The position numbers and the translations under genes are program-made. Source: Advenella incenata (GTDB taxonomy: Bacteria > Pseudomonadota > Gammaproteobacteria > Burkholderiales > Burkholderiaceae_B). Taken from it: DNA of 64,000 nucleotides. The stretch is taken from contig NZ_SHKO01000001.1 of assembly GCF_004217095.1 (NCBI RefSeq), positions 2,034,234 to 2,098,233 of the forward strand, read 5' to 3'. The notes below the pieces were generated by a model, which had not been told where the DNA came from, searched no databases, and was given only the letters and a program-made list of their open reading frames with translations. The stretch's first letter is position 1, and each line of letters begins with the position of its first letter. This document shows positions 1 to 64,000 of the stretch, piece by piece.

Positions 1-1
1 G

Positions 2-1063
2 ATCGGCAACCTGGATGCTGCTCCGGTCTCGCGGCTGTCAGAGATCGCGGAAGCTGATGTGAGCAACGAGGGAGTCGCGCTTAGCGGCAGGTTCAAGGTG
101 TCGATGCTGGATGATGGCAGCACGCTGGTGGTCGGTGTGGACCTGGCCGAGACCAACAGAACCATCGCATTGATCGGACAGGCCTGCCTGGTCACGCTGT
201 TTGTTGCCCTGATGCTGGTGATTGTGGGTACATTCATTTTCAGGCGCGAACTCGATTACCGGGTCAGCAGCATTCACAAGACAGCCACGCAAATCAGCAG
301 TGGTCAACTGTCTTCCCGTATACCACTGTCTGAAATCCACGATGAGTTTTACCATCTGAGCTACGAAATCAACTCAATGCTGGACCGTATCGAGGCACTC
401 ATGAAGGGCGTTCGTCATGTGTCCGATACGATTGCGCATAATCTGCGCACGCCCCTGACGCGCATTATCAGCCGGTTACGCACGGTGCAGCGGCCCGGTC
501 ATTCTGCGCAGGAAGTGATGCAGGCCACGCATTTTGCCGTTCAGGAAATTGAAAACCTGAATCAGCTGTTTGAGAAGCTACTGCAGATCTCCGAGATTGA
601 AGCCGGTGTGCATCGGCAACGCTTTCGCATCTGTGATTTTTCCGCAATCGCCGATGACGTCATTGACCTTTACAGCGCCTTCGCCGAAGACCGGCATCAT
701 CAGTTGTCACTGAATGTCCAGGGCGACTGCCATATCCAGGGGGATGCAGACCTGCTGGCCAGCATGCTGGCCAATCTGGTGGATAATGCACTGAAATATA
801 CCAGCCAACATGTCTGGGTCAGTTTACAGGGCGAGCAGGGGCAGTTGTCGATTCGGATAGAAGATGACGGTCCGGGGATTCCAGCCAGAGAATATGGCAA
901 TGTGGGCAAACACTTCTACCAACTGGATCCCAATGCCACCGGCTTTGGGCTCGGGCTCAAAAGCGTTATGGCCATTGTGACCATGCATGAGGGAACCCTG
1001 ACGTTTGAGGACCGCCGGCCCGGGCTCAGAATCACAATTGTGTTTCCGATCGAGCAGGGGTAG
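2..1063 (+). CDS. Sensor histidine kinase, 5' end cut by window edge
   Basis: The reading frame is open from the first bases, so the true start and the first membrane helix lie outside the window. Visible are the end of a periplasmic region, one transmembrane helix (around base 160-240), a HAMP linker, a HisKA dimerisation helix with the phospho-acceptor His in HNLRTPL (codon at 437-439), and an HATPase domain with N-box NLVDNALKYT, G1 DDGPGI and G2 GFGLGL. It would autophosphorylate and pass phosphate to a response regulator, probably encoded just upstream. The H-box reads HNLRTP rather than the common HELRTP. The signal sensed cannot be told. Confidence 0.9.
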   Translation: MGNLDAAPVSRLSEIAEADVSNEGVALSGRFKVSMLDDGSTLVVGVDLAETNRTIALIGQACLVTLFVALMLVIVGTFIFRRELDYRVSSIHKTATQISSGQLSSRIPLSEIHDEFYHLSYEINSMLDRIEALMKGVRHVSDTIAHNLRTPLTRIISRLRTVQRPGHSAQEVMQATHFAVQEIENLNQLFEKLLQISEIEAGVHRQRFRICDFSAIADDVIDLYSAFAEDRHHQLSLNVQGDCHIQGDADLLASMLANLVDNALKYTSQHVWVSLQGEQGQLSIRIEDDGPGIPAREYGNVGKHFYQLDPNATGFGLGLKSVMAIVTMHEGTLTFEDRRPGLRITIVFPIEQG

Positions 1064-1092
1064 GCGTCGGACACCGGTTGAGATACAGGCCG

Positions 1093-1365
1093 TCAACCGA
1101 AGTAGGGTGCGCGTCTGCCGACCTTGGTTACGCCGTCTTCATCAATCTGATAGAAATCCTTCGGACTGTTCCAGCACTCGTCAAAAAGCGCATCCAGACG
1201 TTCTGGTCCGAATTTTTCATACGCGTTTTCCTTGACCAGAACGAATCCATCCCGGTGGCTGTTCATGTAGTATTTCACAAGTGATAGCTGTTTGCCCACC
1301 CGGTAAGCTTCGTAGACCACGCCTAATGCATCGCCTTTACGTACAGCCCATTTTTCAAATGCCAT
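1093..1365 (-). CDS. Small hypothetical protein
   Basis: A 90-residue protein starting MAFEKWAVRKGD. I chose this ATG over one 15 codons upstream because GGGAG lies eight bases before it. It has no signal peptide, membrane segment or motif that I recognise, and it is rich in charged and aromatic residues (WNSPKDFYQIDEDG, KVGRRAPYFG), as in a small soluble cytoplasmic protein. It converges on the sensor kinase gene, 29 bases away, and lies downstream of the GNAT gene on the same strand. Confidence 0.6.
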   Translation of the reverse strand: MAFEKWAVRKGDALGVVYEAYRVGKQLSLVKYYMNSHRDGFVLVKENAYEKFGPERLDALFDECWNSPKDFYQIDEDGVTKVGRRAPYFG

Positions 1366-1453
1366 CGCTGTCTCCCAGCTTAATTGCTCACTATACAGCA
1401 GATACGGCAACCATTAGCGTTCAATGCGGTGAAACGGTGAGTTGGCCCTGGGA

Positions 1454-1939
1454 TCAGGAAATGGTCGTCGTCTGGTCATTATCCTGGTCCAGCCGCCGCG
1501 TCAGGCGTAGCATGTCATACAGCCGGATGCCGTCTTCGACGATGGGTTCATCGTAGTTGTCGATGAAAAAATTCCGTTCAATGCCGGTTACCCGAAAACC
1601 CTGTTTTTGGTAAAAGGCGAGCTGGTAGCCGAATGATCCGGTTCCCACCTCCAATCGTAGCGCACCAGATCGCCGATAAAAATCGATGATCCACTTAAGC
1701 AGCAACGTGCCCGTACCTGTTTTCTGGTGATCCGGATGCACGGCGATACTCATGATTTCGCAGCATGCGACCCCCATCGGCTGTACCAGGCATGCGCCGA
1801 TCACCATTCCGTCGCGGGAAGCGACAAAGCACTGCGAGTGGGGAAGATACGAGCGAATCTTCTGCTCGGATGGGTCGGCCAGCAGCAAAAGATCAATAGG
1901 CGCTTGCGTTGGTGGTACTTGTTCAATGAGGGGCTGCAT
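1454..1939 (-). CDS. GNAT-family N-acetyltransferase
   Basis: A 161-residue protein with the Gcn5-related acetyltransferase fold. The acetyl-CoA-binding motif A is seen as HPDHQKTGTGTLLL (Q-x-x-G-x-G type), preceded by the strand CEIMSIAVHP and followed by the motif B region with FYQKQGF. Family members transfer acetyl from acetyl-CoA to an amine; the substrate here cannot be predicted. The ribosome binding site before the ATG is weak. It may be co-transcribed with the small gene downstream, 88 bases away. Confidence 0.8.
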   Translation of the reverse strand: MQPLIEQVPPTQAPIDLLLLADPSEQKIRSYLPHSQCFVASRDGMVIGACLVQPMGVACCEIMSIAVHPDHQKTGTGTLLLKWIIDFYRRSGALRLEVGTGSFGYQLAFYQKQGFRVTGIERNFFIDNYDEPIVEDGIRLYDMLRLTRRLDQDNDQTTTIS

Positions 1940-2095
1940 ATTTCAGGTGTGGTTGTGCCAAAGGGCTGGAAAGCCTATGCTGGTTTGGTCGGCTCGGTTC
2001 GGCTGGATAAGTGGTTATCGCCCACGCAAATGCAGCTACCTCGAAAATACAGCTACCTTTAGTCTCCGCAAGTAGTTGGATTTGTAGCAGACAAC

Positions 2096-2120
2096 AAAAA
2101 AGCCGCGAGCAAGGCGGCTT
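2096..2120 (-). terminator. Rho-independent terminator after tRNA-Met
   Basis: A 7-bp stem AAGCCGC/GCGGCTT with a 7-base loop, followed on the minus strand by a run of T. It lies about 38 bases beyond the tRNA 3' end. Confidence 0.8.
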
Positions 2121-2157
2121 AAATGTTTGATATAACCAGATTTTAAAACTGTGTAAA

Positions 2158-2234
2158 TGGTGGCTCTTCCCCGATTCGAACGGGGGACCTGCGGATTATG
2201 ATTCCGTCGCTCTAACCGACTGAGCTAAAGAGCC
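2158..2234 (-). tRNA. tRNA-Met (anticodon CAT)
   Basis: 77 bases with an encoded CCA. The acceptor stem GGCTCTT pairs with AAGAGCC, the D arm is TAGCTCAGTCGGTTAGAGC, the anticodon loop ATCATAA carries CAT, and the T arm contains GTTCGAATC. Lack of initiator features (the acceptor 1-72 pair is G-C) suggests the elongator Met tRNA. A tRNA-Ile with lysidine-modified CAT cannot be fully excluded by eye. Confidence 0.92.
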
Positions 2235-2367
2235 ATTCTCACAGCTTTCACCTCATAAAAATGAGGTTTCATTCAAACCCGCACTGTTTCCAAAAAATCT
2301 GGCATGGTTGCAGTGCAATTGAATGAAGCATGAAACTATATCAGGATTTTTTTTCCTGTGCAAGCTT

Positions 2368-3594
2368 TTATTGCAGCGCACGCAGGATTTTCTGCCCGGC
2401 GCGTCCGTCCGGCGTCAGCCCAAGCTTGCTTTGCTCTGTTTTGATGGCCTCGCGCGTCTTGCTGCCAATCAGGCCGTCGGGTTCGCCGATATCGTAGCCA
2501 CGGCTGAGCAAGGCTTTTTGCAGCGTTACCCGGTCGGCTCGTGACAGGCCAGGATCATCAGTAGGCCAGGCGGTGACAAAGGGGCCTGCGCCGCGCAGCC
2601 GATCACTCAAATGCGCAATGGCCAGGGCGTAGCTTTCGGCAGCGTTGTAGCCATAAATCACATCGAAATTGCGAAATACCAGGAATGCTGGTCCGGCAGC
2701 GCCCGCTGGCGTCAGCAAGCCCGCTTTCTGGTTGCCTGAAACACGCGCATCCAGCGGTTGGCCGTCTATCGTCGTGACACCCCGCGCCGCCCATGTCGAG
2801 ACGGATTTTTTATTGCGTCGACCTTCACCCGCTGTGTTCATGCCGGCAGGCAGGCGCACTTCGAATCCCCAGGGCTGTCCGGTCTGCCAGCCGCCCTTGG
2901 CAAGAAAGTTGGCGGTGGATGCCAGCGCATCGGCGGAGTTGTCCATCAGGTCGCGGCGCCCGTCACCGTCAAAGTCCACGGCCAGTCGCTCGAACGTAGA
3001 AGGCATAAATTGCGTGTGTCCGAAAGCACCCGCCCAGGAACCGACCAGGCGTTGTGGCTGGATATCGCCTGATTGCAGAATGCGAAGCGTTGCAAAAAAT
3101 TCTTTCTGAAAATAGGCCTGCCTGCGTCCATAACAGCTGAGCGTGCCTAGCGCCTGCACCAGCGGATATTTACCCTGCGTCTGCCCGAAGTTGCTTTCCA
3201 CACCCCAGACCGCTACGACGGTTGCGGGGTCCACACCGTACTGTGCTGAGACACGCCGCAATACATCGGCATGGCGGGCCAGGTTGTTTTTGCCCTCACT
3301 AACCCGTTGTTCATCGACCAGGCCAGCCAGATAGTCCCAAATCGGCTGGCGAAATTCCGGCTGGTAGTCGAGCTTTTCCAGAATGCTCATATCCGGTGCG
3401 ACGCCTTGGGTAAATTGAGCAAAGGATTGCGCGGAAATGCCGGCGCGGGCTGCCTGTGGCTGCAGCTTTTGCATACATGCAGCAAAATCGCCGCCGCTTT
3501 GTGCGAGCGCGGCGCCCGGAATGCCAATTGTCAATAAGACAGTGAGCCGCTGCAGTGAGCGAGAGTGAGAACGGCGCGAGCGGCTGATAGGCAT
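2368..3594 (-). CDS. MltB-type lytic murein transglycosylase with C-terminal peptidoglycan-binding domain
   Basis: A 408-residue exported protein with an N-terminal signal peptide (cleavage near residue 31 after GAALA). The SLT/MltB domain spans about residues 35-330, with the catalytic Glu at 133 in WGVESNFG and the family motif GAFGHTQFMPSTF. A PG_binding_1 domain (residues 345-408, VTLQKALLSRGYDIGEPDGL) ends the protein. It cleaves the MurNAc-GlcNAc bond to 1,6-anhydro ends in the periplasm. There is no lipobox, so it is probably soluble, unlike E. coli MltB. It stands alone between tRNA-Met and the divergent prc gene. Confidence 0.92.
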   Translation of the reverse strand: MPISRSRRSHSRSLQRLTVLLTIGIPGAALAQSGGDFAACMQKLQPQAARAGISAQSFAQFTQGVAPDMSILEKLDYQPEFRQPIWDYLAGLVDEQRVSEGKNNLARHADVLRRVSAQYGVDPATVVAVWGVESNFGQTQGKYPLVQALGTLSCYGRRQAYFQKEFFATLRILQSGDIQPQRLVGSWAGAFGHTQFMPSTFERLAVDFDGDGRRDLMDNSADALASTANFLAKGGWQTGQPWGFEVRLPAGMNTAGEGRRNKKSVSTWAARGVTTIDGQPLDARVSGNQKAGLLTPAGAAGPAFLVFRNFDVIYGYNAAESYALAIAHLSDRLRGAGPFVTAWPTDDPGLSRADRVTLQKALLSRGYDIGEPDGLIGSKTREAIKTEQSKLGLTPDGRAGQKILRALQ

Positions 3595-3765
3595 GAATAC
3601 GGCTCCTGAGGATGATCAAATCGTGTAATGGATTGAAGTCAAATTCTAACGTATGTGCCATTTTGTTTGTGATTTCATGTGTTTGGCGGAAAACATGGGT
3701 AAAATTGACCGCAGTTCGTTAGAATCAGTATCCATAATCCTATTCACTCGTTGAGATTGCATTGT

Positions 3766-5976
3766 ATGAAGTTGAAAGTATTGGCAACGGCTCTGGCACT
3801 TCTGGCTACCTCGGCCTGTGTATATGCCGACTCAGAAGCGCTGAACCGTATCGAACGGCTTGAGCAGTCGCAATCCACGCAGCATCAGCTGCTGGTTCAA
3901 AACAGCAGCCCTTCGGCCGATGCTTCTAAAGCGCCGGTCTCGCAGAAGAAGCCGGAGAAAAAAGCGCTGGAACCAACAGTGGATCAGGCCAAGGCTGCGA
4001 TTATCGTGGCCAATATCCTGACGCGCTTTGAGTATGACAAGAAGCCGCTGGACGAAAACATGTCGCATGCGGTATTCAAGGAATATCTCAAAATGATGGA
4101 TCCGGCAAAGCTGTATTTGCTCAAGTCGGACATCGACGAGTTCGAGCCGGTGCGCCAGAACATTCACACCATGCTGATGACCGGTCGTCTAGCGCCAGCG
4201 TTTGCCATGTTTGAGAAATATCGCGATCGTGTCGAGCAGCGCTTCGATCATGCCCTGGCCTTGCTGGACAAGCCTTTTGATTTTGACGTTGAAGAATCCT
4301 TCGACCTGGATCGCAAGAAGGCCGAATGGTCAACCTCTGAAGAGCAGATTAACGATTTGTGGCGCAAGCGGATCAAGAACGATTATCTGCGTTTGAAACT
4401 GGCGGGTAGCAAAGACAGCGTGATTGTCGAGAAACTCAAAAAGCGCTATATAAACAATCGTAACCAGATCATGCGCATGAACGGCGAAGACGTTGCCGAG
4501 ATGTTCCTGAATGCGTACGGAAACAGCACCGATCCACATACGTCCTATTACAGCCCCAGCTCTGCGAAAAATTTCGATGTACAGATCAGTCTGTCGGTTG
4601 ATGGTATCGGCGCTGTCTTGCAAAAGCGTGATGAATACGGACAGATTCGTGAAGTGGTGCCGGGCGGCCCGGCAGCCAAATCCGGCAAACTCAATCCGGG
4701 TGATCGCATTGTGGCCGTTGGCCAGGGCGAGTCGGGCCCCATGGAAGATGTGGTCGACTGGCGCCTGGACGACATCGTCAAGCTGATTCGCGGCAAACGC
4801 GGTACAACCGTGCGCATCGAGATCATTCCGGCCGAAAGGGGCATGGAAGGCAAGCACACCACCGTTTCCATCGTTCGCCAGAAAGTAACGATGGAAGATC
4901 AGGCTGCCCGTTATCGTATCTTTGAGGCGGGTTCCAATGGGGACAAGCGCAAAGTCGGCATCATCACGATCCCCAGTTTCTATGAAGATTTTGATGCGAA
5001 AGCGCGTGGCGAAAGCAATTACAAAAGTCTGACCCGCGATGTCCGGGTGATTCTTGAAAAGCTTGACAAGGAAGGTGTGGATGGCGTTCTGCTTGATCTG
5101 CGCAACAACGGTGGCGGCTCGCTGAGCGAAGCGGCCAACCTGAGTGGTCTGTTCCTGGGTGGTCCCAATCCGATTGTCCAGGTTAGCACTGCCGAGGGAA
5201 CCACTTCCAATGTTCGCAGTGCGACGGGCAAACTCGTTTGGAACAAACCGGTAGGGGTCATGGTCAATCGCATTTCGGCCTCTGCATCGGAAATTTTTGC
5301 CGCCGTGATCCAGGATTATGGCCGTGGTGTCGTGATTGGCGATCCGACGTGGGGTAAAGGTTCGGTACAGACTATTCGCGGTCTGGATGAATTCCTGCGC
5401 CGCCATGAAGGCGAGGAGCTCGGTTCGCTCAAATGGACCATCCAGAAATTCTTCCGTGTCAACGGCAGCTCCACGCAGGAAAAGGGTGTCGTGCCCGATA
5501 TCGTGTTCCCATCGGCCTTTGACCCGACTGAACTGGGCGAGTCCAGCTATGAGAACGCCATGCCATGGAGCAAGATTGCCCCGACCAAGTACAGCGGATA
5601 CGATTCGCTTGCAGAAAAAATCGGACCGCTCAAAACCATGCACGAGCAGCGTACGCAGCAATCGGATAGCTGGAAGCTGTTGCTTGACGAACTGGCATAC
5701 GCCCGCAAGACGTCCGATAAGAAAGTTATTTCACTGCGTTATGCCACGCGTCTGGAAGAGCGCGAAAAAATGTCCATGGAGCAGTCGCAGTTTGAAGAGC
5801 GGCGTAAAAAACTGGGTGAATCCGATGTTAATTCATTCCGCCTTGATGATGGCCTGGCAGCAGGGGAAGGCAACCTGACCCAGGAGCTGGCGGATGAGAA
5901 AAAACGCAAAGAAAGCCTGGATATTGCTATCAAGGAAGCGGCCAACATCGTGGCGGATCTGGCAAAACAGAAGTAA
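3766..5976 (+). CDS. prc: Carboxy-terminal (tail-specific) processing protease Prc
   Basis: A 736-residue periplasmic S41-family protease. The ATG at 3766 begins a clear signal peptide (MKLKVLATALALLATSACVYA); a TTG five codons upstream is less likely. The N-terminal Prc domain is followed by a PDZ domain (about residues 225-310, with VPGGPAAKSGKLNPGDRI) and the S41 catalytic core. The nucleophile is Ser506 in SASASE and the general base Lys531 in TWGKGS, at the same 25-residue spacing as E. coli Ser452/Lys477. A C-terminal DUF3340-type region follows. It degrades or trims periplasmic proteins with apolar C-termini. A strong terminator follows at 6021. Confidence 0.95.
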   Translation: MKLKVLATALALLATSACVYADSEALNRIERLEQSQSTQHQLLVQNSSPSADASKAPVSQKKPEKKALEPTVDQAKAAIIVANILTRFEYDKKPLDENMSHAVFKEYLKMMDPAKLYLLKSDIDEFEPVRQNIHTMLMTGRLAPAFAMFEKYRDRVEQRFDHALALLDKPFDFDVEESFDLDRKKAEWSTSEEQINDLWRKRIKNDYLRLKLAGSKDSVIVEKLKKRYINNRNQIMRMNGEDVAEMFLNAYGNSTDPHTSYYSPSSAKNFDVQISLSVDGIGAVLQKRDEYGQIREVVPGGPAAKSGKLNPGDRIVAVGQGESGPMEDVVDWRLDDIVKLIRGKRGTTVRIEIIPAERGMEGKHTTVSIVRQKVTMEDQAARYRIFEAGSNGDKRKVGIITIPSFYEDFDAKARGESNYKSLTRDVRVILEKLDKEGVDGVLLDLRNNGGGSLSEAANLSGLFLGGPNPIVQVSTAEGTTSNVRSATGKLVWNKPVGVMVNRISASASEIFAAVIQDYGRGVVIGDPTWGKGSVQTIRGLDEFLRRHEGEELGSLKWTIQKFFRVNGSSTQEKGVVPDIVFPSAFDPTELGESSYENAMPWSKIAPTKYSGYDSLAEKIGPLKTMHEQRTQQSDSWKLLLDELAYARKTSDKKVISLRYATRLEEREKMSMEQSQFEERRKKLGESDVNSFRLDDGLAAGEGNLTQELADEKKRKESLDIAIKEAANIVADLAKQK

Positions 5977-6020
5977 TTTTTCGGCGCATTCGGTTACAAC
6001 GACTCACAACTCGCGCAGAC

Positions 6021-6058
6021 AGACATATCGCATTTACCCGTACGATATGTCTGTTTTT
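6021..6058 (+). terminator. Rho-independent terminator after prc
   Basis: A perfect 10-bp stem AGACATATCG/CGATATGTCT with a 12-base loop, followed by GTTTTT. The T run includes the TTG at 6057 that would otherwise be read as the start of the next gene. Confidence 0.85.
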
Positions 6059-6095
6059 GCAATCGAGCAGGCAGATACCCGTGCTGATTCCGTTT

Positions 6096-7256
6096 ATGAA
6101 GCTGATGCAGTGTGCATTCATCGTAGCTATGTTGATTGCCTTTTCTCCGGACGTGGCTGGCGCCCAGGAGCCTTCCTCACGCCCCTCGCTGACTGTGACG
6201 GTCCAGACAGTCAATTCCACACAGATCACCCCAGGTTTCGGCGCCACTGGCAATATTCGCGCCTGGCATGATGCCAGCGTCAGCGCCCAGACCAACGGTC
6301 TCCGCCTCAAAGCCCTGTATGCCGACGTGGGTGACAGGGTAAAAGCCGGGCAGATGCTGGCCGAGTTTGAAGATACCTCCAGTCGCGGCGATCTGACCCA
6401 GGCTCAGGCGCGCTTGCGGCAGGCCGAGGCTTCGCTGGATACGGCCAAGCGCAATGCGGACCGTATCCGAAAAATCCGAGGCAGCGGCGCCATCAGTCAA
6501 TCCGAAGTGGATCAGGCCCTGTCGGGTGAAAAAAATGCCCTGGCTGACGTCTCTGCGGCCAGGGCGGCACTGCAAACCCAGACACAACGCAGCTCCTATA
6601 CGAAATTGCTGGCGCCCTCCGATGGCGTCATCTCGGTGCGCAACGCAGTCATCGGAGCCGTAGTCAATCCTGGTCAGGAAATTTTTCATCTGGTTGTCGA
6701 CAATCGCCTGGAGTGGCAGGCGCAACTGGGTATGCGCAATCTCATGCAGGTCAGCGAAGGGATGCCGGTGCAGGTTGTTTTGCCAAACGACAGAAAGGTA
6801 GCGGGTCGGGTGAGGCAGATCGGGCCCACGCTGGATGAGCAGACGCGCCAGGGCATCGTTTATGTTGATCTGGCATCCGATCCGCAATTGCGGGCGGGCA
6901 TGTTTCTGCGCGGTCGCTTCGAGTTGCCCCCCAAACAGGGGTTGACCGTGGCGCGTCAGGCGCTTGTGCTGCGCGACGGATTCAATTTTGTCTTTGTGCT
7001 TGGGGACGACAACAAGGTCGCACAAACCAAGGTGCAAATCGGTGGCGCTGCCAACAATACGATAGAGGTGATTGCAGGCCTGCGCGAAGGGGACCGGGTT
7101 GTGACGCAAGGCGCGGCGTTTCTGAATGATCAGGATACGGTGCGGGTGGTCGAAGCGGCAGCGCCGCAGCCTGCCGCAGGCCAGATTCGCCAAGCAGCGC
7201 CGGACAGTACACCGGCTTCCCAGCCTGCACCCAAAGCCAGTCCCGCTGGGAACTGA
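6096..7256 (+). CDS. RND efflux periplasmic adaptor (membrane fusion protein)
   Basis: A 386-residue HlyD/AcrA-family adaptor linking an inner-membrane RND pump to an outer-membrane channel. I place the start at ATG 6096 because it gives a clean signal peptide (MKLMQCAFIVAMLIAFSPDVAGA), and because the alternative TTG at 6057 lies in the T tract of the prc terminator. Neither has a convincing ribosome binding site. A lipoyl half-motif (GDRVKAGQMLAEFE), a coiled-coil hairpin rich in Ala/Gln, a second lipoyl half and beta-barrel segments are seen. The Pro/Ala-rich C-terminal tail is probably disordered. The permease gene begins two bases downstream. Confidence 0.9.
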   Translation: MKLMQCAFIVAMLIAFSPDVAGAQEPSSRPSLTVTVQTVNSTQITPGFGATGNIRAWHDASVSAQTNGLRLKALYADVGDRVKAGQMLAEFEDTSSRGDLTQAQARLRQAEASLDTAKRNADRIRKIRGSGAISQSEVDQALSGEKNALADVSAARAALQTQTQRSSYTKLLAPSDGVISVRNAVIGAVVNPGQEIFHLVVDNRLEWQAQLGMRNLMQVSEGMPVQVVLPNDRKVAGRVRQIGPTLDEQTRQGIVYVDLASDPQLRAGMFLRGRFELPPKQGLTVARQALVLRDGFNFVFVLGDDNKVAQTKVQIGGAANNTIEVIAGLREGDRVVTQGAAFLNDQDTVRVVEAAAPQPAAGQIRQAAPDSTPASQPAPKASPAGN

Positions 7257-7258
7257 AC

Positions 7259-10200
7259 ATGAACGTTTCTGCATGGTCAATAAAAAATCCCTTGCCCGCA
7301 TGCATGTTGTTCGTGCTGCTGACGCTGATGGGGCTGTATTCGTTCCATGCCATGCGAATCCAGAATTTTCCCGATATCGATCTGCCCACCGTGGTGGTCA
7401 CGACCGTCCTGGAAGGGGCGACGCCGAGTCAACTGGAGAATGATGTTGCTCGCAAGATCGAGGATAACCTGGCAACGGTGCAGGGCATAGATCATGTCTT
7501 TAGCACCTTGCAGGACGGCGTCGCTACGATTACTGCGCAGTTTGAACTGGAAAAACCGATACAGGAGGCGGTTGATGATGTGCGTTCGTCGGTTGCATCG
7601 GTGCGCAATGATTTGCCTGCCAACACCGAGGAACCCATCGTAACCAAATTGGATTTGGCGCAGCAGCCGATCCTGGCATTTACCGTCAGCTCCACACGCC
7701 GTGATGTGACGGATGTGTCCTGGCTGGTAGACAATACCATTGCCCGCAAGCTGCTCACTGTCTCTGGTGTTGGCAAGGTCAGCCGGGTTGGCGGGCGCGA
7801 TCGGCAGGTTCGCGTAGATATGGATCCGGTACTGTTGCAGGGGTTGGGAGCGACGGTTGCCGATGTCTCCCGGCAGCTTAAATCTGTGCAGCAGGAGCAG
7901 TCGGGGGGCAAGGCCGAGCTGGGACTTCAGAAGCAGCCCATTCGCACGCTGGGCGCCGTCAAAAGCGCGGCAGAGCTTGACGATTTGCGCATTCCCCTGA
8001 GCAACGGCAAAGTCATTACATTGGGCGAAGTGGCCACTGTCCGCGACAGTTTTGCCGACCCGACCACCGCCGCGTTCCTGGATGGCAAGCCAGTCGTGGC
8101 GTTCGAAGTGGCACGCAGTCGCGGGGCAGGCGAGGTGGATGTCGGACGGGGCGTGATGCAGGCGCTGGAACAGATCAAGGCCCAGTATCCCGATCTGACC
8201 TTCCGCACTGCATTCGATATGGTGGAGCCGGTCCAGTCTGAATATGACGGGGCCATGACTATGCTGTATGAGGGGGCGCTGCTGGCGGTGCTAGCCGTCT
8301 GGCTGTTTTTGCGCGATATCAGGGCGACCCTGGTATCGGCCGTCGCTTTGCCCTTGTCCATCATACCGGCATTTGTCGGCATGTATTTCTTTGGCTTTAC
8401 GATCAATGGCGTCACGCTGCTGGCCTTGTCCTTGGTGGTTGGTATTCTGGTGGATGACGCGATTGTTGAGGTCGAGAATATCGTGCGACACCTTCAGTCG
8501 GGCAAGTCTCCCTATCGTGCCGCGATGGAGGCGGCCGATGAAATTGGCCTTGCCGTCGTGGCCACCACCTTTACTCTGATTGCCGTGTTTTTGCCTACGG
8601 CTTTTATGAGCGGTATTGCCGGCAAATTCTTCAAGCAATTTGGCTGGACGGCCGCCATGGCCGTCTTTGCCTCCCTGGTTGTTGCCCGTATGCTCACACC
8701 CATGATGTGTGCCTACATTTTGAAAGGCAAGAAACAGGTGCCCAAAGATCCGGCATGGATGAGGCTTTATATGAAGTGGGTGGATCGCTCGCTGCGCCAT
8801 CGATGGGTTACCGTATTTATTGCTGGTCTGTTCTTTGTCGGTTCGATCGTTGTTATTCCGCTGCTGCCTACGGGCTTCATGCCTGCTGATGATCTGTCCC
8901 AGACACAGGTCTATGTGGAAATGCAGCCGGGCACGCCATTGGCGCAAACCGAGAAGACGGCCGAGCGGGTGCGTCAACTGGTCATGGAGAATCCGTCGGT
9001 GCGGTCGGTGTATACCAGTATCGGGGGCGGGGCTGCCGGAGGCGACCCGTTTGCCGGCGGCCAGACCCAGGAAGAGCGCAAGGCCACGCTGACCGTGCTG
9101 CTGCAGCCGCGCAACGAACGAGCGGTCAAGCAGGAGATTGAGGCGGATATTCGCCGGCGCCTTGAAGTCGTTCCGGGTGTGCGTCTCAAAGTGGGGCTGG
9201 GCGGCTCTGGCGAGAAATATATGCTGGTGCTCTCAAGCGAGCAGCCTGATGTTCTGATGCAGACGGCGCTACAGGTCGGACGGCAATTGCGGTCCATAGC
9301 GGGCCTGGGCAATATCTCTTCGTCGGCCAGCCTCATACGCCCGGAAATAGAAGTGCATCCGCGTTTCGATGATGCGGCGCAACTGGGTGTCACCAGTGCT
9401 GCGATGGCCGATACCCTGCGTGTTGCCACGGCTGGCGACTTCGAAGTGGCATTGTCCAAACTCAATCTGGATCAGCGCCAGATTCCGATTGTCGTTGCGC
9501 TTGAAAAATGGGCAATCAAAGACCTGGATTTCATCGAGAATTTACGCGTGCCCGGCGCAAACGGGCCGGTGCCGTTAAGCAGCGTGGCCGATGTACGCCT
9601 GGGTGGTGGTCCGGCGGTCATCAATCGCTATGATCGGGCCCGTAATATCACATTTGAAATTGAACTTTCGGGCATTGCGTTGGGTGATGTGGTCAAGCAG
9701 GTCAGGCAATTGCCTGCCATGAAATCGTTGCCCGCCAGCGTGTCAGTCATCGATATTGGCGATGCAGAGGTCATGGAAGAATTGTTCCAGAGTTTTGGGC
9801 TGGCGATTGTCATTGGGATTGTCTGCATTTATATTGTCCTGGTGCTGCTTTTCAAACAGTTTCTTCAGCCCTTGACCATCCTGGCCGCGTTGCCGCTATC
9901 GTTGGGCGGTGCGTTCGTGGGCCTGCTGCTGGCTGACAAGAGCTTTTCCATGCCGTCGCTGATCGGCCTGATCATGCTCATGGGTATCGCGACAAAGAAC
10001 TCGATTCTGCTGGTCGAATATGCCATTCTGGCGATCAAAGAGAAGGGCATGACGCGCCTGGAGGCACTTACCGACGCTTGCCACAAACGGGCGCGGCCGA
10101 TCTTAATGACCACCCTTGCCATGGGCGCCGGCATGGTTCCACTGGCGGTCGGCTGGGGCGCTGCGGATCCTGCATTTCGTTCACCGATGGCCATCGCTGT

Positions 10201-10327
10201 GCTGGGGGGCCTGATTACCTCCACGTTTCTGAGCCTGCTGGTGATTCCGGCAGTGTTCCTGATTGTGGATGATGTGAGTGGTTTTTTCCGGCGCCATACT
10301 GGCAAATTGTTCAATGATCCGGAATGA
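7259..10327 (+). CDS. RND efflux permease (AcrB/HAE1 superfamily)
   Basis: A 1022-residue inner-membrane proton-driven exporter with two repeats of six helices and two large periplasmic loops. Proton-relay residues are present: paired Asp in GILVDDAIVEVEN (TM4) and Lys in GIATKNSILLVEY (TM10). It is translationally adjacent to the adaptor, so the two form a tripartite pump with an outer-membrane factor encoded elsewhere. The sequence resembles hydrophobe/amphiphile exporters more than metal exporters, but the substrate is not predictable. No regulator gene lies next to the pair. Confidence 0.93.
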   Translation: MNVSAWSIKNPLPACMLFVLLTLMGLYSFHAMRIQNFPDIDLPTVVVTTVLEGATPSQLENDVARKIEDNLATVQGIDHVFSTLQDGVATITAQFELEKPIQEAVDDVRSSVASVRNDLPANTEEPIVTKLDLAQQPILAFTVSSTRRDVTDVSWLVDNTIARKLLTVSGVGKVSRVGGRDRQVRVDMDPVLLQGLGATVADVSRQLKSVQQEQSGGKAELGLQKQPIRTLGAVKSAAELDDLRIPLSNGKVITLGEVATVRDSFADPTTAAFLDGKPVVAFEVARSRGAGEVDVGRGVMQALEQIKAQYPDLTFRTAFDMVEPVQSEYDGAMTMLYEGALLAVLAVWLFLRDIRATLVSAVALPLSIIPAFVGMYFFGFTINGVTLLALSLVVGILVDDAIVEVENIVRHLQSGKSPYRAAMEAADEIGLAVVATTFTLIAVFLPTAFMSGIAGKFFKQFGWTAAMAVFASLVVARMLTPMMCAYILKGKKQVPKDPAWMRLYMKWVDRSLRHRWVTVFIAGLFFVGSIVVIPLLPTGFMPADDLSQTQVYVEMQPGTPLAQTEKTAERVRQLVMENPSVRSVYTSIGGGAAGGDPFAGGQTQEERKATLTVLLQPRNERAVKQEIEADIRRRLEVVPGVRLKVGLGGSGEKYMLVLSSEQPDVLMQTALQVGRQLRSIAGLGNISSSASLIRPEIEVHPRFDDAAQLGVTSAAMADTLRVATAGDFEVALSKLNLDQRQIPIVVALEKWAIKDLDFIENLRVPGANGPVPLSSVADVRLGGGPAVINRYDRARNITFEIELSGIALGDVVKQVRQLPAMKSLPASVSVIDIGDAEVMEELFQSFGLAIVIGIVCIYIVLVLLFKQFLQPLTILAALPLSLGGAFVGLLLADKSFSMPSLIGLIMLMGIATKNSILLVEYAILAIKEKGMTRLEALTDACHKRARPILMTTLAMGAGMVPLAVGWGAADPAFRSPMAIAVLGGLITSTFLSLLVIPAVFLIVDDVSGFFRRHTGKLFNDPE

Positions 10328-10479
10328 GATGTGGCAGCCGCGGCGCATGTCGCGCTCGCACCGTGCTAACGCAGCCTGCTGGCGTGTCTTCGCACGGCTA
10401 GCAGCAGGTACAACGGCGCAGGCACCTGCCAGTGCGAGCAAAGGACAATACGATAGGTGGGTGAAATGGTGACCGTACA

Positions 10480-11448
10480 ATGAAAATTGTGCTTTTCGGC
10501 AAAACCGGCCAGGTGGGACAGGCGCTGCAATCTGCGCTGGCGCCGCTGGGACAGGTTATCGCGCCAGGCAGGCCACAGCACGGGGCCGGCCTGACCGCAG
10601 TGCCGCTCGAGGTGGCCAGCCCGCATGGACCGTGGCAGGCGGATTTGCTGGACCCGGCGCTGTTGTTCGAGCGCACGCTTGCCTTCTCGCCGGATGTGAT
10701 TGTGAATGCCGCTGCCTACACAGCCGTAGATGAGGCCGAGCAAAATCAGGCCACCGCCATGGTCGTCAACGCCCAAGCGCCTGCTGCATTGGCGCGGGCA
10801 GCGGCCCAATGCGGCGCCCTGTTGGTTCATTATTCCACTGATTACGTTTTTGACGGCATGGGAACGCGGCCCTGGATCGAAGCTGATGTGGCCAGGCCGA
10901 TCAATATTTACGGACGTAGCAAACTGGCTGCAGACCAGGCCATCATGCACAGTGGCTGCAGGCACCTGATCTTTCGCACCAGTTGGGTATATGGCCGCCA
11001 GGGCAGGGGCTTTCTGCAGCAGATGATGCAACTGGCCATGCGTCGTCATTGCTTGCGCGTGGTAAACGATCAGATTGGCGCGCCGACCAGCGCATGCCTG
11101 ATCGCCGATATTACTGCGGCGGCAATTGATAAATATCGTAGCCATCCGGCGGCAATTGAAGATGGTTTATATCATTTGGCCGCCAGCGGACAGACCAGTT
11201 GGTTTGATTATGCCTGCCATATTTTTGCACGCATGCGGGCCAATGGGCTGGATCTGGCACTCGATCGCGTCGTACCGGTAAGTGCGCTGGAATACGGCAG
11301 CCCTGCGCGACGGCCTTTGAATAGCAGGTTGGACACCGGTAAGCTGAGCGGTGCCCTTGGCCTGTCGTTGCCCAGCTGGCAGCAGGGCGTTGATGCAACT
11401 GTGGACGCGCTATGCGAAGGCGGCAAAGATGGTCATATTCTATCTTGA
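10480..11448 (+). CDS. rfbD: dTDP-4-dehydrorhamnose reductase (RmlD/RfbD family)
   Basis: A 322-residue NAD(P)-dependent short-chain reductase of the RmlD substrate-binding family. It has the nucleotide-binding motif GKTGQVGQAL at the N-terminus, the STDYVFDG strand and the catalytic Y-x-x-x-K in YGRSKLAAD. RmlD makes dTDP-L-rhamnose, an O-antigen precursor. rmlA, rmlB and rmlC are not in this window, so the gene is isolated from its usual operon. Its last nine bases overlap the 3' end of the convergent gene. Confidence 0.85.
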   Translation: MKIVLFGKTGQVGQALQSALAPLGQVIAPGRPQHGAGLTAVPLEVASPHGPWQADLLDPALLFERTLAFSPDVIVNAAAYTAVDEAEQNQATAMVVNAQAPAALARAAAQCGALLVHYSTDYVFDGMGTRPWIEADVARPINIYGRSKLAADQAIMHSGCRHLIFRTSWVYGRQGRGFLQQMMQLAMRRHCLRVVNDQIGAPTSACLIADITAAAIDKYRSHPAAIEDGLYHLAASGQTSWFDYACHIFARMRANGLDLALDRVVPVSALEYGSPARRPLNSRLDTGKLSGALGLSLPSWQQGVDATVDALCEGGKDGHILS

Positions 11449-12231
11449 TGCAGGACCTGCAATAGCTGGTTTCAGATCGTAGAAAATCTTGCTCGCGTCA
11501 ATAAATTTGTACAGCATGCTCTCGACACAGACCGCCTGGCCCTGCTGGTTCAGCGCCTGCATGGACTCGAGCATTTCCTGCAATAAAGCAATAAAAGACG
11601 GCACCAGCGTCGTATCCATGCTCCAGTAGTTATTGGCAAACTGCAAGGCCAGCGCACCGTCGGCATTGGCGGCCAGTGTGGCGTTGGGAAACACGTAGCG
11701 CCCCTGGGCTCTGTCGGCAAAGTGCACGGTATCGGTCAGCGCTGACGTCAGTTGCACACCGGGCGACATTTTGAATACTCTTTTGAACGGTTTGTACAGC
11801 TCGTGGTGTTGCCCGACTTGCAGAAACCATTGCAGGCAGGTCAGTTCACTGAAGGCGGCAATCGCCTGATTGCTGCCCAGATTGTGGTCAAAGGCCTGAA
11901 TCTGTTCATTGCCGGCGTAACTCATGAGATAGTCCACCTGCTCAATCAATGCATCATGCTGTGGCTGAGACAAGGGATAGGCAGAATACTCCACGAGTGC
12001 GATGCGCGAGCCGGGTGCGTGGGTATTGATGCTGGCGATTGTAGCCAGCAGATTGTCATAGCGCTGCGCTGACTGACCGCCGGCTTGTGCCTGGCTGTTA
12101 CCATGCGCGAGCTCGCCCGATGCGCCGTTGCCGGCCGGGTGACCGGTTTGCTGCTGGTCTGCGCTGCCCGCATAAGGCGCGTTGGTGGCGCTGGTAATAA
12201 TGAAAAGCGCGTTTGTGCTAGTATCTGTCAT
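11440..12231 (-). CDS. Hypothetical protein, unknown function
   Basis: A 263-residue soluble protein I do not recognise. After about 20 residues comes a low-complexity linker rich in Gln, Gly, Ala and Ser (about residues 22-58), then a globular region with RIALVEYSAYPLSQPQHDAL and YWSMDTTLVPSFIALLQEM. There is no signal peptide or membrane helix. The rich composition of ordered hydrophobic strands supports a real gene, and it fills the space between its neighbours. The stop overlaps the convergent rfbD by nine bases. Confidence 0.7.
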   Translation of the reverse strand: MTDTSTNALFIITSATNAPYAGSADQQQTGHPAGNGASGELAHGNSQAQAGGQSAQRYDNLLATIASINTHAPGSRIALVEYSAYPLSQPQHDALIEQVDYLMSYAGNEQIQAFDHNLGSNQAIAAFSELTCLQWFLQVGQHHELYKPFKRVFKMSPGVQLTSALTDTVHFADRAQGRYVFPNATLAANADGALALQFANNYWSMDTTLVPSFIALLQEMLESMQALNQQGQAVCVESMLYKFIDASKIFYDLKPAIAGPASR

Positions 12232-12405
12232 GAGTAGGTGCCCCGGATGCCATTGCCCGGAATAATGCCAAGTAAACCGGCTATTTTAGCAAGTTAAGCA
12301 ACCTTGGGCGGCCTCAAGTGCAACTGCAAGGTAAATGGGGCTACTATCCCGTCAGATTGCTCTCCAGCCTGCGCTTTTGACGACACCCTCGGAATTTTTT
12401 TATAT

Positions 12406-12957
12406 ATGAACGACATCAGCCAGATCGAAAATCGTGTGCGCCGCTGGCTTGAAAGAGCAGTTATTGGCCTCAATCTTTGTCCTTTCGCCAAAAGCGTCTA
12501 TGTGAAAGACCAGGTGCGGATTGCCATTTGCCAGGCGCAGGACAGACACGCGCTAACGGCGCAGCTTTATGAGGAATTACAGTTGCTGGCGAGCACGCCG
12601 GCGCAGCAGACAGACACGACACTGCTGGTGGTGCCCTGTATGTTCGAGCAGTTCAGTGACTTTAACGACTATCTGGATATTGCCGAAGCGGTGCTCGATG
12701 AACTGGAACTGGTCGGTGAAATACAGCTTGCCAGTTTTCATCCTTTTTACCAGTTCGCCAATACCGAGCCAGACGATCTGAGCAACTATACCAACCGCGC
12801 ACCATATCCCATTTTGCATCTGTTGCGCGAAGACAGCCTGGATAAGGCGGCGGAGCAGTACCCGGATGCCAGTGTGATTTTCCAGCGCAATGTCGCGGTG
12901 GTCCAGGAGCTGGGTGTCGATGGCTGGCGCCGACTGTTGCAGGATGATCAGGAGTAA
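12406..12957 (+). CDS. DUF1415 family protein
   Basis: A 183-residue cytoplasmic protein starting MNDISQIENRVRRWLERA. The family motif GLNLCPFAKSVY and the later HPFYQFANTEPDD, followed by NRAPYPILHLLRE, match DUF1415 proteins as I remember them. The frame extends 34 codons upstream of this ATG, but the extra residues do not look like the family, so the internal ATG is preferred. Function is unknown; conserved Cys and His/Asp residues hint at a metal or redox role, which is only a guess. Confidence 0.85.
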   Translation: MNDISQIENRVRRWLERAVIGLNLCPFAKSVYVKDQVRIAICQAQDRHALTAQLYEELQLLASTPAQQTDTTLLVVPCMFEQFSDFNDYLDIAEAVLDELELVGEIQLASFHPFYQFANTEPDDLSNYTNRAPYPILHLLREDSLDKAAEQYPDASVIFQRNVAVVQELGVDGWRRLLQDDQE

Positions 12958-12995
12958 CCTGTTGAAATGCAATAGCTTTTCTAGTGGTTGTAGTA

Positions 12996-13025
12996 TTGTG
13001 AATTGCCCATAGTTTGTGGTATTAT
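12996..13025 (+). promoter_or_regulatory. Probable sigma-70 promoter of the tmRNA gene
   Basis: A -35 TTGTGA, an 18-base spacer and a -10 TATTAT; the expected start is near 13032, just before the tmRNA acceptor piece. Confidence 0.45.
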
Positions 13026-13031
13026 GTAATC

Positions 13032-13309
13032 TAAGCTGTATATCTGGTTGACTGAATGTTTTCTGGACGCGGGTTCGACTCCCGCCGTCTCCACCAACAG
13101 TGTATTTGCTGCTGCATCCGCAAGGCGGATTCAAGTATGCTGCTGATGGGGACGCCATGGTTTCGACAGGAAAAGATAGGAAGATCGGCAGCCGGTAGGC
13201 GATGACCGTAAATCAAGCAAAACCTTTAAATGCAAATGACGAAAGTTACGCATTAGCAGCCTAATATTGGCTAGCTAGGAGCTTTATCCACTTGGCAACA
13301 GAACGGATA
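13032..13309 (+). ncRNA. ssrA: Two-piece (circularly permuted) tmRNA
   Basis: The tRNA-like 3' part comes first: a T arm with GGGTTCGACTCCC and the 3' acceptor strand CGTCTCC-A-CCA end at about 13096. After a spacer of about 50 bases the 5' part begins at 13149 with GGGGACGCC. GGGGACG pairs with CGTCTCC over seven bases, including a G-U at the third pair, the alanine identity element. The tag reading frame 13232-13264 encodes ANDESYALAA followed by TAA. This order fits the permuted betaproteobacterial tmRNA, which is processed into two RNAs held together by base pairing. It rescues stalled ribosomes with SmpB. Exact mature ends are estimates. Confidence 0.9.
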
Positions 13310-13337
13310 AAAAAGGGAGCTTCGGCTCCCTTTTTCA
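13310..13337 (+). terminator. Terminator of ssrA
   Basis: An 11-bp stem AAAAAGGGAGC/GCTCCCTTTTT closed by a TTCG tetraloop. Bidirectional in appearance. Confidence 0.9.
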
Positions 13338-13450
13338 TTGCGTGGCTAATGTGCGTGTCATTACTGGCGGTTGCCTGTCATGGCGAAGCGGTGCATTAGA
13401 ATCTGCTCCATTATAGGGAGTGCATCCCCTTCATGCCGGATACCTGTTCT

Positions 13451-14047
13451 CTAGCGGATTTCGTAAAGATAAAGCTCAACCCGCCGGTTTACGGCGCGTC
13501 CCTGCGCAGTGGTGTTGCTCATCAGCGGGTCAATTGACCCCCGGCCTTCGAGCTCGATCAGCACACTTTTCACATTGCGTTGAATCAGATAATTGGCCAC
13601 GGCGGTGGCCCGAGTGATCGAGAGTGTCTGATTGGTAACCGAGTCACCTTGAGAGTCTGAATGTCCGACTACCTTGATACGCAAGTAGGGCGACTGGGTG
13701 AATGCGCCTGCCACCGCGTTGAGCACCGGTTTCATCTTGTTGTTCAGGCGCGCGCTGCCGCCACGAAAGGTCGTTCCTCCGGGTAAAATCACGCGCAGGC
13801 TGCCATCGCGCACGCGGTTGACCTGGATGCCCAGATTTTGCGTATCGGAGGCGCGAATCTGCCCGATCAGTTCGTTCCAGTTGCTTGGCGTGGTCACACT
13901 ACGCTGTGTCACTGGAAGCCCGCTGGTGTCAACGGCAATGCCACCGCCCGGATTGTCCGCGCCGCCATTGCCGAACGAAGCGCAGGCCGTTAGCAGTAAT
14001 CCGGCCGTGGCAATCACCGTGGCCCGTGTAAACGCGCTCAGTTTCAT
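13451..14047 (-). CDS. OmpA-family lipoprotein
   Basis: A 198-residue outer-membrane lipoprotein. The start ATG at 14047 has AGGAAAA before it. A signal peptide ends in the lipobox LLTAC (lipidated Cys22). The C-terminal half is an OmpA-like peptidoglycan-binding domain (VVGHSDSQGDSVTNQTLSITRA, LEGRGSIDPLMSN, RRVELYLYEI), which binds diaminopimelate in the wall. The start codon overlaps the gph stop as ATGA, so translation is coupled to gph and ubiG upstream. No Pal/Tol genes are nearby. Confidence 0.9.
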   Translation of the reverse strand: MKLSAFTRATVIATAGLLLTACASFGNGGADNPGGGIAVDTSGLPVTQRSVTTPSNWNELIGQIRASDTQNLGIQVNRVRDGSLRVILPGGTTFRGGSARLNNKMKPVLNAVAGAFTQSPYLRIKVVGHSDSQGDSVTNQTLSITRATAVANYLIQRNVKSVLIELEGRGSIDPLMSNTTAQGRAVNRRVELYLYEIR

Positions 14048-14727
14048 GATTTTCCTATACTTGCCTGTTCTTTGATTTTTACGACGGCATCCCATACATC
14101 TTCAGGCAGGAGTGCAATTTCGTCCGCATCCCAGGCCTTTACTTCATTGGCATCAACGCAATAGCCATAAGCGGCAGCAACGGTAGGCATGCCAGCTGCC
14201 TTGCCTGCGATGATATCACGTTCATCATCACCCACATAGATACAGGTTTCGGGCGCAACGCCGGCCAGTTTTGCAGCGTGCAGCAGCGGCGCCGGGTGCG
14301 GTTTGGAATAGGCAAGCGTATCGCCGCAGACATTGGCTGCGCTGCGTTCGGTCAGTTGCAGATAATCGAACATGGGCAGCGACAGCGCTTCGGCCTTGTT
14401 GGTTACGATACCCCAGCGCAGGCCTGACTCTTCCAGCTTGCTGAATAACTGCTCAATACCCGGAAAAAGCGTGGTGTTGCGTGTCATGCAGGCGCGGTAG
14501 TCCTCGAGAAATCGCAAGCGCGTCGGTTCGTAGTCTTCGTCGTCCGGGGTAAGCGCCAATGCCACCCGCAACAGTCCGCGCGCCCCCTGGGATGCGACAC
14601 AGCGCAGCATCTCGTAGGGTAGTGGTGGCATTCCCCGATACTGACGTTGCAGATTTGCAGCGTGTGCCAGGTCAGGGGCGCTGTCGGCCAGCGTACCGTC
14701 AAAGTCAAAAAGCACAGTGGTGATCAT
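14044..14727 (-). CDS. gph: Phosphoglycolate phosphatase (HAD family)
   Basis: A 227-residue HAD-superfamily hydrolase. Motif I is [14 protein letters not shown] with the nucleophilic Asp, motif II is in WGIVTNK, and motif III is Lys in SKPHPAP followed by YVGDDERDI. Gph hydrolyses 2-phosphoglycolate from DNA repair and oxygenation side reactions. It overlaps ubiG upstream and the OmpA-like lipoprotein gene downstream by ATGA junctions, an arrangement seen in other betaproteobacteria (ubiG-gph). HAD paralogues overlap in specificity, so the symbol relies partly on context. Confidence 0.88.
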
Positions 14728-15449
14728 TTGTAGGTCGCCATCAGATAGTTGACCGATGTGTCGTTGCTCAGGGAGTAGATATCGGTAATGGGGTTATATT
14801 GCATGCCTTTCATGGACATGGGTTCCAGTCCCGCTGCGCGGGCGCTGGTCGCCAGCTCGCTTGGGCGAATAAAGCTGCTATGGGTATGCGTATTGCGTGG
14901 CAGCAGATTAAGCACGTACTCGGCGCCAACGATGGCGAACAGAAAAGATTTGAAATTGCGATTCAGCGTGGAAAAAAATACCAGTCCGCCCGGTTTGGCC
15001 AGGGTGGCGCAGGCGCGGACAATGGAGCCCGGGTCAGGCACATGCTCAAGCATTTCCATGCAGGTCACGATATCGTACTGTTCGGGCCGCTCGCTGGCGA
15101 TCTGCTCTGCACTGATGTTTCGGTATTCCACTTGCACGCCGCTTTCCAGACCGTGCAGGCGAGCTACGTTCAGGGACTTTTGCGCCAGATCTATACCGGT
15201 AACCGATGCGCCGCTGGCAGCCATGCTTTCGGCAAGTATACCGCCGCCGCAGCCGACATCAATGATTGTCTTGCCATCCAGGCCGCCGGCCAGGGACGAG
15301 ATCCATTCCAGGCGCACTGGGTTGATGGCATGCAAGGGCTTGAACTCACTGGTGGGGTCCCACCACTTTGCCGCAAGATCGCCAAATTTATCCAGTTCGG
15401 CCTGACTGGCATTGACGGGCAGGGAAGAGGGCGTGCTGGTCTGTGACAT
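14724..15449 (-). CDS. ubiG: Ubiquinone biosynthesis O-methyltransferase
   Basis: A 241-residue SAM-dependent class I methyltransferase. SAM motif I is [15 protein letters not shown], and the UbiG signatures [20 protein letters not shown] and [10 protein letters not shown] are present, as well as [20 protein letters not shown]. It carries out both O-methylations in ubiquinone synthesis at the inner membrane. It is the first gene of the ubiG-gph-lipoprotein set and lies downstream of the ompA terminator. Confidence 0.95.
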
Positions 15450-15579
15450 AGGCAGTGGTGAAAAGTGATACCGTGTGTGTATGAGAGTGATAGTTGCATT
15501 TTACACCACTGGCGATGGATGGGGCGGCAAGCCGCGGCAGTCGGCCCAGACAGCACACCGGGATCAATCGCCAGACGTA

Positions 15580-15628
15580 AAAAAGGCTCCTTACAGGAGC
15601 CCTTTTTACTGCTACTAGGAGCCTTTTT
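15580..15628 (-). terminator. Terminator of ompA with a duplicated arm
   Basis: The hairpin GGCTCC/GGAGCC (15585-15601) is flanked by A and T runs on both sides, so it can stop the minus-strand ompA transcript. A second copy of one arm, AGGAGCCTTTTT, lies at 15617-15628 and could pair as an alternative. Confidence 0.8.
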
Positions 15629-15643
15629 GCAGGAGACGCTGGA

Positions 15644-16204
15644 TTAGCGCCGTGTACCTACGATTTCGATCTCTACGCGACGGTTTTTAGCACGGCCTTC
15701 GCGAGTTGTGTTTGAGGCAACTGGTTGTGTTTCGCCACGGCCGGAAGCAATGATCTGGTCAGCAGGAACACCACGGGAAATCAGGTAGTTCTTGACTGAA
15801 GCAGCACGGCGCTCAGACAGTTTCTGGTTGTAAACATTGGTACCAACAGAATCGGTATGACCAGTAGCGATCAAAGATTCCAGGTTCAATTGAGTAACTT
15901 GCTGGGCAACTTGATCCAGAATGTTACGGCCTTCTGGTTTAAGTGTTGCTTTGTCGAAGTCGAAGAATGTATCAGCGTTGAAGGTTACTTTGTTGGCAAC
16001 GACTTCTGCTTGAGGAGCGCCACAACCTTGAGCTGCGGTTGCGGGTGTCCAGAAATTGTCGCGCCAGCAGTGTTCATTCGTGCCGTTCATCCAGACCAGA
16101 CCGTATGGATTAACCCAGTTATCGACGGTTTGCGCTGATGCTACACCTGACGTTGCGGCTGCAACAACGGCGAATGCCAATGCGAATTTAGAGGGTTTGT
16201 TCAT
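15644..16204 (-). CDS. ompA: OmpA-family outer membrane protein
   Basis: A 186-residue exported protein with a signal peptide (cleavage after GVASA, near residue 24). A short N-terminal segment (VDNWVNPYGLVWMNGTNEHCWRDN) precedes the OmpA_C peptidoglycan-binding domain (FDFDKATLKPEGRNILD, ATGHTDSVG, NRRVEIEIVG). Its length and layout match the small OmpA proteins of Bordetella-type bacteria rather than the 350-residue enterobacterial OmpA with a full beta-barrel. It has a strong ribosome binding site (GAGGAGAAAC) and a near-consensus promoter, consistent with high expression. Two Cys in the N-terminal part could form a disulphide. Confidence 0.93.
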   Translation of the reverse strand: MNKPSKFALAFAVVAAATSGVASAQTVDNWVNPYGLVWMNGTNEHCWRDNFWTPATAAQGCGAPQAEVVANKVTFNADTFFDFDKATLKPEGRNILDQVAQQVTQLNLESLIATGHTDSVGTNVYNQKLSERRAASVKNYLISRGVPADQIIASGRGETQPVASNTTREGRAKNRRVEIEIVGTRR

Positions 16205-16277
16205 GTTTCTCCTCGTTGAGCTTGATAGCTAAAAGTTGACTCGCAGCGAAACCCGCCGCAGATTGAAATTCAGGGTC

Positions 16278-16306
16278 AGTATAGCAACGCTTGGATATGG
16301 ATTCAA
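16278..16306 (-). promoter_or_regulatory. Promoter of ompA
   Basis: On the minus strand a -35 TTGAAT (16301-16306), a 17-base spacer and a -10 TATACT (16278-16283). A leader of about 70 bases follows. Confidence 0.75.
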
Positions 16307-16609
16307 AGGGTTGCACTAGTTTTCCCTTGTTCGTGGTTCAATCTTAAGCGATTTTTGAAGTCTTTGCCGAGACTAAGTCCTACATTTTTAAGGGAACTTT
16401 CCAATATTGTCTCTTATGCACCAAATTTGTTGGATTTCAACCACAAACCGTGTTTCAAATTTGCTGCAAACGCCCGTTGTACGAAGCAAGCACCTGAAAG
16501 AAATGAAAAATTAAAGCCCAATACTTAAAGTAAAGTCTCAAATGTACAAAGTGCTCATAAATGTTCACATTACGCATGTTCTGGTGCGCTGAATAGGCTG
16601 TAACAATGA

Positions 16610-16615
16610 TAGAAT
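16610..16615 (+). promoter_or_regulatory. Possible extended -10 of the gyrA promoter
   Basis: TGA-TAGAAT resembles an extended -10 element. No good -35 lies 17 bases upstream, so the call is tentative. Confidence 0.3.
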
Positions 16616-16690
16616 GACGGATTCGCCCCGCGTGCGAGACCGGAAAACGCCTGCCGGATTTTCTGACGTTGTATCAAATCAAAATAAGTT

Positions 16691-19417
16691 ATGAGTACTA
16701 TGGATTCTTTTGCCAGGGAAACCCTGCCAATATCGCTAGAAGAGGAAATGCGCCGAAGCTATCTGGATTACGCCATGAGCGTAATTGTCGGCCGGGCGCT
16801 TCCCGATGTCAGGGACGGGCTAAAACCTGTGCACCGCCGGGTGTTGTTTGCCATGCACGAGTTGAACAACGACTGGAATCGGGCCTACAAGAAATCCGCT
16901 CGTATTGTCGGGGACGTTATCGGTAAGTATCACCCCCACGGCGACCAGGCGGTATATGGCACCATCGTACGTATGGCGCAGGATTTTTCCCTGCGTTATA
17001 TGCTGGTAGACGGGCAGGGTAACTTCGGCTCGGTTGACGGCGACAGTGCTGCCGCCATGCGTTATACCGAAATCCGACTGGCCAAAATTGCGCACGAGCT
17101 GCTGGCCGATATCGATCAGGAAACGGTCGATTTTGGCCCGAACTACGATGGCAGCGAGCAGGAGCCGCTGTTGCTGCCTTCGCGCGTACCGAATCTGCTG
17201 ATCAACGGCAGTTCGGGTATCGCCGTCGGTATGGCAACTAATATACCTCCGCACAATCTGAGCGAAGTCATCGACGGGTGTCTGTATTGCCTGCGCAACC
17301 CGGGCTGCACCCTGGAGGAGTTGATCGAACTGATTCCTGCTCCCGATTTTCCTACCGGCGGCATTATCTACGGCATGACCGGGGTACGCGAAGGCTACCG
17401 TACAGGACGTGGCCGTGTCGTGATGCGGGCCAAAACCCATTTCGAAGACATGGAAAAGGGTAACCGTCAGTCCATTATCGTTGACGAGCTGCCATACCAG
17501 GTCAATAAAAAGACGCTGCAGGAACGCATTGCAGAGCTGGTCAATGAAAAGAAAATCGACGGTATCTCCGATATTCGCGATGAGTCTGACAAGGACGGCA
17601 TGCGTCTGGTCATTGAACTGAAGCGCGGCGAAGTCCCTGAAGTCATTCTGAATAATCTGTTCAAACACACGCAACTGCAAGACACCTTCGGTATCAACAT
17701 GGTTGCGTTGGTCGAAGGGCAGCCGCGACTGCTTAACCTGAAGCAGATGGTCGAGTACTTCCTCAGCCACCGCCGGGAAGTGGTCACGCGTCGTACGGTA
17801 TTTCAATTGCGCAAGGCGCGCGAGCGCGGGCACTTGCTGGAAGGTCTGGCCGTTGCGCTGGCCAATATCGACGAATTCATCGCGATCATCAAGGGTGCAC
17901 CCACGCCGCCAGTCGCCAGACAGGAACTGATGGCGCGCAACTGGGATTCTTCGCTGGTGCGTGAATTGCTGCTGCGGGCAGACGATGGCAGCGTGCTGGG
18001 TGGCAGTGCTGCCTATCGTCCGGAAACTCTGGCCGATATTTTCGGGCTGCAGAGTGATGGACTGTATCGTTTAAGCGACATCCAGGCGCAGGAAATCCTG
18101 AATATGCGTCTGCAACGCCTGACCGGGCTGGAGCAGGACAAGATCGTCAATGAATACCGTGGCATCATGGACACCATTGCTGATTTGCTGGATATCCTGG
18201 CCAAACCCGACCGCATTACCTCGATTATTTCCGACGAGCTGGTTGCCATCAAGGCCGAGTTTTCCACTAACGCCAAAGATGTACGGCGCTCCGAAATGGT
18301 CATGAACGCGACCGAGCTGGATACGGAAGACCTGATAACGCCTGCCGACATGGTGGTTACGCTATCCAATAGCGGTTATATCAAAAGCCAGCCCTTGTCC
18401 GAATACCGCGCCCAGAAGCGGGGCGGTCGTGGCAAGCAGGCGACGGCCATGAAAGAAGACGACTGGATCGATCAGTTGTTTATCGCCAACACTCACGATT
18501 TTCTGTTGTGTTTCTCCGATCGCGGCCGGGTGTATTGGCTCAAGGTCTGGGAAGTGCCTCAAGGCACACGCGGTTCCCGCGGACGCCCGATCGTCAATAT
18601 GTTCCCGTTGATAGACGGGGAAAAAATCACGGTTGTCCTGCCGGTGCGTGAATTTTCCGACACCAGCTTTGTGTTCATGGCAACGTCGCGCGGCACAGTC
18701 AAGAAAACCCCGCTGTCCGATTTTTCCAATCCGCGCAAGGCAGGCATTATCGCTGTGGCGCTGGACGAAGGCGATTATCTGATCGGTGCCGACCTGACTG
18801 ACGGCGAACACGACGTCATGCTGTTCTCCGACGCGGGCAAGGCTGTGCGCTTTGACGAAAATGACGTGCGTCCAATGGGCCGCACCGCACGTGGTGTGCG
18901 CGGCATGAATCTGGACGGCGATCAGCAGGTTATTTCGCTGTTGGTGGCCGGTGACGAGTCGCAAAGCGTGCTTACTGCAACCGAAAACGGTTACGGCAAG
19001 CGTACCTCTATTTCGGAATATACGCGCCACGGCCGTGGCACCAAGGGTATGATCGCCATCCAGACCAGTGCCCGCAACGGCAAGGTCGTGGGTGCTGTCC
19101 TGGTGAATCCATCAGACGAAATCATGCTGATCACCACCGGTGGCGTCCTGGTTCGTACCCGAGTCTCGGAAGTGCGGGAAATGGGCCGTGCGACACAGGG
19201 TGTCACGTTGATCAGTGTCGATGACGGCAGCAGCTTGTCCGGCGTACGTCGAGTGGTGGAAAGCGATGCCGATGTTGATGCGGAGATTGATGCCGTTGAG
19301 GCGGACGCTACGCCGTTGCCTGCTGCAGAGCAGCCAGATTCGCCAGCCGATGACAGTAACAAGCCATCGGGTGATGATTCAGGCTCGGCGACACCGGATA
19401 CCGATACAGAGGCCTGA
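16691..19417 (+). CDS. gyrA: DNA gyrase subunit A
   Basis: A 908-residue subunit of the type II topoisomerase that adds negative supercoils. The breakage-reunion domain has the active-site Tyr125 in AAMRYTE, and the C-terminal beta-pinwheel carries a GyrA box (QKRGGRGK). An acidic, Ala/Pro-rich tail ends the protein, making it about 30 residues longer than E. coli GyrA. In the quinolone-resistance region the sequence is [13 protein letters not shown]: Gln86 and Gly90 stand where E. coli has Ser83 and Asp87. It heads the cluster serC-pheA-hisC-tyrA-aroA-cmk; serC follows after 38 bases. Confidence 0.98.
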
Positions 19418-19455
19418 TTTTTTCAGAGTAAATCACCTTAATTTCAGGGTAAATA

Positions 19456-20589
19456 ATGGGTACGCAATTTTGGAATTTTTCGGCCGGGCCGGCTGTCCTG
19501 CCCAAGCCTGTTCTGGAGCAGGCTGCAGCCGAAATGCTCGACTGGCGCGGCAGTGGCATGTCGGTCATGGAAATGAGTCACCGGGGCGCCGAATTTACGC
19601 AAATCTGCGACGAGGCTGAAGACGACCTGCGCACCCTGTTGGGCATCTCCGACGATTATGCCGTGATTTTCATGCAGGGTGGCGCGACGGCAGAAAACGC
19701 CATTGTCCCGATGAACCTGATCGCGCGTAATCCGTCCAATAGTGCCGATTACGTCCTGACCGGCAGTTGGTCAGTCAAGTCGCATAAAGAGGCGCAACGC
19801 TATGGCAATGCGCGGGTGGCGGCTGCTGCCGATACAGACCGACAGATCGATGGTGTAACGTATGGCGCCTGGAGCTGGGTGCCGCCGCTTGATTCCTGGC
19901 AGGTACAGCCAGATGCTTCTTATTTGCACTATTGCAGCAATGAAACCATTGGCGGCGTGGAAATTGCGCAGATGCCCGACATGCAGGCATTGGGCGTACC
20001 CGATGTGCCGCTGGTGCTTGATGCCTCATCACATTTCCTGTCCCGTCCGCTGGATGTTTCCCGTACCGGCATGGTGTATGCGGGCGCGCAGAAAAATGCG
20101 GGTCCTGCTGGTGTCACTATGGTGATTGTGCGCAGAGACATGCTGGGCCATGCGCTCGCATGCACACCGTCGGCCTTCGATTATGTGAACGTGGCAAAAG
20201 AGCGCTCCCGCTACAACACGCCGCCGAGCTACGGTATTTACATTTGCGGACTGGTGTTCAAATGGTTGCTCCAACTGGGCGGACTGGCCGAGATCGAAAA
20301 ACGCAATCTGGCCAAATCGCGGGCATTGTATGCCCAGATAGACAGCAGCGACTTTTACGCCAATCCTATACAGCCGGCCTTCCGTTCCCGCATGAATGTG
20401 CCGTTTACGCTGGCCAGCGAGCAACTGACCAGCCAGTTTCTGAAAGAAGCTGCGCAACATCACCTGCTGGCGCTGAAAGGACACAAGTCCGTTGGCGGTG
20501 TGCGCGCATCCATTTATAACGCAATGCCTATGGAAGGCGTTACAACACTCATAGACTTCATGAAAGAGTTCGAGCGTACGCATGGATAA
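19456..20589 (+). CDS. serC: Phosphoserine aminotransferase
   Basis: A 377-residue PLP enzyme converting 3-phosphohydroxypyruvate and glutamate to phosphoserine (also acting in pyridoxal phosphate synthesis). The N-terminus [17 protein letters not shown] and the PLP lysine in [12 protein letters not shown] are family signatures, and the C-terminal [15 protein letters not shown] is typical. The stop overlaps the pheA start by eight bases, so the two are coupled. Confidence 0.97.
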
Positions 20590-21670
20590 TTCACTACAGG
20601 ATGCGCTCAAACCGCTGCGCGACAAAATTGATCAGATTGACCGCGATATTCTTGACCTGCTTAATCAGCGGGCGCAAACGGCAATCGATGTAGGCCGAGT
20701 CAAGTACGAGCATCAGGCCGACAGCGCCGTGCTCAAACCCGAACGTGAAGCCCAGGTTATCCGGCGCCTTCAGGAGCTCAATCGCTATGGCACCTTTACC
20801 GAAACCGGTGTGCGGGCCGTCTGGGCTGAAATCATTTCGGTTTGCCGGGGTCTGGAAAAAGGGCTGACAGTGGCCTATCTTGGCCCGGAAGGGTCATTTT
20901 CCGAGCAGGCTGCCATGGAGTTCTACGGCCATTCTGTCCAGGCGCTGCCGTGTCCGTCCTTTGATGAGGTGTTTCGTGCCGTCGAGGCCGGGCAGGCTGA
21001 TGTTGGCATGGTACCGGTTGAAAACTCCACCGAAGGGGCTGTCAACAGGACACTGGATCTGTTTCTCAATTCAACCGTCAGGGTGCATGGGGTTCGTTCC
21101 ATTCCCATCCGTCACTGTCTGATGAGCCAGCATGGCACCATGGATGGCGTCAAATGCATCATGGCGCATCCACAGGCGCTGGCGCAGTGCCAGAAGTGGC
21201 TCTCGCAACATCATCCGACGCTCGAGATCGTGCCAGCAGCCAGCAATTCCGAGGCGGCCAAACATGCGGCTCAGGATGAAAGCGTTGCGGCAATCGCCGG
21301 AGAAACCGCCGCTGTGTTCTGGAATCTCGGGCTGGTGGCTTCCGGTATCCAGGACGACGCCAATAACAAGACCCGCTTTCTGGCCATTGGCAATATCGAA
21401 ACGGCGCCCAGCGGACGAGATCAGACCAGCCTGATTTTTGCGGTACCCAATCGCGTAGGCGCGGTATACGAGATGATCAGCCCCTTTGCGCGCAATGGCG
21501 TGTCGATGACCCGTTTCGAATCCCGGCCGGCACGCACCGGTCAGTGGGAATATTATTTTTATGTCGATGTGTTGGGCCACTGTTCTGACGAGAACGTGGC
21601 ACGGGCGCTGGAAGAGCTGAAGCAGCAGTCCGCATTTTTCAAAATTCTGGGTTCCTACCCAATGCAATAG
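20582..21670 (+). CDS. pheA: Bifunctional chorismate mutase/prephenate dehydratase
   Basis: A 362-residue P-protein for phenylalanine synthesis. The chorismate mutase domain (residues 1-90, [20 protein letters not shown]) is followed by a prephenate dehydratase domain ([38 protein letters not shown]) and a C-terminal ACT domain with the phenylalanine-binding ESRP motif. The ACT domain implies feedback inhibition by phenylalanine. It overlaps serC and precedes hisC by 12 bases. Confidence 0.97.
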
Positions 21671-21682
21671 AAGGTGATTTGA

Positions 21683-22819
21683 ATGTCCGGTATAGCCAAT
21701 GGGTTCGGTATATCCAGTAATGTCGATGCGATGATGCCATACCAGGCAGGAAAGCCCATCGAGGATCTGGCGCGTGAATACGGGCTTGATCCGGCCAGTA
21801 TTGTCAAACTGGCATCCAATGAAAATCCGCTGGGCATGTCCGACTCGGTACGCCAGGCGATCAGCACATTTCTTGAAAGCGTGCCAGGGCAGGCGCTGGG
21901 TCGCTATCCGGATCCCAATGCCTTTTCACTCAAACAGGCATTGGCTGCGCATTACCAGGTTCCCGCCAATTGGCTTACGGTAGGCAATGGCTCCAACGAC
22001 TTGCTGGAAATTATTTCGCTGGCCATCCTGGACCAGCAGGCTTCCTGCGTTTACGCCGAACACGCATTCATTGTGTACCAGTTGGCAACGCAGGCGCGCG
22101 GCGCCACCCATATTAAAGTGCCTGCTGCCAGTTATGGCCACGATCTGCAGGGCATGTTCGAGGCCATTGGCGACGATACACGTCTGGTCTTTATTGCCAA
22201 TCCAAATAATCCGACCGGCACCTTCCATAGCGGCGATGTGATTCGCAGTTTTGTTGAGAAAGTGCATGCGACCTACGGCAATCGCGTTACCGTGGTGCTG
22301 GATGAAGCGTATAACGAATATCTGGATCCGCAGTTGCGGTTTGACAGTGCCCAGTTGGTAAGAGATTTTTCCAACGTCATCGTGGTCCGCACGTTTTCCA
22401 AGGCTTATGGCTTGGCAGGGATGCGCATGGGGTTTGCCATTGCGCGTCCGGAAATGACTGATTATTTAAATCGCGTTCGCCAGCCGTTCAATGTGAATTT
22501 GCTGGCCCAGGTGGCCGCGATCGCAGCGCTCAAGGACACTGCGTTTCTTGAGAAAACCTACGAATTGAATCGTGACGGCAAGCGCTGGCTGTCGGCGCAG
22601 TTTACTGAAATGGGGCTGGAATTTGTCCCCAGCTTCGGCAACTTCATTTTGCTGCGGGTGGGCGATGCAGCTGCAGTCAATACTGCGCTGCTGCAGCGTG
22701 GTGTCATCGTGCGCCCCGTTGTCGGCGATGGCCTGCCTGAGCATCTGCGCGTTTCTATCGGATTGCCCGAGGAAAACGCCAAATTCATCAGCGCGCTCAA
22801 AGAGGTGCTGGGCAAGTGA
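21683..22819 (+). CDS. hisC: Histidinol-phosphate/aromatic aminotransferase
   Basis: A 378-residue class I/II PLP aminotransferase of the HisC family: KLASNENPLG near the N-terminus, NPNNPTGTF, and the PLP lysine in RTFSKAYGLAGMRMG. Its place between pheA and tyrA suggests that it mainly serves aromatic amino acid transamination (HisC2 type) in addition to, or instead of, histidine synthesis; that is inference from context. The tyrA start overlaps its stop (GTGA). Confidence 0.93.
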   Translation: MSGIANGFGISSNVDAMMPYQAGKPIEDLAREYGLDPASIVKLASNENPLGMSDSVRQAISTFLESVPGQALGRYPDPNAFSLKQALAAHYQVPANWLTVGNGSNDLLEIISLAILDQQASCVYAEHAFIVYQLATQARGATHIKVPAASYGHDLQGMFEAIGDDTRLVFIANPNNPTGTFHSGDVIRSFVEKVHATYGNRVTVVLDEAYNEYLDPQLRFDSAQLVRDFSNVIVVRTFSKAYGLAGMRMGFAIARPEMTDYLNRVRQPFNVNLLAQVAAIAALKDTAFLEKTYELNRDGKRWLSAQFTEMGLEFVPSFGNFILLRVGDAAAVNTALLQRGVIVRPVVGDGLPEHLRVSIGLPEENAKFISALKEVLGK

Positions 22820-23727
22820 TCGCAAGCAAGGTCAGCGAGCAAGCAGTGGCAGCGGTGCCGCCGCTTCGGATTCCGGTTTTGGCCGTGGTTGGCGTCGGTC
22901 TGATCGGCGGCTCACTGGCATTGTCGCTCAAGCGCAATGGCGTTGTCGACAAGGTGCTGGGCATCAGCCACGACCCGGCAAGCATCAACAAGGCGCTGGA
23001 ACTGGGCATCATCGATACCATTGCGTCTTTCGAGCAGGTCTCGCAGGCAGACGTGATCGTCATCGCGACGCCGGTTTCTGCATTTGAATCGGTATGCAAT
23101 GCAATCAAGCCATTTTTAGCGCCACGCACGATCATTACCGATGTTTGCAGCACCAAGCAGCAGGTGGTTGGCATGGCCCGACGCTCGCTGGGCGATCGCG
23201 TGGGGCAGTTTGTTCCGGGACATCCCATTGCCGGCGCCGAAACGTCCGGCCCTGCCGCGGCCAATGCTTTTCTATTTGAACAAAAGCAGGTTATCCTGGC
23301 GCCGTTACAGGAGAATGCGCCGGAGCAGATCGATCTGCTGACCCGGTTATGGGAAGCCTGCGGGTCCACGGTCAGTTCGATGGGTGCCGCCGAACATGAT
23401 CGCATATTCGCCGCGGTCAGTCATATGCCGCACTTTCTGTCGGCGCTCTATATGTACAGCCTGCTGGACGCTGAACAAACCGATAGCAAGCTTAAGTATG
23501 CTGGCAGCGGATTCCGTGATTTCACGCGGATCGCTGCCGGACCTCCGGTCATGTGGCGCGATATTTTTTCCAGTAATCGTGAGTGCATGCTAGAGGAAAT
23601 TACCCGTTTTCAAACCTGCCTGGAGCAGGCCCGGCAAATGCTGGAGAGCGGCAACAATGAAGCGTTCGAGGCATGGCTGGCAGCCGCGGCCCAGGCGCGG
23701 CAAGATTGGGAGAATCCACCATCATGA
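22816..23727 (+). CDS. tyrA: Prephenate (cyclohexadienyl) dehydrogenase
   Basis: A 303-residue NAD(P)-dependent dehydrogenase for tyrosine synthesis, beginning with GTG. The Rossmann motif [31 protein letters not shown]-like region and [15 protein letters not shown] are typical. There is no ACT or chorismate mutase domain, so it is the short monofunctional form. It is coupled at both ends, to hisC by GTGA and to aroA by ATGA. Confidence 0.95.
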
Positions 23728-25061
23728 GTGAAGCAAGTCAATATCTGGCGCCGGCGGTACGGGTCCAAGGGAAGATGGCGCTGCCTGGCTCGAAAAGCAT
23801 TTCGAATCGGGTCCTGTTGCTGGCGGCCTTGTCCGAGGGCAGTACACGCATTGATGGGCTGCTCGATTCCGATGACACACGCGTGATGCTTGCCGCGCTG
23901 CGCACGCTTGGGCTGCAGATTGATCAGGCAGGCGACAATCAGGTTGTGGTGCACGGCACAGGCTCGTTTCCACAATCGCAGGCAGATCTGTTTCTGGGCA
24001 ATGCCGGTACGGCGTTTCGCCCGCTGACCGCTGCGCTGGCCATGGCCGGCGGCCACTACCGCCTGCATGGCGTACCTCGTATGCATGAGCGCCCGGTCGG
24101 AGACCTGGTCACGGCACTACAGGCCGTTGGCGCTCAGATCCGCTACGAGGGCCAGACAGGTTACCCGCCGCTGCAAATCTCGCCAGGGCAACTGCATGTT
24201 GATGGTCCGATCCCGATTCAGGGCAATGTGTCCAGCCAGTTTCTTACCGCTTTTCTGATGATGGCTCCCATCCTGGCGGCGCGTGCCGGCCGCGATGTCA
24301 CCTTGCAGGTCCAGGGAGAGCTGATCTCCAAGCCGTATATAGCCATTACGCTGCAATTGATGGCGCGCTTTGGCGTCACCGTTGTGCAGGAAGGCTGGCA
24401 GCGCTTTACCATTGCTGCAGATAGCCGATACACCAGTCCCCAAGCGGTGGCTGTCGAGGGTGATGCCTCCAGTGCGTCTTACTTTTTGGCGCTGGGACTG
24501 CTTGGCCAGGGCCCGTTGCAGATTAACGGCATTGGCAGGGACAGCATCCAAGGCGATATTGCGTTTGCGCAATTTATTGAACGGCTGGGTGGAAAAATCA
24601 CCTATCAGGATCAGTGTCTGATTTCCGAGAGAGCACAAAGCATTGCAGAGCATCCTTTGCCGGCATTCGATGAAGATTTCAACCTGATTCCCGATGCGGC
24701 CATGACGGCGGCTGTGCTGGCCTTGTATGCCGACGGCCCCTGCATGTTGCGCAATATCGGTAGCTGGCGCGTCAAGGAAACGGATCGTATTCATGCCATG
24801 CATACTGAACTGAGCAAATTGGGCGCGGTGGTCGAATCCGGGGCAGACTGGATACGTATTACGCCGCCCGCACCCGGCAAATGGCAGACAGCGAACATTG
24901 CGACTTACGACGATCATCGTATGGCCATGTGCTTTTCGCTGGCCGTATTCGGGCCTGTTGGCGTCACAATCCTGGATCCTGCCTGCGTCAGCAAGACGTT
25001 TCCCGACTATTTTTCGGTTTATGATGCACTGGTCGCAACGGCGCAGGAAGGGGTGTCATGA
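23724..25061 (+). CDS. aroA: 5-enolpyruvylshikimate-3-phosphate synthase
   Basis: A 445-residue shikimate-pathway enzyme joining shikimate-3-phosphate and PEP. The start at ATG 23724 overlaps the tyrA stop; a longer frame upstream only adds non-family residues. Signature motifs are [36 protein letters not shown] and [11 protein letters not shown]. The glyphosate-contact loop reads NAGTAFRP, a class I type. It overlaps cmk by ATGA. Confidence 0.97.
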
Positions 25062-25738
25062 CTGGCGGGGCGCAGGTGGATGGTTGCATTCCGGTTATTG
25101 CCATTGATGGTCCGACCGCCTCAGGCAAAGGCACGGTCGCTGCCCGGGTGGCCGATGCGCTGGGCTGGTCCGTCCTCGATAGCGGCGCGTTGTACCGCTT
25201 AAGTGCACTCGCAGCGCTCAGGCGCGGTATAGTCGATACGGACGAACAGGCGCTGTCCAATATTGCAAGACAGCTGGATGTCCGTTTTCAGGGCGACAAA
25301 GTGTTGCTTGACAACGACGACGTCACAGAGCAGCTGCGCCAGGAGCATATCGGCGACATGGCCTCCCGGATAGCACCGCTGCAGCCATTGCGCGATGCCT
25401 TGTTGGAGCGCCAGCGGGCGTTTCGGCAGGCTCCGGGCCTGGTTTGCGACGGTCGCGATATGGGGACAGTCGTATTTCCTGATGCATCTCTTAAGATTTT
25501 CCTGATTGCCGACGTCGATGCACGTGCGCAAAGACGCTATAACCAGTTGATCGAAAAAGGTTTTTCTGCTAATCTTGGCGACTTGTTAAAGGATTTGAAA
25601 GCGCGCGACGACCGGGATCAGAACCGTTTGGTGGCGCCACTTAAGCCAGCAGATGATGCCGTGGTGGTTGATTCCTCCAATTTGGGAATTGATCAGACCG
25701 TCGAGCGCATCCTGGCTCACTGGCGTAACAAAACGTAA
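25058..25738 (+). CDS. cmk: Cytidylate kinase
   Basis: A 226-residue kinase phosphorylating CMP and dCMP. The P-loop is [19 protein letters not shown], with the CMP-binding region [15 protein letters not shown] and the lid RDDRDQNR. It is last in the overlapping chain from serC; rpsA follows after 535 bases, a conserved order in many proteobacteria. Confidence 0.97.
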
Positions 25739-26273
25739 TAATCCGGCAATTGGGCTTTATGGTGGGAGCTTGATCCAACCGGTGCCAGAGCAGCGGGTCA
25801 ACCGGGCGTCAATCACGCGTTCAGATCAGTCGCCTGCCATTGTTGGCTTGCGAGCGGTAGCAGCGCGTTTACATGTAGTTGTATGCAATGCTATCGGGGG
25901 TTACGCTATAGGCTGCAGCTTATCGGCCTGCCGCGATACACCAACCGGCAGCAGTGCCAGACGCCCAGACGCCCAGGCGTTTGTCGTTCGTATTCCTATC
26001 GAATCTGTCCCTGCTCGCTAATGCAGCCTTGGCAGGGGTGCAGTTGCAGTACACACTATTTCCTTGGCGTAGCCAGCATGATCGCTACGCCATAGGCACA
26101 GAGCAGTTTTTTCAACGGTCATGGCAGGCGCGAAAGTCACCTGCGTTATCGTTGAATTTCAAGGGCTTTTGTCTGGGTTCAGGCGAAAGATTTTTTCACT
26201 CCGCCGCGGCAGGCTGTTCTGCCAAAGCGTGTTTTTAAGGCCAGGAGACCGTGACGGTCCCGGGATTTTTCTA
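25739..26273 (+). other. Leader/intergenic region between cmk and rpsA
   Basis: No gene is evident; the open frames have no family resemblance. It includes a short 8-base tandem repeat (CCCAGACG, near 25957-25980), weak hairpins such as GGCAG/CTGCC at 26208-26223, and, just before rpsA, AGGAG followed by the hairpin GACCG/CGGTC (26247-26259). The rpsA promoter probably lies here, but I cannot place it with confidence. Confidence 0.5.
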
Positions 26274-27986
26274 ATGTCATCCATTTCTTTACAAGACGCC
26301 ACTGGTGGCGAAAGCTTTGCCGATTTATTTGCTCAAAGCGTAAAAAACCAGGATATGAAATCAGGTGAAGTGATTTCAGCCGAAGTGGTCCGTATCGATC
26401 ACAACTTTGTCGTAGTTAATGCGGGATTGAAGTCCGAATCTCTCATCCCTCTCGAAGAATTCCTGAATGATCAGGGCGAACTGGAAGTTGCCGAAGGCGA
26501 CTTCGTTTCTGTTGCCATTGATTCACTCGAAAACGGTTACGGCGACACCATCCTGTCCCGTGATCGTGCAAAACGTCTGTCTGCATGGCTGTCACTCGAG
26601 AAAGCGCTCGAGTCCGGCGAAATGGTAACCGGCACCATCACTGGAAAAGTGAAGGGCGGCCTTACCGTGATGACAAACGGCATTCGTGCCTTTTTGCCTG
26701 GTTCACTGGTTGATCTGCGTCCTGTCAAGGATACAACACCATACGAAGGCAAAACGATGGAGTTTAAAGTTATTAAACTTGATCGCAAACGCAATAACGT
26801 CGTTCTGTCACGTCGTTCCGTTCTTGAAGTTAACATGGGCGAAGAGCGCCAGAAACTGCTGGAGAACCTGAAAGAAGGCGCAGTGGTTACCGGTGTTGTC
26901 AAAAACATTACCGATTACGGTGCGTTCGTTGACCTGGGCGGTATCGACGGTCTGTTGCACATTACTGATATGGCATGGCGCCGTGTTCGTCACCCGTCCG
27001 AGGTCCTGTCTGTTGGTCAGGAAGTTCAGGCCAAAGTTCTCAAGTTCGATCAAGAGAAAAGCCGTGTTTCCCTGGGTGTAAAACAGCTGGGCGAAGACCC
27101 ATGGGTTGGTTTGGCTCGTCGCTACCCACAAAGTACACGTCTGTTCGGTAAAGTGACCAACCTTACCGACTACGGTGCGTTCGTTGAAGTCGAAACCGGT
27201 ATCGAAGGTCTGGTACACGTTTCCGAAATGGACTGGACCAACAAAAACGTTGATCCGCGCAAAGTGGTCAGCCTTGGCGAAGAAGTTGAAGTCATGGTTC
27301 TGGAAATCGACGAAGATCGTCGTCGTATTTCGCTTGGCATGAAACAGTGTCGTGCAAACCCATGGGAAGATTTTGCCACCAACTTCAAACGTGGTGACAA
27401 AGTTCATGGCGCAATCAAGTCCATCACCGACTTTGGCGTATTCATCGGTCTGCCTGGTGGCATCGATGGTCTGGTTCACCTGTCTGACCTGTCATGGGCT
27501 GATTCTGGCGAAGAGGCCGTGCGCAACTTCAAGAAAGGCGACGAGATTGATGCCGTGGTTCTGGCGATCGATACCGATAAAGAGCGTATTTCTCTTGGTA
27601 TCAAACAACTCGAAGGCGATCCGTTCAACAACTTCGTTGCAACGAACGACAAGGGCGCCGTTGTTCCTGGCGTGATCAAGTCTGTTGAAGCCAAAGGTGC
27701 GGTTGTAACGCTGTCACTTGAGGTTGAAGGCTATCTGCGCGCTTCTGAAATTTCAGCCGGCCGTGTCGAAGACGCGACCACTGTTCTGAAAGAAGGCCAG
27801 AACGTCGAAGCCATGATCCTGAACGTTGATCGCAAGGCGCGTTCAATCCAGTTGTCAATCAAGGCACGTGACAATGCTGAGACCGCAGATGCGCTGCAGC
27901 GTATGAGCGATACCAGTGCGTCATCCGGTACGACTAACCTGGGGGCTTTGCTCAAGGCGAAGCTCGACCAAGCTAAAGACGATTAA
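26274..27986 (+). CDS. rpsA: 30S ribosomal protein S1
   Basis: A 570-residue RNA-binding protein with six S1 OB-fold repeats, as in E. coli (557 residues). Repeats are recognisable from G-x-V-x-x-I/F-x-D-(Y/F)-G-A/V-F-V/I patterns such as [19 protein letters not shown] and [21 protein letters not shown]1 recruits mRNA to the 30S subunit. I chose ATG 26274 because [19 protein letters not shown] fits the family; the frame is open for 51 codons upstream without homology. The strong SD-like AGGAG is 27 bases away, with a small hairpin between. ihfB follows after three bases. Confidence 0.97.
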
Positions 27987-27989
27987 GCT

Positions 27990-28352
27990 GTGACTAAATC
28001 AGAGTTGATTGAAGCACTAGCGGCCAGCTATCCACAGCTGGCTGCCCGTGACACCGACTTCGCTGTCAAGACGATGCTTGATGCCATGACCGTTGCTCTA
28101 TCCAGAGGTCAGCGCATTGAAATTCGCGGTTTTGGCAGCTTCTCGCTGTCAACGCGTGCTCCACGGGTTGGGCGCAATCCCAAGTCCGGCGAACAGGTGA
28201 TGGTCCCCGGTAAACGGGTGCCTCACTTCAAGGCGGGCAAAGAATTGCGCGAGCGCGTTGATTCTGTTTTTACCTCTGCTGACGACACCAAGCAGAATGC
28301 GTCCGAGAATGGCCATTTTGACGCCGAGGCGGCCAAGGTAGCCAATCTCTGA
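27990..28352 (+). CDS. ihfB: Integration host factor subunit beta
   Basis: A 120-residue DNA-bending HU/IHF-family protein with a GTG start. [16 protein letters not shown] and the DNA-binding arm [23 protein letters not shown], with the intercalating Pro, are characteristic. The C-terminus extends about 25 residues beyond E. coli IhfB. It pairs with IhfA from elsewhere. It is co-transcribed with rpsA and ends at a strong terminator. Confidence 0.96.
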
Positions 28353-28387
28353 TCAAATCAGGTAGGTGTTCGTTTCTTATGATGTCC

Positions 28388-28417
28388 AAAAACCCCGATT
28401 GCAAAATCGGGGTTTTT
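28388..28417 (+). terminator. Terminator after rpsA-ihfB
   Basis: A 13-bp perfect stem AAAAACCCCGATT/AATCGGGGTTTTT around a GCAA tetraloop. Confidence 0.92.
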
Positions 28418-28476
28418 GTTTTTAGACCATCAATTCGCATTACAATGGCGAATAATTCAATTTCAGGAGCAGGCCA

Positions 28477-28854
28477 ATGCGTTACATAGTCTGGGCATTG
28501 CGAATCATACTTTTTTTGCTGGTGCTATTGTTCGCACTTAAAAATACCGATCCCGTTACTGTGCGTTTTTTTGGTGATTATACGTTTGCCGGTGTGCCGC
28601 TTATTGTCGTGCTATTGCTTGCATTTTTCGCTGGTGCATTGTTTGCGTGGCTGGTCAGCATTCCTACACGCTTGCGTAAAACCCGTGAAGTCGGGCGCCT
28701 AAAAGGCGAGGTAGAGCGTTTGAACCGTGACGTGGCTGATACCCGTCAGTCGCTGGAAGCGCTCAAAGCCGAAGAATTGCGCCTTCGCAGCAGCGTGGCC
28801 TCGACAAGCACCGCCTTGCACACGCCTGCCCGGGAGACCGCAGTTGGACTTTGA
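28477..28854 (+). CDS. lapA: Lipopolysaccharide assembly protein A (DUF1049)
   Basis: A 125-residue inner-membrane protein with two helices (residues 5-20 and 40-63) and the DUF1049 pattern FALKNTDPVTVRFFGDYTFAGVPL split by a short loop. A cytoplasmic coiled coil (RLKGEVERLNRDVADTRQSLEAL) follows. LapA works with LapB in tuning LPS synthesis through LpxC turnover in enterobacteria. Its stop overlaps the lapB start by 11 bases. Confidence 0.9.
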   Translation: MRYIVWALRIILFLLVLLFALKNTDPVTVRFFGDYTFAGVPLIVVLLLAFFAGALFAWLVSIPTRLRKTREVGRLKGEVERLNRDVADTRQSLEALKAEELRLRSSVASTSTALHTPARETAVGL

Positions 28855-30064
28855 GGCATGGTGGCTGATCCTGATCCCCATTTTGTTCGGACTGGGGTGG
28901 ATCGCAGCCAAGGTGGATGTCCGGCAGATCGTATCTGAAAGCAGGAATCTGCCCGACTCCTATTTTCGCGGGCTCAATTTTCTGCTCAACGAGGACCATG
29001 ACCGGGCCATTGATGCGTTTGTCGAAGTGGCCAAACTTGATTCCGAAACAACGGAACTGCATTTTGCGCTCGGCAACCTGTTTCGTCGTCGCGGAGAGAT
29101 CGAGCGGGCCATTCGGGTCCATCAAAGCCTGCTTTCCCGTTCAGATTTGCCGCGAGCCGACAGGGAACATGCATTGCATGAGATCGCCCAGGATTACTTC
29201 AAGGCGGGCATGTTTGATCGCGCTGAAAATGCTTTCAAGGAAGTGCAAAATACCAGCTATGGCGTTTCTGCGACCCGGGCGCTGATTCGCATTTACGAAG
29301 CCGAACACGATTGGGAAAAGGCGATTGCCGCCGCGGCGCATCTGCGTGAACTGACCGATGAGCCGTTGCCACAACGCGTCCATTACCATTGCGAACGGGC
29401 GCAGGCCGCATTAAGTGCGAAAGAGCCGGATTTTGACCGTGTCGCCGCCGAGCTGGACGCTGCAGAGCGCGAAGCCAGGCACAACATGGAGCAGGGTGGA
29501 TCCCAGGCTTCTTACGCCCGTATCGCCATTTTGCGCGCCTATCTGGCCCGTCGCCTGGGCGATGGCAACACCGAGCGCCAATGGCTGCTTTCGGCGCTGG
29601 AGCGCTCGCCTGAGTTCGCCGGCCTGGTGGCCAAGCAGATCATGGACAATTTCGCTGCCAGTGGCCAGGATGAACAGGCGGTCAGCTTGCTCAGGGACCA
29701 TTATTTTGCGCATCCGTCGCTGGATGTATTCGAAGTGGTCTTTGCAGCATTGCGCAAGCAGGGGTTCGCTCCCGCCTGGCAGTTCGCCCAGGACTCCCTG
29801 CGCCAGCATCCGTCGTTGCTGGGCTTTGATAAAGTACTGCAAAGCGAACTGGCGCAAGAGCAGAGTGCGGGTGGGCAAGGCGAGCTGCAACAACATATGC
29901 CCGATTTTGACCTGTCATTATTGCGGACCATGATTGACAAGCACACCCGGCGTATGGACAAATATGCCTGCCGGGTCTGCGGATTCCAGGCACAGACCTA
30001 TTATTGGCAATGTCCTGGCTGCAACTCATGGGAAACTTATTCGCCACGCCGCCCAGAGGAATAG
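28844..30064 (+). CDS. lapB: Lipopolysaccharide assembly protein B
   Basis: A 406-residue protein: one N-terminal membrane anchor (DFEAWWLILIPILFGLGWIA), then TPR repeats (about residues 60-340), and a C-terminal rubredoxin-like knuckle with CRVCGF and CPGCNSW. I place the start at TTG 28844 because GGGAG lies seven bases upstream and the product then begins MDFEAWW as in homologues; the open frame starts earlier only by overlapping lapA. LapB is the adaptor that presents LpxC to FtsH in E. coli. hldE follows four bases after its stop. Confidence 0.92.
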   Translation: MDFEAWWLILIPILFGLGWIAAKVDVRQIVSESRNLPDSYFRGLNFLLNEDHDRAIDAFVEVAKLDSETTELHFALGNLFRRRGEIERAIRVHQSLLSRSDLPRADREHALHEIAQDYFKAGMFDRAENAFKEVQNTSYGVSATRALIRIYEAEHDWEKAIAAAAHLRELTDEPLPQRVHYHCERAQAALSAKEPDFDRVAAELDAAEREARHNMEQGGSQASYARIAILRAYLARRLGDGNTERQWLLSALERSPEFAGLVAKQIMDNFAASGQDEQAVSLLRDHYFAHPSLDVFEVVFAALRKQGFAPAWQFAQDSLRQHPSLLGFDKVLQSELAQEQSAGGQGELQQHMPDFDLSLLRTMIDKHTRRMDKYACRVCGFQAQTYYWQCPGCNSWETYSPRRPEE

Positions 30065-30068
30065 TCGT

Positions 30069-30998
30069 ATGCGTGCATTTCCGATAGAAAAAATCAGACA
30101 GATCCGTATTCTGGTCGTGGGCGATGTGATGCTTGACCGCTACTGGTTTGGTGAAGTCGAGCGTATTTCGCCAGAGGCACCGGTACCGGTGGTGCGAGTG
30201 GCCAAACGAGAAGACCGGCTGGGCGGCGGGGCCAATGTGGCCCGCAATATAGTTGCACTCGGCGGTGGGGTCACCTTGTTGGGCATCGTGGGCGATGATG
30301 AGGCCGGCGAGCAAATTGCCAGGCTGGCGCGCGAAGCGGGTATCGATACCCAATTATTAATCGACGCATCCATGCATACCACCCTGAAAATGCGTGTGTT
30401 GGGGCGTCAGCAGCAATTGCTGCGGATCGATTTTGACTATCTGCCTGATGCGCAGACCCTGCAGCAACTGGAACAACAGTATCGCCGCCTGCTAAACGAT
30501 CATGACATTGTGGTTCTTTCCGATTATGCCAAAGGGGTGCTCACTCATTGCTCCTTGCTGATTAAACTGGCGCGCGAACGCGGGATACCGGTGTTGGTCG
30601 ATCCTAAAGGGGACGAATATGACCGCTACGCAGGTGCAAACCTGATTTCTCCGAACCGCGGAGAAATGCAGCAGGCGGTTGGCAAATGGAAAACCGAAGA
30701 GGAGCTGACGCTGTCGGCCCAGAGCCTGCGTCAACGGCTCGCGCTTGAGGCGCTGCTGATTACACGCTCGGAACAGGGAATGACTTTATACACTGAAGCG
30801 GGGCGGTTCCATGTGGATGCTGCCGCGCACGAGGTCTTTGATGTCTCCGGAGCCGGCGATACGGTTCTGGCGACCATGGCCGTAACCCGCGCCGCTGGCG
30901 CGGACTGGCATGAGGCCGTCGAGTGGGCGAATCAGGCCGGTGGTATAGTAGTAGGTAAACTTGGAACATCTATAGTAAGTGCAGAGGAACTGACATGA
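30069..30998 (+). CDS. rfaE1: D-glycero-beta-D-manno-heptose-7-phosphate kinase (HldE domain 1)
   Basis: A 309-residue PfkB-family kinase. The N-terminus [25 protein letters not shown] region and the glycine-rich [14 protein letters not shown] are family marks, and the catalytic Asp is in [11 protein letters not shown]. It phosphorylates heptose-7-phosphate at C1 for the LPS inner core. The adenylyltransferase half found in E. coli HldE is absent, so this is the split kinase (HldA/RfaE1). It overlaps hldD by ATGA. Confidence 0.93.
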
Positions 30999-31987
30999 TT
31001 ATCGTAACCGGAGCCGCGGGTTTCATTGGCAGCAATCTCGTGCGTGGCCTGAACAACAGGGGCATTACCAATATCCTGGCTGTAGACGATCTGACTGATG
31101 GCGACAAGTTCGTCAATCTGCGGTCAGGAATTATTGCCGACTATATGGACAAGGACGAATTTCGTACTCGGGTCAACAGCGGCCAGTTCGGCCCGGTGAC
31201 CGCCATTTTTCATCAGGGCGCCTGTTCGGACACGACGGAAAGAAACGGTCGTTACATGATGGATAACAACTATCGGGTCACGCTGGAGCTATTTAATTTC
31301 TGCCAGGCTCGCAGCATCCCGTTTATTTATGCGTCTTCCGCTGCCGTGTATGGCGCGGGCCCGGATTATATCGAGGCGCTTGAAAACGAAAAGCCACTGA
31401 ATGTATACGGTTATTCAAAGTTCCTGTTTGACCAGGTGGTGCGTGAGCGTTTTGAACACCGCACGGCACAGGTTGTGGGGCTTCGATACTTCAATGTGTA
31501 TGGCCCGAATGAACAGCACAAGGGTCGCATGGCCTCCGTTGCCTTTCATAATATGAACCAGTTTCTGTCGGAGGGCCATGTGCGGCTTTTTGGCGGCTGG
31601 GATGGTTACGAAGATGGCGGTCAGCGGCGCGATTTCATCTCTGTGGATGACGTGGTTGCAGTCAATCTGTTTTTCCTGGATCACCCGGAACAATCCGGCA
31701 TTTTCAATTGCGGTACCGGTCGGGCGCAACCCTTTAACGACATCGCCTGCGCGGTCGTCAATACCCTGCGGGAAGAGAGAAACGAAGCGCGCCTGTCGCT
31801 GGATGCGCTGGTTCGCGAGGGGCTGATTCGCTATATTCCGTTCCCCGATGATCTCAAAGGGCGCTATCAGAGCTTTACCCAGGCTGACACCACCCGACTG
31901 CGGGCTGCCGGTTTCAAGGCAGAGATGAACGATGTGGAGCAGGGCGTATCCAGCTATATCCGCCGATTGCGTTCGGATAACGCATAG
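30995..31987 (+). CDS. hldD: ADP-L-glycero-D-manno-heptose-6-epimerase
   Basis: A 330-residue NADP-dependent extended SDR enzyme giving the final nucleotide-activated heptose for LPS. It shows [15 protein letters not shown], the hallmark [10 protein letters not shown] and catalytic Y-x-x-x-K in [10 protein letters not shown]. It is coupled to the kinase gene by ATGA. A 9-base degenerate tandem repeat and a terminator follow its stop. Confidence 0.97.
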
Positions 31988-32041
31988 CGCGTCCAGCTTG
32001 CAGGAGCCATCCAGGTCTATGGCGGGCCATGGCAGGCATCT

Positions 32042-32086
32042 CAGATTGATCAGATGTACCAGACTCATCAGGTTTATCAGATTCAT
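32042..32086. repeat. Five degenerate 9-base tandem repeats
   Basis: CAGATTGAT, CAGATGTAC, CAGACTCAT, CAGGTTTAT and CAGATTCAT follow one another without gaps between the hldD stop and its terminator. All share CAG at positions 1-3 and mostly end in AT. Confidence 0.8.
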
Positions 32087-32093
32087 TGAACTT

Positions 32094-32127
32094 ACCCGGG
32101 CACATCAGGTGCGCCCGGGTTTTTTTA
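32094..32127 (+). terminator. Terminator of the lapA-lapB-hldE-hldD unit
   Basis: An 8-bp stem ACCCGGGC/GCCCGGGT with an 11-base loop, followed by eight T. Confidence 0.9.
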
Positions 32128-32309
32128 TGATCTCCCAGGGTAGTCACATATGCCTCGCCCTGTTCATGCTTTCTCCGCATCCGAACGCACTGGATTGTTC
32201 GCGCCGGCTTGTACTAGTGGATACTTCTATCTGCCTGTTCGGGACGCAAAAGCGCCGCTATGGCACACTACACGACATCAATCTCACCGTTCTCCGTTTT
32301 GTCTTGCGT

Positions 32310-32855
32310 ATGCCATTTGTCCGCTGTTGTTGCTCCCGATCCTGGCTGTTTGGTTGCTTTCTTGTGTTTGGGTTTTCTTCCGTTAATGCATTGGACCTGA
32401 ATCAGGCCACGCGAACCCAACTGCGTGCGATCAAGGGCGTTGGCGACAAATTGGCTGACCGCATTCTGGCGGCCCGGGCACACGGCCGCTTTGTCTCCAT
32501 GGAGGATGTGGCGGCCCGGGTTGCAGGCGTGGGGCCGAAAAAACTGAAGAAATTGCGCGAACAGGGCGTTCGGGCGGGTTCACTTGCCGGGCGCTCTGTG
32601 CACCAGGCGGCCAGTGCCCGATCACCCGGTAACACGCCTGCACGTTCTGATCCCGACCAGTCCAAGCCTGTGAGGCGCAACGCGGTTGCCAGCAATGAGA
32701 CAGCAAACGATCTGAAGCATGCCGGTGATGGCCTGGTACGCAGGCCCATCCCGGCCATGCCCATGTTGATCCGGCCACGCCCGCGGGCAGACAGCGCATC
32801 GTCAGATTTGGGTAAGGAGCCTGTCAGTACCGCAGCACAGCGCAAAACCCATTGA
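32310..32855 (+). CDS. ComEA-like helix-hairpin-helix DNA-binding protein
   Basis: A 181-residue protein with a probable signal peptide (MPFVRCCCSRSWLFGCFLVFG, cleaved near NA-LDLN) and one ComEA-type HhH2 domain: LDLNQATRTQLRAIKGVGDKLADRIL and VAARVAGVGPKKLKKL. The long C-terminal tail, rich in Arg, Pro and Ser, is probably disordered and is absent from short ComEA proteins. ComEA binds DNA in the periplasm in transformable bacteria; here a general DNA-binding role is equally possible. An earlier start is possible because the frame is open upstream. Confidence 0.75.
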   Translation: MPFVRCCCSRSWLFGCFLVFGFSSVNALDLNQATRTQLRAIKGVGDKLADRILAARAHGRFVSMEDVAARVAGVGPKKLKKLREQGVRAGSLAGRSVHQAASARSPGNTPARSDPDQSKPVRRNAVASNETANDLKHAGDGLVRRPIPAMPMLIRPRPRADSASSDLGKEPVSTAAQRKTH

Positions 32856-33010
32856 CCGGTCAGGGAATAAGTCGTGCAAGCGCGATGATGAATGCTATGA
32901 TTACCTTCACCAAGCGCCTGTTGAGCCCACTTCGGGACGTCAGGGTTCGTTCGCAACTTACGATGCCCACATGGATTTTCGGGGTATCCCACATTCCATT
33001 CTGACCTATC

Positions 33011-33925
33011 ATGACAAAATCGTATCCCACCATTGAAGATACCATCGGCAACACCCCCTTGGTACGCCTGCAGCGCATTCCCGCACATTTGGGTGAGGCG
33101 CGCGGCAATGTGATTCTGGCCAAGCTCGAGGGTAACAATCCGGCCGGTTCAGTCAAGGACAGGCCAGCATTGTCCATGATCCGGCATGCGCAGGCGCGCG
33201 GCGACATCCGGCCCGGCGATACGCTTATCGAAGCCACCAGCGGCAATACCGGTATAGCGCTGGCCATGGCGGCCGCCATCAGCGGCTATAAAATGATTCT
33301 GATCATGCCCGATAACCTGTCGGTGGAACGCCGTGCGTCGATGAATGCATACGGCGCCCAACTGATCCTGACGCCGGCAGACAAGGGCGGCATGGAGTAT
33401 GCACGAGATCTGGCTCAGTCGATGCAGGCCGAAGGCAAGGGCAAGGTGCTGGACCAGTTTGCCAATCCCGATAACCCACGCGCCCATGTCGAAGGCACCG
33501 GCCCGGAAATATGGAAGCAGACAGACGGACAGGTTACGCATTTCGTGAGCGCCATGGGAACCACCGGCACGATCATGGGGGTCGGGTCTTACCTGAAATC
33601 GCGTAACGCAGATATCCAGATCATCGGCGCACAACCGGCTCCCGGCGCATCGATTCCAGGCATCAGGAAATGGTCCGAAGAGTATCAGCCGGCCATCTAT
33701 AACCAGGCAGGCGTTGACCACCTTGAGTTGATCGGGCAGCAGGAGGCCGAAGATATGGCCCGTCATCTGGCTGCCAGCGAAGGCATCTTCGGTGGCATTT
33801 CGTCCGCTGGTGCGCTGGTGGCTGCTTTGCGCACCGCCGAACGCGTCAATAACGCCACCATTGTCTTCATCGTCTGTGATCGTGGTGATCGGTATTTGTC
33901 CCAGGGCGTATTCAACCCTGTCTGA
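33011..33925 (+). CDS. cysM: Cysteine synthase B (O-acetylserine sulfhydrylase)
   Basis: A 304-residue PLP enzyme, fold type II. The PLP lysine is Lys49 in NPAGSVKDRPAL, the substrate loop is EATSGNTGIALAMAAA, and the phosphate-binding GTTGTIMGVG follows. The short length and the sequence after the lysine (RPALSMI) are of the CysM type, which can also use thiosulfate or a sulfur-carrier protein. It stands alone. Confidence 0.93.
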   Translation: MTKSYPTIEDTIGNTPLVRLQRIPAHLGEARGNVILAKLEGNNPAGSVKDRPALSMIRHAQARGDIRPGDTLIEATSGNTGIALAMAAAISGYKMILIMPDNLSVERRASMNAYGAQLILTPADKGGMEYARDLAQSMQAEGKGKVLDQFANPDNPRAHVEGTGPEIWKQTDGQVTHFVSAMGTTGTIMGVGSYLKSRNADIQIIGAQPAPGASIPGIRKWSEEYQPAIYNQAGVDHLELIGQQEAEDMARHLAASEGIFGGISSAGALVAALRTAERVNNATIVFIVCDRGDRYLSQGVFNPV

Positions 33926-33968
33926 GTGGGTCGCGCTGGGTCGCAACGCACTGCAGGTGCCGAATAGT

Positions 33969-33982
33969 TTGATATAGATCAA
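33969..33982 (+). promoter_or_regulatory. FNR box before the CcoI-like gene
   Basis: A perfect FNR site TTGAT-ATAG-ATCAA. A near-consensus -10 TATGAT lies at 34005-34010, putting the box centre about 41.5 bases before the predicted transcription start, as in class II FNR-activated promoters. Confidence 0.8.
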
Positions 33983-34017
33983 GATCGCTTTCTTGGATCG
34001 ATACTATGATCGGTGGT

Positions 34018-34998
34018 ATGAAACCCGCCTCCATTTTCTCGATCCCCAGCGACCTGGGCGCTCAGGAACGCCTGCAGCGCAGGCACATGCTTGCCCGGCT
34101 CGGGTTGGCCTGGCTGGTCATGATGCAGGTCATGATGTTTGCCTTCCCGGGTTATCTTCGCGCCAGCTACGCAGACGCAGAAACAGTCGATACGCTGGAC
34201 ACCGCCATTATCGTCATGAACTGGTGCAGCCTGCTGCTGACCGTGCCGGTACTGCTTTATTGCGCCTGGCCTATCTGGCGTGGCTTTCTGGGCAGGGACC
34301 CGCATGACCCCCATCAGCAGTCCATGAACTGGCCGATTGGCCTGGGCATTGTGGTGGCCTTTGTTCCCAGTGCCATCGCGACCTTTCGCCAGTCCGGCGA
34401 AGTCTATTTCGAATCCATTGCCATGTTCGTTGCCTTCGTGCTTACGGCGCGCTATCTGGCGCTTGCCGCCAGGCAATCGGCTGGCGCTGCGCTTGATCAG
34501 CGCTTCGATCAGGAGTCCAGGCTGCTGGCCAAGACGGCCGACCGGGTCGGGCTGTACTTCGTCAGTATACAAATTGCGCTGTCCATTGTGTCTGCGCTCA
34601 TCTGGTACTTGTACATTGACTCCGGCCACGCCCTGTCGGTACTGGTTGCGCTGTTTGTCATGAGTTGTCCTTGCGCCATGGCCATGGCGGTCCCTTCTGC
34701 ACAGGCAGCGGCGCGCGCCATCGTTGTTGGCAGTCCGCCACTGAGCCAGAGCGAACATATTGCCTTGCGCACGCAGACTGTCCGTGTTGCCCGCCGCGCG
34801 CTTTACGGCTCGCTGTTGTGGCACCTGCTTATGATTCCATTTGCCATGATTGGTCTGGTGCAGCCATGGCTTGCCGCCATAACCATGCTGGTTTCGTCGT
34901 TGGCCGTCGCGTTCTATGCCTGGCATTTCTATAAAAACTATACGATCGGCGAGCCTGTCGGCGCCAGCGCGATCGCGATCAACTCTTCATCGGTCTAG
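34018..34998 (+). CDS. CcoI-like P-type ATPase membrane core without catalytic domains
   Basis: A 326-residue membrane protein at the ccoI position, directly before ccoS. Eight helices align with CcoI/FixI copper P1B-ATPases: TM1-4 (residues 28-46, 64-86, 105-123, 130-150, with VYFESIAMFVAFVLTARYL), TM5 (177-200), TM6 (204-226) with the metal-binding MSCPCAMAMAVPSA, and TM7-8 (262-303). The cytosolic parts are missing: no N-terminal CxxC metal domain, no TGE actuator domain between TM4 and TM5, and no DKTGT or nucleotide-binding domain between TM6 and TM7. Usual CcoI is about 750-800 residues. It cannot hydrolyse ATP, and its role is unknown. The start may be leaderless (34018), at 34006 or at 34087. 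Confidence 0.8.
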   Translation: MKPASIFSIPSDLGAQERLQRRHMLARLGLAWLVMMQVMMFAFPGYLRASYADAETVDTLDTAIIVMNWCSLLLTVPVLLYCAWPIWRGFLGRDPHDPHQQSMNWPIGLGIVVAFVPSAIATFRQSGEVYFESIAMFVAFVLTARYLALAARQSAGAALDQRFDQESRLLAKTADRVGLYFVSIQIALSIVSALIWYLYIDSGHALSVLVALFVMSCPCAMAMAVPSAQAAARAIVVGSPPLSQSEHIALRTQTVRVARRALYGSLLWHLLMIPFAMIGLVQPWLAAITMLVSSLAVAFYAWHFYKNYTIGEPVGASAIAINSSSV

Positions 34999-35005
34999 TG
35001 CTGCC

Positions 35006-35212
35006 ATGGACGTATTCTTTCTCTTGGTGTTCCTGGCGTTTTTGTTCGTTATGAGCATTGGCGGCGTGCTGTACTGGGCTGTGATGTCGGGTCAGTTCGA
35101 AGACAGTGACCAAAACGCAAGCGTGATATTGCAGGACGAAGACGCTGCCAGTGTGCCATCCGATGACAAGCGGGGCAGTTCAGCGCCTGGCGTGACTTCT
35201 GTCAAATCGTAG
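35006..35212 (+). CDS. ccoS: cbb3-type oxidase assembly protein CcoS
   Basis: A 68-residue single-helix membrane protein. FFLLVFLAFLFVMSIGGVLYWAVMSGQFED matches the CcoS pattern, in which the helix is followed by W-A-v-x-s-g-Q-f/y-D/E-D. It takes part in insertion of metal cofactors into CcoN. It begins eight bases after the CcoI-like gene, so the two are one transcription unit. Confidence 0.92.
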   Translation: MDVFFLLVFLAFLFVMSIGGVLYWAVMSGQFEDSDQNASVILQDEDAASVPSDDKRGSSAPGVTSVKS

Positions 35213-35340
35213 CGGCTGAATCCGCCGTTGCCAACGCATCGGTGTTTGGGCAGCCACAAGACCAAACTGTTGTTTTCCTCGTAACAGCCCGGCTGACTAC
35301 GCATGGTTTTGCGCCTGTTTCTCTAGTGTCTTGGAGCAGC

Positions 35341-35354
35341 TTGATATTTATCAA
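35341..35354 (+). promoter_or_regulatory. FNR box before ccoN
   Basis: A perfect TTGAT-ATTT-ATCAA. TAAGAT at 35376-35381 can serve as -10, which places the box close to -41. Confidence 0.85.
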
Positions 35355-35412
35355 ATCGCTACGTTGGGATCTATTTAAGATTGAACAATAGGTTTTTTTT
35401 AGGGGAATTTTT

Positions 35413-36885
35413 ATGCGTGCCCAGAATGCGCGCTCCGCAGACGCGGAGATATTCAATTACACAGTCGTGCGCCAGTTCACCATCATGACCGTCGTGTGGG
35501 GAATTGTCGGCATGTTCGTGGGTGTCTACATAGCCGCACAACTGGTTTGGCCGGAACTGAACGTCGTAGACTGGCTCAGTTACGGTCGTCTGCGCCCGTT
35601 GCATACCAATGCGGTTATTTTTGCCTTTGGCGGTAGCGCGCTGTTTGCTACCTCCTATTATGTCGTTCAGCGCACCTGTCAGACGCGCCTGTTCTGTGGA
35701 CCACTGGCTTCGTTCACTTTCTGGGGCTGGCAACTGGTCATTGTGGCCGCTGCGATCACGCTGCCGGCCGGCTACACAACCAGCAAAGAATATGCCGAGC
35801 TTGAATGGCCTATCGACATTCTGATTACGCTGGTCTGGGTCGCCTACGCGATCGTCTTTTTCGGGACGGTAGTCAAGCGCAAGATGAAACACATTTATGT
35901 GGCCAACTGGTTCTACGGTTCATTCATTCTGACAATCGCCATCCTGCATATCTTCAACAACATCGAGTTGCCCTATAGCTGGTTCAACTCTTATTCCGCC
36001 TACGCGGGTGCGCAAGATGCCATGGTGCAATGGTGGTACGGTCACAACGCGGTGGGCTTTTTTCTTACTACCAGTTTTCTGGGCATGATGTACTACTTCG
36101 TGCCAAAACAGGCCAATCGTCCGATCTATTCCTATCGTCTGTCCATTGTTCACTTCTGGGCGCTGGCCTTTACCTACATGTGGGCAGGCCCACACCATCT
36201 GCTGTACACCTCTTTGCCTGACTGGACACAAAGCCTGGGTATGGCATTCTCCCTGATCCTGCTGGCACCTTCCTGGGGCGGCATGATCAACGGCATCATG
36301 ACCATGTCCGGTGCCTGGCACAAGCTGCGCACCGATCCTATCCTGAAGTTTCTGGTGGTGGCGCTGTCGTTCTACGGCATGTCTACCTTTGAAGGCTCCA
36401 TGATGTCCATCCGTACCGTGAATGCGCTTTCCCACTACACGGAGTGGACTGTCGCGCACGTTCATTCCGGTGCGCTCGGCTGGGTGGCCATGATCACCTT
36501 TGGCAGCCTGTATTACATGATTCCCCGTCTGTATGGTCGCGAATCCATGTATAGCAAATCATTGATCGAGGCTCATTTCTGGATGGCCACCATCGGCGTC
36601 GTGCTGTATATCGCATCAATGTGGATTGCAGGCGTGATGGAAGGGTTGATGTGGCGTTCAACAGAGGTCGACGGTACGCTGACCTACGCCTTTACTCAGG
36701 CGCTGGCATCTAAATATGTGCTGTACATCATCCGCATTGTAGGCGGGATGTGTTTCCTGAGCGGCGTGCTGGTTATGTTTTACAACATGGTCATGACCAT
36801 CAAGGGACGCAAAGGCGTTAACCCGCAAGTACCTGAATTCGTCGGCCACGATGCCCGTATTGCTCAACCCGTTACTGCTGTTTAA
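35413..36885 (+). CDS. ccoN: cbb3-type cytochrome c oxidase subunit I
   Basis: A 490-residue heme-copper oxidase catalytic subunit with about 12 membrane helices. Heme and CuB ligands appear in [34 protein letters not shown] and [14 protein letters not shown]. The high-affinity C-type enzyme reduces oxygen at low tension. It is preceded by its own FNR box and GGGGA ribosome binding site, and followed by ccoO after 10 bases. Confidence 0.98.
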
Positions 36886-36895
36886 GAGATTTATC

Positions 36896-37555
36896 ATGAC
36901 GAATCAAAAAAAACGTTTGTTTACTCATGAAACACTGGAAAAAAACGTCGGGCTTCTGATTATCTTTTCGATCCTCGTCGTTGCCGTTGCCGGTCTGGTG
37001 CAAATTGTGCCACTGTTTTTCCAGCACTACACCACCAAGGCGGCGCCCGGTGTTGAACCCCTGCAGGCGCTTGAGCTCATCGGTCGGGACGTCTACATCA
37101 AGGAAGGCTGTGTCGGCTGCCATTCTCAGCAGATCCGGACGCTGCAGTCCGAAGTGTCCCGTTACGGCCCGTATTCTGTAGCCGGCGAGTTCGTCTACGA
37201 CCATCCGTTCCTGTGGGGGTCCAAACGTACCGGACCCGATCTGGCCCGGGTTGGCGGACGCTACTCGGATGAATGGCATCGTATCCACTTGCGCAACCCG
37301 CGCGACGTGGTCAAAGAATCCAATATGCCTGGTTATTACTGGCTGCAGAACAAGGACGTGTCCAATGAAAATGTTCAGGCACGCATGAAGGCATTGCGTA
37401 CGCTGGGTGTGCCGTATACCGATCAGCAAATCAACGATGCACCGGCCGCACTCAAGGGAAAAACCGAAGAGGACGCCATCATCGCCTATTTGCAAAGCCT
37501 GGGCGTCGGATACCTGGCTGCAATGCGTGAACAAGACGCAACAGCGTCCAACTAG
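36896..37555 (+). CDS. ccoO: cbb3-type oxidase monoheme cytochrome c subunit
   Basis: A 219-residue subunit anchored by one N-terminal helix ([20 protein letters not shown]) with a periplasmic cytochrome c domain. The heme motif CVGCH starts at Cys72; the axial Met is likely in KESNMPGY. I use the ATG at 36896 ([12 protein letters not shown]), since the longer frame overlaps ccoN. Confidence 0.97.
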
Positions 37556-37579
37556 ACCAGAACGGGGACAGGTGAACAC

Positions 37580-37750
37580 ATGGACATCGCAATCGGGATC
37601 ATGACCATCGTATCCATTATGACGTTTTTTGGGATCATTGCCTGGGCCTGGTCCAGGCACCGTGTGAGCGATAACGAAGAGGCAGCGCGTCTGCCGTTTG
37701 CCGTCCCCGACGAAGCAACGACAACTCGTGGTGAAGGGTATAAAAAATGA
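37580..37750 (+). CDS. ccoQ: cbb3-type oxidase small subunit CcoQ
   Basis: A 56-residue single-helix protein (MDIAIGIMTIVSIMTFFGII, then AWAWSRHR and a short polar tail). Size, topology and position between ccoO and ccoP identify it. CcoQ stabilises the complex. Its stop overlaps the ccoP start as ATGA. Confidence 0.93.
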   Translation: MDIAIGIMTIVSIMTFFGIIAWAWSRHRVSDNEEAARLPFAVPDEATTTRGEGYKK

Positions 37751-38649
37751 GTGATTTTTTCAGTAATTCTTGGAGTTATTACATTGCCATCGTGTCTCTG
37801 GCCGGGGTGGCATGGTGCGTGTGGCTGCTGTTTACCCAGCGTCGATGGCTCAAGAGCGCAACGCCGCAAGTCGAAGATACGGGGCATGTCTGGGATGAAG
37901 ACTTGCGCGAACTCAATAATCCTGTTCCGCGCTGGTGGACGGTCATGTATCTCGGGCTTTGCGTTATCGCGCTGAGTATCATGGTACTGTTTCCAGCGCT
38001 CGGTTCCTATCCGGGTCTGCTCGGATATACCTCTGCCAAGCAGGTCGTCGCCGAACGCGAGGAACAGGCGGCACAAATCAAGCCATTGTTTGACAAGTTT
38101 TCATCCTATTCTGTCCAGGAACTGGCGGCCAATCCCGAGGCAAATGCCATCGGCAAGCGGCTCTTTCTGAACAACTGTGCACAATGCCATGGTTCCGACG
38201 CGAAAGGTTCGCCCAACTTTCCCAATCTGGCCGATGGCGACTGGCTCTACGGCGGCACACCCGAGGTCATTGTCAAATCCGTCACAGAAGGCCGCCATGG
38301 TGTAATGGCGCCCCTTGCTGCTGCGATTACACCCTCAGAGGCCAACGAAATTGCCAACTATGTGCGTTCTCTTTCCGGTCTGGCCAGTGATCCCACGCTA
38401 TTGCACGCGGGCGAGGCGGGTTTCAAGAAAGTATGTTTCGCCTGTCACGGCATGGATGCAAAAGGCAATCAGGCATTAGGTGCACCCAATCTGACCGATA
38501 ACGTCTGGCTCGGCGGCAGTTCCCGGGAGGCTATTGTCAATACGATTCTGCACGGACGCCAGGGTGTGATGCCAGCACAGAAACATGTTTTGTCTGAAGA
38601 TCAGATCCGCATGCTGGCCGCATATGTTTGGGGTTTATCCAACAAATAA
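37747..38649 (+). CDS. ccoP: cbb3-type oxidase diheme cytochrome c subunit
   Basis: A 300-residue subunit with an N-terminal membrane region and two periplasmic cytochrome c domains. The heme motifs are CAQCH and CFACH; the ligand Met residues are likely in HGVMAPL and QGVMPAQ. It takes electrons from soluble cytochrome c and passes them to CcoO. It ends the ccoNOQP set; ccoG follows after 24 bases. Confidence 0.97.
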   Translation: MSDFFSNSWSYYIAIVSLAGVAWCVWLLFTQRRWLKSATPQVEDTGHVWDEDLRELNNPVPRWWTVMYLGLCVIALSIMVLFPALGSYPGLLGYTSAKQVVAEREEQAAQIKPLFDKFSSYSVQELAANPEANAIGKRLFLNNCAQCHGSDAKGSPNFPNLADGDWLYGGTPEVIVKSVTEGRHGVMAPLAAAITPSEANEIANYVRSLSGLASDPTLLHAGEAGFKKVCFACHGMDAKGNQALGAPNLTDNVWLGGSSREAIVNTILHGRQGVMPAQKHVLSEDQIRMLAAYVWGLSNK

Positions 38650-38673
38650 TCATGCATAGAAGAATCGTCAATC

Positions 38674-40170
38674 ATGTCAGATAAGCAACCAGAGCAGTCT
38701 GCCAATCAGGATGTGCCTGCGTGGCAACCACCAAGATTGGTCCCGGCCCGGGCTGTCTCTGCCGACGACAGCAGCATGCAGGTCGAAGAGATCCGCGCAA
38801 AAATATATCCGCGCTCCGTGACCGGCGTGTTTGCCAAATGGCGGATTATTCTGGTGCTTGCCACGCAGGCGGTTTTCTATGGCTTGCCCTGGCTTCAATG
38901 GAATGGACGTCAGGCGGTGTTGTTCGATTTGACCGAGCGCAAGTTCTATATCTTTGGCATTGTGCTCTGGCCGCAGGATGTGTTTTATCTGGCCATCATC
39001 CTGATCATTTCGGCCTATGGGCTTTTTCTATTTACTGCGCTTGCCGGTCGGCTGTTTTGTGGGTATGCCTGTCCGCAAACCGTGTATACCGAAATTTTCA
39101 TGTGGATAGAGCGCAAGATCGAAGGTGATCGCGTTGCCCGTATTCGGCTCGATGAATCTCCGATGAGCTTGCGCAAGTTCAGGATAAAGGCGACCAAGCA
39201 TTTTTTATGGATTGTGGTTGCCTGGTGGACGGGCTCGACCTTCATTGGCTATTTCTCGCCCATTCGGCAATTGGGCGTTGAACTGCTGCATTTCGAACTG
39301 AGCTTCTGGCAGTGGTTCTGGATGGTCTTTTATTCCTTTGCAACCTGGGGGAACGCCGGTTTTCTGCGGGAGTCCGTCTGCAAATACATGTGCCCCTATG
39401 CCCGCTTTCAAAGCGTGATGGTCGACAAGGACACGTTTGTCGTGACCTATGACCGGATCCGCGGCGAGCCGCGGGGTCGTCGCTCCAAGAAAATCATTCC
39501 CAGCCAGGCTGGTCTGGGCGATTGCGTTGACTGTACCATCTGTGTGCAGGTCTGTCCGACCGGAATCGACATCAGGGACGGTCTGCAGTATATGTGCATC
39601 GGCTGCGGCGCCTGTATCGACGCCTGTGATCAGGTGATGGACAAAATGAATTATCCACGCGGGCTGATCCGCTATACATCTGAAAGCGGCATGCTCGATA
39701 GACTGGACAGAAAACAGGCTCGACAGCGTTTGTTCAAGCCTCGCATTTATGTTTATATCGCGTTGCTGAGCATCTTCATTATCGGCTTGCTGGTTTCGCT
39801 CTCACTGCGTTCACCGTTAAGGGTTGATATCGTAAGGGACCGTGGGGTGCTTGGGCGGGAGATACCGGGTGGAATGATCGAGAATATCTATCGTATTCAG
39901 GTCATCAATATGTCGGAAAAAGACCAGAGGTTTATCCTCAAAGCGACTTCCAAAGATATCCCGCAAGTGACGGTCCTGGTCGGAGAAGAGAGCGCGCAAC
40001 AAATTGAGGTGCCGGCCTTTTCCAATCAATGGGTTCCCATGGTCATTCGCATACCGGTACAGGACTCGGCCAAGGGCTTGCATCCATTGACCCTGCATAT
40101 CGAAAATACGGATAAGACCGAAGGCACATTATCGGCTCAACAGGATACAACTTTTTTTGTCCCTAATTGA
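38674..40170 (+). CDS. ccoG: Cytochrome oxidase accessory protein CcoG (FixG/RdxA)
   Basis: A 498-residue membrane protein with several helices, a polyferredoxin region holding two [4Fe-4S] cysteine clusters (CVDCTICVQVCP and CIGCGACIDACD), and a C-terminal periplasmic immunoglobulin-like FixG domain after a last helix (VYIALLSIFIIGLLVSLSL). CcoG reduces Cu(II) to Cu(I) for cbb3 assembly in Rhodobacter. A FixH-like gene follows after 14 bases. Confidence 0.95.
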   Translation: MSDKQPEQSANQDVPAWQPPRLVPARAVSADDSSMQVEEIRAKIYPRSVTGVFAKWRIILVLATQAVFYGLPWLQWNGRQAVLFDLTERKFYIFGIVLWPQDVFYLAIILIISAYGLFLFTALAGRLFCGYACPQTVYTEIFMWIERKIEGDRVARIRLDESPMSLRKFRIKATKHFLWIVVAWWTGSTFIGYFSPIRQLGVELLHFELSFWQWFWMVFYSFATWGNAGFLRESVCKYMCPYARFQSVMVDKDTFVVTYDRIRGEPRGRRSKKIIPSQAGLGDCVDCTICVQVCPTGIDIRDGLQYMCIGCGACIDACDQVMDKMNYPRGLIRYTSESGMLDRLDRKQARQRLFKPRIYVYIALLSIFIIGLLVSLSLRSPLRVDIVRDRGVLGREIPGGMIENIYRIQVINMSEKDQRFILKATSKDIPQVTVLVGEESAQQIEVPAFSNQWVPMVIRIPVQDSAKGLHPLTLHIENTDKTEGTLSAQQDTTFFVPN

Positions 40171-40184
40171 CAAGGAGCACAAGG

Positions 40185-40418
40185 ATGCAACTGCAGGAAA
40201 GAGATAGCGGGCCGTGGTACAGAGAGCCCTGGCCATGGCTGCTGATGGCCGGTCCCTTTGTCGCTATTATTGGTTGCGTGATTACCATTGTTCTGGCGTT
40301 TCAGAATAATCCCGACCACGATGTGCGGCTGGATGCCCGCAAGCAGGGGCTAGTGGTGACCCGTGAAGGCGCCGGGCAGTTGGGTCCGGCAGCCCCTGCT
40401 AATGTCAAGCGGGAGTGA
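40185..40418 (+). CDS. Short FixH-like protein
   Basis: A 77-residue protein with an AAGG ribosome binding site. The N-terminus WYREPWPWLLMAGPFVAIIGCVIT is the FixH signature (short polar head, W-P-W, one helix). The periplasmic domain usually following is almost absent: only about 35 residues remain (QNNPDHDVRLDARKQGLVV), without the DDYYK-like stretch I expect from the family. FixH acts with CcoI in copper delivery to cbb3 oxidase. Confidence 0.75.
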   Translation: MQLQERDSGPWYREPWPWLLMAGPFVAIIGCVITIVLAFQNNPDHDVRLDARKQGLVVTREGAGQLGPAAPANVKRE

Positions 40419-40420
40419 TC

Positions 40421-40675
40421 ATGCGTACCATCATGTGGATACTCTGGCCGTCGTTTCTTGCTGCCGGCTTTGCCAGCGGGGTGGTGTTTGCGCTGGTTGA
40501 TCCTCGGGATATTCCCTTGTTCGGGCACATCCGCATATCGAGTGAGCTGGCCTATGCTGCCGGTTTTTTTCTCTTCTGGCTGACAGCTGCTTTCTCCAGT
40601 ACACTCAGCTTTTTCATGGCTAACAGCGGCAATCAACTATCGCTGTTTTCCAGGCAAGCCGAACTGGACGATTAG
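40421..40675 (+). CDS. Small membrane protein of the cco cluster
   Basis: An 84-residue protein with two predicted helices (ILWPSFLAAGFASGVVFALV and AYAAGFFLFWLTAAFSSTLSFF). The ATG at 40421 is preferred because GGGAG ends six bases before it; a GTG at 40415 would fall inside that site. Small proteins of this type occur beside fixH in betaproteobacteria; function unknown. Confidence 0.75.
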   Translation: MRTIMWILWPSFLAAGFASGVVFALVDPRDIPLFGHIRISSELAYAAGFFLFWLTAAFSSTLSFFMANSGNQLSLFSRQAELDD

Positions 40676-40957
40676 CTGCCAGGAACAGTTCAATCTCTGT
40701 ATCACAGCGCGGCCATGGCCGGCAATTGCGATTGCCGTTTAGATTGGTCCGGCATTGTTGGTGCCGGTCTGGATATGTTCAGATAGCCTGGCTTTTTTGG
40801 ACAGCGTCTGGACTTGGCTGGTTGTCAAACCCGAATGGCGATGTCCCTGTACCTGAACAGCAGTTTGCCTATGTTCGATCGCCTGCTGATTCTGGACTCT
40901 GATGCGGCGATAATGCCGACCACCATGATTGGCCTGTGGATCGCAGAGTACGCTCGT

Positions 40958-41716
40958 TCAGGCAAGCGCCTTGCGCGAGTCCATGCGGTGCATATTTTCG
41001 TTTTGAATCAACATCTGCAGTCCATTGGAGTCCAGAATTTGCACTTCCCGCTGATGAATACGGATCAAGCCTTCCTTGGCAAATCGTGACAGCAGGCGGC
41101 TGACTGTTTCAAGCGTCAGTCCCAGATAATTACCAATTTCCTCACGGCTCATGCGAAGCACATACTCACTGCCCGAATAACCCAGACAGGCGAAGCGCTG
41201 CGATAAATTGATCAGGAATGCAGCGAGCCTTTGTTCGGAGCGCATGGCGCCGAGCGACAGCACCATGCCGTGCGAGCGCGAAATTTCCTGGCTCATCAGG
41301 CGCGTGACACGATAGGCCAGTGCCGGAATTTCCTTGGACAGATAGCTCAGATCGCTCATGCGGATGACACAAACCTCGGTATCTTCCATGGCAATGGCGT
41401 TGGAAACATGCATATTCTCGCTCAGTGCATCAAGACCGATGATTTCACCTGCAAAGACAAAACCGGTGATCTGCATGTGGCCGGACTCGTTTTCCAGTTG
41501 CAGCTTCATGGAACCGGACCGGATACCGTAAAGGGCAGTGAGCTTATCGCCGGCCTTAAAAAAGAGGGTGCCTTTGGGGATACGGATGCGTTCCTTGACC
41601 AACTCGTTCAGTCGTGCCACATCTTGCGCATTGAGCCCCTGCGGTACGCAAATATGCCCCAGCACACAAGTATTGCAGTAAACAGAATCCTTGTCCAGAA
41701 GCTGATGTTTAATCAT
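40958..41716 (-). CDS. fnr: FNR-type oxygen-sensing transcription regulator
   Basis: A 252-residue Crp/Fnr-family regulator. Cys14, Cys17 and Cys23 (CNTCVLGHIC) with Cys116 (EVCVIR) match the four ligands of the oxygen-labile [4Fe-4S] cluster. A cyclic-nucleotide-type beta roll and dimer helix lead to the HTH, where the recognition helix ETVSRLLSRF has the FNR E-x-x-S-R contacts for TTGAT. The start at 41716 is chosen because MIKHQLLDKDSVYC fits the family; upstream codons overlap an FNR box. It converges on the cco cluster it probably activates. Confidence 0.95.
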   Translation of the reverse strand: MIKHQLLDKDSVYCNTCVLGHICVPQGLNAQDVARLNELVKERIRIPKGTLFFKAGDKLTALYGIRSGSMKLQLENESGHMQITGFVFAGEIIGLDALSENMHVSNAIAMEDTEVCVIRMSDLSYLSKEIPALAYRVTRLMSQEISRSHGMVLSLGAMRSEQRLAAFLINLSQRFACLGYSGSEYVLRMSREEIGNYLGLTLETVSRLLSRFAKEGLIRIHQREVQILDSNGLQMLIQNENMHRMDSRKALA

Positions 41717-41731
41717 GGTAGTCGCTTGACC

Positions 41732-41745
41732 TTGATAGCAATCAA
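41732..41745 (-). promoter_or_regulatory. FNR box at the fnr start (autoregulation)
   Basis: A perfect TTGAT-AGCA-ATCAA only 15 bases before the fnr start codon. So close to the gene, bound FNR would most likely repress, as in negative autoregulation of E. coli fnr. Confidence 0.75.
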
Positions 41746-42032
41746 AAATGCCGGAGCGGCGGTTAATTGTAGTTTTTACGATCGAGTAGCGCAGCCGGAT
41801 GGGTGGCTTGCAGCGACACGACACCACACGAACAGCGGGTAACCATCACAACGTGCAATGCAAGAGGGATTAATCGTGTAACCCCCGATTTTTATTCATC
41901 TTTCTTACATATTATAACATAGTCGGGCTATCGTTTTCGCGCCAGGCGCGCGCCCAGCATTGCCTGGCGGGCGTCGTCGTGGGCGTAAAGATAAAGCGGG
42001 TTCTGTGTTGTTGACTGGCCGCGGCTCTGATG

Positions 42033-42791
42033 TCAGACTGCCAGAAAATGTGCTTTGGCCTGCGGGTCACGGGCCAGTGCGTCCATGGTGTCCTCGTATT
42101 TGATCTGGCCTTTTTCCAGGATGTAAACCCGGTCGCAGACCTGCCGGGCAAAATCCATGTTCTGTTCCGACAATAGAATGCTTACGCCTTGCTCCTTTAA
42201 GGCAAGCACCATTTTTATCATCTGTTCAACCACAATGGGGGCCACGCCTTCGGAGGGTTCGTCCAACAGCAGCAGGTAGGGGTTGCCCATCAACGTGCGC
42301 GCCACGGCAAGCATTTGCTGTTCACCGCCACTCATTTGTCCCCCGCGACGTGTACGCATGTCGGCCAGATTCGGAAACAGTGCAAAAATCGATGAGACCG
42401 ACCAATGAGCCACCGCCTGACCATCCGGCCAGACGCGGGGCGCCTGCAAGCCGGTATCGAGATTTTCCATGACACTCAGATCGGCAAAAATACGGCGTTC
42501 TTCAGGGACGAAACCAATTCCGGCCCGGGCAATCTGATGCGGCTTCCAGGCAGCAATTTGCTGTCCCATAAACTCAATTGTTCCCTGGTGGGTCACCAGT
42601 CCCATGATGCTTTCAATGGTCGTAGATTTGCCGGCGCCGTTGCGGCCCATCAGCGCTACCACTTCGCCTTTTCTGACAGTCAGGTTGATGTCAAACAGGA
42701 TATGGGCTGCGCCATACCATGCGTTCAGATTCTGCACCTGCAATAGCGCTTGCGGCTGATCCGGCTCAGTAGCGGGCAATAGATGGGTCAT
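42033..42791 (-). CDS. livF: Branched-chain amino acid type ABC transporter ATPase (LivF)
   Basis: A 252-residue ABC ATPase with Walker A GRNGAGKST, the signature MSGGEQQMLA and Walker B LLLLDEP. LivF-type features include EERRIFADLSVMENL. It is the last gene of the operon receptor-LivHM-LivG-LivF and overlaps livG by ATGA. The substrate could be branched-chain amino acids, amides or aromatic compounds. Confidence 0.93.
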   Translation of the reverse strand: MTHLLPATEPDQPQALLQVQNLNAWYGAAHILFDINLTVRKGEVVALMGRNGAGKSTTIESIMGLVTHQGTIEFMGQQIAAWKPHQIARAGIGFVPEERRIFADLSVMENLDTGLQAPRVWPDGQAVAHWSVSSIFALFPNLADMRTRRGGQMSGGEQQMLAVARTLMGNPYLLLLDEPSEGVAPIVVEQMIKMVLALKEQGVSILLSEQNMDFARQVCDRVYILEKGQIKYEDTMDALARDPQAKAHFLAV

Positions 42792-43603
42792 GGGCGCACT
42801 CCCTCTGCGGTATCAGTCCCGGTGCCCGAGAGGGGAGGTTGGCTGGCGTCGTGCTGCAGATTCAGGCCCGTGCCGAAATAGACCTGCCGCACGTTGGGAT
42901 CATCGCGGATCTCGCGCGGGGTACCTTGTGCAATCAGCTGGCCACGAGCCAGCACAAGTATTCTGTCGGCAAATCCAAACACTACATCCATGCTGTGTTC
43001 GGTAAACAATACAGCCGTATTGCGCGCCTGGGCAATGTCACGCGTTAATGTCATCAAGTCCTGGCGCTCGCGAGGAGCCATGCCTGCGGTGGGCTCATCC
43101 ATCAGCAAGAGCCTGGGTTCACTGGCCAGCGCCATGGCAAGTTCGACTCGCTTGATATCGCCATAGGCCAGCTCCGAGCATGGGCGATCTGCCTGCTCCA
43201 GCATGCCCACTTGTTCAAGTAATGCACTGGCCTGCTGCCGGTACAGTTTGTCGGCAGACTGCCATATGTGATAGGTGCGGCGTCGATAGGCGAGCAGGGC
43301 ATTTTGAATGTTCTGCAGCACGGTGAATGAACTGAAGGTTGCGGCAATCTGAAAGGTGCGGCCCACACCTTTTTTCCAGATCTGTCTAGCCGGCAAATTA
43401 GCGATAGACTCGCCGGCAAGCAGGATACTGCCGCGCGTGACCGGCAATTGTCCGCCGATCATATTGAATGTGGTTGTTTTGCCAGCTCCGTTGGGGCCGA
43501 TCAGCGCCAGCAGTTCGCCGGCCTGCAAGCTAAAACTGATATCGTCCACGGCAATAAAGTCACCGTAGCGCCGACTCAGATGATTGACCTCAAGCAAATT
43601 CAT
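42788..43603 (-). CDS. livG: Branched-chain amino acid type ABC transporter ATPase (LivG)
   Basis: A 271-residue ABC ATPase: Walker A GPNGAGKTT, signature region ELAYGDIKRVELA in place of the common LSGGQ (usual in LivG), Walker B LLLMDEPTAGMAP and the H-loop TEHSMD. The start MNLLEVNHLSRRYGD at 43603 has AGGAAGG upstream and overlaps the permease stop by ATGA. Confidence 0.93.
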   Translation of the reverse strand: MNLLEVNHLSRRYGDFIAVDDISFSLQAGELLALIGPNGAGKTTTFNMIGGQLPVTRGSILLAGESIANLPARQIWKKGVGRTFQIAATFSSFTVLQNIQNALLAYRRRTYHIWQSADKLYRQQASALLEQVGMLEQADRPCSELAYGDIKRVELAMALASEPRLLLMDEPTAGMAPRERQDLMTLTRDIAQARNTAVLFTEHSMDVVFGFADRILVLARGQLIAQGTPREIRDDPNVRQVYFGTGLNLQHDASQPPLSGTGTDTAEGVRP

Positions 43604-45519
43604 GGTTGCCTTCCTGCAGGCCGCGCCCGACCCGCTTTGTGAAACCACTGTCCGATCCGATTTCCAAGGCCGCCCAGGCCTTGCGGGAACAGCAGTACCA
43701 ACAACAGGATAATCAGACCGAACAGCCCTTTCCAGTACTCGGTAATGCCTGTGATGTAGTCATGGAGCAAAACATAAAAAGCTGCGCCGCTTAAGGGGCC
43801 GGTGATCGATTGAATACCACCGAGCAGGACCATGACAAGGCCGTCAATCGATTTGCTCACATATAGCTCTTCGGGCGATATGCTGCCTTTGGAAAATACG
43901 AAAAGGGCGCCAGCCAGTCCGGCAAAAAAACCTGCTATGACAAATGCAATCCACTGCACGCGCATGCTGTCGATGCCGATGGCGCCACTGCGTTGCATTG
44001 AGTCGCGGCTGGCCCGCAGCGCATAGCCCAGCGGTGAAAACAATAACCAGCGCAGCGCCAGTATTGAGAGCAGCACGATGGCAAGCACAAAGTAATAAAA
44101 GTGGACCGGTTCTTCCAGCCAGGCGGCAGGCCAGATGCCGATCAGGCCATTGGAGCCGCCCGTGACGTCATTCCATTGATATGCCACGGACCATGTAATC
44201 TGGGCAAATGCCAGCGTGAGCATGGCAAGATAAATGCCCGACAGCCGCACGCAGAACCAGCCGTAGATTAGCGCCGCGATGGCAGCCACAAAGGGTGCCA
44301 GCGCAATAGCAAAGGACATGGGAAGGGCATAGCGTTGCAGCAGCAATGCCGCCGCATAGGCGCCAACGCCATAATAGGCCGCATGGCCAAAAGAGTGCAT
44401 GCCGCCAGCGCCCATGATGAAATGCAGGCTTGCGGCAAAAAGCATGGCAATGAGAATATCCTGTATCAATACCGGCAAATAGGGAAAGGTCTCGATCGCC
44501 AGAGGCACGCAGATGAGCATCGCGATTACGCATACGCCGATAATTTTGAGCAGCGCGCTAGCCGGACGGTAGGGTGCTTCGGGTATGGCGGCACTGCGCG
44601 GTGTACCGGTACGGGCGCCGAACAGTCCCCAGGGTTTGAAGATGAGCACAACGGCCATGATCAGAAATTCGACTACCAGGGTCAGTTGGGGAAGGGCAAT
44701 TTCAATGCCGGCCAGCTGCACGGTCCCCAGCCCGATGCACAACGCCTTGACCTGGGCAATAATAAACGCGGCAACGAATGCGCCGGGAATGGAGCCCATG
44801 CCGCCGATCACCACTACGGCAAACGCATCGCCGATTGTCAACATGTCCAGGGTCAGGCTGGCCGGTTCAATGGGAAGTTGCAGCGCACCGCCCAGTCCGG
44901 CAAGGAATGCGCCCAGTGCGAATACGCCGGTGAACAGCCAGCTCTGATTAACGCCCAGCGCTTCAAGCATTTGCCTGTCCTGCGTCGCCGCGCGGATGAG
45001 CGTGCCCCAGCGGGTGCGATTGAGCAGCAGCCAGAGCAAAAGCAGCACGAGCGGGCCGATCAGAATCAGCAGCAAGTTATAGGTCGGAAATTGCCGACCG
45101 AAAATAGGAATAGAACTGGCCAGGCCCGGCGCCTGCGGACCCAGCAGATCTTCGGGACCCCACAGCCACAGCGCCAGATCGCTAAGAACCAGGACCAGGG
45201 CAAAAGTGGCAAGCAATTGGAATAGTTCCGGTGCCTGATAGATGCGTCTGAGCACCAGCAGTTCTATAATGGCGCCCAGCGCGCCGACCAGCAGTGCGGC
45301 AAGCAGCAAGGCAAGCCAGAACCCGACGGGGCCCGCAGGCAAATAAGATGTGGCCAGACTGTAGGCAAAGTACAGGCCGAACATATATAACGACCCATGG
45401 GCAAAGTTGACAATACGGCTGACGCCAAAAATCAGCGATAGTCCGCAAGCGACCATGAATAGCGATGAGGTACCAGCCAGGCCATTAAGAAACAGAACTG
45501 CAAATCCGCTCAGATCCAT
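43600..45519 (-). CDS. Fused LivH-LivM ABC transporter permease
   Basis: A 639-residue membrane protein joining two permeases usually encoded separately. Residues 1-295 are LivH-like (NGLAGTSSLFMVACGLSLIF, GVSRIVNFAHGS, with the EAA-type loop LEALGVN). After a polar linker (GTPRSAAIPEAPYRPAS), residues 320-639 are LivM-like (MHSFGHAAYYGVGAYAAA, ALRASRDSMQRSGAIGID). I start at ATG 45519 (MDLSGFAVLF). The fusion fixes a 1:1 pairing of the two halves. Confidence 0.9.
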   Translation of the reverse strand: MDLSGFAVLFLNGLAGTSSLFMVACGLSLIFGVSRIVNFAHGSLYMFGLYFAYSLATSYLPAGPVGFWLALLLAALLVGALGAIIELLVLRRIYQAPELFQLLATFALVLVLSDLALWLWGPEDLLGPQAPGLASSIPIFGRQFPTYNLLLILIGPLVLLLLWLLLNRTRWGTLIRAATQDRQMLEALGVNQSWLFTGVFALGAFLAGLGGALQLPIEPASLTLDMLTIGDAFAVVVIGGMGSIPGAFVAAFIIAQVKALCIGLGTVQLAGIEIALPQLTLVVEFLIMAVVLIFKPWGLFGARTGTPRSAAIPEAPYRPASALLKIIGVCVIAMLICVPLAIETFPYLPVLIQDILIAMLFAASLHFIMGAGGMHSFGHAAYYGVGAYAAALLLQRYALPMSFAIALAPFVAAIAALIYGWFCVRLSGIYLAMLTLAFAQITWSVAYQWNDVTGGSNGLIGIWPAAWLEEPVHFYYFVLAIVLLSILALRWLLFSPLGYALRASRDSMQRSGAIGIDSMRVQWIAFVIAGFFAGLAGALFVFSKGSISPEELYVSKSIDGLVMVLLGGIQSITGPLSGAAFYVLLHDYITGITEYWKGLFGLIILLLVLLFPQGLGGLGNRIGQWFHKAGRARPAGRQP

Positions 45520-45714
45520 GGGTGGTCCTGTGCACAGGGTGCGCCGCCAGCCAGGCACCGCTGTATTCCCGGATTGTCCGGGCCATATGCGGCAGCGCGA
45601 GGCATGGCACCGGTTTCAGTACAGTGTCCAAACTTGTAACGGCGTGGCTGCAGGTCCATGTGGTGGAGCCGGGTATCGTCTCTTGCTGCTGGAGTCATTG
45701 CGTGCCGCACACCG

Positions 45715-46935
45715 CTACTTGGCGGGGCGCATTTTGGCAACCTGCGCATCATCAGGCTGAACCGTAGCGCCGTCGATATAGCGGATGTCTGTCATGATGC
45801 CGCGATCGTCCTTGGCGTCCAGTTTGCCGACATATGCGCCCAGGGTCGATTGATGATCCTGCGGGCGATAGGAGATCGGGCCGAACGGCGAGACGACTTC
45901 AAGACCGGCGAATGCCTTGCGGATTGCCTCTGTATCGGTCGCACCTGCCTTGCGAAATCCTTCTGCGAGTGACTTGATGGCCATATAGCCGACGATGGAA
46001 CCGAGCCGTGGATAATCGTTGAATCGTTTCTGATAGGCATCAAGAAAGGCCTTGTGCTCAGGCGTATCGATAAATTGCCATGGATAACCGGTAACAATCC
46101 AGCCTTTTGGTGTATCGGCTCCCAGCGTGTCCAGATATTCGGGTTCCCCTGTCAACAGGCTGACGACCGGCATGTTTTCAAAGAACTTGCGGGTGGTGCC
46201 GGCGCGGACAAACTTGGTGACATCAGGGCCAAACAGTACATTGAAAATGGCATCGGGCTTGGCTTCGCCCAGCGCCTGGATAACATTGCCGGCATCGACC
46301 TTATTGAGTGGGGTAGCTTGCTCTGCGACGAATTGCACATCTGGTTGCGCCTGCTTCAAAAGGGTTTTGAAGGTCTCGGCAGCCGACTGTCCATACTCGT
46401 AATTGGGGTAGACGATCGCCCAGCGCTTTTTATTGAGCTTGGCCGCTTCAGGCACCAGCATGGCTACCTGCATATAGGTAGAAGCGCGCAGACGGTAGGT
46501 ATAGTCATTGCCGTCGGCCCAGACCAGTTTGTCGGTCAGCGGCTCGCTGGCCAGGTAAAACACCTTTCGGTGCGCCGCAAAATCGGCCAGCGCCAGTCCG
46601 ATATTGGACAAAAAGCCACCGGTCAGCGCATGCACCTTGTCCCGGCTGACGAGCGCCTGTGCTTCCTTGATGGCATTCCCCTGGTTGCCGGCATCATCGC
46701 GGATAATGATTCTCAACTTGCGACCATTGATGCCACCGTCCTGATTGGCTTGTTCGGCCGCCAATACCATGCCGTTTTTATAGGGTTCCAGAAAAGCAGG
46801 AAAAATCTTGTAGCTATTGATTTCGCCGATACGTATTTCATCGGCCGATTGCGCGTGGACGGCGGGCGTCAAAGCCAGACACGTCATTACGCTTGTGATG
46901 ATAGCCAACAACCCTTTTGGCGCGCCTTTTTGCAT
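45715..46935 (-). CDS. Periplasmic substrate-binding protein of the Liv-type transporter
   Basis: A 406-residue type I periplasmic binding protein with a signal peptide (MQKGAPKGLLAIITSVMTCL, cleaved after VHA). The Leu/Ile/Val-receptor pattern is seen in IRIGEINSYKIFP, GINGRKLRIIIRDDAGN and RWAIVYPNYEYGQSAAETF. Such receptors also bind amides, urea or aromatic acids; the ligand is not predictable here. It is the first gene of the operon; the permease follows after about 195 bases. Confidence 0.9.
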   Translation of the reverse strand: MQKGAPKGLLAIITSVMTCLALTPAVHAQSADEIRIGEINSYKIFPAFLEPYKNGMVLAAEQANQDGGINGRKLRIIIRDDAGNQGNAIKEAQALVSRDKVHALTGGFLSNIGLALADFAAHRKVFYLASEPLTDKLVWADGNDYTYRLRASTYMQVAMLVPEAAKLNKKRWAIVYPNYEYGQSAAETFKTLLKQAQPDVQFVAEQATPLNKVDAGNVIQALGEAKPDAIFNVLFGPDVTKFVRAGTTRKFFENMPVVSLLTGEPEYLDTLGADTPKGWIVTGYPWQFIDTPEHKAFLDAYQKRFNDYPRLGSIVGYMAIKSLAEGFRKAGATDTEAIRKAFAGLEVVSPFGPISYRPQDHQSTLGAYVGKLDAKDDRGIMTDIRYIDGATVQPDDAQVAKMRPAK

Positions 46936-47553
46936 GATATCTCCTGATAATGCCTGATTTTTTGAAGTATCCCTAAGTGTAATTTAGTTACCTCAGTTTT
47001 GATAAATAATATGATCTGGATTATGGATTTTTTTGCTGGCGTGTTTGCGTTACTTTGTGCTCGGAGCACAGCAATCTGCAATGGATACGCTGACCACCGG
47101 CGCGGCGGCGGGCTGGCGACGGAAAAAACCGCGCTGCAGCAGGTAATGCGCGCCGACGCAATTGCGATCATGGCGGGTAGAAAACGGCATCATGGCAGCC
47201 AGAATACGGCATGTTTCGAAGACGTGTTAAAAGCGCCGTGTTGCCGACAATCTGATGCGTCCGAAATAAGCCCGGAATAAAATAGACAGATTGATTTATA
47301 ATATTGGTTCTGGTCGAAGCTGGCCGCTCACGGCCGCTTATTGCTGCATCTATGTTATCGACATGTAATTGACCTGGGTTGCAGCCGTTTCCCGGGTTTT
47401 TGCCGCCTTTGTGGGTTCGCAACCAGTCTTGTAACGTTTTCTATTTTTCAAATTTTTTTGTTGCTGTCATTGCAGCACCCGCTGGCCAAGGGCCAACGTG
47501 GGCTGTCTGCCGGTGACCGTCTGTATGTTTCGCCTTTTTGAAGGATTTTTATT
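46936..47553 (+). other. Intergenic region with long structured leader before the LysE-type gene
   Basis: There is no convincing gene. TATAAT at 47299-47304 may be a -10 element, which would give a leader of about 245 bases. The leader can fold: GTCGA (47313-47317) pairs with TCGAC (47358-47362) around a GGCCG/CGGCC hairpin (47322-47335). A terminator-like hairpin CCTGGG/CCCGGG followed by TTTTT lies at 47373-47401. Confidence 0.5.
47373..47401 (+). terminator. Terminator-like hairpin in the LysE-type leader
   Basis: A 6-bp stem CCTGGG/CCCGGG (one G-T pair), a 12-base loop and five T, 150 bases before the start codon. It could act as an attenuator. Confidence 0.5.
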
Positions 47554-48183
47554 ATGTCATGGCAATTGTGGTCAGCGTTTTTCCTGGCATGCTGGATTAT
47601 CAGCATTTCGCCCGGCGCGGGCGCGATTGCTTCCATGTCTACTGGCGTCAATCATGGCGTGCGCCTTGGGCTTTGGAATATTCTGGGCCTGCAACTGGCG
47701 CTGGCGACGCAAATCTCGATTGTTGCCGCCGGCGTAGGCGTATTGCTTACAACCACCAGTTGGGCCTTTGCGCTAATCAAGTGGTTCGGGGTTTTTTACC
47801 TGCTTTATCTGGCCTGGCAACAGTGGCGGGCGCCGGTGCGCGTAATCCAGCTGGATGCCCGGGTGCCAAATGTGCCCGCGCACCGATTGGTATTGCGCGG
47901 TTTTCTGGTCAACATGAGCAATCCCAAGGCAATGGTGTTTCTGCTTGCCGTACTGCCCCAGTTTATTGATCCGCGTGCGCCGCTTGCGCAGCAATACCTT
48001 GTGATGGGCATTACCATGACGGTGGTGGATGTCATCGTCATGAGCGCCTATACCTGGCTGGCAGCCAAAATCTTGCGCTTGATGCATTCGGCAAAACAGC
48101 AGAAGATCCTCAACCGTGGGTTTGCCGGCTTGTTTACCCTGGCGGCCGGCCTGCTGTCCCTTGTTCACCAGGCGGGCAAATAG
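47554..48183 (+). CDS. LysE/RhtB-family amino acid exporter
   Basis: A 209-residue inner-membrane protein with about six helices. The conserved N-terminal ISISPGAGAIASMSTGVNHG and the ISNPKA-type motif (VNMSNPKAMVFLLAVLPQF) identify the family, whose members export amino acids such as lysine, threonine or homoserine lactone in exchange for protons. The ribosome binding site AAGGA is good. It is preceded by a long structured leader. Substrate unknown. Confidence 0.92.
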   Translation: MSWQLWSAFFLACWIISISPGAGAIASMSTGVNHGVRLGLWNILGLQLALATQISIVAAGVGVLLTTTSWAFALIKWFGVFYLLYLAWQQWRAPVRVIQLDARVPNVPAHRLVLRGFLVNMSNPKAMVFLLAVLPQFIDPRAPLAQQYLVMGITMTVVDVIVMSAYTWLAAKILRLMHSAKQQKILNRGFAGLFTLAAGLLSLVHQAGK

Positions 48184-48683
48184 GGCGGCAGAACGCGGCA
48201 CATTTCTGCGCTATCTTTAGTCGCACCGTCTTTAAACGCGGCACCGGTACGTCTGGTGTCGAAGTTTTCTTAGAATCAGATTCTAGCTACTTTGAAACGA
48301 AATCCATTATTTCTCGATGGTTTGTTTTTTCACTTGAATAAATTAAGTGTGAAAAAGCAAATGTCACCGAAAAAATGGATTTTCTTCTTTTGCGAAGAAA
48401 GTAAACCGTGATTACTAACAGGGCTCGCTCTGGACAATCTCTTGCTTAGACAGTTGTAGTTCGGAAAATATCAAGATCAGAAGGTTGTTTTGAAGAGGGT
48501 GGCATTGCAACGCGCCAACTCCGGATTATTTCCGCGACGAGGCCTCGATCCGCACTTGCGCCGTAAGAGCCAGATCCTGGGTGCCGGCATGATCGTAGAG
48601 ATCATGATCATTGCCGCGCCGAATTTGATCCCGAATGCGGCGTGAAATTGTCGTTGCCAATGGCGCAGCTGTTCAGACCTGCC
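48184..48683. other. Gene-poor interval between the LysE-type gene and the hydrolase
   Basis: It contains the 15-base palindrome TAGAATC-A-GATTCTA (48271-48285) and a TTTCTTC/GAAGAAA hairpin near 48380-48400. On the minus strand, 48526 to about 48665, a roughly 45-codon frame ends NDHDLYDHAGTQDLALTAQV; it has no start or family match that I can name and might be a gene remnant. Confidence 0.4.
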
Positions 48684-49664
48684 CTAGAGGGTATGTAAGA
48701 ACCGGACGAGCGCTGTGTTGACTTCTCCAGGCGCCTCCTGTTGCAACCAGTGTCCCGCGCCTGGAATCACCTTAGCGGAACGCAATTGAGGCACAAGTTG
48801 GGGCATCGCCTTGATGATTTGGTCCATTCCCGGGATCGCTAGACCTGTATCCCGCTCGCCTACAAGAAAGAGTGCTGGTACCTCGATTTGCTTTCCTGCG
48901 AAAGCGCTTTGCAACATCCAATTCCGATCCAGATTCCGGTAGTAGTTCAGTCCACCTCGAAAGCCGCTCCCCCGAAAGCTTTCCGCGAAGATATCCAGAT
49001 CGGCTTGTTCGAGCCAGGATGGGAGTGTCGTGGGATCTGGAAGCGAGTCCAGCAGTCCTTGCCCACGAGCCACCATCCCAAACGGATTGGGCGTGTTTGG
49101 ATCTGTTCGTGGCCCAGCGTCTCCAGACGCAGCGAAGTAGATCTTCCGGAGGGTTGAAGCGGGGTCTCTATCGAACTCCTGTTCGGCTACGTTTGGCTGA
49201 CTGAAGTAGTGCGTGTAGAAGATCGCCGTCGCGGCTTGTGGGAATATCTGACTTGGTGGGGCCGGTGCGCGTCCCATCATCGGTACACCTAACGCAACTA
49301 CGGCACGGAATCGATCGGGGCGTAGCTGTGCTGCTTGCCAAGCGATCGTTGCGCCCCAATCTCCTCCCATAATCACCGCTTCACGCGCGCCTTCGGCATC
49401 CATAAGGGCAACGAGGTCGCCTACCACATCCAAGGTAGTAAACGCTGCGGGGTCGGGCGGACTGTCGCTGTTGCCGTAGCCGCGCAAATCGGGCGCTACC
49501 GCTCGAAAGCCAGCTTCGGCAAGGGCGGACAATTGATGTCGCCAAGCGTAGGCTGTCTCAGGGAAACCATGGCAGAGAAGCACTAAAGGGCCTTCGCCTT
49601 CCTCGGTGATGTGAAGCCTGAGCCCGTTGGCCTTTACGTACCGCTGGTTTCGATTGCTCATCAA
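48684..49664 (-). CDS. Alpha/beta hydrolase, epoxide hydrolase type
   Basis: A 326-residue alpha/beta hydrolase. The oxyanion-hole motif LLCHGFPETAYAW and the nucleophile Asp102 in GGDWGATIA are those of soluble epoxide hydrolases; an Asp nucleophile excludes typical esterases. The catalytic His is His305 in GAGHWLQ. Epoxide hydrolases open epoxides to diols by a covalent Asp ester. It is divergent from an Rrf2-type regulator, 74 bases away, which probably controls it. Confidence 0.88.
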   Translation of the reverse strand: MMSNRNQRYVKANGLRLHITEEGEGPLVLLCHGFPETAYAWRHQLSALAEAGFRAVAPDLRGYGNSDSPPDPAAFTTLDVVGDLVALMDAEGAREAVIMGGDWGATIAWQAAQLRPDRFRAVVALGVPMMGRAPAPPSQIFPQAATAIFYTHYFSQPNVAEQEFDRDPASTLRKIYFAASGDAGPRTDPNTPNPFGMVARGQGLLDSLPDPTTLPSWLEQADLDIFAESFRGSGFRGGLNYYRNLDRNWMLQSAFAGKQIEVPALFLVGERDTGLAIPGMDQIIKAMPQLVPQLRSAKVIPGAGHWLQQEAPGEVNTALVRFLHTL

Positions 49665-49701
49665 TGCCTCTCACTCAAAGTTTAGGATGGAAGTATGTTA
49701 T

Positions 49702-49720
49702 CGTAACTATCATTGTTACG
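49702..49720. promoter_or_regulatory. Inverted repeat between the hydrolase and Rrf2 genes, probable operator
   Basis: CGTAAC-TATCATT-GTTACG, a perfect 6-bp inverted repeat with a 7-base centre, lies midway between the two divergent starts. Its size suits an Rrf2 dimer. Confidence 0.6.
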
Positions 49721-49738
49721 CAATATTTTGAGTTCCTC

Positions 49739-50194
49739 ATGGCACACGACACCCGCCTTGCCCGTTTACTTCATGTGCTGATTCACATGCATTTGCGTGG
49801 TGGCACCACGACGTCCGAAAACCTCGCCAAGATGTTGCACACCAACCCGGTAGTAGTACGTCGGACCTTGGCCACTCTGCGCGACGCTGGTCTTGTCACT
49901 TCGGTAGGAGGACGTAATGGAGGGTGGTCGCTCTTGCAAGATTTGAGCAGTACAACCGCGAGGGATGTGTATGAAGCTATTCCTCACAGTGCGGTCTTTG
50001 CCATTGCTCCGGCTGATGACAATCCGCAATGCCCGGTGGAAGGCGCTGTCAATAGATTTATCGTCCAGGCCATGCACGACTCAGAGCAAGTCCTGTTGGC
50101 CCGACTGGAAGGGCATTCACTGTCCGAGCTTGCGCAGATGATCCTTTTGCCTGTGGAAGGGGACCGGCGTAACGCACTTGGACACTCGAAATAG
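49739..50194 (+). CDS. Rrf2-family transcription regulator
   Basis: A 151-residue winged-helix regulator starting MAHDTRLARLLHVLIHMH. The HTH region TTSENLAKMLHTNPVVVRRTLATLRDAG and the wing GGRNGGWSLL are typical of Rrf2 proteins. The three clustered Cys of Fe-S members (IscR, NsrR) are missing; only one Cys is seen (NPQCPVE). It therefore probably senses a small molecule or redox change without an Fe-S cluster, like YwnA-type members. It is likely to repress itself and the divergent hydrolase. Confidence 0.88.
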   Translation: MAHDTRLARLLHVLIHMHLRGGTTTSENLAKMLHTNPVVVRRTLATLRDAGLVTSVGGRNGGWSLLQDLSSTTARDVYEAIPHSAVFAIAPADDNPQCPVEGAVNRFIVQAMHDSEQVLLARLEGHSLSELAQMILLPVEGDRRNALGHSK

Positions 50195-50659
50195 GGCGCG
50201 TCGATTTGTTTGGTTCACAGCTAGTGGGTCGGAAAACTCTGAGATATCAGGGGTATACAAACTTGAGTGGTGGACGATGGTAGTGCCCACAGCTCAAAAC
50301 TTAATGATCAACGGGATGGAAAATTCAATACCGAATGACGGGTGTGTTTAAAACTGAATGCCGATCGGCACCTGAGACAGGGCTTGGCACAGCAGCACTT
50401 TGTCTGGTATCAGTTTATGAAGACCAAAACTTGTAAATTATCAATTTATAGAAAAACAGAATATCGATAAGCAATCTATGATTATTTAAGAAATTGATCT
50501 TTTAGAGAAATCAATATCGATATTCCGAAACGTCGACATCTGGCGCGGCACGTGAATCAGGTCCAACAACAAATCAGACACGTTCTGCTGGCCGATATAT
50601 AGCGGTTAATTCACCCGGTTTTATTTATCAGTCTATAGTCGTTGGCTAATATGTGACGA
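50195..50659. other. Intergenic region between the Rrf2 and Bug genes
   Basis: No gene is visible. The part 50420-50530 is AT-rich and holds a 12-base perfect palindrome AATATCGATATT (50513-50524), with a related GAATATCGATAAG near 50459-50471. Function unknown. Confidence 0.4.
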
Positions 50660-51649
50660 TCAATTGGCCGCCAATCCGGCCTGCTGGATAATCGCCCGAT
50701 TATTACGCGACTCTTCATCAATAACTCGCTGAAAGACCGCAGCTGTGCCGCCACTGGGGATATTGCCCGATTGCCGCAGGCTGTCTGCTATATCACGATC
50801 TTGCAATGCCGCGTCGAACGCTTTGTTCAGTTTCTCGATCACCGTGGTTGGTGTACCGGCCGGCGCGACGATACCAAAATTGGATTTCAGATTTGCCTTG
50901 GGCTGCCCCAGTTCTGTGAATGTGGGCGTCTCGGGCAGGCCCTCGATGCGTTGCTCGGCGCCAATCGCCAGCGCATGCAGTTTGCCTGCCTTGATGTTTT
51001 CTATCAAGGTAGCGGAAACATTGGTGGAGAACACTTCGAATTGTCCCCCCAGCGCATCGTTCATTTGCTGGCTGCCACCTTTATAGGGAATCAGGTTCAT
51101 GTCCAGCCCTGCGTCGTGAGAGATCTGGCCGAACATGATATGCCCGATTGTGCCCATCCCTGACGTTGCCCAACGCAGCTTGCCTGGCGCCTGTTTTGCT
51201 GTCTTGATGAAGCCGTTGAAATCGCTGGCCTGCAGCGTTTGCGTTCCCAACAGAACGACTGGAGAATACATGATGCCGATCACCGATGTGACGGCTTTCT
51301 CTGGAGCGTAATTGACTTTGGAGAAGTACGGCGTCAATGTCAGCGGGCTGGTGGCTGAAAAGGCCAGTGTATAGCCGTCAGGCTTGGCTCGGGAGACTTC
51401 GGCGATATTGATCGTGCCGCCGGCGCCAGGGCGGTTCTCCACGATGACCGGCACCTTGAGCGTATCGGCAACTTTCTCAGCAAGTTTGCGCGCAACTACA
51501 TCGCTCAGGCCACCAGCAGGATAACCGACCGACAGCCGGATGGCCTTTTCGGGAAACTCAGCAGCTGCAGCCAGGGGGATGATTGTGGTACTAATGGCAG
51601 CTGCGATGAATCGCTGCAGGAACCGAGAAGCGTTGGAAAGGGTTGTCAT
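50660..51649 (-). CDS. Bug-family (TctC) periplasmic solute-binding protein
   Basis: A 329-residue exported receptor: signal peptide to about residue 29 (IIPLAAAA), then FPEKAIRLSVGYPAGGLSDVVAR and VIVENRPGAGGTINIAEV, the hallmarks of Bug proteins that are numerous in Bordetella and relatives. They bind carboxylates and related small molecules. No TctA or TctB membrane partners are adjacent, the usual state for orphan Bugs. Confidence 0.93.
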   Translation of the reverse strand: MTTLSNASRFLQRFIAAAISTTIIPLAAAAEFPEKAIRLSVGYPAGGLSDVVARKLAEKVADTLKVPVIVENRPGAGGTINIAEVSRAKPDGYTLAFSATSPLTLTPYFSKVNYAPEKAVTSVIGIMYSPVVLLGTQTLQASDFNGFIKTAKQAPGKLRWATSGMGTIGHIMFGQISHDAGLDMNLIPYKGGSQQMNDALGGQFEVFSTNVSATLIENIKAGKLHALAIGAEQRIEGLPETPTFTELGQPKANLKSNFGIVAPAGTPTTVIEKLNKAFDAALQDRDIADSLRQSGNIPSGGTAAVFQRVIDEESRNNRAIIQQAGLAAN

Positions 51650-52014
51650 GTTGGCAAAAGAAAAAAAGGTTGAGCAGTGAAAAAGAAGTGCAGGGCGCGC
51701 TGTTAACGGGCGCTGCGTGTCATCATTGATTATATGACATATGCTATTGCTTTCAGGACCATGCGCGTGCTCTGTGCCAGCATGAGAAAGTGAAGCTTGC
51801 TACGAGCTCGGGTACGCAGGCGGGTGCTTGGGATTTGTGCCGTTTCAAGGCGTATCCAGGCAGGTGCTGCGTCTGGCCTGAAGTATTTTTACAACAATCC
51901 ACGCTTTTTCGTAAGTTTTTTCAAGAAAGCGGGGGCACCCACTGGTGTTTTTTTTGGGGAGTCTATATAATCCTTGTCTTAGCTCTTCAACAGTAAACGA
52001 CAGTTTTCTGTTTT
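51650..52014. other. Intergenic region between the Bug gene and tRNA-Leu
   Basis: No gene recognised. It has a T-rich stretch at about 51905-51955 and the tRNA-Leu promoter at its right end. Confidence 0.4.
51966..51971 (+). promoter_or_regulatory. Probable -10 element of tRNA-Leu
   Basis: A consensus TATAAT about 49 bases before the mature tRNA. The -35 region is poor. Confidence 0.45.
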
Positions 52015-52099
52015 GCCCAGGTGGCGGAATTGGTAGACGCGCATGGTTCAGGTCCATGTGCCTTCGGGTGTGGGGGTTCGAGTCCCCCCTTGGGCACCA
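52015..52099 (+). tRNA. tRNA-Leu (anticodon CAG)
   Basis: 85 bases with CCA encoded. The acceptor GCCCAGG pairs with CTTGGGC (one G-T pair), the anticodon stem CATGG/CCATG encloses loop TTCAGGT, and a long variable arm (GTGCCTTCGGGTGT region) marks a class II tRNA. The T arm has GGTTCGAGTCC. Confidence 0.96.
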
Positions 52100-52834
52100 C
52101 TGCTTTTTTATGATTGTTATGAAAACGGTCATATTTATTAGCAGTAATTTCCAGTTATTTTACAGGTACTACTTCTCTGTATTTTTCAGCGCCAACATTG
52201 GCCGCTTTATCAAAAAAATCAACTATTCCAAGATAAGCTGCATAAGCTCGTAGCGAGCTGGCTGCATAAACGATCCTGTAAAAATACAGTTCAAAAAATC
52301 AGTTACGAACATTGCCCACAGCATCAAAAAGCAATACCAAGCAACACACTGTGTATGTTTGTAGCCGCTGCATCTATGCCCGCCTCAGATGCGCACGCAT
52401 CTAAATAAACGCTTTAATCATTGCCTATGCTCGCAGATGCACGTATCGTGAGGAGCAACCGGCAACAAGGGCAATAAACGGCCAGTGAGAGTATTTTTAT
52501 CGGGAAAGGCCTTACATGCAGTTTGATCGCCAATCAACACCGCAATTCCCGCTGTAATGTGGCGCCGGGTAGATTTTGCGTACGGCGTGGAGTCACTGTC
52601 TGTCCGATGTTCATCATTGTAGGAGCGACGGTGGTCGCTTCTGTCGTCCATCCAGATCCGTAACGCGTATATGCCACTGGCATCCTTGCTGTTGGCAAAG
52701 TGCCTGACTCCAGGTTAGTGGTCAAGAGAAGGCATATTGTGCTAGAATTTTTTTGCCACCTGTCGGGTGAGCCATCTGCCGCTTGCGGGTGCGATTCGTA
52801 AGGTTATACAGGTTGTACAAGAGGAACATGAAAG
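52100..52834. other. Long non-coding interval between tRNA-Leu and the DIP1984-family gene
   Basis: About 735 bases. Minus-strand frames at 52418-52651 and 52534-52725 overlap each other and look unlike known proteins. The first 250 bases are AT-rich. I see no repeats pointing to an integrated element beside the tRNA. Confidence 0.4.
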
Positions 52835-53290
52835 ATGAAACTGGCCGAAGCCCTGGCGTTACGAGCCGATAGCCAGACGCGTCTGGCGCAGCTCAAGGCG
52901 CGTCTGTTGCGTAATGCTGCTGTGCAGGAAGGAGAGTCGCCGGCTGAAGAACCCCATATGCTGTTGGCGCAGTACGATGCGCTTTGCGCCGAGCTGGTAC
53001 AACTGATTCGACGTATCAATCAAACCAATTCGGTGACAAATGTCGCGGGTAAAACCATGACAGAGGCATTGGCAGAGCGTGATGTTCTTAAGCAGCGTCA
53101 CGCGACCTATATTGAGCTGGCGCAAGCGGGCACGATCTCACGATCGGTTGTTACTCGTTCAGAGGTGCGGTTTAAAAGCACTATTGATGTGGCAAGCATA
53201 CAGAAACAGGCAGACTTGCTGGCCAGGTCGTTACGCGAGCTTGATGCGCGAATTCAGGAGGCAAACTGGCAGGTGAGTTTGCAGGATTGA
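52835..53290 (+). CDS. DIP1984-family protein
   Basis: A 151-residue soluble, mostly helical protein: MKLAEALALRADSQTRLAQLKARL, then the conserved LIRRINQTNS and GKTMTEALAERDVLK, ending in a long helix (LARSLRELDARIQEANWQ). This matches the DIP1984 (septicolysin-like) family. The function is not established. A GAGGAAC ribosome binding site precedes the start. It stands alone. Confidence 0.85.
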   Translation: MKLAEALALRADSQTRLAQLKARLLRNAAVQEGESPAEEPHMLLAQYDALCAELVQLIRRINQTNSVTNVAGKTMTEALAERDVLKQRHATYIELAQAGTISRSVVTRSEVRFKSTIDVASIQKQADLLARSLRELDARIQEANWQVSLQD

Positions 53291-53538
53291 CAGAACGCCG
53301 GTAACCGGTGGCGATGCGAACGCAACCCTTTCCAGCGGGGCAAGCTGGAGCATAGTGGTGCAAGGGGCTGCACCGTGGGCTCAAGCCCGATCATGTACAA
53401 AGCACGCCCAGCATTCTTACATCAGTACGCAGCACATTTCACAATATACAACCATGCGTTGGTCGCCCATTCGGTGAGGGTGGGTCAGGGGAATCAATGT
53501 AGCCGTAGCGCATTGGGTGTTCTGTCAGATACCATACT

Positions 53539-53568
53539 GCCAAGCCAAGCCAAGCCAAGCCAAGCCAA
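53539..53568. repeat. Six perfect GCCAA pentanucleotide repeats
   Basis: GCCAA occurs six times in a row with no mismatch. Such a tract is prone to slipped-strand changes in copy number. Confidence 0.95.
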
Positions 53569-53739
53569 TAGCGCAGAAAAACGCTCCAGCGCCATTGGTC
53601 ATGAATGTTCGTAAGCAGATCTTCGGAAAGAGGAATTCGGCAGTGAATATTCGTTAATGAGAATTTACCAATATAGATTTGCCAATAATATCGGTGCTTG
53701 ATGCGGCCAGTGTTTGCTGCCTATTTTACGACTGTACCG

Positions 53740-53764
53740 AAAACGGGGCGTTGCACCCCGTTTC
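53740..53764 (-). terminator. Terminator of the DUF465 gene
   Basis: The stem ACGGGG/CCCCGT with flanking A/T pairs and a 7-base loop; on the minus strand it ends in TTTT. Confidence 0.75.
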
Positions 53765-53777
53765 GTGATGTTGCGGA

Positions 53778-53996
53778 TCAGGTGGCCGCTCTTTCCTTCA
53801 GCATGCTGTAGAGCTGATCCTTGAGCTGTAGTTTTTCTTTTTTCTTTTTCTCGATTTCAGTATGTTTTTCACTGAAATCCTGTGTTTCAAGATTCTGTAA
53901 TTCCTGGTCCAGATCATTATGCTTTTTGAAAAGGCGCTTGAAATTGGCGTCTTCTTCTTTGAGCCGGGATATTAAATCACGATATTCAGGGAACAT
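53778..53996 (-). CDS. DUF465 (YdcH-like) small protein
   Basis: A 72-residue coiled-coil protein. MFPEYRDLISRLKEEDANFKRL and KHNDLDQELQNLE, then a Lys-rich stretch (EKKKKEKLQLKDQLY) are the DUF465 pattern. It is soluble, helical and of unknown function. It stands alone with its own terminator. Confidence 0.9.
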   Translation of the reverse strand: MFPEYRDLISRLKEEDANFKRLFKKHNDLDQELQNLETQDFSEKHTEIEKKKKEKLQLKDQLYSMLKERAAT

Positions 53997-54119
53997 ACCG
54001 AGGACCTCCGTCTGTAGTGAGTTGGAAAATCCATTATACAGACAAAGAATGCCGCAACCAAAATTTCAGCTGCGGCATTAATTTACTAATAAAAACAGTA
54101 TGTTAAGAAACAATTCCAG

Positions 54120-55235
54120 CTATTTTGCAGGTGGGGGCGGGCGGCGGTGTGTTGCTGGTACCGCCTTGTTTTTATCGTTCAGATTGACCGCTGCAGGAAA
54201 CAAATCCCAAATGGCGATGAACATGGCGGCAATCAGCGGGCCGATCACAAAGCCGGTCAGGCCAAACAGGGAAAGGCCCCCGAGCGTGGAAATCAGAACC
54301 AGATAATCCGGCATTTTCGTGTCTTTTCCCACCAGCAACGGGCGAAGAATATTGTCCGACAGGCCGATGACCAAAAAGCCGAACAGCACCAGGATAATGC
54401 CATTCCACAAGTGACCTGTAATCAAAAAGTACACGGCAACGGGCAGCCAGACAATGGCCGCACCCACGGCGGGCAGCAGAGACAGGAAGCCCATGATCAC
54501 GCCCCACAGCAGCGCGCCCTGAATTCCCAGGATCCAGAAAATCATACCGCCGAGTACACCCTGCACCGCCGCGATGACCACATTGCCCTTGACTGTTGCC
54601 CGCACCACTGTATTGAATTTCTGGAACAGAAACTGTTTGTGATCGTCGGTCAGTGGAATCAGGTTTTTGATACGGCTTGTGAGCGCCGGTCCATCCTTGA
54701 GCAGGAAAAACAGCAAATACAGCATAATGCAGAATTCAACCAGGAATGCGAAGAAGTTCTGGCCAATATCGAGGGCCTGCGTGGCCAGATACTTACTGCC
54801 CTGCATCATGCCAGATGAAATTTTGGCATAAAGTGAAGACAGGTTATAAATTTCGAACCTGGCCAGAAAATCACGGACCGATGTGGGCAGTGCATCTGAT
54901 ACCTGCCGGATGTATTCGGCGATATTAAATTGGCCTGATTCTATACGCTGATAGAACAACAGCGATTCGTTGATCAGCGAGATGGAGATCAGTATCAGTG
55001 GAATGATGGCAATCAGCAGGCAGATAATAAGTGTGATGATCGATACACTGGTGTTTCTGCCAGGCATGCGTTCCAGTATCCACAGTTGCAGTGGACGAAA
55101 CAGTACAGCCAGGACAATTGCCCAGAAGATTGCGCCGTAAAAGGGTACGAGCATTCTCAGGAATGCGAGCGAGACCGCAATCAGAATGATGATAAAGGTA
55201 TTGAAGTAAATACCGGAGCGGTTCAGATAAGCCAT
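54120..55235 (-). CDS. AI-2E family transporter (PerM/YdiK type)
   Basis: A 371-residue inner-membrane protein with about eight helices. Typical parts are the N-terminal pair (FYGAIFWAIVLAVLFRPL), FFLLKDG, the helical segment VRATVKGNVVIAAVQGVLGG, and SLLPAVGAAIVWLPVAVYF followed by DNILRPLLVGK and GFVIGPLIAAMF. Members have been linked to autoinducer-2 export and ion antiport; the substrate here is unknown. The C-terminal tail is Pro-rich (RRPPPPAK). Confidence 0.9.
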   Translation of the reverse strand: MAYLNRSGIYFNTFIIILIAVSLAFLRMLVPFYGAIFWAIVLAVLFRPLQLWILERMPGRNTSVSIITLIICLLIAIIPLILISISLINESLLFYQRIESGQFNIAEYIRQVSDALPTSVRDFLARFEIYNLSSLYAKISSGMMQGSKYLATQALDIGQNFFAFLVEFCIMLYLLFFLLKDGPALTSRIKNLIPLTDDHKQFLFQKFNTVVRATVKGNVVIAAVQGVLGGMIFWILGIQGALLWGVIMGFLSLLPAVGAAIVWLPVAVYFLITGHLWNGIILVLFGFLVIGLSDNILRPLLVGKDTKMPDYLVLISTLGGLSLFGLTGFVIGPLIAAMFIAIWDLFPAAVNLNDKNKAVPATHRRPPPPAK

Positions 55236-55345
55236 AATGGTGCCTAACCCTAAATTAGGATGATGCCCATTCTAGATGATTTTTTTCCGATTCAAGAATA
55301 TATTCTTTACAATATTTGCAAATAGGCGATTAAGGTAATTAACCC

Positions 55346-55939
55346 ATGCTGCAATTGAAAACAATATTTACAATCGGCATGCTGGCCGGTGTTGTAACAC
55401 TGGCTGGTTGCGCTACAGCGCCGCCGAAAAATGCGGAAGATCTGTGCGCGATATTTCAGGAAAAACCGCAGTGGCGCACTGCGGCGCTGGCCATGCAGAA
55501 CAAATGGGGCGTGCCCATCCCGGTGCCCTTTGCCATGATGTACCAGGAATCGTCGTATCGACACGATGCGAAGCCTCCCAAAAACTATTTGCTGTGGTTT
55601 ATTCCCTGGGGGCGGGTCAGTTCAGCCTATGGATATGCGCAGGCCAAAGACGAGGTGTGGGGCGATTACGAGCGCGAAACCGGCCAGAGTGCCAGCCGCG
55701 ACAGCTTTGAAGATGCACTGGATTTCATGGGTTGGTATATGTCCAAGGCGCAGGTGCTTAACGGCACGTCCAAATGGGATGCCTACGGACAGTATTTGAA
55801 TTATCATGAGGGTTGGAGTGGCTATCGCAACCAAAGCTATCAGGCGAAAGCCTGGCTCATGCGTACGGCCGAAATTGTCAGGGAGCGGGCGGCGCGTTAC
55901 ACAACCCAGTATAACCAGTGCCGTGCCCAATTGATGTAA
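55346..55939 (+). CDS. Lipoprotein with lytic transglycosylase (SLT)-like fold
   Basis: A 197-residue lipoprotein: signal peptide with lipobox TLAGC (Cys22). The motif FAMMYQESSYRHDA, with a Glu (68) in the place of the catalytic Glu of SLT enzymes, and the later SAYGYAQAKDEVW resemble goose-lysozyme-like transglycosylases. It is divergent from the AI-2E gene. The enzyme activity is inferred from these motifs only. Confidence 0.8.
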   Translation: MLQLKTIFTIGMLAGVVTLAGCATAPPKNAEDLCAIFQEKPQWRTAALAMQNKWGVPIPVPFAMMYQESSYRHDAKPPKNYLLWFIPWGRVSSAYGYAQAKDEVWGDYERETGQSASRDSFEDALDFMGWYMSKAQVLNGTSKWDAYGQYLNYHEGWSGYRNQSYQAKAWLMRTAEIVRERAARYTTQYNQCRAQLM

Positions 55940-55996
55940 TGAGAAAGCGGCCACTACCCAAAAAGCAGCCAATATCCGGGTTATAAGCTGGTCGCA

Positions 55997-57196
55997 TTAT
56001 GCCGCTGCCTTGCGCGGTTTACGCCGCCACACCAGAATGGCATAGGCAGCCACGCCGGCAATCAGGCCCCAGAATGCCGAGCCGACGCCAAAGAACGAGA
56101 CGCCGGATGCGGTCATCAGAAACGTGATGACGCCGGCCTCACGTTCTGATTCCTCAGCCATGGCGCCGGCCAGTCCCGAGGAGAGGGCGCCCAGCAAAGC
56201 CAGGCCGGCCAGAGAGGCAACAAATGTTTCCGGTATGGCAATAAATAGCGTGGTCACCACGGTCGCAAACAAACCGAAAAATATATAGAATACGCCGCAC
56301 ACAATACCTGCCACATAACGTCGTTGCGGATCAGGATGGCATTCCGGGCCGGTACATATTGCAGCGGTGATCGCGGCCAGCGTGGTGCCGTGCAGGCCGA
56401 AAGGGGCAAACAGAACGGTCGAGATGCCAGTGGTGGTAATAAGCGGTGAGATCGGCGTATGGTGATATCCGCTGGACTGCAGGACGGCAACGCCCGGTGC
56501 GTATTGCGAGGCCAGTGCGACAAAGGCCAGTGGAATACCGACACCGACAAGCGCCGGTACTGACAGGCCCGGTATCGTAAACTCAGGGACCACGAGGCTG
56601 AAGCTGAGCACCTGCGTGTTCAGCTGCCCCAGCGCGACACACACCGCGATACCGGTAAGCAGTGCCGCCAGTACCGCATAGCGCGGTATGACGCGCTTGG
56701 TGACCAGGTACGCCAGAATGATCGGCAGCACCAGCGTCGGGGCCTGTTGCAGCGATACAAACAGATGAGCGCCAAATGCAAACAGGATGCCGGCCAGCAT
56801 GCCCGAGACAATACTGCGGGGTACATGCTGCATCAGGCGGGAAAACAGGCCGCTGATGCCCAGCAACACAACCAGGAGTGCGGCAAATATATACGCGCCA
56901 ACAATATCGTTGTAGGAATATTGGGGAAGGGCATCGATAAGCAGCGCCGCACCGCCGGTGGAAAAAGCGCAGACGATGGGCGTGCGATAGCGGATGCTGA
57001 GCCAGAGGCCGCATACGCCGCTGGTGATGGACATGGCCCAGATCCAGCTGGTAAGTTGCATCTGGCTGAGCCCGCCAGCCTTGGCCGCCTGAATAATAAT
57101 GGCTACCGGCCCGGTCAGGGAAACCAGGACGGTAATCAGTCCTGCAATGGCCGCCGACGTGGAGAAGTCTTTTTTGAAATACTGCCAGGCATTCAT
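55997..57196 (-). CDS. benE: BenE-family benzoate/H+ symporter
   Basis: A 399-residue membrane protein with about 12 helices. The N-terminus STSAAIAGLITVLVSLTGPVAIIIQ and the pattern WIWAMSITSGVCGLWLSI, RTPIVCAFSTGGAALL are typical of BenE. It would import benzoate with protons. It lies 18 bases after lexA on the same strand with no terminator between, so part of its transcription may follow the SOS promoter. No benzoate degradation genes are nearby, so the substrate is uncertain. Confidence 0.88.
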   Translation of the reverse strand: MNAWQYFKKDFSTSAAIAGLITVLVSLTGPVAIIIQAAKAGGLSQMQLTSWIWAMSITSGVCGLWLSIRYRTPIVCAFSTGGAALLIDALPQYSYNDIVGAYIFAALLVVLLGISGLFSRLMQHVPRSIVSGMLAGILFAFGAHLFVSLQQAPTLVLPIILAYLVTKRVIPRYAVLAALLTGIAVCVALGQLNTQVLSFSLVVPEFTIPGLSVPALVGVGIPLAFVALASQYAPGVAVLQSSGYHHTPISPLITTTGISTVLFAPFGLHGTTLAAITAAICTGPECHPDPQRRYVAGIVCGVFYIFFGLFATVVTTLFIAIPETFVASLAGLALLGALSSGLAGAMAEESEREAGVITFLMTASGVSFFGVGSAFWGLIAGVAAYAILVWRRKPRKAAA

Positions 57197-57214
57197 AGCG
57201 GCACCGAAAGGGAA

Positions 57215-57895
57215 TCAGTGCAGATTATGCGGCCTGATCAGCCCGACTGCAATCCCTTCGATGGCAAAATCATTTTCGTCTGAGACAATAATGGGGGAAA
57301 AATCGTCGTTTTCCGGCAGCAGTTCGACAACACGACCCCGGCGGTTAAAGCGCTTGACTGTTACCTCATCATCAATGCGGGCAACGACGATTTGGCCATT
57401 GCGGGCGTCTGGCGAGCGTTTGACGGCGAGCAGATCGCCATCCATGATGCCGATGTTTTGCATACTCTGCCCCTTGACGGTGAGCAGATAATCGGGCTGC
57501 TGTTCGAAGAGGGACGGGTCAACCGAGAGTTCGCGATGGATATGTTCTGTGGCCAGGATGGGGTTACCGGCTGCCACCTTGCCAACCACGGGTAGTATCA
57601 GCTGACGCAAACTGTCTGCCAGAGAAACGCCGACACTGGCTGAGGTGCTGCCTGACGACGCGCCTGCTGCTGATTCGGCATCTTCGACAAGACGGATACC
57701 GCGCGAGGCCCCCGCTGTAAGCGTAATAGCCCCTTTGCGAGCAAGCGCGCGCAAATGATCTTCCGCAGCATTGGGCGATTTGAATCCCAGCGCCGCGGCA
57801 ATCTCTGCACGGGTTGGCGGAAAGCCGGTACGGTCCACGGCGGCTTTGATCAGATTCAAAATTTCCTGCTGGCGCGCGGTAAGTTTCAGGCTCAT
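57215..57895 (-). CDS. lexA: SOS repressor LexA
   Basis: A 226-residue repressor. The winged HTH ([43 protein letters not shown]) is followed by an Ala/Ser/Gly-rich linker about 20 residues longer than in E. coli, the self-cleavage site Ala109-Gly110 (VAAGNP), and the Ser144/Lys181 dyad (GQSM, VTVKRF). The ATG at 57895 has GGGGA upstream. An SOS box lies 38 bases before it, indicating autoregulation. Confidence 0.97.
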
Positions 57896-57932
57896 GATTC
57901 CCCGGAATGAAAGAGACAGATAAAAAAACGGA

Positions 57933-57948
57933 CTGTATGTATATACAG
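57933..57948 (-). promoter_or_regulatory. LexA (SOS) box of lexA
   Basis: CTGT-ATGTATAT-ACAG matches CTGT-N8-ACAG exactly, and the symmetry extends three bases on each side (GGA/TCC). Confidence 0.93.
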
Positions 57949-58033
57949 TCCGTATTCTGACGCATTCACCGGCGGTTGGCAAGCGTTTTCATTGACAAAT
58001 TGCCCGCAGGCCGCGGATTTGCGTAGCCACTGA

Positions 58034-59233
58034 TTACAGTACGGCGGCGATCGCCTTTACCACGCTGTCAATATTGCGGCTATTGAGCGCAGCAACGCAG
58101 ATCCGGCCGCTGTTGACGGCATAGATGCCATGCTCGTTGCGCAGACGCTCTACTTGCTCTTTGGTCAGGCCCGAATAGGAGAACATGCCGCGCTGGGACA
58201 TAACAAAACTGAAGTCCTGTTTGACACCAGCGGCATTCAGTTTGTCAGTGAGCTGCTTGCGCATATCGCGAATGCGTTCGCGCATCTGCGCCAGTTCGCT
58301 TTCCCACTGGGCGAACAATTCCGGCGTGTTCAGGATCTGCGCCACCACCATTCCGCCATGGGTAGGCGGGTTGGAATAGTTGGTGCGGATAACCCGCTTG
58401 ATCTGACTCAGGACACGCGTGGCTTCATCCTTGCTGGTTGTCACGACTGTGAGCGCGCCCACACGTTCGCCATACAAAGAGAAGGATTTGGAGAAGGAGG
58501 AGCTGATGAACATGGACATGCCAAGATCGGCGAACAGGCGCACCACGGCTGCGTCTTCCTGCAAGCCTTCGCCAAAACCCTGATAAGCGATGTCAAGGAA
58601 GGGCACCAGGTTGCGCTCTTTGACCAGGGTGGCGATCTGCTGCCATTGCTCCAGGGTCGGGTCGACACCGGTTGGGTTATGGCAGCAGGCATGCAGCACG
58701 ATGATGGACCCTTGCGGCATGGCTTTGACCGCGGCCGCGAATCCGTCAAAATTCAGGCCGTGAGTAGCCGCATCATAATAGCTATAGGTTTGCACGTTGA
58801 AACCGGCACGTTCGAACAGCGCACGGTGGTTTTCCCAACTTGGGTCGCTGATATAAACGGTTGCATCCGGTTGCAGCTGCTTCAGGAAGTCGGCGCCAAT
58901 TTTCAGTGCGCCTGTACCGCCCAGTGCCTGAAAGGTGAGGGTGCGGCCTTCGGTAATGACGGCTGATTCCTTGCCGAAGAGCAGTTCCTGCGCTCCCTTG
59001 TTGTAATTGACGATGCCTTCAATAGGCAGGTAGCCGCGTGCCGCGTGCGCCTGGACGCGCTGATTTTCGGCTTCCTGAACTGCCTTGAGCAGTGGAATCT
59101 TGCCGTTGTCATCGTAATACACGCCTACACCCAGATTTACCTTGGTATCACGGGTATCAGCGTTGTACTGTTCATTCAAACCCAGAATGGGATCACGGGG
59201 GGCGAGCTCGACGGCATTGAAAAGAGTGGTCAT
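58034..59233 (-). CDS. tyrB: Aromatic amino acid/aspartate aminotransferase
   Basis: A 399-residue class I PLP aminotransferase starting MTTLFNAVELAPRDPILGL. The AspC/TyrB pattern is clear: NLGVGVYYDDNGKIPLL, HACCHNPTGVDPT, and the PLP lysine in SSSFSKSFSLYGERVG. It transfers amino groups among aspartate, glutamate and aromatic amino acids. AspC and TyrB cannot be separated safely by eye; TyrB is the usual name in relatives. It is divergent from uvrB. Confidence 0.88.
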   Translation of the reverse strand: MTTLFNAVELAPRDPILGLNEQYNADTRDTKVNLGVGVYYDDNGKIPLLKAVQEAENQRVQAHAARGYLPIEGIVNYNKGAQELLFGKESAVITEGRTLTFQALGGTGALKIGADFLKQLQPDATVYISDPSWENHRALFERAGFNVQTYSYYDAATHGLNFDGFAAAVKAMPQGSIIVLHACCHNPTGVDPTLEQWQQIATLVKERNLVPFLDIAYQGFGEGLQEDAAVVRLFADLGMSMFISSSFSKSFSLYGERVGALTVVTTSKDEATRVLSQIKRVIRTNYSNPPTHGGMVVAQILNTPELFAQWESELAQMRERIRDMRKQLTDKLNAAGVKQDFSFVMSQRGMFSYSGLTKEQVERLRNEHGIYAVNSGRICVAALNSRNIDSVVKAIAAVL

Positions 59234-59335
59234 CGTTATATACAGAAGTAAGGTTGCAGGGAAGGTCAAATAAGGTGGATAATGAATGATTGTACGCCTA
59301 AATCAGTGCCAAATTAACCCCTGGATGCACAATCT

Positions 59336-61357
59336 ATGAGCGAAGCCGGATTTATCGAATTTGCCGACAGCCCGTTTCAGCTATACCAGCCTTATCCGCC
59401 TGCGGGCGACCAGCCCGCCGCAATCGACGCCCTGACCCAAGGGATCGAAGACGGCCTGATGTACCAGACGCTGCTTGGCGTCACCGGGTCGGGCAAAACC
59501 TTCACTATGGCCAATGTTATCGCCCGCATGGGTCGTCCGGCGCTGGTGCTGGCCCCGAACAAGACACTGGCAGCCCAGTTGTATTCGGAGTTTCGGGAAT
59601 TTTTCCCGCGCAATGCGGTGGAATATTTTGTGTCTTACTACGATTACTATCAGCCCGAAGCCTATGTGCCCACGCGCGATCTGTTCATTGAAAAAGACTC
59701 GTCCATTAACGAACATATAGAACAGATGCGTCTGTCGGCAACCAAAAGCCTGCTGGAGCGGCGCGACACCATTATTGTCGGTACGGTCTCCTGCATTTAC
59801 GGTATTGGTAACCCGGGAGATTACCACGCCATGGTGCTGGTGCTTCGCACCGGTGATCGCACGCCGCGTCAGGAGATCCTGGCGCGCCTGGTGTCCATGC
59901 AGTACGAGCGCAATGATATTGATTTCACGCGGGGCACGTTCCGTGTGCGCGGTGAAGTGATTGACATTTTCCCGGCAGAGAGTGCCGAGCTGGCAGTCAG
60001 GCTGAGCCTGTTTGATGACGAGCTCGAGAGTATTGATCTGTTTGACCCGCTGACCGGTAAAATCCGCCAGCGCGTTCCCCGGTTTACCGTCTATCCGAGT
60101 TCACATTATGTGACCCCGCGCGATACGGTGTTGCGGGCCATTGAAACCATCAAGGAAGAGCTGCGCGATCGCACCAAATTCTTTGTGGACAATAACCAGC
60201 TGGTTGAGGCCCAGCGCATCGAACAGCGCACCCGGTTCGACATCGAAATGTTGCAGGAGCTGGGTTTTTGCAAGGGGATCGAAAACTACTCCCGCCATTT
60301 GTCTGGCGCGGCGCCCGGCGATCCACCTCCGACGCTGATCGATTATCTGCCACAAGACGCGCTCATGTTCTTTGACGAGAGCCACTGGATGATGGGGCAG
60401 TTGCGCGCCATGTATCGCGGCGATAGGTCGCGCAAGGAGACCCTGGTGCAGTTTGGTTTTCGTCTGCCGTCGGCGATGGACAACCGGCCGCTGAAGATGG
60501 AAGAGTTCGAACAGCGTGTCCGGCAAAGTGTATTTGTCTCGGCCACGCCTGCAGATTATGAAAATGAGCATTCCGACAATATAGTGCGACAGGTGGTGCG
60601 ACCCACTGGCCTGGTCGATCCCATGGTCGAGGTGCGTCCGGCGCTCACCCAGGTGGATGATCTGCTGGGTGAGGCCAAGTTGCGTATTGCGGTCGGCGAT
60701 CGGGTGCTGGTAACCACACTGACCAAGCGCATGGCAGAGGATCTGACCGATTACCTGACCGAAAGTGGCATGAAAGTGCGTTATCTGCATTCGGATATCG
60801 ATACGGTCGAGCGGGTTGAAATTATTCGCGATCTGCGCCTGGGCCATTTCGATATTCTGGTGGGCATCAACCTGCTGCGCGAAGGACTGGATATTCCCGA
60901 GGTCTCTCTGGTGGCTATTCTGGACGCCGATAAGGAAGGCTTTCTGCGTTCCGAACGCAGTCTGATCCAGACCATTGGGCGTGCAGCACGGAATTTGAAC
61001 GGCCGGGCCATCCTGTATGCCGATCGCATTACCGACTCCATGCGCCGCGCCATGGATGAGACCGAAAAGCGTCGCAATCTGCAGATTGCGTTCAACACTG
61101 AGAACGGTATTGTGCCGCAAGGCGTGCGCAAGTCGGTACGCGAAATGATCGACGGTGTAATCCAGGATGCTCCCGAGGCACTCACTGCCGAAGATATCCG
61201 TCTTGAGTCGCTGCTGGTGGATGAAAAGGCGCTGGCCAAAGAGATTCGCCGGCTGGAAAAACAGATGCAGGATCACGCCCGCAATCTGGAGTTCGAACAG
61301 GCGGCGGCGGCCCGGGATCAACTGACTCGTCTTAAGGAAATGGTGCTGTTGCGCTGA
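59336..61357 (+). CDS. uvrB: Excinuclease ABC subunit B
   Basis: A 673-residue DNA-damage-verifying helicase. Walker A is [13 protein letters not shown], the beta-hairpin region [12 protein letters not shown] is present, the DEAD-type motif reads FFDESHW, and helicase motifs V-VI appear as [30 protein letters not shown] (seen in parts) and [11 protein letters not shown]-terminal UVR domain ([22 protein letters not shown]) binds UvrC. I find no SOS box directly upstream. Confidence 0.98.
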
Positions 61358-61490
61358 CAGCTACCGGTGCAGCAATACCTTTATAAGCAACCATAATCAA
61401 TATTTCATTCGGGCCACGGTGGCGGTTTAAGCTGCCTATAAATCAGGTTATGATACAGTCCGTTTTTCAACAAGTTTGATCTGACAAAAA

Positions 61491-62000
61491 ATGCGTGTGA
61501 ACTCTTTCAGTAAACAATTCATTGCGCTCATTGCCCTGGTGACGGTTTTGAGTGTCATTATTGTCGGATATATCGAGCAGCAGGTCGTCGAGACTGTTGC
61601 ACAGCCGGTTCCCGCCAAGCAGGAGGCTGAGCAAAAGCATAACGAAGCGCTCATCAATTCGCTCACCAATATGACGCAGAGCGTTCGCTTTCCGCTTAAC
61701 GAGCATGCCATTATGTACACCGGGTATATTCTGGGGGCAGGGTATTCTTCCTATCAGTTCCGTGCTTTCAAAGATCAGAAACTGAAAGTCAATTTGAAGG
61801 GGGATGCTTCCATTGATCTGGCGCTGTTTGGCCAGGAAGCTTATTCGTTGCAGCGCGATACCGAATATATTATTCCGTCTGAAGGACTTTACGAATTGCG
61901 GGTTCTGTTCAAGACCGACATGGAGTCACGTCAGGAACAGGCTGCCATTGCTCACAAAGCGACGCCGGTACCTTATACCATCACGATCAATCTGCAGTAA
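61491..62000 (+). CDS. Hypothetical secreted or membrane-anchored protein
   Basis: A 169-residue protein I do not recognise. An N-terminal helix (FIALIALVTVLSVIIVGYIE) acts as a signal anchor. A polar helical stretch (residues 38-60) leads to a beta-rich domain (GAGYSSYQFRAFKDQKLKV, LFGQEAYSLQRDTEYIIPSEG, YTITINL). That pattern recalls small periplasmic beta-sandwich domains such as PPC or lysozyme-inhibitor folds, but the likeness is weak. It converges on rdgC and shares a bidirectional terminator with it. Confidence 0.7.
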   Translation: MRVNSFSKQFIALIALVTVLSVIIVGYIEQQVVETVAQPVPAKQEAEQKHNEALINSLTNMTQSVRFPLNEHAIMYTGYILGAGYSSYQFRAFKDQKLKVNLKGDASIDLALFGQEAYSLQRDTEYIIPSEGLYELRVLFKTDMESRQEQAAIAHKATPVPYTITINLQ

Positions 62001-62166
62001 GCAGCCGATAGCTCGGTCGGCGATCGGGATGGGGCAACTGGGCCAGCGGCAAGGCAAGTGGCGGACTGCGGCTTGCCAATGCTACCTGTTACCAAATATT
62101 CAGGCTGCCACATAGCTGAACTGCCGCCGTTTCAATATGACCAATAGCACGCTAAAAGTGGTTGTC

Positions 62167-62194
62167 AAAAAAGGGGCTTTGTGGGCCCCTTTTG
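62167..62194. terminator. Bidirectional terminator between the unknown gene and rdgC
   Basis: A 9-bp stem AAAAGGGGC/GCCCCTTTT with a 7-base loop and A/T runs on both sides. Confidence 0.85.
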
Positions 62195-62208
62195 TCAAAC
62201 TGCGGTGT

Positions 62209-63114
62209 TTATTTGGCAGTCTGTTTTTCGCCACCCAATGCTTCGACCAGCGCACCCAGCAGCCCAGCCAGCTCGGCGGTCATGAGCGTCATATCGGCAT
62301 CGAAGCGTTCTTCTTCATCCATGGCTGACATATCCTGATTTTCCTTGAGGATGTCCAGCGGCGCAATACGTTTGATGATTAGATTGTCGCTCAATACAAA
62401 TGAAATACGATCCGACCAGGTCAGCGCCAGCTTGGTGCATTGCTTGCCTGACTGGATATGCTTTTGCACATCTTCCTTTTCGGGGCTCTGGCGAACGTAA
62501 CGAATAGTCGCCTTGTTCTCTGAAGATGATTGCAGCTCTGTATCCTGGTCGACCGAGAACATCGCAGGCGCTTCGTCAGCAAGCAGCCATTCGGTCATGG
62601 CGGCCGCGGGTGACTGTTCGGTGTACAGGCTTTTGAGCGGCAGCGGATCAATGACTTTGGCCAGTGCACCAATCACTTCGTCGGCCTTGGTTGCCGAGGC
62701 GGCGTCGATGACCAGCCAATGATTCTGGGTGTCGATCCATACGCGGGTATCACGGAATATGCTGAATGCCTTAGGCAGCAGGGTGTCGGTCACCTGCTCC
62801 TTGATTTCACGCATTTGCTTGCGGCCAGGTTTGTATCCTTGCTGCTCTTCGATTTCCTGTGCGCGGACACGGGTAAACTGATTAATGACGGTAGCGGGCA
62901 GCAGTTTCTTTTCAATGCGTAGCGACAGCAGGTACTGGCCGCTAAGCGCGTGAGCGAGCATACCGTTTTCCCGAGCAGGCACCCACCCCATGCTGTTCAT
63001 ATCAGATTTATTGCCCGGAACGAAAGCGGCTTTTGCCAGCTTGTCTTCAAGCTCTTCCTGCGTGGGTTTCCAGTCGGCAGCCAGCCGGTAAACACTCAGA
63101 TTCTTAAACCACAT
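62209..63114 (-). CDS. rdgC: Recombination-associated protein RdgC
   Basis: A 301-residue nucleoid-associated, ring-forming DNA-binding protein. The start [15 protein letters not shown] is the family N-terminus, and [27 protein letters not shown] and the Glu/Lys-rich central helix are typical. RdgC binds double-stranded DNA and limits RecA filament activity. Here it is divergent from recA, separated by an 860-base interval. Confidence 0.95.
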
Positions 63115-63324
63115 ACTTTTACGCCAAAAGTATTTATTGTACCGGCTATCGTTGTCGCACATGCGCCGGGTGCCTGCCTTGCCGCCGAAAACTTTACGCC
63201 ATTCGATATAATAGGCGAGGGGCTGTTTGTATGAGGCCGGGCAGCCGGTGCGAGCGTCGTCTGCTTTTGCCGCAGGCCTGTTGCATCTGGCGACAGATGG
63301 TTTGCCGATGTGTTGGAACAGGTC

Positions 63325-63350
63325 AAAAAAAACCTGCCCGAAGGCAGGTT
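63325..63350 (-). terminator. Orphan minus-strand terminator upstream of rdgC
   Basis: An 8-bp stem AACCTGCC/GGCAGGTT with a four-base loop; on the minus strand six or more T follow. No gene on the minus strand feeds into it within this window. Confidence 0.8.
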
Positions 63351-63360
63351 AATACGGGTT

Positions 63361-63396
63361 TCAGTGCTACGTAAAACTTACGGGGTGTAGCACTGA
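63361..63396. repeat. Inverted repeat with nested stem
   Basis: TCAGTGCTAC (63361-63370) pairs perfectly with GTAGCACTGA (63387-63396); a smaller GTAA/TTAC stem lies inside the loop. Confidence 0.8.
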
Positions 63397-63542
63397 CAAT
63401 GCTGACGAAACTTCAAAAGGGGATTGAAACTTGTCATTTCGTCATCATCAGGAACGAAATATAATGCGTATGCTCTGACAATGTCCTGAATCGGATTGGT
63501 AAAGAACTAACAACTCATAAAAAAATGCAGATAATATGATTA

Positions 63543-63562
63543 TACTGGCTAAATATACAGTA
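63543..63562. promoter_or_regulatory. SOS-box-like palindrome
   Basis: TACTG-GCTAAATATA-CAGTA fits the LexA pattern TACTG-N10-CAGTA, with one departure from CTGT-N8-ACAG. TATAAT occurs on both strands at its edges (plus 63561-63566; minus 63544-63539), so LexA binding could block promoters in either direction. Confidence 0.6.
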
Positions 63563-63601
63563 TAATTTAATGCGATAATATCCGATTATCACAATATGTA
63601 C

Positions 63602-63712
63602 GAATCTTGTAATGAATGATCTGTAAAGGGATCCGTAAGGGTGGTCTTTAAAGGATGATCTGTAATGGAAGGTCTCTAATAGAAGATCTCTAATGAATAA
63701 TCTGTATGGGTT
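63602..63712. repeat. Degenerate direct repeats, eight units of 12-16 bases
   Basis: Units share a core close to ATCTSTAAWGG: for example GATCTGTAAAGG (63618), GATCCGTAAGGGTG (63630), GATCTGTAATGGAAG (63657), GTCTCTAATAGAAG (63672) and ATCTCTAATGAATA (63686). Confidence 0.7.
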
Positions 63713-63974
63713 ATTTGTGATGGATCGCTTTGATCAGGTACATGTATGAGGCAGGTGAGTGTGAAAACAAGACATTTATCTTCCTTGCACAGTGCGTTTC
63801 CATGATCAGCAGTTAGGGGCGGTTTGCGGGTTGGCCCATTGGTTGGCATAGCGGTTTATAGCCAGGCCAGCCTGTGTCAAAATACTGTACTTACGGTATT
63901 CACGTCTTTATTCATAAGCAGTTTGTCTATATATTGCGATATCAGGTTTCTCTATTTAGTCACAAGGACCCTCC

Positions 63975-64000
63975 ATGGACGACAAGCAATCCAAAGCCGC
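63975..64000 (+). CDS. recA: Recombinase RecA, N-terminal fragment cut by window edge
   Basis: Only the first 26 bases are present, translating to MDDKQSKA, the usual N-terminus of RecA in Bordetella-type bacteria. An AAGGA ribosome binding site precedes it at suitable distance. Its position opposite rdgC supports the call; the rest lies outside the window. Confidence 0.8.

Follow-up and report, generated by a model that had tools for sequence, protein, structure and literature searches.

CcoI is regarded as essential for cbb3 oxidase through its ATP-driven export of Cu(I). For R. capsulatus, one study (PMC8475189) reports that Cu(I) transport by CcoI needs ATP hydrolysis, that a CPC mutant of CcoI leaves about 2% of cbb3 activity, and that a CcoI–SenC fusion is functional. 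The same study describes a ccoI deletion that added copper failed to rescue in earlier membrane assays and in which copper raised whole-cell activity from below 10% to about 30% (PMC8475189). Extra CopA fails to rescue this deletion (PMC8475189), a sign that CcoI may do more than export copper in bulk or raise its periplasmic level. CtpA of Rubrivivax gelatinosus, a copper ATPase for making cuproenzymes, is grouped with CcoI in a review.

The window, a 64,000-nucleotide stretch of the Advenella incenata genome (4.9 Mb, 100% complete), contains a cco cluster in which the place of ccoI, beside ccoS, is occupied by a gene for a protein of 326 residues that is related to full-length CcoI. Among the papers listed by searches of the open-access literature, which leaves most subscription journals outside, none was seen to describe this short form or an experiment on it. 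The features of the cluster are as follows.

33969..33982, no strand assigned: FNR-type box TTGATATAGATCAA, its centre about 42 bp ahead of the ATG at 34018
34018..34998, + strand: short ccoI, coding for a P1B ATPase membrane core of CcoI type, 326 aa; other possible start at 34006
34666..34674, + strand: CPC motif, residues 217–219, in helix M4; invariant in 56/56 short proteins
34822..34824, + strand: His269, where the second membrane copper site otherwise has Asn; H in 56/56 short proteins, N in the 30/30 full-length proteins that reach this position
35006..35212, + strand: ccoS; TIGR00847 and PF03597 above their cut-offs
35341..35354, no strand assigned: second FNR-type box TTGATATTTATCAA, ahead of ccoN
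35413..36885, + strand: ccoN, catalytic subunit of cbb3 oxidase; TIGR00780, 753.6 bits
36896..37555, + strand: ccoO; TIGR00781 (scan from 36851, start picked by eye)
37580..37750, + strand: 56-aa ORF between ccoO and ccoP, at the place of ccoQ, by position only
37747..38649, + strand: ccoP; TIGR00782
38674..40170, + strand: ccoG; TIGR02745
40167..40418, + strand: ccoH (short, FixH-like); PF05751, 24.0 bits against a cut-off of 23, with no NCBIfam match

The reading frame of short ccoI offers two starts, an ATG at 34006 giving 330 aa and the ATG at 34018, which matches the conserved start of the relatives. Like CcoI/FixI, the protein has a P1B membrane core of eight helices, with CPC located in M4. 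Its predicted structure is all-helical and superposes on solved P1B cores; the Foldseek E-values are weak (2.0e-03 at best), CopA and ATP7B ranking first, and VIA-align made the resemblance to the ATP7B/CopA fold clear. Profile searches recover a fragment of the E1-E2_ATPase family as the single Pfam match (PF00122 positions 111–174), while the model for copper-translocating P-type ATPases (TIGR01511) scores 60.7 bits, below its curated cut-off of 397. Together, the open reading frame, the structural model on P1B cores and the position of the CPC codons bear out a sequence-only reading of the window, which had described a CcoI-type core keeping eight helices and the CPC motif and had proposed the profile search and structure prediction as checks.

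Comparison with 31 full-length CcoI proteins locates what has been lost in three stretches. The N-terminus ahead of the first helix comprises about 28 residues in the short form versus 180–254 in 28/31 full-length proteins and 52–130 in the remaining three, the full-length values being upper bounds measured from stop to stop. Between the end of M2 and M3 (Y146–F181), 36/56 short proteins have 35 residues (range 34–51) and full-length proteins 135–178, while the stretch between the end of M4 and M5 (P226–L262) measures 35 residues in 47/56 short proteins (range 33–41) against 272–311 in 28/31 full-length proteins and 169–218 in the other three. The parts missing from these stretches are the metal-binding, the actuator, and the phosphorylation plus nucleotide domains. 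Specifically, neither DKTG nor GDGxND occurs in any of the 56 short proteins, DKTGT is absent from the 55 fetched short loci, and no N-terminal CxxC begins within the first 30 residues in any of the 56. The actuator domain with its TGE is likewise missing, the sole TGE string among the 56 short proteins lying inside the M1–M2 loop of one of them (L019). The second membrane copper site of the ATPases, Asn in M5 with Met and Ser in M6, is altered as well: M290 and S293 are kept, and the Asn is His in all 56. Since four tested defining features of the CcoI ATPase are lacking, the short protein is not filed in the ATPase family. The known route of ATP hydrolysis is closed to it, the ATP-using domains being absent. 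These motif and length counts agree with the earlier description of a protein devoid of its HMA, TGE actuator, DKTGT and nucleotide domains, whose joins, placed there at about residues 160–168 and 230–255, fall within the Y146–F181 and P226–L262 stretches.

The short form is widespread within one family. Of 79 loci from GTDB species genomes, 24 carry DKTGT like full-length CcoI, and the other 55 are short, each having CPC but no DKTGT; the hosts of the short loci are named Alcaligenaceae, except for one MAG named Burkholderiaceae. The frame is open in all 55 fetched relatives (322–364 aa). Of 200 genomes sampled from the GTDB family to which the window belongs, the source genome among them, 153 match and 133 of these carry an intact short gene; a survey of Alcaligenaceae cco clusters for the same short form had been proposed as a check. 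Three further copies are damaged or cut short: in G092 (L101, 3590–7331) a stretch of about 1.06 kb interrupts the gene close to residue 164, and the ccoN of this locus also lies in two frames, in G186 about 50 residues are missing and the copy runs into a contig end, and in G060 the copy is cut at a contig end. The other matches comprise twelve in longer frames (672–858 aa; 367 aa in G079) and five weak ones, three of the latter in genomes that carry full-length genes (L126–L128). No genome among the 200 holds both forms, as judged from at most ten candidates scored in each. Beyond the family, 399 genomes of the order give nine short matches among those listed, down to E 7e-39 and from at most five candidates per genome, and all nine lie within the family. 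In 398 genomes of the phylum, with at most five candidates scored in each, 57 match at E<=1e-30; a single one of these matches is short, that of the genome from which the window comes, and the remaining 56 have frames of 764–1065 aa. Convergent short forms are thus absent elsewhere among the matches listed for these 399 order and 398 phylum genomes.

Within the family, full-length ccoI occupies the same place, in the order I-S-N-O-P-G, in seven of ten full-length loci examined (L095, L096, L100, L103 and L126–L128); the remaining three (L097–L099) have N-O-P before I(-S), which speaks against a simple picture. A ccoN tree of 65 rows, 52 of them from short-form loci, places all short-form rows on a single side of one branch (SH-aLRT 93) with L095 and L096 nearest; four of the 55 short loci and one of 14 full-length loci (L082) are omitted from it, their aligned pieces being shorter than 400 aa. 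In a tree of the membrane core (87 rows, linker columns omitted), all 56 short rows lie on one side of a branch with support 100. Both trees are quick searches calculated with no bootstrap, the core tree is flagged for long branches that meet (L060 with L100; L043 with L059 and others), and L101 and L102 were set aside from all alignments. The topologies fit a single event, which would be enough to explain the short form. Since the trees need one event, the earlier idea of a repeated loss of the soluble parts is unsupported; its companion claim, that the soluble parts alone were lost with no frameshift from a CcoI-derived and maintained protein, agrees with the data. The short protein is a relative, and most likely a descendant, of CcoI. 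As a separate observation, the genome with locus L095 (G026) is placed in a genus (g27) whose other sampled members mostly have the short gene, yet the ccoI that it carries at this locus is full-length, which may reflect gene exchange or a misplaced genome.

The short gene is associated with the cbb3 oxidase. ccoS lies directly downstream in 54/55 fetched loci, L044 being the one where none was detected. ccoN comes next in the same orientation in 54/55 and is divergent in L049. A match to ccoN at E<=1e-100 occurs in 131 of the 133 family genomes with an intact short gene; of the two exceptions, G178 has ccoN in several frames and G098 has it cut by a contig end. Four genomes have ccoN with no CcoI match, and all four end at contig edges, while G060 and G186, with their cut or shortened copies, have no ccoN match at E<=1e-100. 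A Fisher test of the association (131, 2, 4, 43), from which 20 genomes were left out (12 with longer frames, 5 with weak matches, 3 with damaged or cut copies), gives p 2.5e-34, a value that relatedness makes too small. In the G178 locus (L120, 3616–8366; same genus as the window's), ccoN and ccoG both lie in several frames and the short gene is intact, perhaps reflecting a noisy assembly. At the other end of the window's cluster, ccoH is followed by a small ORF of 86 aa (40415–40675) with no Pfam match, a relative of which occurs in 42/55 short loci, some of them cut by contig ends, and also in L095 and L096 beside full-length ccoI.

Upstream, an FNR-type box (TTGAYN4RTCAA) lies within 300 bp of 49/56 short genes, where 0.07 would be expected in shuffled sequence, and it falls at −40 to −47 in 47/56, in line with the sequence-only reading that FNR control is retained. 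In a class II FNR promoter the site is at −41.5. If the box of the window, centred about 42 bp before the ATG, belongs to such a promoter, transcription would begin close to the start codon itself, and the short ccoI message may be nearly leaderless.

Across the 56 short proteins, 55 of 326 positions are invariant. C217, P218, C219, M290 and S293 are kept as in full-length CcoI, and C217, C219, M290 and S293 are identical in 56/56. Surrounding these, several residues differ between the two forms in a nearly fixed manner: besides His269, position 268 is W in 55/56 short proteins and Y in 29/30 full-length ones; position 223, near CPC, is M in 55/56 versus L in 31/31; position 221 is M in 52/56 versus L in 27/31; and Q185 is fixed in the short form, where full-length CcoI has V, L, I or T. 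Residue 132, which we take from CopA structures to be the exit-path acid (Glu), is D or E in 56/56 short and 31/31 full-length proteins. Of the acids that presumably line the cytosolic entry path, E148 is present in 45/56 short versus 31/31 full-length proteins, and position 175 has D in 34 short proteins, N in the other 22, and D or E in 28/31 full-length ones. The helices of the short form contain on average 16.4 Met (11–20) and 5.6 His (3–10) versus 10.1 (6–17) and 2.1 (0–6) in full-length CcoI, with L060 (561 aa, incomplete) set aside from the means; these ranges overlap, the counts are uncorrected for relatedness, and other causes of the difference are possible. The sequence-only reading had offered three roles, a passive copper channel, a copper scaffold or a partner of another ATPase; with the ligand changes fixed as they are, a scaffold or relay that binds copper is favoured, and the loosened entry side fits a Cu(I) receptor that would take exported or periplasmic copper.

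The preferred reading, on which we are evenly balanced between belief and doubt, is that short CcoI takes part in the assembly of cbb3 oxidase as a factor that binds Cu(I) and needs no ATP. Its membrane core, which keeps CPC, the Met and Ser of the second site and the acid at 132 and gains His and Met at and around the sites, would hold Cu(I) inside the membrane beside CcoS and nascent CcoN by means of Cys, Met and His, and would hand it on to the CuB site of CcoN. The copper would have been exported earlier by a CopA-like ATPase or would come from periplasmic chaperones such as SenC. In this mechanism the changed residues presumably bind copper, CcoN and CcoS are the putative contacts, and the direction and source of the copper are likewise those that we infer. 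Against the assembly factor stand the ATP requirement of R. capsulatus CcoI, the at best partial rescue of the ccoI deletion in that species by added copper, the intact short gene of G178 beside a ccoN in several frames, the short copies of G060 and G186 in genomes lacking a ccoN match at E<=1e-100, and the presence of acid 132 in full-length CcoI as well. Observations on B. bronchiseptica (PMC11257404) are also counted against it, on the assumption that the strain has the short gene: ccoN is strongly transcribed and no strain relying on cco alone could be obtained in air. Likewise no strain was obtained on any of four other single oxidases, and for cco the authors consider that translation, assembly or cofactors may fall short (PMC11257404).

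The same residues bear on two alternatives. The helices could act as a copper-free structural scaffold that merely joins CcoS, CcoN and other assembly proteins, the copper arriving otherwise; the invariant residues include many that do not ligate copper (W32, Q185, N68, P117), and the presumed entry acids have drifted, but the CPC cysteines should then be free to drift too, whereas they, M290 and S293 are invariant and new Met and His residues are nearly fixed close by, so that we regard it as unlikely. Slightly less probable still is a passive Cu(I) channel or carrier, exporting down a gradient made by chaperones or importing by the membrane potential. It draws on the retained P1B transport core with its ATP7B/CopA fold and on the acid conserved at 132 in the presumed exit path; the drift of the cytosolic entry acids speaks against it, as does the loss of the gating A and P domains, since an ungated copper leak should be harmful.

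The genome contains other P-type ATPases. PF00122 finds the short ccoI and three full ATPases, with neither a free A domain elsewhere in the genome nor a further P-type ATPase inside the cco cluster. L091 is CopA-like (TIGR01511 592.8 bits, above the cut-off of 397; 710.7 of the 1316 demanded by the stricter CopA model PRK10671) and adjoins a gene that is MerR-type by eye; L092 is a ZntA-like heavy-metal ATPase, just below the TIGR01511 cut-off at 382.3 bits and short of the ZntA models; and L093 is KdpB-like, called by eye from its kdp-like neighbours. The genome search that had been proposed as a check thus returned no full-length CcoI, and the idea that the missing domains are encoded elsewhere is rejected in part by the same hits. 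Three SenC/Sco proteins and two small HMA proteins are also present. Across the family sample, TIGR01511 matches at E<=1e-40, a threshold loose enough to let in ZntA-like ATPases too, occur in 132 of the 133 genomes whose short gene is intact, and the single genome lacking one (G175) is 78% complete. The suggestion that some short-form genomes are devoid of any copper ATPase gained no support from six genomes with weak best scores: when re-examined, all six exceed the cut-off, G064, G032, G143 and G077 with 571–585 bits in one frame and G124 and G189 with only 404–407 bits plus partial pieces. Weak best scores occur also in G119, G146 and G182.

These data give some footing to the idea that short CcoI is a non-catalytic partner of a full-length CopA-like ATPase that does the pumping, for L091 is the single P1B ATPase shown above the copper cut-off in the window's genome and matches accompany nearly all short genes. 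Copper and related heavy-metal P1B ATPases, however, occur in 189/200 sampled family genomes, equally commonly in the whole sample, which makes the co-occurrence uninformative; moreover, CopA owns a complete membrane core and the cco cluster has no other P-type ATPase, and we consider such a partnership improbable. The idea of a dead gene's relic or a sequencing or assembly error, which would account for the absence of every soluble domain and for the broken G092 and G186 copies, can be dismissed as very improbable, being ruled out by the open frames of all 55 relatives, by intact copies in 133/136 family genomes with a short-form match, by ccoN of G092 being in two frames too, and by purifying selection (pairwise Nei-Gojobori dN/dS, own script: 0.13–0.14 against the two nearest relatives, 0.09–0.30 in eight pairs with dS <0.5, and 0.05–0.63 in all 54 pairs with pS <0.5).

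Returning to the Cu(I)-binding assembly factor, its evolutionary extension, which we hold tentatively and at a little under even weight, is that the membrane half of a P-type pump changed once, in an ancestor shared by most of the Alcaligenaceae sampled, to become a Cu(I) receptor and CuB insertase that uses no ATP, so that cbb3 oxidase would be loaded by no dedicated copper-pumping ATPase. A family that keeps the membrane half alone represents a natural separation of pumping from the other work of CcoI, and it makes directly testable whether CcoI is also a docking or insertion factor for CuB. The locus suggests a hand-over of copper to cbb3 oxidase in which no dedicated pump takes part, and the short protein, a changed relative of CcoI, may do part of CcoI's work; if true, it would clearly exemplify how a P-type ATPase can give rise to a protein that is no ATPase and is nonetheless maintained.

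Among known systems, the closest is CcoI/FixI, the CopA2-type P1B-1 ATPase, which shares with the short form the helices, the CPC motif and mostly the same place before ccoS. The Met-rich first helix is also partly common to full-length CcoI (M36 in 31/31, M39 in 25, M40 in 21 and M35 in 16). The short form differs in lacking the N-terminal metal-binding, A, P and N domains and in its replacements of Asn by His and Tyr by Trp, with Met beside CPC. It is set apart from the P1B-1 copper exporters CopA, ATP7B and HMA4 by the absence of the soluble domains and by its linkage to the cbb3 cluster, and CtpA of Rubrivivax gelatinosus, unlike the short form, is a full ATPase.
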